Below, in pieces: positions 1 through 64,000 of a stretch of DNA of 64,000 nucleotides (within the stretch, counting starts at the first letter, position 1; each line of letters opens with the position of its first letter). Where the stretch lies: contig CANNIA010000004.1 in the NCBI GenBank assembly GCA_947504705.1, positions 62,001-126,000 of the forward strand. The letters are read 5' to 3'. This DNA comes from Paracoccaceae bacterium (GTDB lineage: Bacteria > Pseudomonadota > Alphaproteobacteria > Rhodobacterales > Rhodobacteraceae). The notes under the pieces were generated by a model. The model saw only the letters and a program-made list of their open reading frames with translations, was not told the DNA's origin and made no database searches. The position numbers and the translations under genes are program-made.

Positions 1-1
1 C

Positions 2-154
2 TGGATCACCTTTCGCGACAAGGCCTGTGAGGTCGAGGGCTATGCCATGCGCGGGGGCAGCGCAGAACCGCTTTTGGTCAACGGTTGTCTTGCCGGTCTG
101 ACCCGAGAGCGGACGGCGCAATTGCTGGCTCTGGTCGAAAACTACGGCGGGTAG
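2..154 (+). CDS. C-terminal end of an LprI-like (DUF1311) protein, partial
   Basis: The window opens inside a forward reading frame that ends at a TAG at 152-154 and leaves 50 C-terminal residues. They contain a W-x-x-FR-(D)-x-x-C start, a GGS-x-x-P turn, and the ending C-L-x-x-L-T-x-x-RT-x-x-L. This pattern of two cysteines and a closing LTRERT helix is typical of the lysozyme-inhibitor LprI N-terminal family (DUF1311). Those are small secreted or lipid-anchored periplasmic proteins. The N-terminus and signal peptide lie upstream of the window, so export cannot be checked. Assignment rests on motif resemblance only. Confidence 0.6.
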   Translation, partial: WITFRDKACEVEGYAMRGGSAEPLLVNGCLAGLTRERTAQLLALVENYGG

Positions 155-195
155 TCACTGGACGAGCCTGCGATCTTTCGGCACCCGCCCGCTGA

Positions 196-1089
196 CTACT
201 GACCCTCGCCATTCAACTCGGCCAGCCGTCGCGCAAACCGCGGTGAATTGAGCCGTGATGTGACCGAGCGGCAGATTTTCGCCTCGCGTCTTGGATGACC
301 CGTCATCCGGGCGTGGGCGAGGATGCTGCGCAAGTAATCGGCATTCGTCCGTCGCCCGCGCCAAAGGAGGGAATAGAACTCTGGCGAGAAGCGTTTTTCC
401 ATCACCGCTTCCAGAATTCGGTCAAGCGCCTCCATCTCGGCCAGCGTGTCTTCGGTCGCCTCGCCGGTGTGGGGGGCGTGCAGGGTCATGACCCACGGGC
501 GCTGAAAGAGTGCAGCATGCATGGCATCGGGCGCGTGCAGCGGGTCGTGGATCAGCCAGACTTTCTCAGCGCTATCGATCATGTCGGGTGCATAGCTGTA
601 GCGGCCGTCAAAATTGATCCGGCGCGCCCCGCGCAACCGCTGATCCCAACCCGTCCGGTTGAATTCGCCGGTGGCACGCGGTGCAACAAGAACCACATCC
701 GCGCCCGGAGCGGTGACCGAAAAGGCCGCCGCTGCATATCCGGCAATACCCGCGCCATAAAAGACGACCCGGTCGAAGGCCTCAAGAAAACTGTTGTCGG
801 AAATCCGGTCGAAATAGGTAAAGACCAAGGGATCGCGCCACCAGGTTTCCCCGTCACAGATGAGTGTCATCAGCGACCAGTCACGTTCTTTGCATAAAGC
901 AAAATGCGCTGGCAAGCCTTCCTCGCTTTCCTTTAGGGAAGCCAGGGTTTCAAATGTCACCAATAGCAATGGCCGCGCTTCGGTAAAGAAAGCCCAGTGA
1001 CGACTTCCCAATTGAAGGAAGTCGCCACTTTGCTCTGCAGCTGACCGTAACGCACCTTGCCAGCCATCGGCCGAAGCAAGATCGTCCAT
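196..1089 (-). CDS. Conserved protein of unassigned function (alpha/beta fold likely)
   Basis: This is a 297-residue protein with no signal peptide and no membrane segment. Around residues 105-135 it has the pattern DRVVFYGAGIAGYAAAAFS followed by a hydrophobic strand. This recalls the strand-elbow-helix of alpha/beta hydrolases (G-x-S-x-G-GY), but the nucleophile position holds no serine, so catalysis is doubtful. A second conserved-looking stretch is RYSYAPDMIDSA near residues 160-175. From memory, Rhodobacteraceae homologues are often labelled phosphoadenosine phosphosulfate reductase; the protein has none of the cysteine or P-loop motifs of CysH, which is present separately at 8608-9357. 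The ATG at 1089 follows GGGGA by about 10 nt. It stands alone, about 200 bp downstream of gcdH on the same strand and behind a paired palindrome (1174-1220). Confidence 0.6.
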   Translation of the reverse strand: MDDLASADGWQGALRSAAEQSGDFLQLGSRHWAFFTEARPLLLVTFETLASLKESEEGLPAHFALCKERDWSLMTLICDGETWWRDPLVFTYFDRISDNSFLEAFDRVVFYGAGIAGYAAAAFSVTAPGADVVLVAPRATGEFNRTGWDQRLRGARRINFDGRYSYAPDMIDSAEKVWLIHDPLHAPDAMHAALFQRPWVMTLHAPHTGEATEDTLAEMEALDRILEAVMEKRFSPEFYSLLWRGRRTNADYLRSILAHARMTGHPRREAKICRSVTSRLNSPRFARRLAELNGEGQ

Positions 1090-1173
1090 CGTCAGAAAGT
1101 CCCCAACCGCAAATACTCAATCAACAATCCGAAGTTGATCGAATTTTTGTCATCGGGCAAGCCGCCTGTGCGT

Positions 1174-1220
1174 TGAAACCGGTTGCGCCAGCGTGAATTC
1201 GTCACACGCAACCGGTTTCA
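1174..1220. promoter_or_regulatory. Paired inverted repeat, candidate twin LacI-type operators
   Basis: A perfect 14-bp inverted repeat has arms TGAAACCGGTTGCG (1174-1187) and CGCAACCGGTTTCA (1207-1220) around a 19-nt spacer. Each arm is itself centred on the palindrome AACCGGTT, whose central CG is typical of LacI-family operators. The two centres are 33 bp apart, about three helical turns. The pair lies 85-131 bp upstream of the reverse-strand start at 1089. No T-tract follows on either strand, so it does not look like an intrinsic terminator. Confidence 0.45.
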
Positions 1221-1290
1221 TCCCGTGAAAGTGGCGGCAGGGTCCCTCGGGTTTGGCAGGAAAGCAGGGCCAGTCGCGGCTAAAGCCGGG

Positions 1291-2511
1291 TCAGAAAAAG
1301 GCCTGCAACCCGGTGACAGCACGGCCAAGAATCAGCGCATGGATGTCATGCGTGCCTTCATAGGTGTTGACCGTTTCCAGGTTCACCATGTGGCGCATGA
1401 TCTGGAAATCTTCCTGGATGCCATTGCCGCCATGCATGTCACGCGACCAACGGGCAATGTCCAAAGCCTTGCCGCAGTTGTTGCGCTTGATGATCGAGAT
1501 CATCTCGGGCGCGGCATTGGCTTCATCCAGCAGGCGACCCACCCGCAAGCTTGCCTGAAGGCCCAAGGAGATCTCGGTCAGCATATTGGCGAGCTTCAGC
1601 TGGAAAAGCTGCGTCCCGGCGATCGGCTTGCCAAACTGCTTGCGATCCAGCCCATATTGCCGCGCCGCGCCAAGGCAGAACTCGGCCGCCCCCATCACGC
1701 CCCAGGCGATGCCATAGCGGGCACGGTTGAGGCAACCGAACGGGCCTTTCAACCCCTCGACAAAGGGCAACAGCGCGTCTTCGCCGACTTCCACATCCTT
1801 CAGCACGATCTCACCCGTGACCGAGGCCCGCAGGGAAAGCTTGCCGCCAACCTTCGGCGCGGAAAGCCCCTTGGTGCCCTTGTCCAGCACAAAGCCTTTG
1901 ATCTTGTTGCCATGGGCTTCCGACTTGGCCCAGACCACGAAGACATCGGCGATCGGCGCGTTCGAAATCCACATCTTCGCGCCGTTCAGTACATAGCCAT
2001 TGGCGGTCTTCTTCGCCACGGTCTTCATGCCCCCGGGGTCTGACCCTGCATCAGGTTCGGTCAGGCCAAAGCAGCCGATCCATTCGCCGCTGGCCAGCTT
2101 CGGCAGATACTTCTTGCGCTGCGCTTCCGTGCCATAGGCATAGATCGGATACATCACCAACGACGACTGCACCGACATCATGCTGCGATAGCCGCTATCA
2201 ACGCGTTCCACTTCCCGCGCGACCAGGCCATAGGCGACGTAAGACCCACCAAGACCGCCGTATTCCTCGGGGATCGTCACGCCCAAAAGCCCCATCTCGC
2301 CCATTTCGCGGAAGATCGACGGATCGGTCGCCTCCTCGCGGTAGGCGGCAATGACGCGGGGCTGCAGCTTTTCTTGCGCATAGGCGCGGGCACCGTCGCG
2401 CAGCATCCGCTCTTCCTCGGTCAGCTGGTCGTCCAGACGGAAGGCATCCTCCCAGTTGAACCGGCCCAGATCGGGCGCATCTTTCGCTTTCAGTTTCGGT
2501 TGATCGGTCAT
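1291..2511 (-). CDS. gcdH: Glutaryl-CoA dehydrogenase
   Basis: This flavoprotein of the acyl-CoA dehydrogenase family (406 residues) oxidises and decarboxylates glutaryl-CoA to crotonyl-CoA in lysine and tryptophan breakdown. Visible family features are the [12 protein letters not shown] motif after the N-terminal helices, the [17 protein letters not shown] substrate/FAD segment, the [12 protein letters not shown] helix, RDMHGGNGI, and [10 protein letters not shown] near the C-terminus with the catalytic-base glutamate. Starting at the ATG at 2511 places GGAGG 7 nt upstream; the in-frame ATG four codons earlier overlaps that ribosome site and is rejected. Divergent from a LysR gene across 88 bp, a common arrangement that suggests control by that regulator. 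Confidence 0.93.
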
Positions 2512-2583
2512 GGCAGCCTCCATCTATGCGGCAAAGATTGCATGAAACCGGCTCTCGCGCTATCGAAAGGCCTGCACAAGATC

Positions 2584-2598
2584 ATGAGGGAAACTCAT
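2584..2598. promoter_or_regulatory. LysR-type T-N11-A box in gcdH/lysR intergenic region
   Basis: ATGAG-GGAAA-CTCAT forms a 5-bp inverted repeat with the T-N11-A spacing of LysR-type operators. It sits in the divergent intergenic region, ends 1 bp before the lysR start codon and contains that gene's GAGGG ribosome site. This would fit autoregulation. Confidence 0.4.
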
Positions 2599-2599
2599 A

Positions 2600-3505
2600 A
2601 TGCTACCGCGTCGCTATTTGCCCCCGATCCCAGCCCTGATGGCGCTTGAGGCTGTCGCGCGGCTTGGCACCGCCTCGGCCGCGGCAGAGGAATTGTCCCT
2701 GACCCAAGGCGCCATCAGCCGCGCGTTGCAGGGGCTGGAGGCGCAGTTGGGCGTCACCCTGATCCGGCGGGAAAGGCAGCGGCTGCATCTGACGCCTGCC
2801 GGGCAAGATTACGTCGCCGAAGTGCGCAAGGCGCTGAACCTTTTGGCATCCGCCTCAATTACACTGCGCGCCAACCCGACCGGGGGCAGCCTGAACCTGT
2901 CGATTCTGCCCGCTTTCGGCATGCACTGGCTGGCCCCCCGACTGGCCCGCTTTGCCCAAAGCCACGCCGAAGTCACGGTCAATCTGTCCACCCGGCTGCG
3001 TCCCTTCGACTTCGCCGGAACGGCATTCGACGCCGCGATCCATTACGGGCGGCAGGATTGGCCGGGGGTCGACTACCTGAAACTCATGGATGAAGAGGTC
3101 ATCGCGGTCGCCGCTCCGGGTGTCTGCGGGGCGCTTTCCGCGGCCGCCGACATCCTGACCCAACCGCTCTTGCAACTGGAAAGCCGCACCGGCGACTGGG
3201 GCCGCTGGCTGGCGTATCATGGTCACCCCGGCCTGCGTCCGCGCGGCATGATGTTCGACCAGTTCGCCACGCTGATCCAGGGCGCGATCCACGGCATGGG
3301 GCTGGCACTGGTCCCAACTTTCCTGATCCAGACCGAACTTACCGAAGGGCGCCTTGTGCCAGTGCATGGCGGGCCAGTCGCTGCTTTGGGCAGCTACTGG
3401 CTGGTCTGGCCGCGCGCGGCCTTGGCGCGCGGCCCGTTGAATTCGTTCAGGGACTGGCTGACGGCGGAAGTGGCGGGTGATCCGGGACTACATTCGGTCC
3501 AATAA
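2600..3505 (+). CDS. LysR-family transcriptional regulator (GcvA-like)
   Basis: The protein has 301 residues. The N-terminal winged helix-turn-helix begins with RYLPPIPALMALEAVARLGT and continues through SLTQGAISRALQGLEAQLG, the classic LysR recognition helix. A periplasmic-binding-type effector domain follows from about residue 95. The opening LPPIPAL and the proximity to an acyl-CoA dehydrogenase place it in the GcvA-like branch, which often controls a divergently transcribed target, here most likely gcdH. The ATG at 2600 is preceded by GAGGG. A T-N11-A palindrome overlaps its leader. The effector is unknown; glutarate or glutaryl-CoA is an inference from the neighbour. Confidence 0.88.
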   Translation: MLPRRYLPPIPALMALEAVARLGTASAAAEELSLTQGAISRALQGLEAQLGVTLIRRERQRLHLTPAGQDYVAEVRKALNLLASASITLRANPTGGSLNLSILPAFGMHWLAPRLARFAQSHAEVTVNLSTRLRPFDFAGTAFDAAIHYGRQDWPGVDYLKLMDEEVIAVAAPGVCGALSAAADILTQPLLQLESRTGDWGRWLAYHGHPGLRPRGMMFDQFATLIQGAIHGMGLALVPTFLIQTELTEGRLVPVHGGPVAALGSYWLVWPRAALARGPLNSFRDWLTAEVAGDPGLHSVQ

Positions 3506-3659
3506 GCCAAGCCCTCTGCCGATCCCCGCCGATGGCTATCGGATGGCAAACACATGTTATGGCATATCAGATCAATTGCGGCATTCTGGCGGGGTAGCCC
3601 GGCCTTCGCGCGGATCGAATCGCTCGGTCCGGTTGGCAGGGCAAAGGATGAGGACCAGT

Positions 3660-5774
3660 ATGAGACGCCTTTTGATTTCAACCACCGCCCTTTCGGTCGC
3701 CATCAGCCCGCTTGGCACACTTCCCGTCTATGCGCAGACCATTGCCGAAGATGGTTCGGTCATTGGGCCGGATGGCACGGTGCTTTGCATCCCGACGGTA
3801 GACGCGCCTTGCGACATGGATGCTATCATGGCCGCGTTGGCGGCTGCCGATGCGGCGGCGGCTGAAGCAGACGCAGCGGCTCAGGCTGAAGCAGACGCAG
3901 CGGCCCAGGCTGAAGCAGACGCGGCGGCCCAGGCTGAAGCAGACGCAGCGGCTCAGGCTGAAGCGGACGCAGCGGCTCAGGCTGAAGCAGACGCGGCGGC
4001 TCAGGCTGAAGCGGACGCAGCGGCTGCAGCTGAGGCAGCGGCTCAGGCTGAAGCAGACGCGGCGGCTCAGGCTGAAGCAGACGCGGCGGCTCAGGCTGAA
4101 GCAGACGCGGCGGCTCAGGCTGAAGCAGACGCACAGGCTGAGGCAGAAGCGGCGGCTGAGGCTCAGGCGGCTGCGGAAGCAGAAGCGCAGGCAGAGGCCG
4201 AAGCTCAGGCTGCCGAAGAAGCCGCTGCCGCAGAAGAGGCCGCTGCTGAGGAACCGGCTGCCGAAGAAGAAGCCGTGCCGGAAGAGGAAGCTGCTCCTGC
4301 AGACGAGGCCGCCACGGAAGAGGCGACGGACGAGGCCGCGCCTTTGGAAGAGCCGGTGATCGTCGAGGAACCCTTCACCGAAGTCGCTCCGATAGAAGAG
4401 CCTATCTTCGAGGAAGAGGTCATTGACCCCTCCACTGGAGAGATGATCGACCCCGAAGTTGCCGCGGCGGCCCTTGCAGAAGCGCAGCAGGAATTGGTGA
4501 TCGATGATGCGGGCCAAATGATCGACCCGGCTGCGGGTCTGGTCGTGGCCGAACCGATGACCGAGGAAGAAGAGGCTGTCGAGCCGATCGATGCCCCGAC
4601 CGTCACCGACACCGAAGTTCAGGGTCTGAGCGAACTTTTGACCCAGGACCCATCGGTGGTTGATCCGGCGGCCCTAGGCGCTGCCGAGATGCTGGCTGCC
4701 CCCCCGGCCCCGTCCGAGGATGGCACGTTCATCCTGCCGGAATCCGATCCGGCGGCGCTGATCGGCGCGATCACTGAAACGATCGATCCTGCAGCCGCCC
4801 GCACCTCGGCCGAAGAATTCGCTGCCCCGCCGGTGAAGCTGAAGAACGGCAAGAAGAACAAGCTTTCCAATCTTGAAAAGGCCGGGCTTGTGGTGCTTGG
4901 CGCGCTGGTCGTCGGTGCGATCATCAAGTCAAACAACGCCAAGAAGGAGGAAGAACGTCGCGTCGTGTCGAACACCGGTGACCGCGTGATCGTGCTGCGC
5001 CCCGATGGCACCTATGAGGTGCTGAAGGACGACGACACCATCATCCGCACCCCCGGCTCGACCGTCACGACCGAAACTTTCCGCGACGGATCGACCCGCA
5101 CCATCGTCAAGCGCCCGGATGGCACCCAGGTTGTCACCATCCGCGACGCGACGGGACGGGTCCTGCGCCGCGCCACCTATGACCAGTATGGCCGTGAGCT
5201 GATCCTGATCGACGATCTGGCCGAAGAGGACGTGGTGATCATCGACGACTTGCCGCGCCCGAAGAAGAAGATCGTGATTTCCTCGATGGACGACGACACC
5301 GCCCTCAAGCGCGAACTTGCCCGGCTTGAAGCAGAAAAGGCGGGCCGCAAGTTCTCGCTCCGCCAGATCCGCGAGATCCCGGAAGTGCGCGACCTGGCGG
5401 CAACGATCGATGTTGAACCGGTCACCTTTGCCTCCGGCTCAGCGGCAGTGACGGCGGAAGAGGCTCGGAACCTGGCCGACCTTGGCCAGACGATGCAGGA
5501 CCTCCTGGACGAAAATCCGGGCGAGATCTTCCTGATCATGGGTCACACCGACGCGACCGGCAAAGCGGCGATGAACCTTGCCCTGTCCGACCGTCGCGCG
5601 GAATCGGTGGCGCTTGCGCTGACCGAATATTTCGACATCCCACCCGAGAACATGGTCATCCAGGGCTATGGTGAGACCGAGCTTCTGATTGACACGCAAG
5701 AGGACGAACCTTTGAACCGCCGCGTCGAAGTCAAGGTCATTACGCCGCTGATGCGGACGGCCGAACTGCCGTAA
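3660..5774 (+). CDS. OmpA-family protein with long Ala/Glu/Gln repeat region
   Basis: A 704-residue envelope protein. Residues 1-26 form a signal peptide ending in VYAQ. A low-complexity stretch from about residue 60 to 200 is built of AEADAAAQ octapeptides, then becomes acidic and proline-rich (EE/PEEE) to about residue 250. A hydrophobic segment (AGLVVLGALVVGAII) sits near residue 415, followed by a hydrophilic domain. The C-terminal 130 residues form an OmpA peptidoglycan-binding domain (FASGSAAVT, GHTDATG, NLALSDRRAESV, GYGE, NRRVEV). It probably tethers the outer membrane to peptidoglycan, with the repeat as a spacer. The start was chosen at the second ATG (3660), behind GAGG; the ATG at 3648 adds MRTS. 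A strong terminator follows. Confidence 0.85.
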   Translation: MRRLLISTTALSVAISPLGTLPVYAQTIAEDGSVIGPDGTVLCIPTVDAPCDMDAIMAALAAADAAAAEADAAAQAEADAAAQAEADAAAQAEADAAAQAEADAAAQAEADAAAQAEADAAAAAEAAAQAEADAAAQAEADAAAQAEADAAAQAEADAQAEAEAAAEAQAAAEAEAQAEAEAQAAEEAAAAEEAAAEEPAAEEEAVPEEEAAPADEAATEEATDEAAPLEEPVIVEEPFTEVAPIEEPIFEEEVIDPSTGEMIDPEVAAAALAEAQQELVIDDAGQMIDPAAGLVVAEPMTEEEEAVEPIDAPTVTDTEVQGLSELLTQDPSVVDPAALGAAEMLAAPPAPSEDGTFILPESDPAALIGAITETIDPAAARTSAEEFAAPPVKLKNGKKNKLSNLEKAGLVVLGALVVGAIIKSNNAKKEEERRVVSNTGDRVIVLRPDGTYEVLKDDDTIIRTPGSTVTTETFRDGSTRTIVKRPDGTQVVTIRDATGRVLRRATYDQYGRELILIDDLAEEDVVIIDDLPRPKKKIVISSMDDDTALKRELARLEAEKAGRKFSLRQIREIPEVRDLAATIDVEPVTFASGSAAVTAEEARNLADLGQTMQDLLDENPGEIFLIMGHTDATGKAAMNLALSDRRAESVALALTEYFDIPPENMVIQGYGETELLIDTQEDEPLNRRVEVKVITPLMRTAELP
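3861..4136 (+). repeat. 24-bp tandem repeat encoding AEADAAAQ octapeptides
   Basis: Six consecutive 24-bp units (3861-4004) are followed by one unit ending in Ala and one 18-bp shortened unit, then three more full units and a truncated one. Units differ mostly at third positions (gca/gcg, ggc/gct), so the peptide is kept while the DNA varies. The repeat lies in the coding sequence of the OmpA-family protein and is a likely site of length variation between strains. Confidence 0.9.
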
Positions 5775-5800
5775 GCCCAGCAGATAGCGCAAGACCAAAA

Positions 5801-5826
5801 GGCCGCGGGGAATACCGCGGCCTTTT
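5801..5826 (+). terminator. Rho-independent terminator after the OmpA-family gene
   Basis: The stem GGCCGCGG (5801-5808) pairs with CCGCGGCC (5815-5822) around a 6-nt loop, followed by TTTT. It starts 26 nt after the stop codon of the OmpA-family gene. Confidence 0.85.
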
Positions 5827-5871
5827 GCATTCGGTGCCTTGCGGCAAAGGCCGACCGGTGCTGGTCAAATG

Positions 5872-5896
5872 AAAAGGGGGCCACGGAGCCCCCTTC
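5872..5896 (-). terminator. Rho-independent terminator after infC
   Basis: Read on the reverse strand, AAGGGGG and CCCCCTT (5889-5895 with 5874-5880) form a stem around an 8-nt loop and run into TTTT (complement of 5872-5875). It lies 25 nt after the infC stop codon, so infC is not cotranscribed with anything downstream here. Confidence 0.8.
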
Positions 5897-5920
5897 GATC
5901 ACCGCAAGACGGGTCCGGCC

Positions 5921-6460
5921 TTACTTCGGCCCGACCATCATCACCATCTGGCGGCCTTCCAGGCGCGGGAAGGATTCGATCTTGCCCACGTCGGCAACAT
6001 CCGCCTCGACCCGCTTCAAAAGCTCAAGCCCCAGATCCTGGTGCGCCATCTCGCGACCCCGGAAGCGCAGCGTGACCTTGACCTTGTCGCCCTCTTCCAG
6101 AAACTTGAAGACCGACCGCATTTTGACTTCGTAGTCGTGGATGTCGGTGCCAGGGCGGAACTTGATTTCCTTGATCTCGATGACCTTCTGCTTCTTGCGG
6201 GCCTCGGCCTCGCGCTTCTGGGTCTCGTATTTGTATTTGCCGAAATCCATGATCTTGCAGACCGGCGGTTCGGCGGTGGGCGAGATCTCGACAAGATCAA
6301 GCCCCGCTTCTTCGGCCATCTGCATGGCGCGGGCCGGAGTGACGACCCCGACGTTTTCACCGTCCGCACCGATCAGTCGGATTTCCGGAGAGCGGATGCG
6401 ATCGTTGATCCGAGGGCCGGTTTCGCGTTGCGGCGGGGCATTGTGGGGGCGACGGGCTAT
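5921..6460 (-). CDS. infC: Translation initiation factor IF-3, AUA start codon
   Basis: IF-3 binds the 30S subunit, keeps it free and checks the start codon and initiator tRNA. The reading frame encodes 179 residues when started at an ATA (6458-6460), which gives the N-terminus [18 protein letters not shown] and then the conserved [14 protein letters not shown]...GVV. The N-domain is followed by the lysine-rich linker [18 protein letters not shown] and the C-domain [15 protein letters not shown]. No ATG, GTG or TTG lies upstream in frame before a TGA at about -27. Starting at the first ATG (6325) would cut about 45 residues from the N-domain. AAAAGGA lies about 8 nt before the ATA. Atypical starts on infC are known to serve autoregulation. 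No rpmI or rplT follows; a terminator does. Confidence 0.93.
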
Positions 6461-6671
6461 GGTGGTGGTCCTTTTCAGTTTCCTTCAAGCGCGGGCAATC
6501 TAATCGCGCTGGCGGTCCCCCGCAACCCAGAGTGAGGCCTGGAAATACGGAAATTGGGCGTCAAAGCGGAGATTCCGGACAAATCAGGTCGCATGCAGGC
6601 TTTTCTTTCTTTGGTTTTGCTGCCATATGCGCGACATCCGGGATCAAGCTCCGGTCAGAGGAGAATTTGAC

Positions 6672-7145
6672 ATGAACAGATCAATCACTATCGGTGCCGT
6701 CGTCGTCCTGCTTGCTGCAGGCGGCTATTACCAGTTCTCGTACAAGCCGGCGCAGGTGCAGGCCGCGATGGAAGCTGCTGCTGCCGAAGCCGCCGCAGCC
6801 GAAGCTGCTGCTGCCGAAGCCGCCGCAGCTGAAGCCGCCGCTGCCGAAGCCGCCGCTGCTGAAGCTGCCGCTGCCGCCGCTGCTGAAGCTGCCGCTGCTG
6901 CAGACGCAGCTGCTGCCACGACCGAAGCCACCACGACCGAAGCTGCTCCGGCTGCTGACGCCTCGATGGCTGCTTTGGACCCGGCGACCTTCAACGCTGA
7001 CGAAGTCACCAAGATGATCGACGCTTCGACCACACTGGACGACGCGACCAAGACCACGCTGAAAGCCGCTGTCGAAGCCGCCAAGACCAACCCGGCGCTG
7101 GTTGCCGACACGGTCGCTCAGGTGAAAACCGCTCTGGGCATGTAA
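6672..7145 (+). CDS. Ala/Glu-repeat protein with N-terminal membrane anchor
   Basis: This 157-residue protein begins with MNRSITIGAVVVLLAAGGYY, a single hydrophobic segment that reads as an uncleaved anchor or signal peptide. Residues 33-80 are a low-complexity run of AAAAEA units in near-perfect repeats, followed by a Thr/Ala stretch and a C-terminal helical domain of about 50 residues (FNADEVTKMIDAST...VAQVKTALGM). GAGGAG lies 8 nt before the ATG at 6672. It resembles, in composition only, the repeat region of the OmpA-family protein on the other side of infC. The function is unknown; a periplasmic coiled or extended spacer is an inference. A strong terminator follows. Confidence 0.75.
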   Translation: MNRSITIGAVVVLLAAGGYYQFSYKPAQVQAAMEAAAAEAAAAEAAAAEAAAAEAAAAEAAAAEAAAAAAAEAAAAADAAAATTEATTTEAAPAADASMAALDPATFNADEVTKMIDASTTLDDATKTTLKAAVEAAKTNPALVADTVAQVKTALGM

Positions 7146-7171
7146 TTCCCGGCGTGAGACGAAAATTCAAA

Positions 7172-7201
7172 GGCCGCAGGATCGCTCCTGCGGCCTTTTT
7201 C
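7172..7201 (+). terminator. Rho-independent terminator
   Basis: The stem GGCCGCAGGA (7172-7181) pairs perfectly with TCCTGCGGCC (7186-7195) across a TCGC tetraloop and is followed by TTTTT. It lies 26 nt after the stop of the Ala/Glu-repeat protein. A run of AAA before the stem may let it work weakly for fpr on the other strand. Confidence 0.9.
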
Positions 7202-7305
7202 TTTGGCGTCTTACTGGCGGAACCGAAGTGTTGCCACCCGGTTAACGCGGGCTATCAAGGCATTGATTGCATTCTACTTGTTCTATTTTTTCACCGTGGA
7301 CAGGT

Positions 7306-8127
7306 TCAGATTCCGTCGCCGACGAAAGCCTTTTCGACCACAAATTCCTTGGGGTCCGAGTTCGCCCCCTCGCGCAGCCCGAACCCTTCCAGGATCGCCT
7401 TCACATCGACGTTGAAAGCAAGGCTCCCGCAGACCATTGCCCGATCTTCCGCAGGGTTCATCTTCGGCAGCCCAAGGTCGGCAAAAACCTTGCCCGAGAC
7501 CAGGTTGTCCGTCACCCGCCCAATGTGATGGAAGTCTTCACGGGTAGTGGTCGGATAATAGCGCAGCTTGTCTCCGACCAGCTCACCGATCAGTGGGTCG
7601 TCCTTCAAGCTCTCTACCAGCCGCCGCCCATACTCCAACTCGGCCACCTCCCGGCAGGTGTGCATCATGATGACCTGATCATACTTCTCATAGGTCTCCG
7701 GCTCGCGCATCAACGACGCAAAGGGCGCCAACCCCGTCCCGGTCGCCAAGAACCACATCCGCTTGCCCGGCAGAAGGGCATCGTGAACCAGCGTCCCCAC
7801 CGGTTTCGGGCGCAGAATGATTTCATCGCCGACCTTGATATGCTGCAAGCGGCTGGTCAGCGGACCATCCGGCACCTTGATCGAATAGAACTCCAGCTCT
7901 TCATCCCAGGCGGGCGAGGCGATGGAATAGGCGCGCAGCAGGGGTTTGCCGGTGTCACCCATCAGGCCGATCATCACGAATTCACCCGAGCGAAAGCGCA
8001 GGCTGGCCGGCCGCGACACTCGGAACGAAAACAGCCGGTCGGTCCAATGCGCGACCGAGGTGACGGTCTGGGCATCCGGCAGATGCGGCTTTGCGGGCTT
8101 GGGGTCCATCGTCACGGTCTCATTCAT
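7306..8127 (-). CDS. fpr: Ferredoxin/flavodoxin-NADP+ reductase
   Basis: An FAD-containing reductase of 273 residues that exchanges electrons between NADPH and ferredoxin or flavodoxin. Motifs in order: FRSGEFVMIGL and LLRAYSIASP (the FAD-binding RxYS pattern, about residues 55-75), VGDEIILRPKPVGTL, the NADP-binding FLATGTGLAPFASLMR (about residues 115-130), HTCREVAELEY, and MVCGSLAFN near the C-terminus. The ATG at 8127 follows GGAGGG by 8 nt; longer upstream frames have no better site. It closes the sulfate assimilation operon and probably feeds electrons to the sulfite reductase, which fits its position. A weak hairpin separates it from the DUF934 gene. Confidence 0.92.
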   Translation of the reverse strand: MNETVTMDPKPAKPHLPDAQTVTSVAHWTDRLFSFRVSRPASLRFRSGEFVMIGLMGDTGKPLLRAYSIASPAWDEELEFYSIKVPDGPLTSRLQHIKVGDEIILRPKPVGTLVHDALLPGKRMWFLATGTGLAPFASLMREPETYEKYDQVIMMHTCREVAELEYGRRLVESLKDDPLIGELVGDKLRYYPTTTREDFHHIGRVTDNLVSGKVFADLGLPKMNPAEDRAMVCGSLAFNVDVKAILEGFGLREGANSDPKEFVVEKAFVGDGI

Positions 8128-8160
8128 CGGTTTCGCCCTCCATAGGCGAGCGGGGGCCGC

Positions 8161-8180
8161 AAGGAAAGCCCGACGGGCTG
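8161..8180 (-). terminator. Weak hairpin between DUF934 gene and fpr
   Basis: On the reverse strand AGCCC-GTC-GGGCT is followed by TTTCCTT, nested inside a longer GGCCGCA/TGCGGCC pairing. It may be a partial terminator or processing site in the 79-bp spacer that lowers fpr relative to the upstream cys genes. Confidence 0.35.
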
Positions 8181-8206
8181 CGGCCAATTCGCGGGTCTTG
8201 CGGGGA

Positions 8207-8611
8207 TCAGGCGCGAAGCTTGGCCTGATAGTGGTGCCGGTCCCAGTCAGCAGCGCGATAGTGCCACTGCTCGGCGGGCTGGCGGGCGGCGATTTCGTCG
8301 GGGATTTCGGCCCCGTCAAAACCTACACGCCGCAGCATGGCGTATTGGTCGGCGATCACAGGGCCAAGGGCCAGAAGCTGGCCCCTGTAGCCCATCATCC
8401 GTAAGCGGCGGGCAATGGTGAAGGCGCGACCATCGCTGAAGGCGGGGAAGGCCACGCGGATCAGGGTCAGCCGGTCGAGGTGACCTTCCAGCGCCGTGGG
8501 GTCGTCGGTGTTCGACAAGTCCACTGCTGTTTGGGTGGTCAGAGAGGCAAAGGCGACGACATCGCCTTGGTTTGCCCGGGCAAAGCCCGCGTCAGTGACG
8601 ATAACGCTCAT
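8207..8611 (-). CDS. DUF934 protein of the sulfate assimilation operon
   Basis: A 134-residue cytoplasmic protein without cysteine clusters. The LIRVAFPAFSDGRAFTIARRLRMMGYRGQL block is diagnostic of DUF934, and a C-terminal WHYRAADWDRHHYQAKLRA tail follows. The family is found almost always next to sulfite reductase and CysH genes in proteobacteria; no enzymatic role is established, and an accessory or oxidoreductase-partner role is inferred from that linkage. The ATG at 8611 overlaps the cysH stop as ATGA, with GGGAGA upstream, so translation is coupled to cysH. Confidence 0.85.
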   Translation of the reverse strand: MSVIVTDAGFARANQGDVVAFASLTTQTAVDLSNTDDPTALEGHLDRLTLIRVAFPAFSDGRAFTIARRLRMMGYRGQLLALGPVIADQYAMLRRVGFDGAEIPDEIAARQPAEQWHYRAADWDRHHYQAKLRA

Positions 8612-9357
8612 GCGGCGTTCTCCCTTGGTGTTCTTATGGCCCTGCCGTCGATGAAATGAATGCCGCACTCGGTTTTCTGCGTACCGCGCCAGCGGCCCGC
8701 GCGCGGGTCTTCGCCGGGTTTGACTGCGGAGGTGCAGGGCGCGCAGCCGATGGAGGGGAAGCCCTTGGCCACCAGCGGATGCCGGGGCAGGCGGTTTTCT
8801 ACCATGTATTCCTCAAGGTCTTCGCGCCCCCAATGGGCCAGCGGGTTGACCTTGATGCGGGTGTCGCCTTCGGGTTCAAAGAAGTCGATGGTGCCACGAT
8901 CCGCATTCTGAAACCGCTTCCGACCCGTGATCCAGCCATCGAACTGCGACAGCGCGCGTTCAAGGGGTTCGACCTTGCGCACGGCGCAGCAAGCGTCGGT
9001 GGAAAACTGGTGCAGGGTGCCATCCGGGTCTTCGAAATTCACCCGTGCAGGGTTCGCCCGGATAGTGCGGATATCGCAGAGATGCAGCTTTTCGGCCAGC
9101 TCGCGCTGGTAATCCAGCGTTTCGGGAAACAGCATCCGAGTGTCGATGAACAGAACCGGGGTTTCCGGGGCAATCACCGAGACCAGATGCAAAAGCACCA
9201 CCGATTCCGCCCCGAAGGACGACACCAGCGCCACCTTGCCCAAATCCACATCCTTCAAGGCATGCTCCAGTACCGCCGTCGCCGAGTGGTGGCGATAGCG
9301 CGCATTCAGCGCGGTCACCCGTTCGGCGACCGGGCCTGCATGCAGATCACGCGGCAT
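8608..9357 (-). CDS. cysH: Assimilatory adenylylsulfate (APS) reductase
   Basis: This 249-residue enzyme reduces activated sulfate to sulfite. It carries LVSSFGAESVVLLHL (PP-loop near residue 43), FIDTRMLFPETLDYQ, and two cysteine pairs, ACCAVRK and GCAPCTS, that mark the [4Fe-4S] APS-type reductase rather than the cluster-free PAPS type. The C-terminal ECGIH holds the catalytic cysteine. The start at 9357 lies inside the end of cysI (11-nt overlap), just behind a GAAGG. It is third in the cysI-cysH-DUF934 train. APS as the substrate is inferred from the cluster motifs. Confidence 0.93.
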   Translation of the reverse strand: MPRDLHAGPVAERVTALNARYRHHSATAVLEHALKDVDLGKVALVSSFGAESVVLLHLVSVIAPETPVLFIDTRMLFPETLDYQRELAEKLHLCDIRTIRANPARVNFEDPDGTLHQFSTDACCAVRKVEPLERALSQFDGWITGRKRFQNADRGTIDFFEPEGDTRIKVNPLAHWGREDLEEYMVENRLPRHPLVAKGFPSIGCAPCTSAVKPGEDPRAGRWRGTQKTECGIHFIDGRAIRTPRENAA

Positions 9358-11017
9358 CCTGTGCGCCTTCGCCACCGTAAAGCGCCAGTTTGAACGGCTC
9401 CATCCCCACCCGGCGGAAGGCTTGCAGGAAAGTCTCCCCGGCCTCAAGCCGCAGGCCCAGATAGGCGCGCAGGATACGCTCGATGGCGGGGATGATCTCG
9501 GTATAGGCAAAGCCCGGACCGGTCTTGTCGCCGATCACGGCGGTTTCTGTGCCGTCTCCGCCAAGGGTGATCTGGTAGTTTTCCACCCCCGCCCGGTCGA
9601 GACCCAGAATGCCGATATGGCCGACGTGGTGATGCCCGCAAGCGTTGATGCAGCCCGAGATCTTGATCTTCAGCGGGCCGATTTCGTGTTCCAGCTTCAG
9701 GGCCTCGAAATGGGTGGCCAGTTCTTGTGCAACGGGGATCGAGCGGGCGGTGGCAAGGGCGCAATAGTCCATGCCGGGGCAGGCGATGATGTCGGACAGA
9801 AGCCCGACGTTGGCGGTGGCAAGCCCCGCCGTGGCCAATGCTGCATGCAGCGACGGCAGGTCGGATTTGTGGACATGCGGCAGGATGACGTTCTGCTCAT
9901 GGCTGATGCGCAGGTCGTTATGGCCATATTTCTCGGCCAGATCAGCCATCAGGCGCATCTGGGCGCTGGAGGCGTCGCCGGGGGTCTCGCCATGCGCTTT
10001 CAGGCTGATGGTGACGATGGCGTACTGCGCGTGGCGATGCTGGGCGAGGTTGGTATCGGCCCAGGCGCGGAACACCGGGTCGGCCTTGTGGAAGGCGTCA
10101 AAGGCATCGGTCGGCGCGTTGCGGAAGGCCGGGGGTGCAAAGGCGGCGCGTATATCCTCAAGCAGTTTTAGGTCGTTGCCGCCGAAAAGCGGGCGAAGCT
10201 CGGTGAAACGTTCCTCCACCATCCGGGTGATTTCTGTCGCGCCCGTCTCGCGCACGGTGATCTTGATCCGCGCCTTGTACTTGTTGTCGCGGCGTCCCAA
10301 CGTGTTGTAGACCGACAGGACCGCCTCGACATAGGGCAGCAGGTCGGCCTCGGGCAGGAAGTCGCGCACCGTAACGCCGATCATCGGGGTCCGGCCAAGG
10401 CCGCCGCCGACCATGACTTCAAAGCCGGGCTCTCCGGCGGCATTGCGAACCATGCGCAGCCCGATGTCATGCGCGCGGGTCACGGCGCGGTCGTTGGGCG
10501 AACCGGTGATGGCGATCTTGAACTTGCGGGGCAGGAACTGGAATTCCGGGTGGTCGGTGGACCACTGGCGGAGAAGTTCTGCATAGGGGCGGGGATCGGC
10601 GATTTCATCGGCAGCGGCGCCAGCAAAATGATCGGCGGTGACGTTGCGGACTGTGTTGCCGCTGGTCTGGATCGCATGCATTTCCACATCGGCCAACGCC
10701 CCAAGAATGGCGGGCACATCGGGCAGTTTCGGCCAGTTGAACTGGATGTTCTGCCGGGTGGTAAAGTGGCCGTAGCCCTTGTCATAGGTGTCGGCGATCA
10801 TCGCCAGCTGCCGCATCTGGTGGGATGAGAGCGTGCCATAAGGAATGGCCACCCGCAGCATGTAGGCATGCAGTTGCAAGTAAAGCCCGTTCATCAGGCG
10901 GAGCGGGCGGAATTCATCCTCGGTCAGGCTGCCGTCAAGGCGGCGTTCCACCTGATGGGTGAACTGGGCGACGCGGGCGCGGACGAAGGCTTCGTCAAAG
11001 TCGGAATAGGAATACAT
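9347..11017 (-). CDS. cysI: Sulfite reductase hemoprotein (nitrite/sulfite reductase family)
   Basis: A 556-residue siroheme and [4Fe-4S] enzyme that makes sulfide from sulfite with six electrons. It has two ferredoxin-like halves, with HQMRQLAMIADTYDKGYGHFTTRQNIQ near residue 65 and GHNDLRISHEQNVILPHV near residue 365. The cluster and siroheme ligands appear in CPGMDYCALATARS and ISGCINACGHHH (C-x5-C...C-x3-C) near residues 415-465. The genomic setting (cobA, cysH, fpr) points to sulfite rather than nitrite. No flavoprotein CysJ is present here, so ferredoxin or Fpr is the likely donor. Confidence 0.93.
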   Translation of the reverse strand: MYSYSDFDEAFVRARVAQFTHQVERRLDGSLTEDEFRPLRLMNGLYLQLHAYMLRVAIPYGTLSSHQMRQLAMIADTYDKGYGHFTTRQNIQFNWPKLPDVPAILGALADVEMHAIQTSGNTVRNVTADHFAGAAADEIADPRPYAELLRQWSTDHPEFQFLPRKFKIAITGSPNDRAVTRAHDIGLRMVRNAAGEPGFEVMVGGGLGRTPMIGVTVRDFLPEADLLPYVEAVLSVYNTLGRRDNKYKARIKITVRETGATEITRMVEERFTELRPLFGGNDLKLLEDIRAAFAPPAFRNAPTDAFDAFHKADPVFRAWADTNLAQHRHAQYAIVTISLKAHGETPGDASSAQMRLMADLAEKYGHNDLRISHEQNVILPHVHKSDLPSLHAALATAGLATANVGLLSDIIACPGMDYCALATARSIPVAQELATHFEALKLEHEIGPLKIKISGCINACGHHHVGHIGILGLDRAGVENYQITLGGDGTETAVIGDKTGPGFAYTEIIPAIERILRAYLGLRLEAGETFLQAFRRVGMEPFKLALYGGEGAQDAA

Positions 11018-11020
11018 CGC

Positions 11021-11326
11021 TTAGCTCGCGTGATCGGCTTGCTTGCCGTGGTTGTAGTTCGAGGGGCCGCGCGTGCGGAACTCTTCGCGGAAATGGGTCG
11101 GCTCCGGGCCTTTCGGGCCAGCTTTCGCATCGGCGAGATAGGCGCCGACCACAAGCAGCTTTTGTGCTGCGGCATGCAGAAGCCGCATCTGGGCATGGGC
11201 TTCGTCGTCGATCAGCTCGGCCTCGTGGTGGTGGTGCGACCAGCGGTCATCGGCGGTGAGGTAGACCACGTCACCTTCGCGAAGAAGGTTGGCGGTGACG
11301 ATTTTCGGGGTGAAACGGCGGCTCAT
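11021..11326 (-). CDS. DUF2849 protein
   Basis: A small 101-residue soluble protein with FTPKIVTANLLREGDVVYL, a histidine run (SHHHHEAELI) and a conserved GPEPTHFREEFRTRGPSNY near the end. DUF2849 proteins sit between the uroporphyrinogen methyltransferase and sulfite reductase genes in many alphaproteobacteria. The biochemical function is not known; the histidines suggest metal binding but this is only a guess. Its ATG overlaps the cobA/cysG stop as ATGA, and it ends 3 nt before cysI. Confidence 0.85.
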   Translation of the reverse strand: MSRRFTPKIVTANLLREGDVVYLTADDRWSHHHHEAELIDDEAHAQMRLLHAAAQKLLVVGAYLADAKAGPKGPEPTHFREEFRTRGPSNYNHGKQADHAS

Positions 11327-12081
11327 GCGCGGGCCTCCTTGAGGGTGGCGAGGGGGACGGCAGCTTGCCGGGGGGCAAGGCCGAAGAGGATGATGGCGGG
11401 GCCGTCCAGTTGGGCGGAAGCATCGGGCAGGGTGGCGAGGGTGGCCGCGAGGACACGCTCATTGGCACGGCTGACGTTTTCGACCAGCGTGACCGGGGTG
11501 TCGGCACCGGCACCATGCATCATCAGGCGGCCCTGGATGAAGCGGGCGGATTTCTTGCCCATGTAGATAGCAGCGACTTCACCATGGCGGGCAAGTCCGC
11601 GCCAATCCTGCTCGGCAAAGCCCGCCATGTCATGGCCGGTGATAATGCGCAGGCTGGCGTTGCGGCCGCGACGGGTCAGGCTTTGGCCGATCCGGGCGGC
11701 AGCGACCGTTGCCGAGGTAAGGCCGGGTAGAATCGTAAAGCCGATACCCGCAGCCTCCAACGCATCGATCTCCTCATCCAATCGCCCGAAGATGCCGCAA
11801 TCGCCGCCTTTCAGCCGCACGACCTTTGCGCCGGTCAGCGCTTCGGCGACCAGCGTGTCATTGATGGTGGATTGCAGGGTCGAGGGACCAAAGCCTTCCT
11901 TGCCGACATTGATCCGCCGGGTTTGCGGCGGGACTAGCGCCAGAACCTCATCGCCCACCAGCCGGTCATGGATAACGACATCCGCCGAAGTGATCGCCTT
12001 GAGCGCGCCAAGCGTCAGGTGATCGGCGGCACCGGGGCCGGCACCGACGAACTGGACAGACTGTACTTGTGAAACAAACAT
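11323..12081 (-). CDS. cobA: Uroporphyrinogen-III C-methyltransferase (siroheme branch)
   Basis: This SAM-dependent enzyme (252 residues) doubly methylates uroporphyrinogen III to precorrin-2, the entry to siroheme and cobalamin. Motifs: FVGAGPGAADHLTLGALKAI at the N-terminus, VIHDRLV, VRLKGGDCGIFGR, PGLTSATVAAARIG, LTRRG and the late YMGKKSA. It lacks the CysG dehydrogenase/ferrochelatase half found in enteric bacteria, so that step must be done elsewhere. As the first gene of the cys operon it presumably supplies siroheme for CysI. The ATG at 12081 has only a weak GGGGCGG ribosome site. Divergent from an Lrp/AsnC gene. Confidence 0.9.
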   Translation of the reverse strand: MFVSQVQSVQFVGAGPGAADHLTLGALKAITSADVVIHDRLVGDEVLALVPPQTRRINVGKEGFGPSTLQSTINDTLVAEALTGAKVVRLKGGDCGIFGRLDEEIDALEAAGIGFTILPGLTSATVAAARIGQSLTRRGRNASLRIITGHDMAGFAEQDWRGLARHGEVAAIYMGKKSARFIQGRLMMHGAGADTPVTLVENVSRANERVLAATLATLPDASAQLDGPAIILFGLAPRQAAVPLATLKEARA

Positions 12082-12159
12082 GATGCCGCCCCGATGCCTG
12101 CCCCCAATATAGGAGATTTTCCCAGATTCAGGCCAGAGCCCCTTGCTGATAAGGACATT

Positions 12160-12194
12160 TGTTCCGATACTCGGCGGCATTGGAACAGGGTTCC
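12160..12194. promoter_or_regulatory. Inverted repeats in the cobA/lrp divergent region
   Basis: TGTTCC (12160-12165) and GGAACA (12182-12187) form a 6-bp inverted repeat, and GGAAC-AGG-GTTCC (12182-12194) a second palindrome that shares its right arm. They sit between the two divergent start codons and just upstream of the Lrp-type gene, so they are candidate binding sites for that regulator. Confidence 0.35.
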
Positions 12195-12215
12195 GGGAAA
12201 TGGCGGAGGATGCGA

Positions 12216-12677
12216 ATGGCGGTCCAACTGGACGATCTGGATCGGAAAATCTTGTCGGAACTGCAACTGGATGCCGAGCAGTCGCTGGATGAAATAGCCC
12301 GCAAAGTTGGGTCATCGAAGACCCCGGTCTGGAACCGCATTCGCCGGATGCGTGAGCAGGGAGTGATCACCCGCACGACCGCTATTCTGGACGCGGAATC
12401 CCTGGGGCTGGAGGCGTGCTTTTTCGTTCTGATCCGCACCTCCGAGCATGAGGCGGAGTGGCAGCGCAAGTTCCTGAAAGCGCTGAAGGAACGCCCTGAA
12501 GTGCTGGAGGCGCACCGGCTGGCGGGCGACATCGACTATATCCTGAAAGTCCGGGTCAAGAATGCGCGGGCCTATGACACCTTCTATCAGGCGCTGATCT
12601 CGGAATTGCGGATCTACAACGTCACGGCTCTCCTCAGCATGGAAGAGATCAAGTCGACGACAGTGCTGCCCCTGTAA
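12216..12677 (+). CDS. Lrp/AsnC-family transcriptional regulator
   Basis: This protein has 153 residues. The N-terminal helix-turn-helix (LDDLDRKILSELQLDAEQSLDEIARKVG...TPVWNRIRRMREQGVI) is followed by a RAM ligand-binding domain (AHRLAGDIDYILKVRVKNARAYDTFY). The ATG at 12216 was chosen because GGAGG lies 6 nt upstream; the in-frame ATG at 12210 is too close to that site. It is transcribed away from the cys operon, and regulation of that operon is a reasonable inference, perhaps in response to an amino acid such as cysteine or methionine. Confidence 0.9.
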   Translation: MAVQLDDLDRKILSELQLDAEQSLDEIARKVGSSKTPVWNRIRRMREQGVITRTTAILDAESLGLEACFFVLIRTSEHEAEWQRKFLKALKERPEVLEAHRLAGDIDYILKVRVKNARAYDTFYQALISELRIYNVTALLSMEEIKSTTVLPL

Positions 12678-12744
12678 GCGACGTTAACTGAATTGAGCGC
12701 CTGGCGACGAGACAAAGGCAGCGCGGCGAAGCCGCTCCGCTAGA

Positions 12745-13920
12745 TTATCCTTCGACCAGCAATTCGCGCAACCCGTGGAAATGGTAGACGTCGCCATACC
12801 GCGGCGGGGCGGCCAGCTTCAGCCCAGGGTGTCGCTGGAAGAGGATCGGTAGCGCGATCTGCAGTTCCAGCCGGGCCAGTGGCGCGCCGACGCAGAAGTG
12901 GAGGCCTGCGCCGAAGGTGGCCAGCGGTTTTGCGGGCCGGGTCGGGTCAAAGCGGGTGGCTTTTTCCCAGATGCTGGGGTCGCGGTTGGCAGCACCCAGC
13001 AACAGACCGACCTGATCGCCGCGACGGAAGGTATGGCCCATCACCTCGATGTCCTCATAGGCCCAACGGGTGAACATGTGCAGCGCGGGGTCAAATCGGA
13101 GGATTTCCTCGACTGTCGCCTCAACGGCCTCCGGGGCCAGAGTGGACAGGGGTGTTCGGGTTTCCAGAAGCGTCTTCACGCCGTTGCCGATAGTGTGGAC
13201 GGTTGCTTCGTGGCCTGCGTTCAGAAGGAGAATGCAGGTCGAGATCAGCTCATCAGTCGAAAGCTTTTCGCCCTCCATCTCGGCGGCTATCAGTTGGGTG
13301 ATCAGGTCATCGGCTGGGCGTTTGCGGCGGTCCTCGACATAGGACCGCATGAAATCCACGAAAGCCTCGGTCGCGGCGACGGCACGGTCTTCCGTTTCAC
13401 GCGTCCGGCCGGCCATGTACATGCCGACCATGGCGTTCGACCAGCGCAAAAGATCGGGGGCCATGTCCTCGGGCACGCCCAGTAGGCGGGCGATGATGCG
13501 GACGGGCAGGGGTTGGGCGAAGGTTGTCAGCAGGTCGAACGGCCCGACGGGGCAGGCATCGGCGAGTTCTTCGGCCAGCGCGGTGATGTCGGGCGCAAGC
13601 CCCGCGATCCGGCGCGAGGTGAAGGCGCGAAGGACAAGCATGCGCAGGCGCGTGTGGCGGGGTGGCTCCAGTTCCAGCATCGAATGCGCCTCGACCGCGT
13701 AGAAGGGCGCAAGGTGCGGCGGAAAGGCAATCGGCTCAACCGGTTCACGGCCAAAGCGGCGGTCCCGGAAGATGGCGTTCACGGCAGCGGAATTGCCGGT
13801 GCAGGTGAGGTCATAGTCGGACCAATGGAAGAACGGGCCTTCGGCCCTTGCGCGTTCGTAGAACGGATAGGGGTTCTGGACGAAGGCGGGATCGGTGGGA
13901 GATTGGCTTAGGGTCTTCAC
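12745..13920 (-). CDS. Cytochrome P450
   Basis: A soluble bacterial P450 of 391 residues. The proline-rich start (NPYPFYERARAEGPFF) leads to the I-helix LLLNAGHEATVHTIGNG, the K-helix E-x-x-R type motif (EEILRFD...MFTR) and the heme-binding FGAGLHFCVGAPLARLE with the cysteine ligand. These regions are complete, so the enzyme is likely active; the substrate is unknown. No ferredoxin or dedicated reductase is next to it; fpr lies 5 kb away. It begins at GTG 13920, overlapping the upstream transporter's TGA as GTGA, so the two are translationally coupled. Confidence 0.88.
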   Translation of the reverse strand: MKTLSQSPTDPAFVQNPYPFYERARAEGPFFHWSDYDLTCTGNSAAVNAIFRDRRFGREPVEPIAFPPHLAPFYAVEAHSMLELEPPRHTRLRMLVLRAFTSRRIAGLAPDITALAEELADACPVGPFDLLTTFAQPLPVRIIARLLGVPEDMAPDLLRWSNAMVGMYMAGRTRETEDRAVAATEAFVDFMRSYVEDRRKRPADDLITQLIAAEMEGEKLSTDELISTCILLLNAGHEATVHTIGNGVKTLLETRTPLSTLAPEAVEATVEEILRFDPALHMFTRWAYEDIEVMGHTFRRGDQVGLLLGAANRDPSIWEKATRFDPTRPAKPLATFGAGLHFCVGAPLARLELQIALPILFQRHPGLKLAAPPRYGDVYHFHGLRELLVEG

Positions 13921-14828
13921 GTCTGACTCCGCTGCGGCATCGGGATCACACCTTGCGCGATCAGGACGCCCAGGCCCACGATGGCTGCCGCCAGCGCATC
14001 GGTCCAGTTCCAGGCTGCCCCTGCTGCGAAGAGGATCAGCATGACATAGAATGGCGTGACGTTCATGTGCAAGGTTGTCAGGCCGATGCCAATCCGCCCG
14101 ACCGCCTTGACGAACAGCCATTGCGCGATGCCGACGGCCCCGACCGAGAACAGCAAAAGCGCCCCGGTTTCGCGCAAGCCCCAGGCGGCAAAGCTGGGCA
14201 GGGCGACTCCGGCCAGGGTCTGCAGAACCACAACTGTCACGGTGGCAATCGTGGCCCCGACAAGCGAGATCGCCGTTCGCCCCAGTGCGCTTTCGCCGGG
14301 AAAAGCGGTGACGGTAAGGCGCGAGCCAAGGGTGAAGCTGATGACCGAGGCAAAGCAGAACAGCGCGCCAAGCCCAAGCGACAAGCCGCCCGCGTGGAAA
14401 TCCAGCGCCATGAAACCGCCTGCGACGGCAAGGATCAGGCCCAGGACAAGCGCCAGGGTCAACTTACGCCCGTCCAGAAAGACCTCAAGCGCGATGCCGA
14501 CGACGGGCATTGTGGCCGAAATTACGGCCACTGTCACTGCGCCGCCCCTTGCCTGACCCAGAACCAGGAACCAGGCGCCAAGCCCGATCAGGCTGCCGAC
14601 CAAGGTGCCCTTGATCCAGTTTGCACGCCGGATCGGGCCGAAGCCTTCGCTCCCGCACCAGATCACGACCAGAAACAGCGCCGAAAGGCCCATGCGCAGG
14701 GCGTTCAACTGTTCGGGCAGAAGCAGAGGAATCACGAGATCGGCTGCAGAGATCCCCGCCGCCCAGATCACCATGGAGAGAACGCAAAGAAGATTGGCCG
14801 TCAGGGCCGACGTTGATGAAGTTGTCAT
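13917..14828 (-). CDS. EamA/DMT-family membrane transporter
   Basis: About 303 residues with roughly ten hydrophobic segments in two homologous EamA halves (for example MVIWAAGISAADLVIPLLL at the N-terminus and TLHMNVTPFYVMLILFAAG near the end). The family exports or imports small metabolites such as amino acids; the substrate is not predictable here. Two start codons are possible (14828 or 14846), neither with a strong ribosome site; the shorter is given. The stop overlaps the P450 start (GTGA), suggesting a shared physiological task such as moving the P450 substrate or product. Confidence 0.85.
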   Translation of the reverse strand: MTTSSTSALTANLLCVLSMVIWAAGISAADLVIPLLLPEQLNALRMGLSALFLVVIWCGSEGFGPIRRANWIKGTLVGSLIGLGAWFLVLGQARGGAVTVAVISATMPVVGIALEVFLDGRKLTLALVLGLILAVAGGFMALDFHAGGLSLGLGALFCFASVISFTLGSRLTVTAFPGESALGRTAISLVGATIATVTVVVLQTLAGVALPSFAAWGLRETGALLLFSVGAVGIAQWLFVKAVGRIGIGLTTLHMNVTPFYVMLILFAAGAAWNWTDALAAAIVGLGVLIAQGVIPMPQRSQT

Positions 14829-14888
14829 GCCCGCCAGTCTCTGCATTGGACCGGCAAAGGCGCGCCTGTCTGCGACATGGTGCAGGGG

Positions 14889-15632
14889 TCAGGCGGCGGA
14901 AAGGGCCGCGATGATGGCGCCGAAATCACCGGCCTTCAGGCTTGCACCGCCAACCAGCGCGCCATCGACATCGGGAACCGCGAAGATTTCATCGGCATTC
15001 GAGGGCTTGACCGACCCACCATAGAGGAGCCGAACCGACATTGCCGCCGCCCCGATCAGGCCCTTCAGGCGGTTGCGCAAGAAGCCATGCACTTCGCCGA
15101 TCTCGGTCAGGGTCGGGGTGCGGCCGGTGCCAATGGCCCAGACCGGTTCATAGGCGACGACCAGAGTGTCGGCCGTAGCCCCTGCGGGGATCGATCCATC
15201 AAGCTGGCGACCGATGACCGCCAGCGTCTGGCCGGCGTTGCGTTCGGCTTCGGTCTCGCCAATGCAGACCACGGCGACCAGCCCAGCTGCCAGCGCAGCC
15301 TCGGCCTTGGCGCGGACCATGGCGTCGGTCTCGGCATGGTCGGTGCGGCGTTCGGAATGGCCAAGGATCACATGGGTGGCACCCGCTTCGGCCAGCATGG
15401 CGGCCGAGATGTCACCGGTATGGGCGCCCGAGGCCTTGGCGTGGCAGTCCTGCCCGCCGACCATCAGCTTGCTGCCCTTGGCGGTCTGGGCCATTGGCCC
15501 GACCAGCGTTGCGGGCGGGCAAAGCAGCATGTCGCAGGCCGGACTGGGGTGAGCGGCGATAATGGCACGAACTTCGGCCAGTGCGGCGACCGAGCCGTTC
15601 ATCTTCCAGTTTCCGGCTGCCAGTTTCTGCAT
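14889..15632 (-). CDS. tpiA: Triosephosphate isomerase
   Basis: This TIM-barrel enzyme of glycolysis and the Calvin cycle (247 residues) interconverts dihydroxyacetone phosphate and glyceraldehyde 3-phosphate. Catalytic landmarks are complete: AAGNWKMNG with the active lysine, LGHSERR with the histidine, [12 protein letters not shown] with the glutamate and loop 6, and [11 protein letters not shown] phosphate-binding. Length is normal. It is a free-standing gene between the EamA gene and a TfoX-like gene on the same strand. Confidence 0.97.
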
Positions 15633-15697
15633 GGTATCCGCCCCCTGCTGATCTGATCCAGCGATAGCGGCAAACGCCGCGGGCCGAAAGGGGGATA

Positions 15698-16078
15698 TCA
15701 GCCGCTGGCCCGGGCCTTGCGTGCCTTTTGCAGGCGCTTTGCTTCGGCGGCAGAGCGGGCCGGGGGCAAGGACATACGGGCCCAGGACAGCGCCTCGTCG
15801 GCATCGTCAAGGGCGCTGTCGGGCAGGCTCATCAGGCTGCGGGCCTCGCGCGGGCCGGTTTGACGGTCGTAAGTGAAGGGTGTGGCCCCGGCAGACAGAT
15901 AGGCCGCCTCGGTCGAGGTGTCGGACTTCATCCAGACCGTGCCGCGCAGGATGGTGGCAAACATCACATCGCCGTCGACATAAAGCGAGGTGCCCGAAAA
16001 CATCCGCCCGGTGGTGATGCGGCCCAGGCCGGAGAAGAGGTCCAGAACGTGATCCAGCAGCTCTGGATCGGTCGCCAT
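15698..16078 (-). CDS. TfoX N-terminal-domain protein
   Basis: A 126-residue protein matching the TfoX/Sxy N-terminal domain: [36 protein letters not shown] followed by FTYDRQTG. The C-terminal TfoX domain is absent, and the end is a basic Ala/Arg/Lys tail. Full TfoX activates competence genes in gammaproteobacteria; single-domain versions in alphaproteobacteria have no known role. The start overlaps the sufA stop by one base (TGATG), so it is cotranscribed with sufA. Confidence 0.8.
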
Positions 16079-16428
16079 CAGGCGTCCTTGAACTTTATCG
16101 ACTCGCCGCAGCCGCAGGCCTCGGCCACGTTGGGATTGCGGAACTTGAACCCGGCTTCCAAAAGCCCGATTTCATAGTCGATCTCGGTGCCGATCAGAAA
16201 CATCTGCGCCATCGGCGCGATCATCACCCGCGCGCCGTCCTGTTCGACGACTTCGTCCAGCGGATTGACCGAGGCGACATAGTCCATCGTGTACTCCATC
16301 CCCGCGCAGCCGCCCTTCTTGACGCCGATCCGCAGGCCTTGGCTGGACTGCTTTTCCATCAGCCGCGCGATCTGGCGCGTGGCGGCGGGGGTCATAGTGA
16401 CGGCGGCTTTGCCGGGAATGCCAAACAT
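16078..16428 (-). CDS. sufA: A-type iron-sulfur carrier (SufA/IscA/ErpA family)
   Basis: A 116-residue iron-sulfur assembly carrier with the three conserved cysteines: GGCAGMEY near residue 40 and ACGCGES near the C-terminus. It begins with VTMTPAATRQIARLM and has the central GARVMIAPMAQMFLIGTEIDYE. It hands clusters to apoproteins in the SUF pathway. Placement within SufA rather than ErpA rests on the nearby sufT gene. It is unusual that sufT and sufA here are separated by a SatD/DUF3307 pair. Confidence 0.88.
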   Translation of the reverse strand: MFGIPGKAAVTMTPAATRQIARLMEKQSSQGLRIGVKKGGCAGMEYTMDYVASVNPLDEVVEQDGARVMIAPMAQMFLIGTEIDYEIGLLEAGFKFRNPNVAEACGCGESIKFKDA

Positions 16429-16452
16429 GGGACAGGCTCCTTTGGCGTCAAT

Positions 16453-17178
16453 CTAGGGGGTGGCTGGCGAAATTCCAAGCGGGGGCAGTAGGCCAAGGCC
16501 GGAAATCGTGGCATAGGCCACCAAAAGCGCCCAAGCGAAGGATGCCAGCGTGCCGATGATGACGTATTCCGACAGGGCGCGGTCGTCGCGGACGGCCCCA
16601 AAGCGCAGGATCGACTTGGCGGCGATCAGCAGGCCCACACCTTCGGGCTGACCCAGAAGGACCAGCGCAAAGATCAGCCCGCGTTCCAGATGCCCGATGA
16701 CGCGGCCCGCACCGGGCAGGCTTTCGGCGTTGATCTTGTCGGGAAGGTTTGCCGCGAACGGGGCCATCAGAAAGCCTACGGCAAAGCCGCCCGCACGTGT
16801 GGCAAGGATGGCACCTGCAAGGGCAAGCATGAGGGCGGGAATCGGGGTCATGTCAGCCCAAAACCCGTTAGCCCAAAGGTCCGGCCGCCAGACCGCAAGG
16901 GCGGCGATGGTGGCCAGATGGGCGGCCTGGTCGATCAGGAAAGCCGCCAGACCGCGCTTCGCCCGCGCCTTGATGGCGTCGATGGCGACATGGATGGCCG
17001 TCAACCAAAGAAGACCCCAGTCCAGCGCGCCCGTCGCCACGACAGCCGTGACCAGCACGACCGCACCATGGGCGGCAAGGGCCCGAGGCGCGCGCTTGTT
17101 GGCCACCATCCAGTTGGTCTGAAAGACGAAATCGGCAAGGACATGGGCGAGGAGGAGGGCGGCGAGGGTTTCAGGCAT
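16453..17178 (-). CDS. DUF3307 integral membrane protein
   Basis: A 241-residue polytopic membrane protein with about six to seven hydrophobic segments. The N-terminus LLLAHVLADFVFQTNWMV matches DUF3307, whose conserved His-x-x-x-D-x-x-x-Q lies within it. A second cluster, HVAIDAIKARA, follows near residue 60. Its ATG sits inside the end of the SatD-like gene (8-nt overlap), so both are made together. This SatD plus DUF3307 pairing recurs in diverse bacteria; the function is not known to me. Confidence 0.8.
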   Translation of the reverse strand: MPETLAALLLAHVLADFVFQTNWMVANKRAPRALAAHGAVVLVTAVVATGALDWGLLWLTAIHVAIDAIKARAKRGLAAFLIDQAAHLATIAALAVWRPDLWANGFWADMTPIPALMLALAGAILATRAGGFAVGFLMAPFAANLPDKINAESLPGAGRVIGHLERGLIFALVLLGQPEGVGLLIAAKSILRFGAVRDDRALSEYVIIGTLASFAWALLVAYATISGLGLLPPLGISPATP

Positions 17179-17809
17179 AGGGTGCCACCGGAATTGAGTT
17201 AAAGGCGATCTCGGTTTCGGACAGTGGCAGGAAACCTGCTCCATTCAGCCGAGATTGGGCGGCTTGTCGGCTGATGCCAAGCGTTTCGGTAACGCTTCGC
17301 GGTCTTGGGGGACTGAAGCTGAATGCGATTGCGATGGCCTCGGCCTGTTCGGGTGACCATCGGGCTGATTGCCATTCGAGATATGAGAAGAGCGCAAGCT
17401 TCCATGGCGAACCATGTTCGACGCTTTCGAAGATCAGTCGCTGGGTGGTCATTCCGTCCAGGGTCTGGCCCGATACCGTGAAGACCTCTCCCCGGGCACT
17501 TGCAAGGCCAGTTTCAGGCAGGAAAGCAACCATGCCAGTCGCCGCCGAAATCCGGGTCTTCGGAAGGTCAAAGCGGCTTTGCAGGTTTGCCAGAACCAGC
17601 ACTGTCAGCCGGAACACCTTGGTCGAGTCGCTGCTGTATATTTGCCACCCGTCACCCCGAAACCGTTCGAAGCGGATATCGGCCTTGCAGTGTCTGGTTT
17701 CATTCAGTGCCACAGATTGGATCACGTGCATCGCAGCGTCGACTTGCACCTGCGCTGTCTGGGTTGAGTCGATCAAGTCACCCGTCAGAACTGCGGCTGT
17801 TGTTTCCAT
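17171..17809 (-). CDS. SatD-family protein with C-terminal helix-turn-helix
   Basis: A 212-residue soluble protein. The first residues read AAVLTGDLIDST, the G-D-(L/I)-(I/V)-x-S opening of the SatD family; a second landmark is FRGDGWQIY near residue 52. The C-terminal 50 residues contain a likely helix-turn-helix (SVTETLGISRQAAQSRLNGAG), which suggests DNA binding. The GD...RGDGW layout is reminiscent of nucleotide-cyclase-type folds, but I cannot show it. The ATG at 17809 is preferred to an in-frame TTG two codons upstream. It overlaps the DUF3307 gene and sits between sufT and sufA. Confidence 0.72.
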   Translation of the reverse strand: METTAAVLTGDLIDSTQTAQVQVDAAMHVIQSVALNETRHCKADIRFERFRGDGWQIYSSDSTKVFRLTVLVLANLQSRFDLPKTRISAATGMVAFLPETGLASARGEVFTVSGQTLDGMTTQRLIFESVEHGSPWKLALFSYLEWQSARWSPEQAEAIAIAFSFSPPRPRSVTETLGISRQAAQSRLNGAGFLPLSETEIAFNSIPVAPYA

Positions 17810-17890
17810 TGGCAAGTTATGAGACCTGCATCTTATAAATGCAAGCTAAAAGGCCTGCGTAAAGAAATGCAACCCTTTAGACTTGCGCCC

Positions 17891-18268
17891 TTACATGAAC
17901 CCCAGTTCCAGCCTGGCCTCATCGGACATCATCTCCATGCCCCAGGGCGGGTCGAATGTCATGCCCACGTCGACTTGTTTTACCCCCGGAAGGGATTCCA
18001 CCGCATTCGCCACCCAGCCGGGCATTTCGCCCGCGACCGGGCAGCCGGGGGCGGTGAGGGTCATGGTGATGTCGACCTCGTTCTCGGACCCGATCTCGAT
18101 CGTGTAGACAAGGCCGAGGTCATAGATGTTGACCGGGATTTCCGGGTCAAAGACCGTGCGGCAGGCGTCGACGATCTGCGGATAAAGCGGATGGTCAGTG
18201 GTGGAGGGCTTGATGAGAGGCTTGCCCTCGGTCTGGCCGCCAATCTGTTCCGCGGTTTGGTCCTGCAT
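17891..18268 (-). CDS. sufT: SufT-type iron-sulfur assembly protein (DUF59/MIP18)
   Basis: A 125-residue MIP18/DUF59 protein with CRTVFDPEIPVNIYDLGLVY and the cysteine-containing TLTAPGCPVAGEMPGWV, the two defining motifs, plus the C-terminal FDPPWGMEMMSDEARLELG. The SUF-associated subgroup is recognised by an N-terminal extension as here. It helps iron-sulfur maturation. A good -10 (TATAAT) lies about 33 bp upstream, and no other suf gene precedes it, so it heads its own unit. sufA lies 1.5 kb downstream on the same strand, beyond SatD and DUF3307. Confidence 0.88.
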   Translation of the reverse strand: MQDQTAEQIGGQTEGKPLIKPSTTDHPLYPQIVDACRTVFDPEIPVNIYDLGLVYTIEIGSENEVDITMTLTAPGCPVAGEMPGWVANAVESLPGVKQVDVGMTFDPPWGMEMMSDEARLELGFM

Positions 18269-18300
18269 GTCTTGTACTCGGCGCCAAAGGTTGTTGACAG

Positions 18301-18306
18301 ATTATA
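18301..18306 (-). promoter_or_regulatory. Consensus -10 element upstream of sufT
   Basis: Reverse-strand TATAAT at 18306-18301 is a perfect -10 hexamer, 33 bp before the sufT start. No good -35 lies at 16-18 bp, but the palindrome GACCGGTC (18316-18323) and an inverted TTGAC/GTCAA pair flank it, which suggests an activator or repressor site. Confidence 0.4.
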
Positions 18307-18349
18307 TAGGGAATAGACCGGTCAAGGTCCAGTGGCGCCGACACGCGGC

Positions 18350-18883
18350 CTAGAACGGGATTTCGTCGTCCATGTCGGACCGGCCGCCACCGCCACCTGA
18401 ACTGCTGCCCGATCCGCCGCGGCTTGCACTGCCGCCGCCGGATGACCCACCGCCAGATTGCCCGCCATAGTCATCCTGGCCGCCCCGGTCGTCATACCCG
18501 CCGCCGCCACTACCACCGCCCGAGCCGCCATCGCGACCGCCAAGAAGGGTCAGCTCGCCCCGGAACTGGCGCAGCACGACTTCGGTCGTATAGCGGTCCG
18601 CGCCGGACTGGTCCTGCCATTTCCGGGTTTCAAGCTGGCCCTCGATATAGACGGTCGAGCCTTTCTTCAGATACTGCTCGGCAATCTTGCCAAGGGCCTC
18701 GTTGAAGATTGCAACCGAATGCCATTCGGTGCGTTCCTTGCGTTCGCCCGACTGCTTGTCGCGCCAGGTTTCCGAAGTGGCGATGCGCAGGTTCACGACC
18801 TTGCCGCCATTCGGAAAGCTGCGCACCTCGGGGTCGCGCCCCAGGTTTCCGACGATGATGACCTTGTTGACCGATCCCGCCAT
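18350..18883 (-). CDS. ssb: Single-stranded DNA-binding protein
   Basis: A 177-residue SSB. The OB-fold begins [18 protein letters not shown] and continues through [13 protein letters not shown]...TEWHSVAIF and [20 protein letters not shown] glycine/serine-rich flexible linker of about 55 residues follows. The C-terminal acidic tip MDDEIPF is intact and is the docking site for partner proteins of replication and repair. Length and architecture are normal. It is a monocistronic gene, divergent from the lytic transglycosylase across 189 bp. Confidence 0.97.
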
Positions 18884-19072
18884 GCGAATCTCCCTGATGT
18901 GTCATTGCGGCAGCTTTGCCGAGCTTGGTTAACAAACCTATACCTTGTGCAGGAGCAGCCGCAATCCGGCAAAACTGGTCCAACGGGCAGGCTTTCGCCA
19001 ACCCTTTGCGGCCTTCGGAATTCGCGGCTGGAAAATCGGGACGAAATCGTTATATTCCCACCTGTTGCATCC

Positions 19073-19708
19073 ATGGATGCGTTGCCTGCGGGATCGGATT
19101 TGATCAGAAAGACGCTCAATCTTGCGGTGAAGGCGACAGTTCTTGTGCTGTTGCCTGCCTCTGGCATGGCCGAGGGGCTGATCCTGACCGGCTCGACCAA
19201 GTCGCGCAAGGCGATCTTCGAGTCGCAGGCTGCGCTGATCGACGACAAACTGGCCAACCAATACAGCGGTTCGGTCAAGTATCGTCCGGATTACGAAGCG
19301 GATGAGGCGGCGGGGGATGAGTCGGTTCCAAACTATGCCGGGTCCTACAAGGGCGAATACCTTGAAATGGCCAAGGCCGCTGCGGCCGAACATGGGGTGC
19401 CGGAAGACCTGTTCCTGCGCCTGATCCAGCAGGAAAGCGGATGGAATGCTGCGGCTGTATCTGGCAAGGGGGCGACGGGTCTGGCGCAGCTGATGCCTGG
19501 AACCGCGCGGCTTTTGGGCGTAGATATCGACGACCCCGCGCAGAACCTTGACGGCGGCGCGCGCTATCTGCGGATGATGTACGACAAGTTCGGCAGCTGG
19601 AAACTGGCGCTGGCGGCCTATAACGCCGGTCCGGGGGCGGTCGAAGAGGCGAATGGCGTGCCGGACTTCGAGGAAACCGAGAATTACGTGAAGGCAATTC
19701 TTGGGTAG
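19073..19708 (+). CDS. Lytic transglycosylase (SLT domain)
   Basis: About 211 residues. A hydrophobic segment ([20 protein letters not shown]) near residue 15 acts as a signal peptide. After a linker, the SLT domain shows [13 protein letters not shown] with the catalytic glutamate, [17 protein letters not shown], and [13 protein letters not shown]. It cleaves the glycan strands of peptidoglycan to anhydro-muropeptides in the periplasm. The start is uncertain: ATG at 19073 is used, and a TTG eight codons later gives a more typical signal peptide. The stop codon lies in a REP-like palindrome. Confidence 0.88.
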
Positions 19709-19732
19709 GGTTGGCACTATTGCCCACCTACC
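19704..19732. repeat. REP-like palindrome overlapping the transglycosylase stop codon
   Basis: GGTAGG...TTGGCA-CTAT-TGCCCA-CCTACC forms an imperfect stem-loop with a small internal loop. A related GATGGGCA/TGCCCATC-CTAC palindrome lies in ccmH (59832-59854), and a half copy (AGGGTGGGCAATTTGG) near 54940. This suggests a dispersed short palindromic element. Confidence 0.45.
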
Positions 19733-19794
19733 TTTGCGCGCCTCGGGCAACTGTCTAAAACACCGATGATCTGGGCGTCAATCCAAGGCGTTAG

Positions 19795-19895
19795 CGGCGG
19801 AAGCGGTGTCTTCCAACTGTCTTCCGCGCGTCTTCCTTCCGTCTTCCGTCGAGGGGAGTGAGCCGGTCGTTAACCCTTGCGACCGACTCACGCAA
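19795..19895. other. Non-coding module: TCTTCC repeats plus hairpin
   Basis: Four copies of GTCTTCC or CGTCTTCC occur within about 45 bp (19806-19850), followed by GTGAGCCGGTCG and CGACCGACTCAC (one mismatch, 10-nt loop containing GTTAACC), a strong hairpin at 19858-19891. It separates the convergent transglycosylase and ABC-transporter genes. A similar TCTTCC/GTTAACC block occurs at 29015-29085. No T-tract is present, so a simple intrinsic terminator is not supported. Confidence 0.5.
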
Positions 19896-19902
19896 AAGGC
19901 CC

Positions 19903-22002
19903 CTATTCGGCTGCGATCTTGATCACCGGTTCCATCGAGTTCAACACCTCGACCGACAGGTGGCACTTGATCTGGTGACCACCCTCAAGCGTCTGCATTG
20001 GCGGCATTTCGCGGTCGCATAGCCCACCAGGAACCTGCGATTTCCAGCGGCAGCGGGTCTGGAACGGGCAGCCGGGCGGCGGATTCATCGCGGAAGGAAT
20101 GTCACCTTCCAGCACGATCCGCTTGCGGATGACCTTGGTGTCAGCGATCGGCACGGCCGACAGAAGCGCCTCGGTATAGGGGTGATAGGGCGGCTGGAAC
20201 ACCTGATCGGTGGTGCCCATTTCGACCACATGGCCAAGATACATCACCATCACCCGGTCGGAGAGATACCGGACGATGGACAGGTCGTGTGAGATGAACA
20301 GAAGCGTCGTCTTGTTCTCGCGCTGGATGTCCATCAGCAGGTCGGTGACTGCGGCCTGGACCGAAACGTCCAGCGCCGAAACCGGTTCATCCGCAACCAC
20401 CACCTTCGCCCCACCGGCAAAGGCGCGGGCAATGCCAACGCGCTGCTTTTGGCCACCGGAAAGCTGGCGCGGCATCCGTTCGGCAAAGGCGCGCGGGAGT
20501 TTCACCAGATCCAGAAGTTCGAGCATGCGGTTGTGCCGCTCTTCGTCGGACTTGCCCTGCTTGAAGATCTCCAAGGCCCGAATGATCTGGCGACCAACGG
20601 TCATCGAAGGGTTCAGCGTGTCAAAGGGGTTCTGGAACACCATCTGCACCGAGGACACCATGTCGGTGTTGCGCTTCTGGATCGGCGTCGACTGCACGTT
20701 TTCGTCAAACAGCATGATGCTGCCGCTGGTTGCCGTTTCCAGCCCCATCAGCACCTTGGCAAAGGTCGACTTGCCGCAGCCGCTTTCGCCGACGATGGCC
20801 AGCGTCTCGCCCTCCCGCGCCTCGAAGCTGAGCGTCTCATTGGCCTTGACCACTTTCTTCGCCCCGCCGCCGAAGGCACCGGAGGACACCGAATAGTACT
20901 TCTTCAGATCCTCCATTTTCAGGACGACCTTGCCGATCTCGGCCTTTTGCTTCACCTCACGCTTGGCAATGGGTGCCGCCCAGTCGATTTCGGTCCAGCG
21001 CAGGCAGCGGCTGGCGTGGCGGTCATCGCCGGGAACCTCCGACATCGGGATATCGGTTCCATTGCAGCGCCCGTCCTGGAAGTAGTCGCAGCGCGGGCCG
21101 AAGTTGCAGCCCTGCGGGCGTTCGTGCGGCAGCGGGAAGTTGCCGGGAATGGAGATGAGGGGCCGGGAGTTCTTGTCGGCACCTGGCAAGGGGATCGAGC
21201 GGAACAGCGCCTGAGTATAGGGGTGGCGCATCTTGTCGAAGACTTGGACGACATTGCCCGTCTCGACCGCCTCGCCGGAATACATGACGCAAAGCCGGTC
21301 GCAGACATCCATGATCAGGCCAAGGTTGTGACTGATGAACAGCATGGACGTGCCGTACTTCTCGCCCAGGTCCTTGACCAGATCGACGATCCCCGCCTCG
21401 ACCGTCACGTCAAGTGCGGTGGTCGGTTCGTCTAGGATCAGAAGCGCGGGCTTGGCCATCAGCGCCATGGCGATGACGATACGCTGTTGCTGGCCACCCG
21501 AAAGCTGATGCGGATAGGCGTTCACGATCCGGTCGGGGTCGGGCAGGCGCACATCGGCCACGATCTGGCGGGCCAGTTTCCAGGCGTCTTCCTTCGACAT
21601 GCCGGAATGGATCATCGGCACTTCGGCCAGCTGCGCGCCGATCTTCATCGCCGGGTTCAGCGATGCCATCGGTTCCTGATAGATCATCGCGATTTCCGAG
21701 CCGCGAATCTGGCGCAGCTCTTCTTGGTTCATGTTGGTCAGGTCGCGGCCTTTGAACTTGATCGTCCCGGCGGTGATCTTGCCGTTCTTGCCAAGCTCGC
21801 GCATCACGGCCAGCGCCACGGTCGACTTGCCGCAACCGGATTCGCCCACCAGCCCCATGGCCTCACCGGCCATGACACTGCAAGAGAAATCCATCACTGC
21901 TGGAATTTCACGCAGGCGGGTGAAGAACGAGATCGAGAGGTTGTTGATCTCGAGGATCGGCTTTGACGGGTCCCAGCCGGTGTCTTTTGCGGTATCGCTC
22001 AT
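19903..22002 (-). CDS. Peptide-type ABC transporter, fused double ATP-binding protein
   Basis: A 699-residue protein carrying two complete ABC ATPase domains in one chain. The first (residues 10-330) has GESGCGKST Walker A, LSGGQQQR signature and LLILDEPTTALD; the second (340-690) has GESGCGKST, LSGGQKQR and VVADEPVSALD. Each is followed by an oligopeptide-transporter C-terminal cysteine cluster (RPQGCNFGPRCDYFQDGRC; GCPFQTRCRWKS), which can hold an iron-sulfur cluster in this family. It therefore equals DppD fused to DppF and energises the permeases encoded just upstream, 4 nt away. Substrate: peptides or nickel-like ligands by family; not determined. Confidence 0.92.
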   Translation of the reverse strand: MSDTAKDTGWDPSKPILEINNLSISFFTRLREIPAVMDFSCSVMAGEAMGLVGESGCGKSTVALAVMRELGKNGKITAGTIKFKGRDLTNMNQEELRQIRGSEIAMIYQEPMASLNPAMKIGAQLAEVPMIHSGMSKEDAWKLARQIVADVRLPDPDRIVNAYPHQLSGGQQQRIVIAMALMAKPALLILDEPTTALDVTVEAGIVDLVKDLGEKYGTSMLFISHNLGLIMDVCDRLCVMYSGEAVETGNVVQVFDKMRHPYTQALFRSIPLPGADKNSRPLISIPGNFPLPHERPQGCNFGPRCDYFQDGRCNGTDIPMSEVPGDDRHASRCLRWTEIDWAAPIAKREVKQKAEIGKVVLKMEDLKKYYSVSSGAFGGGAKKVVKANETLSFEAREGETLAIVGESGCGKSTFAKVLMGLETATSGSIMLFDENVQSTPIQKRNTDMVSSVQMVFQNPFDTLNPSMTVGRQIIRALEIFKQGKSDEERHNRMLELLDLVKLPRAFAERMPRQLSGGQKQRVGIARAFAGGAKVVVADEPVSALDVSVQAAVTDLLMDIQRENKTTLLFISHDLSIVRYLSDRVMVMYLGHVVEMGTTDQVFQPPYHPYTEALLSAVPIADTKVIRKRIVLEGDIPSAMNPPPGCPFQTRCRWKSQVPGGLCDREMPPMQTLEGGHQIKCHLSVEVLNSMEPVIKIAAE

Positions 22003-22006
22003 GGCA

Positions 22007-23170
22007 TCAATCCTTCAGGCTTTCTTCGCGCAAACCATCGGCGAGGAGGTTCAGACCCAAAACAAGGCTCATCAGGGCAAGGGCAGGGGCAAGGGCGGGG
22101 TGGGGCACCATGGCCAGAAGCTTGCGGCCGTAGTTGATGGTCGAGCCCCAGTCCGGGCTTTCTGGGCTGACGCCAAGGCCAAAGAAGCCCAGCGTACCCA
22201 GAAGGATGGTGGTGTAGCCGATCCGAAGGCAGAAATCGACGATCAGCGGGCCCCGTGCGTTGGGCAGAATCTCCCATAGCATTATATACCAGGCCCCTTC
22301 GCCCCGGGTCTGGCCTGCCGCCACATAGTCACGGGTCTTGATGTCCATCACCATGCCGCGCACGATCCGGAACACACCGGGTGAGTTCACGAAGACCACG
22401 GACACAAAGACGTTCAGCAGGTTCGGGCTCATCCCCCAGACGCCAAGGGGGTCGGCGTTGAAGGCAAGGCCGATATAGGCCCAGACGCAGATCGCCATGG
22501 CGATGCCAAGGTACAGGTTCCGCTGCGGCGGGTTGGTGAAATAGCGCGAGTTGATCAGTATCCCGATGAAGAAAATCGGGAACAGAAACAGGATCGCGGC
22601 CATGTAGGTCGGGATGCCGATGACGATAATCTCCGGTGTCACGAGCAGGTAGAACAGCAGGATCACCGGGAAGGCCAGCACAAGGTTCGCGATGAACGAG
22701 ATCACCGTGTCAAGCTTGCCACCGACATAGCCCGCGGGAAGGCCAAGGGTGATCCCGACCATAAAGGCGAAAAGCGTGGCTGCGGGGGCGATCTTCAGCA
22801 CTTCGCGCGCGCCCATCACCATCCGGCTGAAGACATCGCGGGCAACGTGGTCGGCACCCAGCAGGAAGTGGGTATAGGCGTCCGGATCGGGTGCCGTCAG
22901 GGCCGAGCCCGGCACGGCGTTCTTCGAGCCCGAGAACTGCGCCAAGGGATCCATGGTGATGATCCAGTCGGCGAAGAAGGCAGTGAAGACCCAGAACATC
23001 ACGATGGCAAAGCCGATCATGCCGACCGGGCTGTCGAACAGCTTGCCGTAAAGCGCCAGCTTGCGCTTGTAGCGGATCGACAGGGCGAAGGTCACGATCA
23101 ACGCAACCCAAACCGGCAGAAATTGCTGGAGTGCGGCAAGAAGAATCTGGCCCCAGGACAAAGGTTCCAT
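22007..23170 (-). CDS. Peptide-type ABC transporter permease (DppC-like)
   Basis: A 387-residue inner-membrane permease with six or more membrane segments and the EAA-type coupling motif (YVAAGQTRGEGAWYIMLWEILPNARGPLIV). An unusual N-terminal extension of about 35 residues before the KRKLALYGKLFDSPVG region contains an additional hydrophobic stretch. The long cytoplasmic or periplasmic loop (residues 60-120) is typical of OppC. It lies between the DppB-like permease (12 nt upstream) and the fused ATPase (4 nt downstream). Confidence 0.88.
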   Translation of the reverse strand: MEPLSWGQILLAALQQFLPVWVALIVTFALSIRYKRKLALYGKLFDSPVGMIGFAIVMFWVFTAFFADWIITMDPLAQFSGSKNAVPGSALTAPDPDAYTHFLLGADHVARDVFSRMVMGAREVLKIAPAATLFAFMVGITLGLPAGYVGGKLDTVISFIANLVLAFPVILLFYLLVTPEIIVIGIPTYMAAILFLFPIFFIGILINSRYFTNPPQRNLYLGIAMAICVWAYIGLAFNADPLGVWGMSPNLLNVFVSVVFVNSPGVFRIVRGMVMDIKTRDYVAAGQTRGEGAWYIMLWEILPNARGPLIVDFCLRIGYTTILLGTLGFFGLGVSPESPDWGSTINYGRKLLAMVPHPALAPALALMSLVLGLNLLADGLREESLKD

Positions 23171-23182
23171 GCTCAGAGCTCC

Positions 23183-24268
23183 TTAAGACAGCCGGATGCG
23201 GGGATTGAGGAAGACATAGCCGATGTCCGAGATCAGTTGCGTAATCAGGACAAGGACCACGGCGACGACGGAACAGCCAAGCAGAAGCTCGATGTCGTTG
23301 TTGCCGGCGGCTTGCACCAGCGTCCAGCCGAAGCCTTTGTAGTTATACAGGGTCTCGACAATCACGACGCCGTTCAGAAGCCAAGGGAATTGCAGCATAA
23401 TCACGGTGAAAGGCGCGATCAGCGCGTTTCTTAGCGCGTGACGCACAACGACCTGCCGAAAGCCAACGCCCTTCAACCGCGCAGTGCGGATGTATTGGGC
23501 GGTCATCACCTCGGTCATCGAAGCGCGGGTCATTCGGGCGATATAGCCGATGCCGTAAAGCGCGATGGTCATCACCGGCAGTGCGAAGTTCCAGAAGTTG
23601 ATGTCCTCCATGGCGCTGGTCGCGGTGCCCATGAACAGCGTCCTACCTTCGATCCAGCCCGCGCCGGACAAAAACGGTGATAACCCGGACATAGGCGAGG
23701 CAAGAAGGGCGATAAACACGACGCCAGAAACATATTCAGGAGTAGCCGTCGACGCGATCGAGAAGGCGGACAGCAACCGGTCGGTGCGCGAACCTTCCCG
23801 CATCCCGGACAGAACCCCAAGGAAAAGCGCAGTTGGCACCATGACCGCCATGACCGCAAACATCAGCCAGCCGGTTAACGACAGTGAACGTCCGATCACC
23901 TGCGACACCGGAAGCTTGAAGACGCTGGACTGGCCCCAGTCGCCCTGCAAAAGCCCGCAGAAGCGGGGAGCGGTGGCAGGATCGGCGTCCTTTTCAAGGC
24001 AGCGCCCAGTGGGCGTTCCATTCTGGGCCGTCCCTGTCCAGCCGGGCAAAAGGCCAAGCCACTGACCATAACGGTTCAGCGGCGAAGAATCATAGCCGTT
24101 CTCGGACAGCCAGGTGCCAACCTCGGCATCCGAAATCCGGGTTCCGGCCTCGGATTTGGCCAGTTTCTCCAGGTTCGGCGGCAGGTTGGTCAACCAAAAG
24201 ACGATGAAGGTCAGTGCAAATGCCGTCAAAAGCATCACGAATAGGCGTTTGATGACGAACTTCAGCAT
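23183..24268 (-). CDS. Peptide-type ABC transporter permease (DppB-like)
   Basis: A 361-residue permease beginning LKFVIKRLFVMLLTAFALTFIVF, the usual first membrane helix of DppB/OppB, followed by a periplasmic loop longer than average (residues 30-125) with two cysteines (GRCLEKD, RFCGLLQ). The coupling motif is YIRTARLKGVGFRQVVVRHALRNALIAP near residue 250. It is the second gene after the binding protein, separated by a 103-nt spacer containing two hairpins. Confidence 0.88.
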   Translation of the reverse strand: MLKFVIKRLFVMLLTAFALTFIVFWLTNLPPNLEKLAKSEAGTRISDAEVGTWLSENGYDSSPLNRYGQWLGLLPGWTGTAQNGTPTGRCLEKDADPATAPRFCGLLQGDWGQSSVFKLPVSQVIGRSLSLTGWLMFAVMAVMVPTALFLGVLSGMREGSRTDRLLSAFSIASTATPEYVSGVVFIALLASPMSGLSPFLSGAGWIEGRTLFMGTATSAMEDINFWNFALPVMTIALYGIGYIARMTRASMTEVMTAQYIRTARLKGVGFRQVVVRHALRNALIAPFTVIMLQFPWLLNGVVIVETLYNYKGFGWTLVQAAGNNDIELLLGCSVVAVVLVLITQLISDIGYVFLNPRIRLS

Positions 24269-24289
24269 GTCCGGCTCCGATCAGGGCGC

Positions 24290-24353
24290 AAAAAATCGCT
24301 CGCCCGCAGGGCGGGAGAGGGGGAGGTGGTGCGCGGAGTTTCCCCCGCGCACC
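24290..24353 (-). terminator. Two intercistronic hairpins between binding protein and permease genes
   Basis: On the reverse strand a perfect 9-bp stem GGTGCGCGG/CCGCGCACC (24328-24353) is followed by a second hairpin CCCGC-CCT-GCGGG (24303-24315) and then a TTTTTT run (complement of 24290-24295). This is placed just after the solute-binding gene and would allow more binding protein than permease, by partial termination or 3' protection of the processed mRNA. Confidence 0.55.
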
Positions 24354-24371
24354 TTATCCGGGTCGATTGCC

Positions 24372-26066
24372 TTAGGCAGAGATCGACCACTTGTAGTGGT
24401 GATGTTCGAAGGTTGGGTGCATTTCGCAGCCTTTGACCTTCGCATCGAAGTGGCGATAGATCGAGCGCCAGTAGGGCTGAACCATCACGCCTTCTTCCTG
24501 CATGATCTGTTCGATCCGCTCCATCACAGCGGAACGTTCGCCAGCATCAGCAATCGATACTGCCTTGTCGAGCAGTCCGTCGAACTCGGCATTGGCGAAG
24601 GCCGACTCGTTCCATGCCACGCCCGTCTTGTAGGCCAGCGCCAGAACCTGCACGCCAAGCGGACGCATGTTCCACTCGGTTGCCGAGAACGGGTACTTCA
24701 GCCAGTCGTTCCAGAAGGTCGAGCCCGGAAGCGTGGTCCGCTTGATGTTGATACCCGCGTCACGGATCTGTGCTGCAACCGCGTCACAGGTGGCCGCTTG
24801 CCATGCGTCGTCCAGCGAGATCAGTTCGAACTCGAAATCAGCCAACCCGGCAGCTTCGATCCCGGCCTTGGCACCGGCGGCGTCAACCGTCAGCGGGGGC
24901 AGGGCGAAGTATTCGGGGTGGATCGGGCAGACGTGGTGGTTTTCAGCCGGCTTGCCCAGGTTCGAATAGCCAAGTTCCAGGACGATATTGTTGTCCACGG
25001 CCTTGATCAGCGAGGTGCGGACTTCCTTGGTCTTGTACTCTTCGGCCTGCTGGTTGAAGCGGACCGCGATGGTCGAAGCGGTAACGGCTTCCGACTTGGA
25101 CCACCCCAGACCGTCAAGCTGGTCGATGAATTCGCCGACTGACTGGTAGGTGGCGTCGATCTCGCCCGAACCGGCAGCAGCGACTTCGGCAGCCGGATCG
25201 GTGCCAAGGTCGGTGTATTCGATGCGGTCAAGGTACGGGCCGCCATAGACAGCGGTGCCCCACCAGGTGTGGTTGGCGTTCTTGACCAGGTGGCACTTCA
25301 CGCCGACTTCCATGGTCTCGATCAGGTAGGGGCCGGTGCCGACAGCGTTCGTCGGATCGCCGTTGTCATAGGCGCTGTGAACAACAGCAGCCGGATAGTC
25401 AGCCAGGCCGACGATCAGCGCGATGTCAGCGGCCTTGAGCTTCAGTTCCACTGTCAGCGGATCGACGACGGTAATCGAGCCAGCGGTCTGCTGCAGGATC
25501 TTAACTTCGACGGTCTTGGTGGCGTCAGCCGGATCGGGCTGGGTTTCGGTGATCTCGTCGCACAGCGAAGCAACGCGCGAGGCCATCGAGTTACCGGCCA
25601 CGCGGCCATCGCACCAGCGTGCGATGTTGTTTGCAACGTCGTCGGCAGTAAAGTCGTCGCCGTTGTTCCACTTGACGCCCGGACGGACCTTGAGCGTATA
25701 GCCGGTAGCATCGGCGTTTGCGGTCCAGCTTTCCAGCAGCATGCCGCGCAGCGAACCGTCGGCATTGTATTCGACGAGGTATTCCAGAGTGCCGCGGGTC
25801 GCGTTCGAGATCTGCGACCAGTCAGCGGTGCGCGGGTCTTTCAGCGCCTTAAGTTCCATGGACATGCGCAGCGTGCCGCCCATGGTCGCATCCTGCGCCA
25901 TCACTGGCGCTTCAAGGCCAAGCATCCCGTAGGCTGCCGCCGCCGACACGCCAAGGGCGGTCGAACGGACGAGGAATTCGCGACGGCTCAGTTTGCCGGC
26001 AACGACTTCCTTGGCGTACATCTTTGCGGCCGGATGAACATCCGCCGTGTGGATCATGTCTTTCAT
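24372..26066 (-). CDS. ABC transporter extracellular solute-binding protein, family 5 (Tat-exported)
   Basis: A 564-residue periplasmic binding protein of the peptide/nickel (SBP_bac_5) family. The N-terminus carries a twin-arginine motif (SRREFLVR) near residue 28 and a hydrophobic stretch ending near VMAQDA, so folded export through Tat is expected. Family landmarks include [31 protein letters not shown] and AVGTGPYLI. Start at 26066 is set by GGGAG upstream. It heads the transporter operon. Specificity is not visible from sequence. Confidence 0.9.
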
Positions 26067-26289
26067 TCGTGTCTCCCTGACAGGCTTTTGGCGGTATCGG
26101 TTACACCTTTTGGCCGCTTCCGGTCGCACCCGGACCAAGGGTCCAGGCAGTTCCGGCAACGGCGGGTTTGGTGTACCTCCCCACGCATCATTGCGCACTT
26201 TCTTTGGCCGTGCGTCAACGACTAGATTCGACCAACATATCCCGTTTGCGACATCAATGCGTCGAAACTGTCATCTGGATGGTCAAAAA

Positions 26290-27093
26290 TCAGCCTGTGC
26301 GGCGAAAGGTGGACGGAGATTTCCCGGTCAGGTGCTGGAAGGCCCTGGTGAAATAGGCGGGCGAGTTGAAGCCAAGCTGTTCAGCGATCTTGCCGACCGG
26401 GGTCTTGGTTTCCGACAATAGCTTGCGGGCCTCAAAGATCCGGCGGTCTTGCAGCAGGGCACTGGCTGGGCGACCGCAGGCCGTATTGCAGCAGCGCGTG
26501 AGGTGCGTCGAGGTCACCCCAAGCGCAGTCGCGAAGTCAGACACACCCATCCCGGTGCGGAAATTCCGCTCCAGCAGGGCAGTATACCGGGCAACGAGGC
26601 GGCGGGTTGCATCCTGACGCGGGGCTTCGATGACATCGGCCTTGCGGGCCTGCCGCTCCAGCCAGACGCCGATGAGCCCGGCATAGGCCTCGGTCGCGCG
26701 GTCATGCGCGGGTGTGCTGCTTTCAAATTCGCGCTGCAGCGAATCAAGCAGGATGTTGATTTCCTGCTGCGGATACACTTCGCGGATGCGCAGATGCAGC
26801 GCAGACTTCGGCAAGACGGTGCCGGAATTGCGCCCGAAGAACACGGCAGAGCCAAAAACCTGCGGCCCGGCTTCGAAGGCATGCATGACGCCTGCCGGGA
26901 TAAAGACCGCATTATGTGCCGTGTAGCCGCGCGTCACCCCCGAGATCGTGATTCTGCCCTGGCCCTTGGTGAACCAAAGCAGGCAAGGTTCCGAGAGCGA
27001 ACGCATCGCTTCCACCCGCCACCGCCCGCCGGCTGCAAGCCGCGGAATGGCCACCAGACGCAGCGCAGAACTAGCTTGGCTTTTGAACATCAT
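26290..27093 (-). CDS. AraC-family transcriptional regulator
   Basis: A 267-residue regulator. The N-terminal cupin-like sensor contains GYTAHNAVFIPAGVMHAFEAGP, and the C-terminal 100 residues form the double helix-turn-helix: DFATALGVTSTHLTRCCNTACGRPASALLQDRRIFEARKLL and VGKIAEQLGFNSPAYFTRAFQHLTGKSPSTFRR. It lies 223 bp upstream of the solute-binding gene on the same strand and probably controls the transporter; the inducer is unknown. Confidence 0.88.
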   Translation of the reverse strand: MMFKSQASSALRLVAIPRLAAGGRWRVEAMRSLSEPCLLWFTKGQGRITISGVTRGYTAHNAVFIPAGVMHAFEAGPQVFGSAVFFGRNSGTVLPKSALHLRIREVYPQQEINILLDSLQREFESSTPAHDRATEAYAGLIGVWLERQARKADVIEAPRQDATRRLVARYTALLERNFRTGMGVSDFATALGVTSTHLTRCCNTACGRPASALLQDRRIFEARKLLSETKTPVGKIAEQLGFNSPAYFTRAFQHLTGKSPSTFRRTG

Positions 27094-27264
27094 GCGGCAG
27101 ATCCCCAGATTTTGGCGCGAACCTAGGCAGTTAAGCAGCCTGATTCGGCGAACCCAAGAGGAAAATTCCCGGATCGCAAAACTTGTTCGAAAACTGTTGC
27201 ATTTTGGGTATTCCAGATGTGTAGGACGGCAGAGACAACCTCAACATCTTGTCGCAAACCCATA

Positions 27265-28131
27265 TTATGGAAGGGAAAGCTGCGTCCATCCCAACATGTT
27301 CGATCTGAACCATGTGCGTTGTCGTTTGGCATATTGACGGCTGGCCAGAGTGGCACCGGCGATGGCTGTTTCCAGACTGGTTTCGTCGCGAAGATGAGCG
27401 ATGAGTTCGGGGGCGCCGATGGCACGGGACGACGGCAATTTCGGGTTCCAGTCGCCCAGGTTTTCACGCGCCTCATCCAACGCGCCTTCGGTCAGCATCT
27501 GGTTAAAGCGCCGGTCGATGCGGGCGTTCAACCAATCCACTTCGGGCCGAAGGACCAGCGCCTCGGCGCTTGTCATCGGCAGAAGCGGGGCCGGGGTGTC
27601 GTCCTGCCAGCTGGCCAGCCCGCGCCCGGTCGCTTGCAGCACCTCCCAAGCGCGTTGAACGCGGACGCCGTTCAGGGGGTCGATGCGGGTGGCGGTTTCG
27701 GGGTCAAGCTCGGCCAGAAGGGCGGCACGACCTTCCGTCGCAATGCGGGCATCGGCCAGGCTGCGAACCTTTGGTGGGGTATCAGGGATTTCGGCAAGGC
27801 CACGGGTCAGGGCAGTGAAGTTCAGCCCGGTGCCGCCGACCACAACCACGGGGCGGGTGAGGAGAGGGGTCACGTCACGCAGCCAATGGCCGACGGAATA
27901 GGTCTGGTCCCGCGCGATATGGCCGTAAAGCGCATGGGGCTGGGCGGCCTCATCTGCCGGTGAGGGGCGGGCGGTCAGGATGCGCCAGTTGCCGTAAACC
28001 TGCAGCGCGTCGGCATTCACGATCAGGCGGCCATCGCGGGCTGCAAGCTCCATCGCCAGCGATGATTTGCCGCTGGCGGTCGGGCCTGCAATCAGCACGG
28101 GTGCCTCACGCGAGATGAAGTCGAGTTTCAT
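27265..28131 (-). CDS. miaA: tRNA dimethylallyltransferase
   Basis: This enzyme adds an isopentenyl group to A37 of tRNAs reading U-starting codons. The 288-residue frame has VLIAGPTASGKSSLAMELA (P-loop), NADALQVYGNWRILTARPS, the GGTGLNFTALTRGL motif and a C-terminal RQYAKRQRTWFRSNM. Two in-frame starts are possible: ATG 28131 (AAGGG nearby) or ATG 28179 with a basic 16-residue extension; the shorter matches the usual family N-terminus. It is divergent from pyrH, 92 bp away. Confidence 0.93.
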   Translation of the reverse strand: MKLDFISREAPVLIAGPTASGKSSLAMELAARDGRLIVNADALQVYGNWRILTARPSPADEAAQPHALYGHIARDQTYSVGHWLRDVTPLLTRPVVVVGGTGLNFTALTRGLAEIPDTPPKVRSLADARIATEGRAALLAELDPETATRIDPLNGVRVQRAWEVLQATGRGLASWQDDTPAPLLPMTSAEALVLRPEVDWLNARIDRRFNQMLTEGALDEARENLGDWNPKLPSSRAIGAPELIAHLRDETSLETAIAGATLASRQYAKRQRTWFRSNMLGWTQLSLP

Positions 28132-28223
28132 CGCCCTTGTGCCCGATCTGCGGTTGAACCTGCGACGGTTTTGCGACATTTTGCGTCCCAGTCCAATGAC
28201 AAAGCGAAATGCAGGGGGGACTC

Positions 28224-28967
28224 ATGTCCAAAGCAGCGACCGATAACGGGGCGGCGGCGAAGAAATACAGCCGCGTGATGCTGAAAATCTCGGGCGAGGC
28301 GCTGATGGGGGATCAGGGGTTCGGCCTGCATCCGCCGACTGTCGCGCGCATCGCTCAGGAAGTGAAATCGGTCCGCGACCTTGGGGTCGAGATCTGCATG
28401 GTCATCGGTGGCGGCAACATCTTCCGGGGCTTGCAAGGGTCTGCTCAGGGGATGGAGCGGACGACGGCGGACTACATGGGAATGCTTGCCACCGTGATGA
28501 ACGCGCTGGCGATGCAATCGGCGCTGGAGGAGATCGGGGTCTTCACCCGTGTCATCAGCGCGATCCCGATGGATCAGGTTTGTGAGCCCTATATCCGCCG
28601 CCGGGCCGTGCGGCACTTGGAGAAGAAGCGGGTCTGCATCTTTGCCGCCGGAACCGGAAACCCCTATTTCACCACCGATACAGCAGCGACGCTGCGGGCT
28701 AGCGAAATGGCCTGTCAGGCGATCTTCAAGGGCACCAAGGTCGATGGGGTTTATGACAAGGACCCGAAGAAGTACGCTGACGCCAAGCGCTATGATCATG
28801 TCACCTATGACGAGGTGCTGGAAAAGCATCTGGGCGTGATGGACGCGACGGCGATTGCACTAGCCCGCGACAACGACCTGCCGATCATCGTCTTTTCGCT
28901 GGACGAACCGGGCGGGTTCCGGGGGATTTTGGCGGGTGAGGGGACATATACAAGGGTGCAGGGCTAA
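28224..28967 (+). CDS. pyrH: UMP kinase
   Basis: The amino-acid-kinase-fold enzyme (247 residues) phosphorylates UMP to UDP. Motifs: [18 protein letters not shown] at the N-terminus, [10 protein letters not shown] near residue 65, [16 protein letters not shown] near 145 and [12 protein letters not shown] near 175. The ATG at 28224 is preceded by GGGGGG; an in-frame ATG five codons earlier precedes that site and is rejected. pyrH opens the envelope-biosynthesis cluster, but a 250-bp gap with a repeat block separates it from frr. Confidence 0.95.
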
Positions 28968-29011
28968 GGGTTTGCGAACGCTGTGGTAACGGGGCGTTCG
29001 GTGCCGGTGGC

Positions 29012-29090
29012 AAACGTCTTGCCTGCGTCTTCCTTGCATCTTGCTTCCGTCTTCCACTGCAACGGCCTGCGCGATGTTAACCAAAGGCTG
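29012..29090. other. Non-coding TCTTCC-repeat block between pyrH and frr
   Basis: The 250-bp pyrH-frr gap holds CGTCTTGCCTGCGTCTTCCTT, then CTTGCTTCCGTCTTCC, and about 30 bp later GTTAACC flanked by direct repeats of TGCGCGA. This matches the block at 19795-19895 in its 11-mers GCGTCTTCCTT and TTCCGTCTTCC and the following GTTAACC. I see no reading frame. It may be an untranslated leader element for frr or a binding site. Confidence 0.45.
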
Positions 29091-29217
29091 CGCGACATCT
29101 GCACGAAAGGCATTTGCTTAGGCCTATACCCCCGGCCCGTCGCTCTGCTATAGAGCCGGAAATCCTGCGGGCCCGAAACCAGAACTTGGGCCCAAGACGA
29201 AACGAAGGACATGTCCC

Positions 29218-29778
29218 ATGGCACATGAAGATATCGAGATCGACACCGACGCCATCCAGCGCCGCATGGATGGCGCGATGGGGGCGCTGAAGCACGAATT
29301 CGCCAGCTTGCGCACCGGCCGCGCGTCGGCCTCGATTGTCGATGCGATCCAGGTCGAGGCTTATGGCCAGATGACCCCGATCACTCAGCTGGGGACGGTG
29401 AACGTGCCGGAACCCCGGATGGTGGTGATCAACGTCTGGGACAAGGGGATGATCCAGAAGGTCGAAAAGGCGATCCGCGAATCGGGGATCGGGATCAACC
29501 CGGTCACCGACGGGCCACTCATTCGTCTGCCGATCCCGGAACTGAACGAGGAACGTAGGAAGCAGTTGACCAAGGTTGCTGCGGGCTATGCCGAGAATGC
29601 CAAGATCGCGATCCGCAACGTGCGGCGCGACGGGATGGATCAGATCAAGAAGGCCAAGGGCATGGGCGAGGACGACCAGAAGATGTGGTCGGAAGAAGTG
29701 CAGGACATGACCGACAAGGCGATTGCTGCGGTGGACAAGGCGCTTGAGTCCAAGCAGGCCGAGATCATGCAGGTCTGA
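29218..29778 (+). CDS. frr: Ribosome recycling factor
   Basis: RRF (186 residues) splits the post-termination ribosome together with EF-G. The sequence has [22 protein letters not shown] near residue 12, [40 protein letters not shown] and the C-terminal long helix. Length and motifs are normal. GAAGGA lies 9 nt before the ATG; an earlier ATG 7 nt upstream is out of frame. Followed closely by uppS. Confidence 0.96.
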
Positions 29779-29796
29779 CGGCGAAGGGTGGCCGAA

Positions 29797-30531
29797 GTGT
29801 CGAAGGGCGTGCAGATCCTGTCTGAGACGAGGCCGGTCACCCATCTGGCGATCATCATGGATGGCAATGGTCGCTGGGCCACCAACCGGGGCTGGCCGCG
29901 TCTGGTCGGCCACCGCAAGGGTGCCGAACGGGTGCGCCAGATCGTCAAGGCCTGCCCTGATCTTGGGATCAAGTGGCTGACGCTCTACGCCTTCTCAACA
30001 GAAAACTGGAAACGCTCCACCGAAGAAGTGCTTGGTCTGATGGCAATTTTCGCCGGATATATTGAACGTGAGGCCGACAAGCTGGCCAAGGCCGGGGTGC
30101 GGCTGCGGTTCATTGGCGAACGCGGGCGGTTGGACCCGAAGCTGCAACGCCTGATGGCGGGGATCGAGGCGGGGACGGCGGGGAATGATCGGTTGAACCT
30201 GACGGTGGCGGTCAACTATGGCGGGCGGGACGAGATTATCCGCGCGGTCCGCAAGATCGCCGAGGCAGCTGCGGCGGGCATTCTGGACCCGCGCCACCTG
30301 AACGAAGCGGCCTTTGCCGAAAAGCTGGATACAGGGGGCTTGCCCGATCCGGACCTGGTGATCCGAACCAGTGGAGAGATGCGGACGTCGAATTTTCTGC
30401 CCTGGCAGGCGGCTTATGCCGAATATGAATTCACCGAGACCCTTTGGCCCGATTTCACGCCCGAGGAGCTTGCGGCCATCGTCCAGCGGTTTTCCAACCG
30501 CGAGCGGCGATTTGGAGGGGCGAAGATATGA
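29797..30531 (+). CDS. uppS: Isoprenyl transferase (undecaprenyl diphosphate synthase)
   Basis: The cis-prenyltransferase (244 residues) builds undecaprenyl diphosphate, the lipid carrier of peptidoglycan and polysaccharide synthesis. Motifs: HLAIIMDGNGRWATNRG, GHRKGAERVRQIV, LTLYAFSTENWKR, NYGGRDEI and the late PDPDLVIRTSGEMRTSNFLPWQ. A GTG at 29797 is used because GAAGGG lies 8 nt upstream; another in-frame GTG at 29788 is possible. The stop overlaps the cdsA start as ATGA. Confidence 0.94.
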   Translation: MSKGVQILSETRPVTHLAIIMDGNGRWATNRGWPRLVGHRKGAERVRQIVKACPDLGIKWLTLYAFSTENWKRSTEEVLGLMAIFAGYIEREADKLAKAGVRLRFIGERGRLDPKLQRLMAGIEAGTAGNDRLNLTVAVNYGGRDEIIRAVRKIAEAAAAGILDPRHLNEAAFAEKLDTGGLPDPDLVIRTSGEMRTSNFLPWQAAYAEYEFTETLWPDFTPEELAAIVQRFSNRERRFGGAKI

Positions 30532-31331
30532 GCGAACCGGTTCCGGTCGGTCGGTGGGGCGATCTGCGCAAGCGGGTCTTTTCGGCCATCGTGATGGTCG
30601 CGGTTGGGGCGTTCGAAATCTGGGTCGGCGGCCTGCCCTTTGATGCCTTTGCCATTGTGGTAACCGGAGTGATGATCTGGGAACTGGCGGGCATGACTGC
30701 GCCCTGGAAAGAGGGCTCTCCGGTTCAGCTTGGGTTTAACGCGGTTGTTTCGCTGGGCTTGGCGTTGATTCTGAACCCGATGATTGCTTTGGTGGTGTTG
30801 CTCTGTCCGGCGGCGGCCTTTCTGGCAACCGAGCGGCGGGATCGCGTGCTTGCCGCAATCTATTCGGTCGCGATCATGTTTGCGGGCTACGGGCTGGTTC
30901 AACTGCGCACTGAGACCGGGATTTCGGTGATCGTCTGGGTGATCGCGGTCGTCGTGGCCTCGGACGTGCTGGGGTATTTTGCCGGGCGCATGTTGGGCGG
31001 GCCGAAGTTCTGGCCGAAGGTGAGCCCGAAGAAGACATGGTCGGGCACTATCGCTGGCTGGATCGGAGCGGCGCTGGTTGGGGCGGGGTTCGTCTGGTTC
31101 GGCGGGGCTGACTGGCTTTTGGTGCCGGTTTCGGTGTTGGTGGCCTTTGCCGGGCAGATGGGCGACATTGCCGAAAGCTGGGTCAAGCGGCGGGCGGGGG
31201 TCAAGGATGCGTCGAACCTTATCCCCGGTCATGGCGGTGTGCTTGACCGGTTTGACGCGCTTATCGGCGCTGTGGTCGTGATCCAGCTTGTCGGTCTTGT
31301 TGTACCAGTCGCTACCCTGATCGGGGGCTGA
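30528..31331 (+). CDS. cdsA: Phosphatidate cytidylyltransferase
   Basis: An integral membrane enzyme of 267 residues that makes CDP-diacylglycerol from phosphatidate and CTP. About seven hydrophobic segments are present, and the C-terminal family signature SWVKRRAGVKDASNLIPGHGGVLDRFD is complete. ATG 30528 overlaps the uppS stop. dxr follows 3 nt later. Confidence 0.94.
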   Translation: MSEPVPVGRWGDLRKRVFSAIVMVAVGAFEIWVGGLPFDAFAIVVTGVMIWELAGMTAPWKEGSPVQLGFNAVVSLGLALILNPMIALVVLLCPAAAFLATERRDRVLAAIYSVAIMFAGYGLVQLRTETGISVIVWVIAVVVASDVLGYFAGRMLGGPKFWPKVSPKKTWSGTIAGWIGAALVGAGFVWFGGADWLLVPVSVLVAFAGQMGDIAESWVKRRAGVKDASNLIPGHGGVLDRFDALIGAVVVIQLVGLVVPVATLIGG

Positions 31332-31334
31332 GGG

Positions 31335-32525
31335 GTGCGCCGGATTTCAATATTTGGCGCGACCGGTTCGGTCGGCGAGCAGACGGTTGATCTGATCCAG
31401 AGGGCAGGGGGGCGGGAGGCCTTTCAGCTTGTTGCCCTGACCGGGGGTCAGAATGTCGCGCGACTGGCCGACATGGCGCGTGAGCTTCGGCCCGAGATTG
31501 CGGTTTGTGCCGATCCTGCCGGTTTGCCTGCCTTGCGTGAGCGGCTGGTGGGCACCGGGGTCGCAGTGGCGGCGGGGCCCGAGGCAATTGCCGAAGCTGC
31601 CGACCGCCCCGCCGACTGGGTGATGAGCGCGATTGTCGGCGCGGCGGGTCTGGTGCCGGGTCTGCGCGCCTTGGCCCAAGGAGCCACCTTGGCCTTGGCA
31701 AACAAGGAAAGTCTGGTGACGGCTGGGCCATTGCTGATGGCGACGGCGGCGCGGCATGGCGCGCGCATTCTGCCGGTAGACAGTGAACACTCGGCAATCT
31801 TTCAGGCGCTTGTCGGGGAAGACATCACTACGGTCGAGCGGATCATCCTGACGGCCTCGGGCGGGGCGTTGCGCGACTGGCCGATGGAGCGGCTGGCGAA
31901 GGCCACGGTCAAGGACGCCTTGGCGCATCCGAACTGGGCGATGGGACAGCGGATCACCATCGACAGCGCCTCCATGTTCAACAAGGCGCTTGAGGTGATC
32001 GAGACGCGGGAATTCTTTGGTGTGCTGCCCGATCAGATCGAGGTGATCCTGCATCCCGAAAGCCTGATCCATTCGATGGTCGGCTACTGTGACGGCGCGA
32101 TCATGGCGCATCTGGGGGCACCCGACATGCGCCACTCGATCGGCTATGCGCTGAACTGGCCCCGGCGTGAGGCTTTGCCCGTGGCCCGGCTGGATTTCGC
32201 GGCGATCGGCAGCCTTACGTTCCGCGCGCCTGATCCTGCGCGCTATCCGGCTTTGGGCTTGGCGCGCGAGGTGATGGCGCGGCGTGGTCTTGCGGGGGCG
32301 GCGTTCAACGCGGCCAAGGACGTGGCGCTGGACTGGTTTTTGGCCGGCAAGCTGGGTTTCATGGCGATGGCAGAGGTCGTGGCGGAAACTCTGTCAGTGC
32401 TTGACCGGGACTTCGGACCCGAAAACGTGATCATGTCGCTTGCGGATGTGCTGGCGATGGATCAGGCCGCAAGGCTAAGAGCAGCCGAGATTGCAGCCCG
32501 ACTGGGCGAAAGGGGCCAAAGATGA
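31335..32525 (+). CDS. dxr: 1-deoxy-D-xylulose 5-phosphate reductoisomerase
   Basis: The second enzyme of the MEP pathway (396 residues) converts DXP to methylerythritol 4-phosphate with NADPH. Visible: NADPH-binding IFGATGSVGEQTVDL, LANKESLV, the metal site VDSEHSAIFQAL, the substrate loop GNWAMGQRITIDSASMFNKALEVIE-like region near residue 190, and HPESLIHSMV. Start is GTG 31335 behind GAGGG. It supplies the isoprenoids used by uppS two genes upstream. The stop overlaps rseP (ATGA). Confidence 0.95.
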   Translation: MRRISIFGATGSVGEQTVDLIQRAGGREAFQLVALTGGQNVARLADMARELRPEIAVCADPAGLPALRERLVGTGVAVAAGPEAIAEAADRPADWVMSAIVGAAGLVPGLRALAQGATLALANKESLVTAGPLLMATAARHGARILPVDSEHSAIFQALVGEDITTVERIILTASGGALRDWPMERLAKATVKDALAHPNWAMGQRITIDSASMFNKALEVIETREFFGVLPDQIEVILHPESLIHSMVGYCDGAIMAHLGAPDMRHSIGYALNWPRREALPVARLDFAAIGSLTFRAPDPARYPALGLAREVMARRGLAGAAFNAAKDVALDWFLAGKLGFMAMAEVVAETLSVLDRDFGPENVIMSLADVLAMDQAARLRAAEIAARLGERGQR

Positions 32526-33853
32526 GCGACATAGCGGCAATGCTTGGCGGCACGGCCTGGACGACGGTCTTTTTCATCATCGGGCTGTCGATCATCATCT
32601 TCGTCCACGAATACGGCCATTACATCGTCGGCCGCTGGTCAGGCATTCATGCCGAGGTCTTCTCGCTGGGCTTTGGCCCGATCCTGTTCAGCCGCACGGA
32701 CAAGCGCGGAACACGGTGGCAAGTGGCGGCCATTCCGTTCGGCGGCTATGTGAAATTCCTGGGCGATGCCGATGCCAGTTCGGTTCGGCAGGTCGATGTG
32801 GCCGGTCTTTCCGAGACGGAAAAGCGCCACACGATGGCCGGTGCCCCCCTTTGGGCGCGGGCGGCGACGGTCTTTGCCGGGCCGCTGGCGAATTTCATCC
32901 TGGCTTTCGTGCTTTACGCCGGGCTGCTTCTGATGACCGGCGTCATTCGTGAAGAACCCACGGTTGGCAAGTTGCATGCGCTGCCTTTGGCCGGGGACAG
33001 TCTGCACGAAGGCGATGTGATTCTGGGCATCGAGGGGGTTCCGACCCCGGATTGGGACAGCTTTTCCATTGCAAAAGAGGCGTCGAAGGCCAAGGCCACG
33101 GTTGAATATACTGTCCGACGCGACGGATCCGAGGTTTCAGTCACTGGCCCGCATCCGAATGCAGTGGTCGTGGGCCAGGTCGCTTTGCGCTCGGCTGCGC
33201 TAGATGCAGGCATTCAGGCGGGTGACGTAATTCTGCGCGCGGGCGGTCAAGACATTCTGGCCTTCGACCAATTGGTCACGATCGTGAAGACCAGCAAGGG
33301 TGCCCCGGTGCCGCTGACTGTCTGGCGTGATGGCAAGACGTTTGAGCTTTCGCTGACCCCAAGGTTGCAGATCGCGCCTGAAAACGGGACGGGCGAGTTG
33401 ACCGAACGCTATCTGATCGGGTTGATCTCGGGCCTTCCGTTTGAGCCGGGAACACGGACGCCGGGTGCGTGGGAAATGGTGACCGGCGCGGCCTGGACCA
33501 TCGAGAGCATGACAGTTTCGATGTTCAGCGGCCTGAACCGGATGATCAAGGGTATGATCAGCACCTGCGGCTTTTCCGGTGCTATCGCCATTGCCGAGAC
33601 GATGGGGGATGCCGCTCGCATCGGGATCGAAAGCTTCCTGACCGTCCTTGCCGGTCTTTCGCTTGGGATCGGGATCATGAATCTGTTCCCGATTCCGGTT
33701 CTGGATGGTGGGCATCTTATGTTTCACGCCTATGAGGCGGTCGCCCGGCGAAAGCCCTCGCCCAGGGTGCTGAACATTCTGATGGCGGCGGGCTTTTCGC
33801 TGGTAATCTTCCTCATGCTGTTTGCGCTGAGCCGCGACCTTGTTTGCGGCTAG
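32522..33853 (+). CDS. rseP: Site-2 membrane metalloprotease RseP
   Basis: A 443-residue intramembrane zinc protease. The first membrane helix contains IIIFVHEYGHYIVGRWSG, the HExxH zinc site. Two periplasmic PDZ-like regions follow (around residues 125-200 and 210-285), and the C-terminal membrane segment carries NLFPIPVLDGGHLMF with the third ligand. In E. coli the enzyme cuts an anti-sigma factor; the target in this organism is not visible. It lies in the conserved dxr-rseP-bamA order, with ATGA coupling to dxr. Confidence 0.94.
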   Translation: MSDIAAMLGGTAWTTVFFIIGLSIIIFVHEYGHYIVGRWSGIHAEVFSLGFGPILFSRTDKRGTRWQVAAIPFGGYVKFLGDADASSVRQVDVAGLSETEKRHTMAGAPLWARAATVFAGPLANFILAFVLYAGLLLMTGVIREEPTVGKLHALPLAGDSLHEGDVILGIEGVPTPDWDSFSIAKEASKAKATVEYTVRRDGSEVSVTGPHPNAVVVGQVALRSAALDAGIQAGDVILRAGGQDILAFDQLVTIVKTSKGAPVPLTVWRDGKTFELSLTPRLQIAPENGTGELTERYLIGLISGLPFEPGTRTPGAWEMVTGAAWTIESMTVSMFSGLNRMIKGMISTCGFSGAIAIAETMGDAARIGIESFLTVLAGLSLGIGIMNLFPIPVLDGGHLMFHAYEAVARRKPSPRVLNILMAAGFSLVIFLMLFALSRDLVCG

Positions 33854-33938
33854 GGCAGTGGCGTGATCGTTTTGCTACGGGTTGACGCAACTGAGTTCTG
33901 GGCGCAGCAAGCCCGGGTCGACACCAGATGTTGAAAAG

Positions 33939-33947
33939 TTATCCACA
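33939..33947 (+). promoter_or_regulatory. Perfect DnaA-box sequence upstream of bamA
   Basis: TTATCCACA matches the consensus DnaA box exactly and lies 15 bp before the bamA -35 element. It could link the envelope assembly genes to the DnaA level, or may be a chance match; only one copy is seen. Confidence 0.4.
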
Positions 33948-33961
33948 GGGACCGCAGGCTT

Positions 33962-33990
33962 TTGACAAAGCTTGGCTTTCCCGCTAGTCA
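33962..33990 (+). promoter_or_regulatory. bamA: Sigma-70-type promoter for bamA
   Basis: TTGACA (33962-33967), a 17-bp spacer and TAGTCA (33985-33990) make a good housekeeping promoter, leaving a leader of about 30 nt before the bamA ATG. It gives bamA and downstream genes a start of their own inside the cluster. Confidence 0.55.
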
Positions 33991-34024
33991 ATCCAAGACA
34001 CATAAAGCACGGCGAGGGACCACA

Positions 34025-36370
34025 ATGCAGAAGACCCACAGCGCGACCAAGGGGCGGTCGTCCGGGGCGAAGGCTAGGGCCCGCTTGCTTGCAACGGCGG
34101 TTTTCGTAAGCCTTGCAACGACTTCCCAGCCGTTCTTGACGCCAGCTTATGCCGAGAGTTTTTCCTTTTCGAACGTTGTGATCGAAGGCAACGAGCGCGT
34201 CGATAACGCCACGATCATCGCCTACGCTGGAATCAGTCGCGGCGAGGCTGTTTCGGCAGCGATTCTGAATGATGCTTACCAGCGGATTGTGAACTCGGGT
34301 CTCTTCGAATCGGTCGAGATTGACCCGCAGGGATCGACCCTTGTGATCCGGGTCAAAGAGTACCCGATCGTCAACGTGATCAGCTTTGAAGGCAACAAGC
34401 GGATCAAGGACGAAGACCTTGTCGGCTATATCCAGTCGCAGTCGCGCAGGGTCTATTCGCCCAGCATGGCACAATCTGACGCCTCTACCATTGCCGAGGC
34501 TTACCGGGTCAGCAGCCGTCTTGCGGCCACCGTCACGCCGAAGATCATTCGCCGGTCCGACAACCGGGTCGATCTGGTCTTCGAGATCACCGAAGGCAAG
34601 GTATCGGAAATCGAGCGGCTGTCCTTTGTCGGCAACAAGGATTTTTCGGACCGCCGTTTGCGGCAAGTGCTGGAAACCAAGCAGGCAGGCCTGCTGCGGA
34701 ACTTCATCAAGAAGGACACCTATGTCCCCGAGCGGCTGGAACTGGACAAACAGGTTCTGACCGAATTCTACCGGTCGCGTGGCTACATCGATTTCGAAGT
34801 GCTGGATGCCAGCGCCGACTATAGCCGCGAGCGTGATGCAAGCTTTGTGACCTTCACGGTTCGCGAAGGCCTGCCGCACGAGATTGGTGAAGTGACAGTT
34901 GTTTCGGAGGTTGATGGCGTCGATGCCGCAGACTTCGAAGCGGTCAAGAAGATCAAGACAGGCCAGACCTATTCGCCCGTCCTGATCGACAACAACATCT
35001 CCCGGATGGAAAGCGTTGCCCTGAAGAAGGGGCTGAATTTCATCCGCGTTGAACCAAGGCTGACCCGCGACGAGCGCAGCCAGAAGGTCAACATCGAATT
35101 CGCGATCGTCAAGGGCGAGCGGGTCTTTGTCGAACGGATCGACATCGAAGGCAATGCGACAACGCTGGATCAGGTCGTGCGCCGGCAATTCTCGACTGTC
35201 GAAGGCGACCCCTTCAACCCTAACGAAATTCGTCAGTCGGCAGAACGGATTCGCGCGCTTGGCTTCTTCTCGGATGCCCAGGTCGAAACCCAACCGGGGA
35301 CTGACCCTGATCAGGTCGTCGTCAATGTCGATGTTGTGGAGCAGCCGACCGGTTCGCTGACGCTGGGCATGTCCTATTCCAACGACACAGGGGCGGGTCT
35401 TGCCATTGGCGTCGCTGAGTCGAACTTCCTTGGGCGGGGCCAAAACGTGTCTGTGGATATCAACGTTGGCGGCGAAACCAAAAATTCAAGCTTCAACTTT
35501 ACCGAACCCGCATTGCTGGGTCGTGACCTAAGCTTCTCGGTCGGGGGTTATTACAATATCTCCGAAAACGCCAATGCGGTCTACAACACGCGCAATGTCG
35601 GCATGACGACTGGCATCGGCTTCCCGATGGGCGAACAGTCGCGGTTGAGTCTTAAGTTCCGAGTGTCTAATGATCGATTGACCAGCTACAGCGGGTTTTC
35701 GCCCATTATCGCCGCGGAAGAAGCGAAGGACGCTTTGACGACCGTGTCGCTGGGCTATTCCTATAGCTACGACACGCGGGTATCCGGCCTGAACCCGAAG
35801 GGCGGGATGGTCTTGCGCTTTGGCCAGGATTTTGCCGGGCTGGCCGGGGATACCCAATATGTGCAGTCGACGGCCTTTGCCATGGCCGAGACCAAGATCA
35901 TGAACGAGGAAGTCACGATCCGCGCGATTTTCGAAGGCGGTGCCATCACCACTTTTGGCGACAGCACAAGCCGGGTGACCGAACGCTATTTCGGCACTGG
36001 TAAAGTCCGCGGCTTCTCGGGCGCCGGCCTCGGTCCTCGGGATACGGCAGCCAGCAGCAATGACGCGCTTGGCGGTGACATGTTTGCGGCCGCCCGTTTT
36101 GAAGCCGATTTCCCGTTGGGTCTGCCTGAAGAATACGGCATTACCGGCGGCGCTTTCCTTGATGTGGGCTCGGTCTGGAGCTTGGCGAACACTGCCGGGT
36201 TTGGTGGGTCGACAGTCGATGACAGCTTCCATCCGCGCGCTGCGGTTGGCCTGTCGATCTTCTGGACCACGCCGATCGGGCCCCTGCGGTTCAACTTCAG
36301 CAAGGCGCTGATGAAGGAAGATTACGACAAGGAACAGAACTTCGAATTGACCATCTCGTCGCAGTTCTGA
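34025..36370 (+). CDS. bamA: Outer membrane protein assembly factor BamA
   Basis: A 781-residue Omp85 protein that inserts beta-barrel proteins into the outer membrane. A long signal peptide ends near TPAYAES (residue 40). Five POTRA repeats follow (starts such as FSNVVIEGNERV, VNVISFEGNKRI, EIERLSFVGNKDF, EIGEVTVVS, FVERIDIEGNAT), then a C-terminal barrel with the VRGF-like KVRGFSGAGLG and GPLRFNFSKAL. It ends in Phe, as expected for barrel recognition. The ATG at 34025 is set by GAGGGA. Its stop overlaps the ompH start. Confidence 0.95.
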   Translation: MQKTHSATKGRSSGAKARARLLATAVFVSLATTSQPFLTPAYAESFSFSNVVIEGNERVDNATIIAYAGISRGEAVSAAILNDAYQRIVNSGLFESVEIDPQGSTLVIRVKEYPIVNVISFEGNKRIKDEDLVGYIQSQSRRVYSPSMAQSDASTIAEAYRVSSRLAATVTPKIIRRSDNRVDLVFEITEGKVSEIERLSFVGNKDFSDRRLRQVLETKQAGLLRNFIKKDTYVPERLELDKQVLTEFYRSRGYIDFEVLDASADYSRERDASFVTFTVREGLPHEIGEVTVVSEVDGVDAADFEAVKKIKTGQTYSPVLIDNNISRMESVALKKGLNFIRVEPRLTRDERSQKVNIEFAIVKGERVFVERIDIEGNATTLDQVVRRQFSTVEGDPFNPNEIRQSAERIRALGFFSDAQVETQPGTDPDQVVVNVDVVEQPTGSLTLGMSYSNDTGAGLAIGVAESNFLGRGQNVSVDINVGGETKNSSFNFTEPALLGRDLSFSVGGYYNISENANAVYNTRNVGMTTGIGFPMGEQSRLSLKFRVSNDRLTSYSGFSPIIAAEEAKDALTTVSLGYSYSYDTRVSGLNPKGGMVLRFGQDFAGLAGDTQYVQSTAFAMAETKIMNEEVTIRAIFEGGAITTFGDSTSRVTERYFGTGKVRGFSGAGLGPRDTAASSNDALGGDMFAAARFEADFPLGLPEEYGITGGAFLDVGSVWSLANTAGFGGSTVDDSFHPRAAVGLSIFWTTPIGPLRFNFSKALMKEDYDKEQNFELTISSQF

Positions 36371-36948
36371 TGGCGCGGTTGCGGTCTGGCTTTGCGCCTC
36401 TGCGCCCGGTCGTCCTGATCTGCCTTATGTCCTGCGGTCTTGCTGGGGCTGGGTTTGCCCAGGAGGCCGTAGCGCAAGGACCGCTTCCTGCAGTTCTTGT
36501 TGTCGATCAGGAACGGTTGTTCGGCGAATCCGCCTTTGGGAAAGCGAGCCTTGAGCGCGAGAAGCAGGCGTCAGCAGCCCTTGAAGCGGAAAACAACAAG
36601 ATCCAGGCGGAACTTGTCGCCGAAGAGCAGGCGCTGACCGTGCAGCGAAAGGCCCTTTCGGCCGAGGAATTCACCGTCCGTGCCGACGCCTTTGACCAGA
36701 AGGTCGAGCGGATCCGATCTGAACAGGACGCCAAAGCACGCGATCTGGCCCAGGCCCGCGACGTGGACGTGAAAGAGTTCCTTGCCGCTGCTGCTCCGAT
36801 CCTAGGTGAAATTCTAGTTGACTATGGCGCTGGAGTTGTTCTCGACAAATCCAGTGTCATCGTTTCGGTCGATTCAGTCGATGTGACAGATGACGCGATT
36901 GCCCGGATCGACAAGGTGCTTGCGGAATCCATAAAGAAGGCTCCCTAA
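36370..36948 (+). CDS. OmpH/Skp-family periplasmic chaperone
   Basis: A 192-residue protein with a signal peptide ending near GFAQEA (residue 30), followed by VLVVDQERLFGESAFGKA and a long charged coiled coil (EREKQASAALEAENNKIQAELVAEEQ region) typical of Skp. The C-terminus returns to the core with GEILVDYGAGVVLDKSSVIVSV. It keeps unfolded outer-membrane proteins soluble on the way to BamA. Starts within the bamA stop (TGATG). lpxD, usual at the next position, is absent. Confidence 0.9.
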   Translation: MARLRSGFAPLRPVVLICLMSCGLAGAGFAQEAVAQGPLPAVLVVDQERLFGESAFGKASLEREKQASAALEAENNKIQAELVAEEQALTVQRKALSAEEFTVRADAFDQKVERIRSEQDAKARDLAQARDVDVKEFLAAAAPILGEILVDYGAGVVLDKSSVIVSVDSVDVTDDAIARIDKVLAESIKKAP

Positions 36949-37038
36949 GCCGTTCGGTTCGCTTGTCTCCTTTCGGATGACTTGCTAGCAACGCATGAGG
37001 GATGGCCGGTTGGATGCCGGACAGGAAGGAAGCGAACC

Positions 37039-37500
37039 ATGGATACTGCCGTCACGACAACCGCCGATCTGGATCTGATTCAGCGGATCATTCCGCATCG
37101 TTATCCGTTCCTGCTGATCGACAAGGTCCGCGACATCGTGATCAACGAAAGCTGCGTCGGGATCAAATGCGTCACCTTCAACGAGCCGCAGTTTCAGGGC
37201 CATTTCCCGGGAATGCCGATTTTTCCGGGCGTCATGATCATCGAAGCGATGGCGCAGACCTCGGGCATTCTGGTCGGCCTGTCGATGGGCTTGGTGGACA
37301 AGAGCTCCAAGGTCTTCTTCATGGGCGTCGACGGGGTGAAGTTCCGCCGCAAGGTGGTGCCGGGCGATGTGCTGGAGCTGCATGTCAAGGCGCTGCGCGG
37401 TGGTGGCCGGGTCTGGAAGTTCGAAGGCCGCGCCATGGTCGAGGGTGATCTGGCCTGTGAGGCGACGTTTATGGCGATGTTTGACGTTCCGAAAGCATGA
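37039..37500 (+). CDS. fabZ: 3-hydroxyacyl-[acyl-carrier-protein] dehydratase FabZ
   Basis: The hot-dog-fold dehydratase (153 residues) of fatty acid elongation. Catalytic landmarks: [35 protein letters not shown] with the active His and Glu, and [17 protein letters not shown]. Start at 37039 behind AGGAAGG. Ninety bp separate it from ompH, and its stop overlaps lpxA as ATGA. Confidence 0.95.
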
Positions 37501-38303
37501 CCATTCATCCCTCAGCCCAAATCCATCCTTCGGCGGTCGTCGAACCTGGTGCGGTGATTGGCGAAGGCGCGGTGGTCGGCCCTTTCGCGCTGATCGGGTC
37601 TGAGGTCACGCTGGGTGCGAGGGTGGTGGTGAAAAGCCATGCCGTGGTGACCGGCTGGACCGAGATTGGTGACGACAGCGTGATCTTTCCCTTCGCCACC
37701 GTGGGCGAGGTGCCGCAGGACCTGAAATATCATGGCGAACATACGCGGCTGATCGTCGGCCAACGGTGCCGCATCCGCGAGGCGGCGACGCTGAACACCG
37801 GCACCGACGGCGGCGGCGGGGTGACCCAGGTTGGGGATGACTGCCTGATCATGACCGGCGCCCATGTCGGCCATGATGCGCAGATCGGCAACCGGGTTAT
37901 CCTGGTGAACAATGTGGCCGTCGCGGGCCATGTCGTGCTGGGCGACGATGTGATCGTCGGCGGCCTTTCCGGCATTCACCAATGGGTGCGCGTTGGGCAG
38001 GGTGCCATCATCGGCGCGGTCACCATGGTGACGAATGACGTGATCCCCTATGGGCTGGTGCAGGCCCCACGCGGCGAGCTGGACGGGCTGAACCTTGTGG
38101 GATTGAAGCGCCGGGGTGTGGACCGGGCCGGGATCACGGCGCTGCGCGCGGCCTATCAGACCTTGGCGCAGGAAGACGGCAGTTTCGTCGACCGCGCCCG
38201 CAAGCTGGCCGAGGAAAGCGATAGTCCCCTCGTGCGCGAGATTGCCGATTTCATCCTGTCGAAGTCCGATCGCAGTTTCCTGACTCCGAAGGGCGGGCGG
38301 TGA
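37497..38303 (+). CDS. lpxA: UDP-N-acetylglucosamine acyltransferase LpxA
   Basis: The first lipid A enzyme (268 residues) adds a 3-hydroxyacyl chain to UDP-GlcNAc. Repeated hexapeptides (for example [27 protein letters not shown]) form the left-handed beta-helix; [21 protein letters not shown] contains the active-site region, and the C-terminal helix domain follows [12 protein letters not shown]. Coupled by ATGA to fabZ and by GTGA to lpxI. Confidence 0.95.
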
Positions 38304-39118
38304 CCGGCGAGCCGAAAACCGCGCTGATTGCCGGGCGCGGGGCCTTGCCCGCGGCCTTGGCGCAAGCGATGGCGGTTCCGCCGCTGGTGGCCTCGCTGAA
38401 AGGCTTTGTGCCTGAAGGTCTGGCGGTAGATATCGAGTTCAGGGTTGAGCGTCTGGCCCCCTTTCTGCGCCATCTGGGCGATCATGGGGTTGAACGGGTG
38501 GTCTTTGCTGGGGCCGTGCAACGCCCCGCACTGGACCCGGCGCTGATTGACCCCGAAACCGTCACTCTGCTCCCACGCCTGATGCAGGCGATGGCGGCTG
38601 GAGATGACGCTACCTTGAGGGTCGTCTTGGAGATTTTCGCCGAGTCCGGGTTCACTGTGGCCGGGGTTGAGGATGTGGCGCCGGGTTTGCTTCCGGGTGC
38701 AGGAGTCTTGGTCGGCGAAGTCACGCCCCGGGATGAAGCGGATGCCACGCGGGCGGCGGTGATTGTTGCAGCACTTGGCGCAGTCGATGTCGGGCAGGGC
38801 GCGGTAGTGGCTCAGGGCCTGTGCCTTGCGGTCGAGGCGCTGCCCGGAACCGATGCGATGCTTGCGGCGGTTGCCAGGCTGAAGCCCGGCCCACGGCCTG
38901 ATCCGTCGCGGGGACGGGGGCTGTTCTACAAGGCGGCAAAGCCGGGGCAGGATCGGCGGATCGATCTGCCGACGCTTGGCCCGGCGACATTGCGGGCGGC
39001 GGAAGCGGCGGGACTTGGTGGCGTGGCCTTTGAGGCGGGATCGGTTGTCTGTCTGGACTTGCCCGAAATGAAGCGTCTGGCTGGGGAGCTGGGCCTGTTC
39101 CTTTGGGCGCGGGGATGA
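38300..39118 (+). CDS. lpxI: UDP-2,3-diacylglucosamine diphosphatase LpxI
   Basis: A 272-residue hydrolase that makes lipid X from UDP-2,3-diacylglucosamine; it replaces LpxH in alphaproteobacteria. Family marks: LIAGRGALPAALAQA, the central VFAGAVQRP, GFTVAGVEDVAPGLL, VVAQGLCLAVEALPGTDAML, and the late GPATLRAAEAAGLGGVAFEAG. GTG start overlaps the lpxA stop (GTGA), and its own stop overlaps lpxB (ATGA). Confidence 0.93.
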   Translation: MTGEPKTALIAGRGALPAALAQAMAVPPLVASLKGFVPEGLAVDIEFRVERLAPFLRHLGDHGVERVVFAGAVQRPALDPALIDPETVTLLPRLMQAMAAGDDATLRVVLEIFAESGFTVAGVEDVAPGLLPGAGVLVGEVTPRDEADATRAAVIVAALGAVDVGQGAVVAQGLCLAVEALPGTDAMLAAVARLKPGPRPDPSRGRGLFYKAAKPGQDRRIDLPTLGPATLRAAEAAGLGGVAFEAGSVVCLDLPEMKRLAGELGLFLWARG

Positions 39119-40272
39119 GCGGTCCCTTCAGGCTTTTCCTCATCGCGGGGGAGCCTTCGGGCGACCGGCTGGGGGCGGCCTTGATGGCAGGGCTAAAGGT
39201 GCTGTCACCCGGGGTTTCGTTTGTCGGTGTGGGTGGGCCTCTGATGCAGGCCGAAGGACTGGAGAGCCAGTTCCCCATGGAAGAGCTGTCGGTCATGGGC
39301 ATTGCCGAGGTTCTGCCCAAGTATTTCCAACTTAAACGCCGGATCCGCGAGGCCGCCGAGGCGGCGCTGGCCAGTGGCGCCGAAGCGCTGATTACCATCG
39401 ACTCGCCCGATTTCTGTCTGCGGGTGGCGAGGATCGTCAAAGTCGCGCGGCCAGAGTTCCGCACCGTTCATTACGTTGCGCCCTCGGTCTGGGCCTGGCG
39501 ACCGGGGAGGGCGGCCAAGATGGCGCGGGTTGTGGACCATGTGCTGGCGCTCCTACCGTTCGAGCCGCCCTATATGACGGCGGCGGGCATGACTTGCGAT
39601 TTTGTCGGGCATCCGGTGGTGGCCGAAGCGCTGGCCTCGGACGCCGAACGCGCGGACTTTGCGGGCAAGGGTCCGCTGCTTCTGGCCCTGCCGGGGTCAC
39701 GGCGGTCGGAGGTCACGCGGCTTGCCCCGGTCTTTGGCGAGGTGATCGCGCGGCTGGAGGCGAAGTATCCCGACCTGCGGGTTGCACTGCCCACGGTGCG
39801 CGGGGTGGCCGATCTGGTGCAGGACCTGACCGCTGGTTGGGCAGTGCGGCCCGAGATCATCATGGATGCCCCCGCCAAACGCGGCGCCTTTGCCGCCGCC
39901 AATGTGGCGCTGGCGGCCTCGGGCACGGTGTCCTTGGAGCTTGCCGCGAATGGTTGCCCGATGGTCATCGCCTATAACATGCACTGGGTCAGCTGGTGGC
40001 TGATGCAGCGGGCGGCGCTGATCGACACGGTGACGCTGGTGAACCTTGTCACCGAGACGCGGGTGGTGCCAGAATTCCTTGGTCCCGCCTGCAAGCCGGA
40101 CGCCATAGCGGCAGCGGTCGAGGCTGTGCTGGCCAACCCCTCCGCCCAGAAAGCGGCGATGGCTCTGACGATGGAACGGCTGGGTCAGGGGGGCGAGGCG
40201 CCCGGCCTTAGGGCTGCGTCGTCGGTGCTGGCGGCTCTTCCCCGTTCACGATTGCCAGGACCTGCGGCATAA
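39115..40272 (+). CDS. lpxB: Lipid-A-disaccharide synthase
   Basis: A GT-B glycosyltransferase (385 residues) joining lipid X to UDP-diacylglucosamine. It begins FLIAGEPSGDRLGAALMAGL and contains FVGVGGPLMQAEGL, SPDFCLRVARIV, YVAPSVWAWRPGRAAKM, LLALPGSRRSEV and ASGTVSLELAANGCPMVIAY. The start at 39115 overlaps lpxI; the upstream TTG at 39103 is not needed. Its 3' end runs 65 bp into the opposite-strand DUF2059 gene. Confidence 0.94.
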   Translation: MSGPFRLFLIAGEPSGDRLGAALMAGLKVLSPGVSFVGVGGPLMQAEGLESQFPMEELSVMGIAEVLPKYFQLKRRIREAAEAALASGAEALITIDSPDFCLRVARIVKVARPEFRTVHYVAPSVWAWRPGRAAKMARVVDHVLALLPFEPPYMTAAGMTCDFVGHPVVAEALASDAERADFAGKGPLLLALPGSRRSEVTRLAPVFGEVIARLEAKYPDLRVALPTVRGVADLVQDLTAGWAVRPEIIMDAPAKRGAFAAANVALAASGTVSLELAANGCPMVIAYNMHWVSWWLMQRAALIDTVTLVNLVTETRVVPEFLGPACKPDAIAAAVEAVLANPSAQKAAMALTMERLGQGGEAPGLRAASSVLAALPRSRLPGPAA

Positions 40273-40702
40273 GCTCTTGCATCTTGGCACCGATGAAGTT
40301 GTTCAGCGCAGGCGCTTGCGCGGCGGTCAGTTGTGGCAGTTTGGCCATCACCGACTTGCCCTCTGGCGTTGCGTAGAAATCGGTCAGCGCCGTGATCTCG
40401 GCCAAGGTGAACATGTCTGCCATGATCCCGGCCTGATCGCGCATCATGGCGGGCAAGGGTTCGGAAAAAGCGTCAAGATAGAGTGCCTTGATCTTGCCCA
40501 GTTGGTCGTCAGTTAGCACCGCACCGCCGACCGTCACCTGATCCAGGATCGGCTGGTAAAGCATGCCGATCATCGCTTCCATGTCGAAATCGGCCAGCGC
40601 CATATCTATATAGACCTGCGCAGCGGCGACCCGTTCGTCACGGGTTTCGGCCAAGGCGGGCAGGGGAAGGGCCAAGGCCAGCGCAAGAATGAGCGACTTC
40701 AC
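40208..40702 (-). CDS. DUF2059 secreted protein
   Basis: A 164-residue protein with an N-terminal signal peptide ([17 protein letters not shown]) followed by an all-helical DUF2059 domain ([13 protein letters not shown]... [22 protein letters not shown]). The FYxTPxGxxxxxKxP motif is characteristic. A periplasmic role is likely but unknown. It starts at a GTG that overlaps the mnmA stop (GTGA), so it is translated with mnmA. The last 21 codons overlap the end of lpxB on the other strand. Confidence 0.85.
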
Positions 40703-41865
40703 GAGGATGGTCCCTTCCAGATCCAGCCACCGCCATAGATGCGGCTGCCCTCGGGGGCATAGAAAACGCAAGCCTGCCCGGCGCTGACCCCATCTTCGGC
40801 GGCCAGAAGCTCGACCTCGGCAGTGGTCGGGCCGGTAGGGCGAAGGATCGCCTCACGCGGCGGGCGGGTCGAACGGACCTTGACGTTCAGATGCCATTCG
40901 GCGCGCGAGTCAAAGGCCTCGTCGCCCAGCCAGTTGATTTCCCGGACCGGGATGATCCGCGTCGACAGCGCCGCCTTGGGGCCGACGATGACGCGCCGCA
41001 TCGCGGGGTCCAGCTTCACGACGTAAAGTGGGTCTTCAAGGCCGCCGAGCCCCAGACCTTTGCGCTGGCCGATGGTGTAATGGATCACGCCGCGATGGTC
41101 GCCAAGGACGTTGCCATCAAGGTCCACGATCTGACCGGGATCGGCCGAACCCGGGCGCAGCTTTTCGATCACGGCGGCATAGTTGCCGTTCGGGACAAAG
41201 CAGATGTCCTGACTGTCGGGCTTGTCTGCCACCGGCAATCCGTATTTCGCGGCTAAAGCGCGGGTCTCGGCCTTCGATGCCAGATGTCCCAGCGGAAAGC
41301 GCAGATAGGACAGCTGATCGGGCGTGGTCGAGAACAGGAAATAGCTTTGATCCCGCGCCGCATCGGCGGCCTGATGCAGTTCCGGCCCCAAACCCCCAAG
41401 CTTGCGCTGGATGTAATGGCCGGTCGCCATGCAATCGGCGTCAAGCTCCTTGGCCGTGGCCAGAAGGTCCTTGAATTTCACCCGTTCGTTGCAGCGGATG
41501 CAGGGTACCGGCGTTGCGCCGGCAAGATAGGCGTCGGCAAACTCCTCGATCACTGCTTCGCGAAAAGTGTTTTCATAGTCGAGGACATAGTGCGGGAAAC
41601 CCATCGTCTCGGCCACGCGGCGCGCATCATGAATGTCGCGACCCGCACAGCAGGCACCCTTCTTGGCCAGCGCAGCACCATGGTCGTAAAGCTGCAGAGT
41701 TACGCCGACAACGTCATAGCCTTCCTCGGCCAGCATCGCCGCCACGACCGAGCTGTCCACACCGCCCGACATGGCAACGACCACCCGCGTCTGGGACGGG
41801 GGTTTGGGCAGGCCAAGGGAATTAGGGGCATGAGAGTTCGGGGCGGAATCGCGCGGCATTGGCAT
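40699..41865 (-). CDS. mnmA: tRNA-specific 2-thiouridylase MnmA
   Basis: The enzyme (388 residues) puts sulfur on U34 of Lys, Glu and Gln tRNAs. PP-loop [18 protein letters not shown] near residue 30, the first catalytic-region [16 protein letters not shown], the substrate motif [13 protein letters not shown], the second cysteine in [14 protein letters not shown], and [11 protein letters not shown] are present. The first 25 residues are an unconserved Pro/Ser-rich extension, so a later start cannot be excluded. Divergent from sciP across 117 bp. Confidence 0.95.
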
Positions 41866-41982
41866 TGTCCGGGTTGCGGGAATGACCGGTAATATATGAA
41901 AATGCTGTGCAGTCTCAATCCCCCCTTTCAGGATTGATTAAGGCTGTTCCGCCATTCTTGCCGCAAATGTGAGGAATGGACG

Positions 41983-42261
41983 ATGTTCTTGAAAAAGGTT
42001 GATGGCCCAAGGCAGGTGACCCTGCCCGATGGCAGCATTCTTAGCCGGGCGGATCTGCCCCCGCCCGATACCCGCCGCTGGGTGGCCAGCCGCAAGGCCG
42101 TGGTGGTCAAGGCGGTGCTCTACGGGCTGATTCCGCAAACCGAGGCGTTGGAACGCTATGCGCTGTCGGAAGAAGAGTTTCAGATTTGGCGCAATGCTGT
42201 CGAAAGGCACGGCGATCAGGGTTTGAAAGTCACAGCCATTCAAAAATATAGACAACTTTAG
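41983..42261 (+). CDS. sciP: SciP (DUF1153), small CtrA inhibitory protein
   Basis: A 92-residue DUF1153 protein with GPRQVTLPDGSILSRADLPPPDTRRWVASRKAVVVKAV and the helix-turn-helix AVLYGLIPQTEALERYALSEEEFQIWRNAVERHG. In Caulobacter SciP binds CtrA and blocks activation of CtrA targets, including ctrA itself. Here the gene directly precedes ctrA, a conserved neighbourhood in Rhodobacterales. A GAGGAA lies 9 nt before the ATG. The name rests on family and context; function here is inferred. Confidence 0.9.
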   Translation: MFLKKVDGPRQVTLPDGSILSRADLPPPDTRRWVASRKAVVVKAVLYGLIPQTEALERYALSEEEFQIWRNAVERHGDQGLKVTAIQKYRQL

Positions 42262-42297
42262 ATTGTTTATCGCTCGCGCTCTGGCAAAGTAACTGTC

Positions 42298-42327
42298 GGT
42301 TAACCATTGGCCCGCAATCTTGTTAAC
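42298..42327. promoter_or_regulatory. ctrA: Two GTTAAC half-sites upstream of ctrA
   Basis: GGTTAACC (42298-42305, reading on as TTAACCAT) and GTTAAC (42322-42327) lie 34-63 bp before the ctrA start. TTAACCAT and TTAA repeats are recognised CtrA-type half-sites; the 17-18 bp between these two is not the standard N7 spacing. They suggest autoregulation by CtrA. Confidence 0.45.
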
Positions 42328-42360
42328 GACGAAGGATTTTTTTGACGGAGAAACCGACAA

Positions 42361-43068
42361 ATGCGCATTCTCTTGGTGGAAGATGACCCGACGACCTCTC
42401 GCAGCATTGAATTGATGCTGACCCATGCAAACCTGAACGTCTATTGCACGGATATGGGCGAAGATGGTGTCGATCTGGCAAAGCTTTATGATTACGACCT
42501 GATCCTCTTGGATCTGACCCTTCCGGACATGAGCGGGCATGAAGTGCTGCGTCAGATCCGGCAGGCACGGGTCGAAACCCCGATTCTGATCCTGTCCGGG
42601 GCCGATGATACCGAAAACAAGCTTAAGGGCTTTGGCTTCGGTGCCGATGATTACCTGACCAAACCCTTCCACCGTGAGGAGTTGGTGGCGCGTATTCACG
42701 CGATCATCCGCCGGTCCAAGGGGCACAGCCAATCGATCATCAAGACCGGGCTGGTTTCGGTCAACCTTGACGCCAAAACGGTCGAGGCTGAGGGTAAGTC
42801 GGTGCATCTGACCGGCAAGGAATATCAGATGCTGGAGCTGCTTTCCCTGCGCAAAGGCACGACCCTGACCAAGGAAATGTTCCTGAACCACCTTTACGGC
42901 GGCATGGACGAACCCGAACTGAAGATCATCGATGTCTTCATCTGCAAATTGCGCAAAAAGCTGGCCGAGGCGACGGGCGGCGACAATTACATCGAAACCG
43001 TCTGGGGCCGGGGCTATGTGCTGCGCGATCCCGCCAATGGCGTTGCGCGCTTGGCAGAAAGCGCCTGA
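42361..43068 (+). CDS. ctrA: Cell-cycle response regulator CtrA
   Basis: An OmpR-type response regulator of 235 residues. Receiver: [20 protein letters not shown], phospho-acceptor in [21 protein letters not shown], and [26 protein letters not shown]-binding winged helix: [32 protein letters not shown] and [13 protein letters not shown]...[13 protein letters not shown], which is highly characteristic of CtrA. The C-terminus ends in Ala, as in proteins degraded by ClpXP in Caulobacter. In Rhodobacteraceae it mainly drives motility and gene-transfer-agent genes. Confidence 0.97.
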
Positions 43069-43078
43069 CTTGTCCTGA

Positions 43079-47340
<4,262 letters not shown>

Positions 47341-47433
47341 GACCGCTCATCCCTCCCTTGCTGGCGGTCTTCGCTGAGCAGCGATGAGTTCCGTCAGGGA
47401 TGAAGAGCGTTTGATCCCTGAATGTTCTTCTAT

Positions 47434-47448
47434 GTTCCTAAAAAGTTC
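47434..47448 (+). promoter_or_regulatory. LexA (SOS) box, GTTC-N7-GTTC
   Basis: GTTCCTAAAAAGTTC has the direct-repeat GTTC-N7-GTTC form known for LexA of Rhodobacter and other alphaproteobacteria. A third GTTC lies at 47424-47427. It abuts a possible -35 TTTACA (47449-47454), with AACAAT about 18 bp on, so bound LexA would block this promoter. The box is 54 bp before the small gene at 47503. Confidence 0.7.
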
Positions 47449-47502
47449 TTTACAAGGTTAACGGATTGTGAGAACAATATAGCAACAATAACGGAGGATG
47501 CG

Positions 47503-47625
47503 ATGAAAGAGGCGATGAAAACCCTGCTCTCCACCACCCCGCGTGGCGCGATCGAGGATCTGGTTGGTGTTGTGTCCCTGTTCGTTCTGGTTTTTGCCAT
47601 GCTGTCCCTGCCCAGCCTGGCCTGA
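47503..47625 (+). CDS. 40-residue single-span membrane protein, candidate SOS-induced peptide
   Basis: The ATG at 47503 lies 5 nt after a perfect GGAGG; another in-frame ATG at 47515 would give 36 residues. The peptide starts with a short polar and basic part (MKEAMKTLLSTTPRGAIED), followed by about 20 hydrophobic residues (VVSLFVLVFAMLSLP) to the end, so one inner-membrane span is predicted. A LexA-type box precedes it and a likely terminator follows. By analogy with SOS-induced small membrane proteins such as Caulobacter SidA (division inhibitor) or E. coli TisB (toxin), it may arrest growth or division after DNA damage. Homology to those is not claimed. Confidence 0.65.
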   Translation: MKEAMKTLLSTTPRGAIEDLVGVVSLFVLVFAMLSLPSLA

Positions 47626-47700
47626 AGGTTTCTGCCCCGCGCTCTGCCCCATACACGGTCTTCCCGCCATTTGCCTGGCCTACCGTTTCCAGACGCGCAC

Positions 47701-47731
47701 CTGCCGTCCCTGTGACGTGCGGCGGTTTTTT
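47701..47731 (+). terminator. Likely terminator after the small membrane-protein gene
   Basis: CTGCCG (47701-47706) pairs with CGGCGG (47720-47725, one G-U) around a 13-nt loop and is followed by TTTTTT. It lies 75 nt after the small gene and meets the 3' end of the reverse-strand NifU-like gene. Confidence 0.55.
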
Positions 47732-48165
47732 CATGTGGCCGCTTCCATGGCCTCGCAGACCGCCTCCAGCGCCAGAAGGATCGAGGCGTGGCGGTTCTTG
47801 TAGTCGCGGGCGGGGAGGAGGGCTTCGTAGCCTTGGAACGGGGCTGCGGGGACCGGGCCGTTGTTCTTGAGCATGGCTTTCAGGGCGTCGCGGGCGGACT
47901 GAAGCTCGGGCAGGCTGCGGCCGATCACGGCTTGGCCAAGGATGGCAGCCGAGGCCTGACCAAGGGCGCAGGCTTTCACGTCCTGCGCGAACTCGGCGAC
48001 TTTGCCGTTCTTGACGACCACATCCGCCGCCACGGTCGACCCGCAGAGAGGGGAGCGGCGGCGGGCGGTGCCTTGGGGCTGGGAGAGTCGCCCCAGATGC
48101 GGGATATCGACCGCGAGGGCAAGGATGCGGGTCGAGTAGAGTTTGATGAGGTCGCTGTCGCTCAT
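47731..48165 (-). CDS. NifU/IscU-like iron-sulfur scaffold protein
   Basis: A 144-residue protein with the IscU/SufU-type cysteines: SPLCGSTV (Cys41), KACALGQAS (Cys66) and a late cysteine in ALEAVCEAM. The ending PARDYKNRHASILLALEAV resembles the R-x-x-C region of scaffolds, here R-H-A-S rather than R-x-x-C. It could take part in cluster assembly or be a scaffold-like paralogue; the third ligand is displaced, so function is uncertain. The start region is duplicated at the DNA level (48153-48188). Confidence 0.78.
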   Translation of the reverse strand: MSDSDLIKLYSTRILALAVDIPHLGRLSQPQGTARRRSPLCGSTVAADVVVKNGKVAEFAQDVKACALGQASAAILGQAVIGRSLPELQSARDALKAMLKNNGPVPAAPFQGYEALLPARDYKNRHASILLALEAVCEAMEAAT

Positions 48166-48188
48166 ATCAAGTGATCGCTGTCGCTCAT
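48153..48188 (-). repeat. 13-bp direct duplication of the start-codon region
   Basis: CGCTGTCGCTCAT occurs at 48153-48165 and again at 48176-48188. On the reverse strand each copy reads ATGAGCGACAGCG. The upstream copy opens a short frame, MSDSDHLI, whose TGA overlaps the ATG of the NifU-like gene, giving an ATGA-coupled mini-leader. Confidence 0.6.
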
Positions 48189-48249
48189 GGAATTCCCTTG
48201 GCTGACCCCGTATGTAGACCTGCGACGCGGCCGTGCCAAGGAGAAGACC

Positions 48250-48621
48250 ATGACTTTTGATCCTGCCTTGCTGAAGTATGACGGGCAGGGGTTGATCCCT
48301 TGCGTGGCGCAGGATCAGGCCTCGGGGGAGGTTCTGATGGTCGCCTGGATGAACGAAGGCGCGGTTCAGCGGACGCTGGAGACTGGACGCGTCACCTACT
48401 GGTCGCGGTCGCGGGGGGAGTTCTGGGTCAAGGGGGAGAGTTCGGGGCATCATCAGCGGCTGGTCGAGCTGCGGGTCGATTGTGACCGGGACTGCCTGCT
48501 GGCGCTGGTCGAGCAGGAGGGGCCGGCCTGTCATACCAACCGGCGGTCGTGTTTTTATACAGCGGTTCGGGGAGGGGAAGAGGTGGAAATCATGGAACCT
48601 GTCCACGGTGGACACTTCTGA
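48250..48621 (+). CDS. hisI: Phosphoribosyl-AMP cyclohydrolase
   Basis: The third enzyme of histidine synthesis (123 residues, single-domain HisI without HisE). Motifs: VLMVAWMNEGAVQRTLETG, YWSRSRGEFWVKGESSGH, and the zinc and magnesium ligands in VDCDRDCLLALVEQEGPACHTNRRSCF. Start at 48250 has AAGGAG 6 nt upstream. No other his gene is near. Confidence 0.95.
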   Translation: MTFDPALLKYDGQGLIPCVAQDQASGEVLMVAWMNEGAVQRTLETGRVTYWSRSRGEFWVKGESSGHHQRLVELRVDCDRDCLLALVEQEGPACHTNRRSCFYTAVRGGEEVEIMEPVHGGHF

Positions 48622-48657
48622 CTTTTGCAATTGAAACCAAACGGTTGCTTGCGGACG

Positions 48658-49485
48658 TTAAGGATTTGGTAATCCGACCATTCGGCGGATATCGGCGGGG
48701 GTGGCACCCTCAGTCCGGTATTTTGACAGGGCGCGGGCATCATCGCGTTTCGCCAGCCGTTTGCCCTGATCATCGCGGATCAGGCGGTGGTGGTGGTAAG
48801 TGGGGGTGGGCAGGCCAAGCAGGCCTTGCAGCACCACATGGATCGCGGTGGCGTCAAACAGGTCCTCGCCACGCGTGACTTCGGTTATGCCTTGGGCAGC
48901 ATCGTCCACCACGACCGCAAGGTGATAGGATGTGCCGATGTCGCGGCGGGCTAGGACGATGTCGCCGAATTCGCGGCTCATCTGGGTGGTGTCATAGCGA
49001 TAGGTGCCGGGGCGGGTGCCGGTTTCGGTAAAACTGACGGTGCCAAGGCGGACCATTGCCGCCGCCATGTCCAGCCGGATCGCGCCATCGGGATGGTGTT
49101 GGCCGCGACAGGTGCCGGGATAGACCGGGCCGTCGGGGCCGATGATCGGGGCGCCTTCCTGCGGGGCGGAAAGGACGGCGCGAATGTCGCCGCGTGTGCA
49201 GGTGCAGGCGTAGGTCAGACCTTGCGCGGAGAGCGTGTCGAGGGCTGACTGATAGGCGGGCAGTCTGTTGGACTGGCGCAGGACCGGTTCTTTCCACGAC
49301 AGGCCAAGCCAGTGGAGGTCGTCATAGATCGCCTGCTCCCATTCCGGTTTTGAGCGGGCGGTGTCAATATCTTCGATCCTGAGGAGAAACCGGTCACCCC
49401 GTTCGGCAGCCACAAAGGCGGCATAGGCATGACCCAGATGCAGCGGGCCGGTTGGCGAGGGGGCGAAGCGGGTTACCCGAGCCAT
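48658..49485 (-). CDS. gluQ: Glutamyl-Q tRNA(Asp) synthetase
   Basis: A truncated glutamyl-tRNA synthetase paralogue (275 residues) that attaches glutamate to queuosine in tRNA-Asp. It has the HIGH-type [38 protein letters not shown], zinc site [11 protein letters not shown]...[26 protein letters not shown], and the KMSKS-like KRLAKRDDA. The anticodon-binding domain is absent, which distinguishes it from GltX. It overlaps trmFO by 13 nt. Confidence 0.93.
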
Positions 49486-50801
49486 TGCGTGAAATGGTCT
49501 TTCGCGCGGTCGGTATAGGCCTTGTAGCGGACCGTCCGGCCCCGGCGACCGCCCTTGGCGTCAATCGGGGGGAAGAGGCCGAAGTTGACGTTCATCGGCT
49601 GGAAGGTTTTTGCCTCGGCCCCGCCGGTGATGTGGGTGACAAGTGCACCCATAGCGGTTTCGGGCGGTGGCGGGGGCAGGGTTTCGCCCTTGATCTCGGC
49701 TGCGGCCATCCGGCCCGCCAAGAGGCCCATCGCGGCGCTTTCGACATAGCCTTCGACGCCGGTGATCTGGCCGGCAAAGCGGATATGCGGGTGAGTCTTC
49801 AGGCGCATCTGGTCGTCCAGCAAAGTGGGCGAGTTGATGAAGGTGTTACGGTGGATCCCGCCCAGCCTGGCAAAGCTGGCATCTTGCAGGCCGGGAATCA
49901 GTTTGAAGACAGCGGTTTGGCTCCCATATTTCATTTTGGTCTGGAAGCCGACGATGTTGTAAAGCGTGCCAAGCTTGTTGTCGCGGCGCAGTTGGACCAC
50001 GGCATAGGCCTTTTCGGTGGGCTTGTGCGCATTGGTCAGGCCGACCGGTTTCATCGGCCCGTGGCGCAGGGTTTCGCGGCCACGTTCGGCCATGACCTCG
50101 ATGGGCAGGCAGCCGTCGAAATAACCGGCGGTCTCATTTTCGTGGAACTCGGTCTTGTCGGCTGCCAGCAGCGCGTCGATGAAGGCTTCGTATTCGTCCT
50201 TCGTCATCGGGCAGTTGATATAGGCCTTTTGTTCGTCTTCCGTCTCGCCCTTGTCATAGCGCGACTGCAGCCAAGCCACGTTCATGTCGATGCTGTCGGC
50301 ATAGACGATGGGGGCAATGGCGTCGAAGAAGGCAAGGGCCTCGGCCCCGGTGGCCTTGCGGATGCTGGCGGCCAATGCGGGGCTGGTCAGAGGGCCGGTG
50401 GCGATGATCCAGTGGCCATCCGTCGGCAGATCGGTGACTTCTGCGTAGGAGGTGGAAATCAGCGGGTGCGCCTTCAAGGTGGCGGTGACGGCGGCGGCAA
50501 AGGGGTCGCGGTCGACTGCAAGCGCGCCACCTGCCGGAAGGCGGTGCTTCAGCGCCATTTCCATCGTCAGGCTGCCTGCTGCGCGCATTTCCCAGTGGAT
50601 GAGGCCAACGGCGTTCTGTTCGTGGTCATCGGACCGGAAGGAGTTGGAGCAGACCATCTCGGCGAAATCGCCGGTGCGATGGGCGAAGGTTTTCACTTGC
50701 GGACGCATTTCATGGATGACCACGGGGATGCCCGCGTTTGCGGCAGCCCAGGCGGCCTCGGAGCCCGCCATGCCGCCGCCGATGATGTGAAGCGTGTTCA
50801 T
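49473..50801 (-). CDS. trmFO: Methylenetetrahydrofolate-tRNA-(uracil-5-)-methyltransferase TrmFO
   Basis: A folate- and FAD-dependent enzyme (442 residues) that makes m5U54 in the T-loop of tRNA. The N-terminal [20 protein letters not shown] binds [53 protein letters not shown] and [21 protein letters not shown] are family signatures. The C-terminal [23 protein letters not shown] closes it. First of a two-gene unit with gluQ. Confidence 0.96.
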
Positions 50802-50845
50802 GGGCAGGGATTTAGGGCGGTTTGGCGGAAAAGGAAAGCCGGGGC

Positions 50846-51223
50846 TTAGCTGCGGTCGAGTGCAAGGCGACCGGGGCCGTGGGCGAAGATCATCAGGAAG
50901 GCGCCCGAGACGCCGAGATCCTTGTAGAACAGGATCATCGCCCAGTCGTCGGCGGGATCAAGGTGGTAAAGGACGGCGGTGGTGATGCAAAAGCCCGCCC
51001 CCAGAAAGCCCATGATGCGGGCCTGAAAGCCGAGCAGCATGGAAAGACCGAGGGCGATTTCGAAGAGGACGGCGGGCCAGGCGAAGATGGCGGGGACGCC
51101 GCCAGTCAGCATGTATTCGGTGAAGCCTGCGATGTTGCCTGCGGCCTGGATGCCTTCGGGCAGGAACATGGCGGTCAGGAACAGGCGGGCAAGAAGCGGG
51201 GCATAGGGGCGAAGAAGCTGCAT
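50846..51223 (-). CDS. DoxX-family membrane protein (copy 2)
   Basis: A 125-residue membrane protein with four predicted helices: [52 protein letters not shown] and two more. It is a paralogue of the next gene upstream (51346-51723): both share LLARLF...[17 protein letters not shown] and FL-FA-G-G--ALD at the end. DoxX proteins are linked to redox and thiosulfate metabolism in some organisms; the role here is unknown. The ATG at 51223 is used. Confidence 0.82.
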
Positions 51224-51345
51224 CGCGGACTGCCTTTGCAAGAACGTACTGCGGGCAGTGTGCGCTTGGCCCTGTCGGCCTGCAAGGTGCTTTCAGGGGC
51301 CGGGGGCGGGCAGATGTTGCCGCCCCCGGTATTTGGCTATGGCGT

Positions 51346-51723
51346 TCAGGCCTTGTCGAGCGCGACTTTCCCGGCGCCGTTGGCGAAGAACATCAGGAAC
51401 GCGCCAGCGATCGAGAAGTTCTTGAGGAACATGATCATCTGGGTCTGGTCGGCAAAGTCGCGGTGGAAAAGGACTGCCGTCACGATGCAGAAGGCAGCCC
51501 CGGCAAGCGCGGCAAGGCGGACCTGAAAGCCCAGGATCAGGCTGAGGCCGAGGGCGATTTCAAAAAGGGCAGCGGGCCAGGCTAGGAAACCGGGCAGGCC
51601 GACCATTTCCATATAGCCTGCGGTCCCGGCGATGTCGGCGACTTTGCCGACGCCAGCCAGCAGGAAGAAACCGCCGATGAAGAGGCGGGCGATGAGCGGG
51701 GAGTAGGTCTTGAGCTGTTCCAT
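51346..51723 (-). CDS. DoxX-family membrane protein (copy 1)
   Basis: A 125-residue paralogue of the downstream gene, with [49 protein letters not shown] and FFANGAGKVALDKA. Identical length and repeated motifs suggest a tandem duplication. AAGGA lies 7 nt before the ATG at 51723. Two matching palindromes lie 73-107 bp upstream and are likely control sites. Confidence 0.85.
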   Translation of the reverse strand: MEQLKTYSPLIARLFIGGFFLLAGVGKVADIAGTAGYMEMVGLPGFLAWPAALFEIALGLSLILGFQVRLAALAGAAFCIVTAVLFHRDFADQTQMIMFLKNFSIAGAFLMFFANGAGKVALDKA

Positions 51724-51795
51724 GGGGTGTTCCTTGACGCTGAGGCCGGTCTTTGCCGGATGGTGCATCTAAACGGATTTTGACTGTGCGAAAAT

Positions 51796-51830
51796 CTGCG
51801 AGGACGCAGGGCGGCTCTGCATTTACGCAG
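51796..51830. promoter_or_regulatory. Twin palindromic operator upstream of doxX
   Basis: CTGCG-AGGA-CGCAG (51796-51809) and CTGCA-TTTA-CGCAG (51817-51830) are two near-identical 14-bp palindromes with centres 21 bp apart, two helical turns. They lie in the gap between the small gene ending at 51838 and the doxX start at 51723. This fits cooperative binding of a dimeric regulator. Confidence 0.5.
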
Positions 51831-51837
51831 GGACAGA

Positions 51838-52134
51838 CTACTTGCCCTGCAGCCGCCGTCTGTGATTGGCGACAAAGGATTCGGGGGCGGTGATGTCGGC
51901 GCCAAGCTCGGCGGCTTTTTCAAAGAAGCCCCGGGCGGGGAGGGTGGTACCACGCGCGTTCAGGAGGGCAGCGCGGAAGGGGGTGCCGGAGGCGGCGTCC
52001 TGTTCCATCAGGGATTCAAGCTGGGCGGTAAGTTCGGCGACGCGCAGGCCAAGGTCGCGGGCCAGCGCGCCGTAGGTGGTGGTTTCGCCTGCAGCCGCGA
52101 GGGCTGCGAGGTGAGATTCAAGCCCCGGTCTCAA
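51838..52134 (-). CDS. Small protein coupled to gyrA, winged-helix-like
   Basis: A 98-residue protein started by TTG that overlaps the gyrA stop (TTGA), with no other start nearby. The sequence [15 protein letters not shown] and [27 protein letters not shown] resembles in outline the C-terminal winged helix of O6-alkylguanine methyltransferases, but the PCHR active site is missing. It might be an alkyltransferase-like DNA-binding protein, or an unrelated helical protein. Tight coupling to gyrA suggests a DNA-related job; the function is not known. Confidence 0.55.
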
Positions 52135-54848
52135 GCCTCGTCTTCGCCCTGATCGGCGACGCGGGCGACCGAGACAACATCCTCATCTGCGGCGACGTTG
52201 AACACCTTGACCCCACCAGCGCTGCGCGAGCGGAAGCTGATCTGATCGACCGGCACCCGGATCGACTGGCCGGTGGAGGTGGCAAGCATGATCTGGTCGG
52301 TGAGGGTTACGGGGAAGGACGCGATGATGCGGCCGCCGCGCGGGCCGGGGGAGATCGCCTTGACGCCCATGCCGCCACGGCCCCGGACGGGGTAGTCGTG
52401 GGAGGAGGAAAGCTTGCCCGAGCCGCCCTTGGTCACGGTCAGGATCAGGTCTTCGGCGGCGGACATCTCGGCATAGCGTTCGGGGGAAAGCTGGCCAGCG
52501 GCGACGGTTTCTTCTTCGTCATCCGCCTCATCCTCGGTCACGCCAGCCATCAGGCGGCGCTGTTTGAGGTAGGCTTCGCGTTCGGCGGGGTCAGCCTCGA
52601 AGTGGCGGATGATCGACATCGAGACCACGTGGTCGCCATCGGCCAGACGAATGCCGCGCACGCCAGTGGAGCCGCGCGATTTGAAGACGCGGATTTCGGT
52701 AGTGGAGAAGCGGATCGCGCGGCCGGCTTCGGTGACCAGCATTACATCGTCCTGATCGTCGGCGATGGCGGCGTTCACAAGGAACACGCCTTCGGGCAGG
52801 TTCATTGCGATCTTGCCGTTGCGTTTCACGTTGGTGAAATCGGAAAGGTCGTTTTGGCGCACGTCGCCGTCAGAGGTGGCAAAGACGATCTGGAGGGTGG
52901 CCCAGTCTTCCTCGGGCACATCAACGGGCATCAGGGCGGCGATGGAGACGCCGGGTTCGATTGGCAGGATGTTGACCAGGGCCTTGCCCTTGGCGGTGCG
53001 GCCCGCAAGCGGCAGACGCCAGGTCTTCAGCTTGTAGACCATGCCATCGGTTGTGAAGAACAGCAGCCAAGTATGCGTATTCGCGACGAAAAGCGTCGTG
53101 ACGACATCATCGTCCTTGGTCTGCATCGAGGCCAGACCCTTGCCGCCCCGGTTCTGGCTGCGGAATTCGACCAAAGGCGTGCGCTTGATGTAGCCGCCGG
53201 AGGTAATTGTGACGACCATATCCTCGCGCTCGATCAGGTCTTCGTCTTCCATGTCGCCGGACCAGTCGATGACTTCGGTACGGCGGGGGACGGCAAACAG
53301 GGTTTTGACTTCGCGAAGTTCGTCGGAAATGATCGCCATGATCCGGTCACGGCTGCCCAGAATATCAAGGTAATCCTTGATCTTGGCGGCCAGCTCTTCC
53401 AGCTCGTCGGTGACTTCCTTGACGCCAAGCGCGGTCAGGCGTTGCAGGCGCAGTTCCAGAATGGCGCGGGCCTGGGTTTCCGACAGGTTGTAGGTGCCGT
53501 CTTCGTTGATCGGATGCGACGGGTCGTCGATCAGCTTGATATATTGGACAATGTCGTGGGCGGGCCAGCGCCGGGTCATCAGTTTTTCGCGCGCCTCGGC
53601 TGCGTCAGCAGAGGCGCGGATGGTGCGGACGACTTCATCCACGTTCGACACGGCGACGGCCAGACCGCAAAGGACATGGCTGCGTTCGCGGGCTTTGCGC
53701 AGTTCGAATGCGGTGCGGCGGGCGACGACCTCTTCGCGGAAGGTGATGAAATGGCTGAGGAAATCGCGAAGGGTCAGCTGTTCGGGTCGCCCGCCGTTTA
53801 GGGCCAGCATGTTGCAGCCGAACGACACCTGCATCGCGGAGAACCGGAAAAGTTGGTTCAGGACGACATCGGGGGTGGCGTCGCGCTTAAGTTCGATCAC
53901 CACGCGGATACCGATCCGGTCGGATTCGTCGGCGATGTTCGAGATGCCCTCGACCCGCTTTTCGCGGACCAGTTCGGCGATCTTTTCGATCATCGCGGCC
54001 TTGTTGACCTGATAGGGCACCTCGTCGATGATGATGGCCCAGCGGTCCTTGCGGATTTCCTCGATATGGGTTTTTGAGCGGATGATGACCGAGCCGCGGC
54101 CTTCGAGATAAGCTTTGCGTGCGCCGGAGCGGCCAAGGATCAAGCCGCCGGTCGGAAAATCCGGGGCCGGAATGATCTCCATCAGCTGTTCCATGGAGAT
54201 GTCGGGGTTTTCGATCAGCGCCAGCGTGCCGTCGATCACTTCGCCAAGGTTATGCGGTGGGATGTTGGTGGCCATGCCGACCGCAATGCCGCCCGCGCCA
54301 TTGACCAGCATGTTCGGGAACCGGGCGGGAAGGACGGTGGGCTCTTTGTCCTTGCCATCATAGTTGTCCTGAAAGTCGACGGTGTCCTTGTCGATATCGG
54401 CCAAAAGGAAGGCGGCGGGCTTGTCCATCCGGACTTCGGTATAGCGCATGGCGGCGGCGTTATCGCCGTCCATCGAGCCGAAGTTGCCTTGGCCGTCGAG
54501 GAGTTTCAAGGACATGCTGAAGGGCTGCGCCATGCGCACCAAGGCGTCGTAAATCGCGCTATCGCCGTGGGGGTGGTATTTACCCATCGTGTCGCCAACC
54601 GGGCGGGCGGACTTGCGGTAGGATTTGTCGTGGGTGTTGCCGCTTTCGTGCATCGCGAACAGGATGCGGCGGTGGACTGGTTTCAACCCGTCGCGCAGAT
54701 CGGGGATGGCGCGGGAGACGATCACGCTCATCGCATAGTCGAGATAGGCGGTCTTCATCTCGGCGGCGATGTCGATTTGCGGACCATGCCAAGGGGCGCG
54801 GTCGGGTGCGGTGCCAGTGGCGTCGGTGTCTTCGGGAGTGTCAGTCAC
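52131..54848 (-). CDS. gyrA: DNA gyrase subunit A
   Basis: The breakage-reunion subunit (905 residues from GTG 54848, which follows AGGG; a TTG ten codons upstream is the alternative). [30 protein letters not shown] is the conserved start, and AMRYTEVRM contains the catalytic tyrosine. The quinolone region [19 protein letters not shown] has the Ser and Asp of sensitive enzymes. The C-terminal part has six beta-pinwheel blades, including the GyrA-box region [11 protein letters not shown]. It lacks a long acidic tail but ends DEA. Confidence 0.96.
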
Positions 54849-54960
54849 GGTCTGCCCTGTCTGGCCATTTTGGCCCAAGATTTGGTTGACCGCAGGTTAC
54901 ACCATCCAAGCTATGGGGTGCAATGGTAAGCGCCTTCGGAGGGTGGGCAATTTGGCCAGT

Positions 54961-56001
54961 TCAGGGGGCAGCGCGCAGGATCATGCCAAACAGATCGCGG
55001 GGATCATCGGGATCGGCGATCATGTCGAGATTGTCGTAGAGCCCGGTTTCCATGGCCTTTTGGCGGATGTAGCGCAAGGCGGAGAAGTCTTCGATGGCAA
55101 AGCCGACGCTGTCGAAAAGGGTGATCTCGGCGGGGTTGGTGCGGCCGGGGGTTTCTCCGGCGATGACGCGCCACAGTTCGGTGACCGGGTGGTCCGTGTC
55201 CAGCTGCTGGATCTCGCCCTCAACGCGGGTTTGTTCGGGGTATTCGACGAAGATCGAGGAGCGCAACAGGATGTCGCGGTGGAGTTCCGTCTTGCCGGGG
55301 CAGTCGCCGCCGACGGCGTTCAGATGGACGCCCGCGCCGACCATATTGTCGGTGAGGATGGTGGCGTATTGCTTGTCAGCGGTGACCGTGGTGATGATGC
55401 CTGCGCCCTGAATCGCCTCTTCCGCCGTGCGGCAGGAGGTGAGCTTGATCCCGCGACCGGCAAGGTTTTTCGTGCATTTCGCGGTGGCGGCGGGGTCGAT
55501 GTCGTAGAGGCGGACCTCGGTGATGCCGCAGACTTCGTGGAAGGCGAGCGCCTGGAATTCGGCCTGCGCGCCGTTGCCGATCAGGGCCATGACTTCGGTC
55601 TTGGGTGCCAGCCATTTCGCGGCCATGGCCGAGGTTGCGGCGGTGCGCAGGGCGGTGAGGATGGTCATTTCCGACAGAAGCACCGGGTAGCCGGTGGCCA
55701 CATCGGCCAGAAGGCCGAAGGCGGTGACGGTCTGGAGGCCCTTTTTCATGTTGGCCGGGTGGCCGTTCACGTATTTGAAGCCGTAGGTTTCGCCGTCGGA
55801 TGTTGGCATCAATTCGATCACACCGACATCGGAATGGCTGGCGATGCGCGGGGTCTTGTCGAACAGGGGCCAGCGGCGGAAGTCGGCTTCTATCTCGGCG
55901 ACAAGGTCGCGCATGACGCGTTCAATGCCGAGGTGGAGGACAAGCTGCATCATCTTGTCGACCGAGACGAAGGGGACGAGGTTCAGCGCCATTTGGATCA
56001 C
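54961..56001 (-). CDS. Ornithine cyclodeaminase
   Basis: A 346-residue NAD-dependent enzyme that converts ornithine to proline and ammonia. It has RIASHSDVGVIELMPTSDGETYGFKYVNGHPAN, LLSEMTILTALRTAATSAMAA and the Rossmann motif VMALIGNGAQAEFQALAF, then NAVGGDCPGKTEL. Starts at a GTG overlapping the arginase stop (GTGA), or at ATG 55992. Together with arginase it forms an arginine-to-proline route that releases urea and ammonia. Confidence 0.93.
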   Translation of the reverse strand: MIQMALNLVPFVSVDKMMQLVLHLGIERVMRDLVAEIEADFRRWPLFDKTPRIASHSDVGVIELMPTSDGETYGFKYVNGHPANMKKGLQTVTAFGLLADVATGYPVLLSEMTILTALRTAATSAMAAKWLAPKTEVMALIGNGAQAEFQALAFHEVCGITEVRLYDIDPAATAKCTKNLAGRGIKLTSCRTAEEAIQGAGIITTVTADKQYATILTDNMVGAGVHLNAVGGDCPGKTELHRDILLRSSIFVEYPEQTRVEGEIQQLDTDHPVTELWRVIAGETPGRTNPAEITLFDSVGFAIEDFSALRYIRQKAMETGLYDNLDMIADPDDPRDLFGMILRAAP

Positions 56002-56921
56002 TTCGAACGGGTGGGGCGGTCAAAGACCTTTTTGCCCATCAGCGAGCCGACAAGGTCAACCATCAGGCGGGCGGTCATGCCGCGGTCGTCGAGGAAGGGG
56101 TTGAGTTCGACGAGGTCGAGCGAGGTCACCAGACCGGATTCGTGGAGGAGTTCCATGACCAGATGCGCCTCGCGGTGGGTGGTGCCGCCGGGGACGGTGG
56201 TGCCGACGGCAGGGGCGATGGTCGGGTCAAGGAAATCGACATCAAGGCTGACATGCAGCATGCCGCCTTCCTTGCGGCAAAGCGTCAGGAATTCGCGCAA
56301 GGGGGCGACGATGCCGCGTTCGTCGATGACACGCATGTCGTTGATCGCGATGTCACGTTCCTGCATCGCGGCCTGTTCGGCGGGATCGACGGAGCGGATG
56401 CCGAACATGCAGATCCGGTGGGCGGGGACCGGAATCGGGAAGGCCGGGAAGGCATCAAAGCCGTCGCGGCCCGCGATATAGGCGAGCGGTGTGCCGTGGA
56501 GGTTGCCCGAGGTGGTGGTCAGGGGCGTGTGAAAGTCGGAATGCGCGTCAAGCCACAGAAGGAACAGCGGTCGGTCTTGCCGCTTGGCAAAGGCGGCGGC
56601 CCCGGCGGCGGAGCCCAAAGCAAGGGAATGGTCGCCGCCCATGATGATCGGAAAGCCGCCTTCGGACAGGGCGTCATCGACCTTGTCCATCAGAATCCGG
56701 GCCCAAGCCACGGTTTCGGCAAGGTCGTGGACCATCGGGTTCGGGCAGGAGACGGGCTTCAACTCGGGCAGGACCAGATCGCCCCAATCCTCGACCCCAT
56801 GGCCTTCGGAGATGACTTCGCGCGCAATTCCGGCGACGCGATAGGCGGCGGGGCCCATCAGGCAGCCTGCGCGTTTCTGGCCAGTGTCGATGGGTGCGCC
56901 GATCAGGATGGTCTTGGGCAT
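55998..56921 (-). CDS. rocF: Arginase
   Basis: A 307-residue manganese enzyme that hydrolyses arginine to ornithine and urea. All metal motifs are seen: IIMGGDHSLALGSAAG, LWLDAHSDFHTP, and VSLDVDFLDPTIAPAVGTTVPGG, which includes the substrate loop. The start touches the upstream methyltransferase stop (TAATG), and the ocd gene follows with a 4-nt overlap. Confidence 0.95.
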   Translation of the reverse strand: MPKTILIGAPIDTGQKRAGCLMGPAAYRVAGIAREVISEGHGVEDWGDLVLPELKPVSCPNPMVHDLAETVAWARILMDKVDDALSEGGFPIIMGGDHSLALGSAAGAAAFAKRQDRPLFLLWLDAHSDFHTPLTTTSGNLHGTPLAYIAGRDGFDAFPAFPIPVPAHRICMFGIRSVDPAEQAAMQERDIAINDMRVIDERGIVAPLREFLTLCRKEGGMLHVSLDVDFLDPTIAPAVGTTVPGGTTHREAHLVMELLHESGLVTSLDLVELNPFLDDRGMTARLMVDLVGSLMGKKVFDRPTRSK

Positions 56922-57592
56922 TACAGCATTCTCTCTGTGTCCGCGCGAAGCGGGATGGTGACGTCCGGGCCAGTTGCCTGCTCTTGCGGTTGTTTCGCCA
57001 CGGTCGCGACGAAATGCAGCGACCGGTCGAACAGGAAGGTAAAGGGTGCGGGGTAAATGCCTAGGCTATGGTTCCACCGAGCCGGCGTGAGCCCGGTCTT
57101 CTTGAAGACCTCGTCCCATTCCGCCCGCGACAAGTAGTTGTAAGGCAACCGCACACCGTGTCCGCGGTTTCCCACCCAGTCCATGACACGCAGCAGCGGT
57201 CCGGCCAGCCACCCTTCGCGGAGGTGATCCTTTATCACCACCCCTCGACGGGCGACGCGGGCACATTCGGCAAGGACCGCCCCCGGATCGTCAGTGTGAT
57301 GGAGCACGTCACAGATCGTCACCCAGTCGAATGACCGGTCGGGGAACGGGATCGACTGCCCGTCGTAGACCTGCGCCGGAATGGCGACACTGGGGCGCAA
57401 AAACACGTCAATGCCTTGGAATTTGGTGGTCGGTTTTTGCGCCATCACCGCTTGCGCCAGGGTGCCGTCGCCGCATCCGACGTCAAGGACGGTTCCTTCG
57501 GTCAAATGACTGGCTATATGACGGGACAGGACCCGGATCCGACGGCCAAAGACCATGCTGGCGTGAAGATAGTTCAGGGCCCGTCTGGTCAT
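56921..57592 (-). CDS. SAM-dependent methyltransferase
   Basis: A 223-residue class I methyltransferase. TVLDVGCGDGTLAQAV is the SAM motif I, SFDWVTICDVLHHTDDPGAVLAE contains motif II, and GVVIKDHLREGWL follows. The N-terminal 35 residues (YLHASMVFGRRIRVLSRHIASH) form a helical cap. The substrate is unknown. It is the first gene of an arginase-ocd operon, but a role in arginine metabolism is not evident. The 250-bp gap to ccmF on the other side (57593-57842) has no gene I can support. Confidence 0.85.
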   Translation of the reverse strand: MTRRALNYLHASMVFGRRIRVLSRHIASHLTEGTVLDVGCGDGTLAQAVMAQKPTTKFQGIDVFLRPSVAIPAQVYDGQSIPFPDRSFDWVTICDVLHHTDDPGAVLAECARVARRGVVIKDHLREGWLAGPLLRVMDWVGNRGHGVRLPYNYLSRAEWDEVFKKTGLTPARWNHSLGIYPAPFTFLFDRSLHFVATVAKQPQEQATGPDVTIPLRADTERML

Positions 57593-57842
57593 GCTCTGTT
57601 CCCTCCAATGGTGCGTTGGCGGGCGCAGATGTCAATTTGGCACTCCGACATCGGCTGAGTTCTTCCTTTGTTTCGATTGTTTCCGCTAGCACGGCCATGC
57701 GCGCAATAGCGGTCAACCTAGCATCTCGTCCCGGACTGCGCCAGCGCCCCAAGAGGAACGGTGAGTTGATCCGCTGTGGATCGGCGCAGGGCTTTCGCCC
57801 GAGTGAGGGGAAGCCTATCATAAGCGCAACAAAGGGGGCGGC

Positions 57843-59813
57843 ATGATCGTCGAGCTTGGACATTTCGCGTTGATTCTGGCGCTTATGGTGGCGCTGGTGC
57901 AGGCCACGCTGCCGCTTTGGGGCGCGCAGAGGGGCGATGCCCGGCTGATGGCGCTGGCCGGGCCTGCGGCGGGGTTGCAGCTGGTACTGATCGGCGGGTC
58001 CTTTGGTGCGCTGACCTGGGCCTTTGTGGTCTCGGACTTTTCGCTGGCGGTGGTGGTGTCGAATTCGCACACGCTGAAACCGATGCTTTACAAGGTCGCG
58101 GGGGTCTGGGGGAACCATGAGGGCTCGCTGCTGCTGTGGGTGCTGATCCTGGCGATCTATGGCGCGGCGGTGGCTTGGTTCGGGGGTAACCTGCCGTTGC
58201 GCCTGAAGGCGCGGGTCCTGTCAGTGCAGGCGATGATCGGAGTGGCGTTCCTGTTGTTCCTGCTGATCACCTCGAACCCGTTCTGGCGGCTGGAACTTCC
58301 ACCCTTGAATGGCGAGGATATGAACCCGCTGCTGCAGGACCCCGGTTTGGCGTTCCATCCGCCGTTCCTGTATCTGGGCTATGTCGGGCTGAGCATGGCG
58401 TTTTCCTTTGCGGTCGCGGCCTTGATCGAAGGCCGGGTCGATGCGGCCTGGGGGCGTTGGGTGCGGCCCTGGACGCTGGCGGCCTGGATATTCCTGACCA
58501 TCGGCATCGCGCTGGGGTCGTGGTGGGCCTATTACGAGCTTGGTTGGGGTGGGTTCTGGTTTTGGGACCCGGTGGAGAATGCCAGCTTCATGCCGTGGTT
58601 GCTGGCGGGGGCATTGCTTCACTCGGCCATCGTCGTGGAAAAGCGGGAAAGTCTGAAGGCCTGGACGATCCTTCTGGCGATCCTGGCCTTTGGCTTTTCG
58701 TTGATCGGGACCTTTATCGTGCGGTCGGGGGTGATCACGAGCGTGCATGCCTTTGCCAATGACCCCGAGCGTGGGGTGTTCATCCTGATGATCCTTGCGG
58801 TGTTCATCGGTGGCGCACTGACCCTGTTCGCGCTGCGGGCGGGCAAGATGGAGGCGCGGGGGGTGTTCAGCCTTGCCAGCCGGGAAACCGCGCTGATTGC
58901 GAACAACATCCTGTTGTCGGTCGCGGCCTTCGTGGTGTTCATCGGCACGATCTGGCCCTTGGTCGGGTCGATGCTGCTGGGGCGTGACCTGAGTGTGGGG
59001 GAGCCGTTCTTCAACGCGGCCTTCACGCCCTTTATCGTGGGGCTGGCGCTGATCCTGCCGCCCGGCGCGATGCTGGCCTGGAAGCGGGGCGATCTGCGGC
59101 GGTCGCTGCGGGCGGTCATCCCGGCGCTGGTGCTGGCGCTGGCGCTGGGGGCTTTGGCCTTTGCGATGCAGAGCGGGCGGTCGGCTTTGGGACCAATAGG
59201 GCTGATGCTGGGGGTCTGGGTGATTGCCGGGGCACTGACGGATGTTTGGGGCAAGACCGGGCGCGAAGGTTTTTCGGCGCGGCTCTCGCGGCTGGCCAGG
59301 TTGCCTCGGGCGGACTGGGGCAAGCTTTCTGCCCATGCGGGGCTTGGGGTCACGATCATCGCGGTAGCGGCGATGAATGCCTGGAAGGTCGAGGATATTC
59401 GTGTGGTGCAGCTGGGCGAAAGCTTCCCGCTGGGGCCTTACGAAGTGCTTCTACGCGATGTGCGCGAGGTTCAGGGGCCGAACTATACCTCGACCATGGG
59501 CGAGATGGTGGTGACGAAGGCGGGGGCGGAAGTGGCCGTGCTTTACCCCGAAAAGCGGTACTATCCGGTGGCGGCGATGCCCACGACCGAGGCGGCCATC
59601 GACTTTGGCCTGATGCGTGACCTTTACCTCGTGCTGGGCGATCCGCAGAAAGATGGCGGCTGGGCAGTCAGAAGTTACATCGAACCTTTGGCCAACTGGC
59701 TGTGGGGCGGGGCCTTGATGATGGCGATTGGCGGGATGCTAAGCCTGAGCGACCGGCGCTATCGGGTGGCCGCAGGCGCGCGGAAAGTGCCTGCGGGGGT
59801 GCCTGCGGAATGA
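57843..59813 (+). CDS. ccmF: Cytochrome c heme lyase subunit CcmF
   Basis: An integral membrane protein (656 residues, about 14-15 spans) that attaches heme to apocytochrome c. The WWD heme-handling motif is WGGFWFWDPVENASFMPWL near residue 240; earlier YKVAGVWGNHEGSLLLWVLIL and later HSAIVVEKRESLKAW and GTFIVRSGVITSVHAFANDP are signatures. The ATG at 57843 has GGGGG upstream. ccmE is not directly upstream as it is in many relatives. Coupled by ATGA to ccmH. Confidence 0.96.
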   Translation: MIVELGHFALILALMVALVQATLPLWGAQRGDARLMALAGPAAGLQLVLIGGSFGALTWAFVVSDFSLAVVVSNSHTLKPMLYKVAGVWGNHEGSLLLWVLILAIYGAAVAWFGGNLPLRLKARVLSVQAMIGVAFLLFLLITSNPFWRLELPPLNGEDMNPLLQDPGLAFHPPFLYLGYVGLSMAFSFAVAALIEGRVDAAWGRWVRPWTLAAWIFLTIGIALGSWWAYYELGWGGFWFWDPVENASFMPWLLAGALLHSAIVVEKRESLKAWTILLAILAFGFSLIGTFIVRSGVITSVHAFANDPERGVFILMILAVFIGGALTLFALRAGKMEARGVFSLASRETALIANNILLSVAAFVVFIGTIWPLVGSMLLGRDLSVGEPFFNAAFTPFIVGLALILPPGAMLAWKRGDLRRSLRAVIPALVLALALGALAFAMQSGRSALGPIGLMLGVWVIAGALTDVWGKTGREGFSARLSRLARLPRADWGKLSAHAGLGVTIIAVAAMNAWKVEDIRVVQLGESFPLGPYEVLLRDVREVQGPNYTSTMGEMVVTKAGAEVAVLYPEKRYYPVAAMPTTEAAIDFGLMRDLYLVLGDPQKDGGWAVRSYIEPLANWLWGGALMMAIGGMLSLSDRRYRVAAGARKVPAGVPAE

Positions 59814-60283
59814 GGTGGTTCTTGAAGGCGCGATGGGCAGATTGCCCATCCTACATCCTGGCCCTGTTCCTGACGGTTGCTCCGGTCTGGGCGGTGCAGC
59901 CCGATGAGATGCTGGCCGATCCAGCCTTGGAAGCCCGCGCGCGGGAGATCAGCCGCGATATCCGCTGCCCGGTATGTCAGGGCGAGACGATTGACGATTC
60001 GAACGCTCCCATTGCCCGCGACCTGCGGCTGATCATCCGCGAGAGGCTGGTGGCCGGGGACAGTGACGAGGCGGTGGTTGATTACATCGTCGACCGCTTT
60101 GGCGAGGGCGTGCTGTTCAACCCGCGTGCCAAGGGGGTGAACCTGATCCTGTGGCTGGCCGGACCTGCGCTGTTGCTGGCGGGGATTGGGGTTGCGGTCT
60201 CGGCCGGGCGGCGTCGCGTGGGGATCGAGACCGGGCTTTCGGCAGACGAGGAAGCCCGCCTGAAGGAAATTCTGAAGGACTAG
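59810..60283 (+). CDS. ccmH: Cytochrome c biogenesis protein CcmH
   Basis: A 157-residue protein with a signal peptide, periplasmic thioredox motif IRCPVCQGETIDDSNAPIARDLR (the C-x-x-C that keeps apocytochrome c reduced), and a C-terminal membrane anchor LILWLAGPALLLAGIGVAV. The signal region MRWFLKARWADCPSYILALF is odd: ARWADCPSYI is encoded by a REP-like palindrome, which has lengthened the signal peptide in frame. The fused CcmI domain is absent. Confidence 0.92.
   Translation: MRWFLKARWADCPSYILALFLTVAPVWAVQPDEMLADPALEARAREISRDIRCPVCQGETIDDSNAPIARDLRLIIRERLVAGDSDEAVVDYIVDRFGEGVLFNPRAKGVNLILWLAGPALLLAGIGVAVSAGRRRVGIETGLSADEEARLKEILKD
59832..59854. repeat. REP-like palindrome within ccmH signal-peptide codons
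   Basis: GATGGGCA-GAT-TGCCCATC followed by CTAC is a near copy of the palindrome beside the transglycosylase gene (19704-19732). It stays in frame and encodes about seven residues of the CcmH signal region. Confidence 0.4.
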
Positions 60284-60315
60284 GGCGAAGCCTTGAAGTT
60301 TTGGCAAGTGTTCGC

Positions 60316-60669
60316 TTAGGGGCAGGCCTGAAGCACGCGCATGCCGTCGTTGGTCATCACGACCAAAGTTTCGCCGTTTTCCGCGCCGCCTGCGGTCACA
60401 AGTGTTCCGCGCAGGGCCAGAACGTCTCCTGCGGGATCAGAGACCCCCTCTTCGCTGATGACGCCCTGAAATTTAGTCGCGTTCAACCCGCCTACGGGTT
60501 CCGGCGTGGTCAAGGTGATCAGGCCGCCTTCGCCGCCTCCAAACCAGTTTTCTCCATCCATACTGGCCTCGTCATAGGTGCCGCATTGCTCGGGGTGGCC
60601 CAGGTCATGATAGGAGTCAGCCCAAGCTAGTCCGGGAACTGCGACAAGAGCGATGGCCAAAAAGCGCAT
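60316..60669 (-). CDS. Secreted protein of unknown function
   Basis: A 117-residue protein with a signal peptide (MRFLAIALVAVPGLAWADS). The mature part is acidic, with cysteines at about residues 29 (PEQCGTY) and 116 (LQACP) that could form a disulfide. ENWFGGGEGGLITLTTPEP is a notable stretch. I do not recognise the family. It starts 3 nt after ilvH and so belongs to the ilv transcript. Convergent with ccmH. Confidence 0.7.
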   Translation of the reverse strand: MRFLAIALVAVPGLAWADSYHDLGHPEQCGTYDEASMDGENWFGGGEGGLITLTTPEPVGGLNATKFQGVISEEGVSDPAGDVLALRGTLVTAGGAENGETLVVMTNDGMRVLQACP

Positions 60670-60672
60670 GGA

Positions 60673-61233
60673 TCAAAGCCCGCGCTTCAGACCGGCGACT
60701 CCGGTCCGGGCGATTTCCAGAAGGCCAAGCGGGCGCATCAGGTCGGCGAAGGCGTCGATCTTGTCGGGGGTACCGGTCATCTCGAAGACAAAGCTTTCCA
60801 GCGTGCTGTCGACCACCTTGGCGCGGAAAATCTCGGCCAGTTGCAGGGCTTCGACCCGGGCGGCACCCGTGCCTGCGACCTTCAGCAGCGCCAGTTCGCG
60901 CTGGACCGAGGGGCCATCCATCGTGAGGTCATGCACTTCATGCACCGGGACCATGCGCCGAAGCTGGGCTTCGATCTGGTCGATCACGGCCGGGGTGCCA
61001 CGGGTGACGACGGTGATGCGGCTGCGGTGGCCGGTGTGGTCGACTTCCGCGACCGTCAGGCTGTCGATGTTGTAACCGCGCCCAGAGAAGAGGCCGATCA
61101 CCCGCGCCAGCACGCCGGGTTCGTTTTCCACGATCACCGCAAGGGTGTGGCTTTCTTCAACCTCGCTGGACCCAGAGCGGAGGTCATAGGCGGAGTGGCT
61201 GGTGGAGCCTTTTTTGATGTTGAGTGCGGACAT
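60673..61233 (-). CDS. ilvH: Acetolactate synthase small subunit
   Basis: The regulatory subunit (186 residues) binds valine and gives feedback control of IlvB. The ACT domain HTLAVIVENEPGVLARVIGLFSGRGYNIDSLTVAEVDHTGHRSRITVV is complete and the C-terminal domain (VDSTLESFVFEMTG...IARTGVAGLKRG) is normal. The start overlaps the preceding unknown gene by one base (TGATG). Confidence 0.95.
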   Translation of the reverse strand: MSALNIKKGSTSHSAYDLRSGSSEVEESHTLAVIVENEPGVLARVIGLFSGRGYNIDSLTVAEVDHTGHRSRITVVTRGTPAVIDQIEAQLRRMVPVHEVHDLTMDGPSVQRELALLKVAGTGAARVEALQLAEIFRAKVVDSTLESFVFEMTGTPDKIDAFADLMRPLGLLEIARTGVAGLKRGL

Positions 61234-61714
61234 CAGAGTTTCCTGACAAGCTTGATTTCGTGGTTGGAGGCAATCATGCGATTGATGGTCTCGGTCACCT
61301 TTTCGCAGAAAGCACCATAAGCAGAATTGTTAAAGATCCGCGCCAGCAAATTCGGTTTAGGGTCAATGCCGATCAAGTGTCCGTTGCCATCTTCCTTCGC
61401 ATCCGGCTGGTCCATGGTTCCACAAATGATATGAACCATCCCGCCACTGGGCGCGGCGAGGACCAAGAGACGGAAGAATTGTTCGTTGGAATTCTCGACC
61501 GGGGGCAAACCTGCTTGCCGCAACCCGGAAGCGACCCAAGCCGTCAGTTCTTTGGCATAGACACCATCGTCCAGGTAGTCGTCGCGTTCGTCTGCGGGCA
61601 GGTTGTTTCTGTGGGCATCGAGTTGGGCCGCGTCCATACCTTTGATACGGGCTTCTCCTTTGGTGCGCCGGAAAAGCGTCGTCTCGATTTCGAAGGAGAT
61701 TGCGCGAGAGCGTG

Positions 61715-61718
<4 letters not shown>
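61233..61718 (-). CDS. Unknown protein inserted between ilvB and ilvH
   Basis: A 161-residue soluble protein that I do not recognise. It begins TRSRAISFEIETTLFRRTKGEARIKGMDA and has a conserved-looking ERDDYLDDGVYAKELTAWVASGLRQAGL, then VHIICGTMDQ and a C-terminal NHEIKLVRKL. It starts with GTG overlapping the ilvB stop (GTGA) and ends in TGATG with ilvH. ilvB and ilvH are normally adjacent. The base composition appears a little lower in GC than its neighbours. It may be an inserted gene or a regulator of acetolactate synthase. Confidence 0.75.
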
Positions 61719-63460
<1,742 letters not shown>

Positions 63461-63481
63461 TGTCTTCTCCTTCAGCGCAAC

Positions 63482-63552
63482 AAAAAGCCCCCGAAAGTTT
63501 CCTTCGGGGGCGCATGGGAACCACTATGGTCAACCGTTACCGGCCCATGCGC
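63482..63552 (-). promoter_or_regulatory. ilvB: ilv transcription attenuator (terminator and competing hairpin)
   Basis: Reverse-strand GCGCATGGG (63552-63544) can pair with CCCATGCGC (63518-63510). Immediately after, GCCCCCGAA (63511-63503 read in reverse) pairs with TTCGGGGGC to make a 9-bp terminator with TTTTT (63486-63482). The two pairings share 2 nt. The leader peptide at 63537-63584 covers the first arm, so ribosome position decides the fold, as in classical attenuation. Confidence 0.7.
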
Positions 63553-63584
63553 GTCCTTCCTACAATGACAAGAAGTCTGGCCAT
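63537..63584 (-). CDS. Branched-chain amino acid leader peptide (ilvL-type)
   Basis: A 15-codon frame reads MARLLVIVGRTRMGR and has a stop (TAA). Codons 4-8 are Leu-Leu-Val-Ile-Val, using CTT, CTT, GTC, ATT and GTA, a dense run of the three end products, some of them low-usage in a high-GC genome. AAGGGA lies 7 nt before the ATG. The stop codon lies upstream of the terminator stem. Position and content match an attenuation leader. Confidence 0.75.
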   Translation of the reverse strand: MARLLVIVGRTRMGR

Positions 63585-63611
63585 GGGCCGATCCCTTTCA
63601 CGTTCGGTTGG

Positions 63612-63640
63612 AACTTATGGCGGGATATGCCGGGGGTCAA
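63612..63640 (-). promoter_or_regulatory. Candidate ilv promoter
   Basis: Reverse-strand TTGACC (63640-63635) followed by CATAAG (15-bp spacer) or TAAGTT (17-bp spacer) lies about 30 bp before the leader-peptide start. The rest of 63600-63854 has no gene I can support and separates ilv from gst. Confidence 0.35.
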
Positions 63641-63854
63641 CGGGATTTGCAAACAGAAAATGTCGCTTTTGCCTGGTGATTTTGAACTTATGTTGCGACA
63701 GGTTGGCGCATGGCGCAACTTTCGGAATTCTGGCGCTGAGCGCACAGGGATTGCGCGAAATCGAGTCGCGATTTCGAAGGACGCGGGAACGCTTGCGCTG
63801 TAGAAACGTTTCCCAACGGCCCCGGCAATCGTGGCCTGAAAGGAACCTCACAAG

Positions 63855-64000
63855 ATGCGCCTATTCACAACCCCCGGAACTTGTTCGCTGGCCAGCCACA
63901 TCGCGCTGAGCGAGAGCGGTCTGGATTTCACAGCCGAAATCGTCAACCTGCGCGACAAGACCTTGGCCGATGGCAGCGATTATCGGGCGATCAATCCCAA
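63855..64000 (+). CDS. Glutathione S-transferase, N-terminal part (truncated by the window end)
   Basis: The first 48 residues are present: [18 protein letters not shown] and then [22 protein letters not shown]. This is the thioredoxin-like N-terminal domain of a beta-class GST, with the [10 protein letters not shown] active-site loop (Ser or Cys) that binds glutathione. AAGGA lies 9 nt upstream of the ATG. It is divergent from the ilv operon across 270 bp. The remaining gene lies outside. Confidence 0.88.

Follow-up and report, generated by a model that had tools for sequence, protein, structure and literature searches.

What is the role of a 40-codon reading frame that lies behind LexA-type operator sequences and directly downstream of recG? 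We examined this question in a 64-kb stretch of Rhodobacteraceae DNA (64,000 nucleotides, hereafter the window). The answer that we favor, tentatively and at a little less than an even chance, is a LexA-repressed, monocistronic, bifunctional SOS transcript of the Rhodobacteraceae that would specify a SidA-like membrane brake together with a regulatory RNA. The position of the frame (47503..47625, plus strand) downstream of recG (45256..47340, plus strand; tblastn), as given in an initial annotation of this DNA, is preserved by synteny, with recG upstream of the peptide gene in 30/30 loci of the genus. A 711-residue frame that reads by eye as NAD-dependent DNA ligase (ligA) and recG together span 43124–47340 and directly precede the peptide gene, and these surroundings are a DNA-repair neighborhood. 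On the other side, a convergent frame (47731–48160, minus strand) reads by eye as a NifU/IscU-like scaffold protein, a relative of which was found by tblastn in 29 of the 30 genus loci.

The frame is well supported, by its conservation in sequence, as a real gene that has no existing name. Its 40-residue peptide matched 30 of the 31 other genomes of the genus by tblastn, and the sole genome without a match (G010) is 59% complete. All 30 genus loci that were fetched, the window's included, carry the 40-codon frame, which starts with ATG in 29 and with GTG in one. Diversity at codon positions 1, 2 and 3 was 0.224, 0.102 and 0.417, pN/pS was 0.34 over 435 pairs, and dN/dS was 0.27 over the 348 pairs with pS below 0.6; the coding frame is under protein-level selection, a property looked for in a dual-function transcript. 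A longer in-frame ATG at 47422 (67 residues) was considered and dropped, because its position precedes both boxes and promoter and the frames of relatives do not line up with it. The GGAGG that had been noted before the frame is present as a ribosome-binding site at 47493–47497 (plus strand), and GGAG is seen by eye in the aligned genus loci except L025.

Upstream of the gene, the initial annotation had listed GTTC-N7-GTTC, a third GTTC and a possible promoter just after the boxes, all of which are in place. Box 1 (GTTCCTAAAAAGTTC, 47434..47448, plus strand) is the only GTTC-N7-GTTC in the window, against 1.87 expected by chance, so that on its own it proves nothing and the case rests on conservation. 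Across the source genome (G000) the pattern is not enriched, with 103 matches compared to 209 for the reversed control, a deficit that could reflect selection against stray LexA boxes. The box is located at -69/-70 of the 40-codon frame in 30/30 genus loci, the window's included, and the extra GTTC half-site (47424..47427, plus strand), which begins 10 nt upstream of box 1, recurs at the same spacing in 29 of the 30 (L036 differs). Box 1 abuts a -35-like hexamer, TTTACA (47449..47454, plus strand), that is identical in 30 genus loci, and a promoter scan of the window placed a -10-like hexamer, AACAAT, at 47473..47478 (plus strand). This hexamer is overlapped by an inverted second box that had been missed initially (box 2, GAAC-N7-CAAC, GAACAATATAGCAAC, 47472..47486, plus strand); both boxes are present in 29/30 genus loci. 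By eye, the genus promoter consensus reads (GTTC-N6-)GTTCTTAAAAAGTTCTTTACA-N14-TGAGAACAAT-N3-GCAACA.

The exact 21-mer GTTCTTAAAAAGTTCTTTACA was found at 118 or more loci in our genome collection and not in viral contigs; most of the 80 titles among the matches listed are Rhodobacteraceae or Rhodobacterales. By tblastn, recG was detected in 111 of 118 such motif loci, and in 110 of these 111 it ends 0–400 bp upstream on the same strand. The seven motif loci without a recG match are L049, L063, L089 (cut close to the motif), L095, L100, L149 and L096, the last of which, a Lunatimonas record, was rejected as a chance match. Six of the 118 (L062, L079, L095, L096, L121 and L149) have no frame matching the search pattern.

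To follow the protein beyond the genus, we used a profile (A1) built from 57 members, most of them from other genera. Among family genomes that were all at least 95% complete, the profile matched 269/296 (268/295 genera) and gave no match in 27; most of the genomes among the matches listed hold one copy and some hold two. A class sample of 387 genomes yielded 12 matches, six of which are full-length and come from the same family, and the other six were rejected as chance, being partial and located inside frames of 245–401 residues. A tblastn search of plasmid and phage records with one family member returned no match. Presence in 269/296 family genomes, mostly in single copy and beside recG in 111/118 motif loci, is not the patchy distribution of a mobile element.

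The gene nevertheless seems truly absent from some genomes of the family. Among 20 examined genomes without a protein match, 16 also have no two-box site. In G032 and G074 a two-box site is followed by a recognizable short membrane frame, which makes 269/296 a slight undercount, and in G212 nothing nameable follows it. In G068 (contig C45, locus L290) the two-box arrangement precedes a frame reading as recA, and for this reason the geometry is not unique to the peptide gene. A LexA match was obtained in 17 of these 20 genomes, three lacking LexA, and in 20/20 genomes with the protein (chosen mostly for few contigs), numbers too few to weigh.

We then used protein-selected loci to avoid selection by the promoter motif itself. 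In 35 such loci from other genera (the 30 best family profile matches and five from the class sample), box 1 was present in 35/35; its spacer varies, and only eight of the loci match the 21-mer exactly. Together with the loci of 30 weak matches these made 65 loci, of which 55 carry GTTC-N7-GTTC, 57 carry GAAC-N7-(G/C)AAC (GAACN7SAAC) and 13 carry GAAC-N7-GAAC. At least one exact box is found in 59/65, compared to a single exact box in the 174,307 bases of their flanks. Box 2 is perfect in some of the weak loci that lack box 1, and three loci (L259, L263 and L274) have none of the box forms. Box 2 follows box 1 by 23 nt in 44 of the 50 loci carrying both. At the genome level, 73 of 100 genomes contained the two-box pattern, compared to 4 for its reversed control, and in 18 genomes compared by eye (G036, G064, G067, G089, G090, G092, G099, G110, G111, G115, G119, G128, G130, G132, G133, G144, G150 and G151) the site is situated just upstream of the profile-matched frame. 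The initial annotation had proposed a tblastn search for the frame in relatives with the box upstream of it, and conservation of both is borne out by these counts.

That annotation had also taken GTTC-N7-GTTC to be a LexA operator form, in agreement with its occurrence before lexA and recA of the genus. An upstream box was found in 28/30 lexA loci (GAACACGGGCAGAAC-type; in the other two the start was placed far upstream by our script) and in 29/29 scorable recA loci (GAACACTTGGGGAAC-type; one of the 30 is cut). In the 28 loci whose start was found, CTTGACACAAACCGGGAACACGGGCAGAACATT is little changed in the lexA promoter of the genus (L157–L186). In an excerpt of PMC12700426, GTTCN7GTTC is the Caulobacter LexA box. 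LexA would therefore be the natural reader of these boxes, and the prediction that it controls a conserved small membrane protein has strong support from a box that is conserved in relatives and shared with genus lexA and recA. Binding of the GTTC boxes by some other regulator would fit the six protein-selected loci without an exact box, but the identical box before lexA and recA and the match to the published Caulobacter box make it very improbable.

The initial description of the frame as encoding one hydrophobic span holds for the family members compared. A hydrophobic 17-mer with a Kyte-Doolittle mean of 1.82 or more occurs in 57/57 aligned members, none of the 57 has a charged residue after the aspartate, and the N-terminal part is net positive in 37/57. 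Asp19, Gly22 and Leu34 (D19, G22 and L34) are kept in 57/57 members at identities to the window peptide down to 20%, L26 is kept in 53/57, and P37 in 52/57. AlphaFold2 returned a short helix (residues 2–10) and a long helix (residues 16–39) with a mean pLDDT of 86 and a pTM of 0.46. A single predicted membrane helix is evident from these sequences, and its topology would be N-in. In silico, the peptide has the attributes of SidA, namely those of an SOS-controlled short single-span inner-membrane protein; SidA of Caulobacter crescentus has 29 residues, is SOS-controlled and stops division by contacting FtsW, according to an excerpt of PMC4211646. SulA (PF03846) was absent from 61 family genomes in a search that found the E. 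coli control, and the window peptide has no Pfam match, to PF03846 or otherwise. Because of the analogy with SidA and the absence of SulA from the 61 genomes, a division brake is our best single guess for the peptide, a guess that we consider possible and hold with reserve. The growth or division inhibitor proposed in the initial annotation is thus a putative role.

Conservation of D19 and G22 suggests a protein partner. Such helix residues indicate a partner and not which one, and the peptide may instead regulate another membrane protein outside the divisome, for instance a protease, a transporter or the machinery of DNA uptake; we judge this unlikely and found nothing against it, the SidA analogy and the SulA absence being the only two points that favor the divisome. 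It is quite improbable that the gene encodes a TisB-like SOS peptide that depolarizes the membrane, with the RNA tail described below limiting its synthesis or stability. The peptide is short, hydrophobic and SOS-boxed, as this would require, but its gene is mostly single copy, syntenic and present in most of the family, the family member searched matched no plasmid or phage records, the leader is short, a consensus scan found no promoter-like site on the minus strand of 47300–47800, and D19 and G22 point to a protein partner.

The initial reading of the locus, a small membrane protein under LexA control, stands as a prediction from sequence and was incomplete, since in addition to box 2 it missed an RNA on the 3' side. 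In many other genera a second conserved stretch lies behind the stop codon. These tails consist, in order, of TTTCTGCCTGCG, one strand of a long-range helix (P1), three hairpins, the P1 return strand and a terminator; the hairpin loops are CUGUCCC-like in the first, CUGCC-like in the second and often UGCCUC or CUGUCCC in the third. The terminator of relatives (GCCGCCGCC..GCGGCGGTTTTTT-like) is conserved and longer than that of the window. The motif CUGYCY occurs 2.94 times per tail, compared to 0.46 in dinucleotide shuffles, as counted in 121 of 127 tails (six without a recognized terminator were dropped).

Because the consensus from aligning 44 tails by sequence was poor, the fold was drawn by hand on nine tails. 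It pairs 84.4% of cells, compared to 80.5% in column shuffles and 32–42% when slid, and the same nine-row alignment contains 16 doubly changed cells versus 6.9 in column shuffles; this alignment was made without structure, and the fold was drawn from those same sequences. A covariance model from the nine tails (R1) matched 43/92 motif loci at E<=0.1, two of the matches being training rows. We deliberately excluded the other 26 of the 118, most of which belong to the genus with the short form described below, the rest being cut, off-target or other variants. All 43 matches are on the strand of the peptide gene and start 0–25 nt past its stop codon. R1 also matched 30/40 other sources (seven of them training rows), missing the window, L010, L012, L013, L028, L218, L222, L228, L234 and L239. 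In whole genomes it gave one match in each of 22/100, which by eye falls within ~80 nt after the frame, on the same strand, in the 20 genomes with a listed frame. R1 is a narrow model.

A second model (R2), built from the 43 R1 matches, produced 45 matches at E<=1, spread over 44 of the 65 protein-selected loci, with E<=0.01 in 35 loci. Judged by coordinates, one of the 45 matches is stray and the other 44 are on the strand of the frame and 3' of it; among the 45, two are identical to training rows, three more are over 0.9 similar, and seven are rows from which the fold was first drawn. In the R2 alignment, which was fitted to the fold and favors it, 294 doubly changed cells keep the pair versus 87 in shuffles. 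All of the larger covariation counts come from structure-fitted alignments; the nine-row alignment, which was not fitted, exceeds its shuffles by less. Of the letters that make up the motif, 85% are unpaired, compared to 59% of all letters, and the motif stands at three or four of four sites in 71/88 rows and at one or two in 17 (the 88 rows are the 43 and the 45, partly the same RNAs). These data identify, at the level of sequence, a covarying multi-arm fold with CUGYC in the 5' strand and hairpin loops in many genera. Rfam gave no match over the tail in the window and seven other loci, and chance-level matches elsewhere, apart from RF02647 (Cis52_sRNA, the Ruegeria cis52 sRNA) at window positions 23428–23604 with 91 bits.

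In the window and its genus the tail is shortened, to 108 nt in the window. Its parts are a CUGCCCC lead, P1 (GCGCUCUG with CAGA/GCGC), a reduced inner part and the terminator; the RNA occupies 47632..47698 (plus strand), where 47639–47646 pairs with 47690–47693 and 47695–47698 to form P1. R2 found 0/30 genus sources, and the R1 misses include the window and four genus loci, with no R1 match in the window's own genome either. RNAalifold recovered P1 in the genus with 0 of eight pairs changed on both sides, i.e., no covariation, and the window tail is no more stable than shuffles (z of -0.70 and -0.86). As both the models and covariation fail in the genus, the identity of the window's RNA with that of other genera is argued from where the tail lies, from its lead motif and from the similarity of its P1 strands. 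The initial annotation had also reported a terminator-like hairpin after the frame. A hairpin and T-run is present at 47701..47731 (plus strand; stem 47701–47707 with 47719–47725, then T6), with a z of -1.25 versus shuffles, and a strict terminator scan found none. The 5' arm of this terminator (47701–47725) is shorter than in relatives, reading GCCGTCCC instead of GCCGCCGCCATCC or GCCGCCGCCGTCCC.

These features bear on whether the RNA has a role of its own. The peptide could work alone, with the RNA as a 3' untranslated stabilizer and terminator that protects a very short mRNA and no target in trans. An RNA that directly follows the stop codon and ends in a terminator is consistent with this, as is the genus of the window, which keeps the peptide and a short RNA without most arms. 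However, a motif repeated in the 5' strand and loops of a covarying fold exceeds the needs of a stabilizer, and even the short form retains a lead and P1 strands that hardly vary; we consider this explanation unlikely. The repeated, exposed motifs on a covarying scaffold suggest that the RNA acts in trans, by pairing or protein capture, and we somewhat favor such action over a purely stabilizing tail.

The sequences show the gene, its two-box promoter, a predicted membrane helix and, in many genera, the RNA fold; from these we infer the following bifunctional mechanism. In undamaged cells, LexA would occupy both inverted boxes, of which box 1 abuts the -35-like element and box 2 covers the -10-like one, and keep the promoter shut. 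DNA damage would lead to RecA-driven cleavage of LexA and induction of a transcript with a short leader. The first part of this transcript would be translated into a 40-residue bitopic membrane peptide with a short N-terminal helix, D19 at the membrane edge, a membrane helix and a short LPGL-type tail. Its conserved D19-G22-L26 face would most likely dock on a divisome protein in the membrane and thereby delay division, as SidA does in Caulobacter. The 3' part would be the folded RNA, presenting CUGYC motifs in its 5' single strand and hairpin loops, and would most likely act in trans, either pairing with G-rich mRNA sites or titrating an RNA-binding protein. In its fullest form, one LexA-clamped promoter would deliver two products, a division-halting peptide and a trans-acting RNA with up to four CUGYC copies that reprograms translation after DNA damage; we regard this as possible, at somewhat less than even odds.

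Across bacterial groups, SOS checkpoint effectors show little conservation, a statement made for sulA in an excerpt of PMC4211646, and many groups have no known one. If our reading is correct, most Rhodobacteraceae have a candidate checkpoint gene that is absent from the curated libraries searched, and it may be a missing part of how the family pauses when its DNA is broken. The Rhodobacteraceae are ecologically important and include the Roseobacter-group bacteria and the Rhodobacter/Cereibacter models. The locus would further supply a structured RNA of a new class, with a repeated motif that offers a direct way to look for its partner, and a new small-protein family, to which is added a two-box LexA-type promoter of near-fixed geometry. 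No Pfam or NCBIfam model fits the window peptide or its family, and neither gene nor RNA is described in titles or abstracts of open-access literature among the matches listed, consistent with the initial annotation, which had named no described gene of this kind.

Precedents exist separately for small SOS membrane proteins, for dual-function RNAs and for motif-repeat RNAs. Pfam, NCBIfam, Rfam and the literature matches listed yielded neither the combination of these nor the protein family or the RNA fold. SidA shares with the present peptide the nature of a LexA-controlled short inner-membrane protein of an alphaproteobacterium with a GTTCN7GTTC box, LexA control being predicted here from sequence. 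A structured RNA tail, present here, is not mentioned for SidA in the excerpt of PMC4211646. With 29 residues compared to 40, SidA is likened to the peptide by features and not by sequence. TisB and similar proteins are SOS-induced short hydrophobic peptides, and TisB shares with our gene a short hydrophobic product behind an SOS-type promoter; in contrast, the gene described here is family-wide and mostly single copy, has a short leader, and showed no antisense promoter in a consensus scan. SgrS/SgrT, a dual-function small RNA that also encodes a peptide, similarly joins a coding part and a structured RNA part in one transcript, whereas here the RNA follows the frame, carries repeated C-rich motifs and is preceded by LexA-type boxes at the promoter. 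CcsR, LhrC and CsrB are regulatory RNAs with C-rich loops or multi-site sponges and, like the tail, expose several copies of one short motif; the tail differs from them in its motif, CUGYC, in its lack of an Rfam match, and in a fold of its own.
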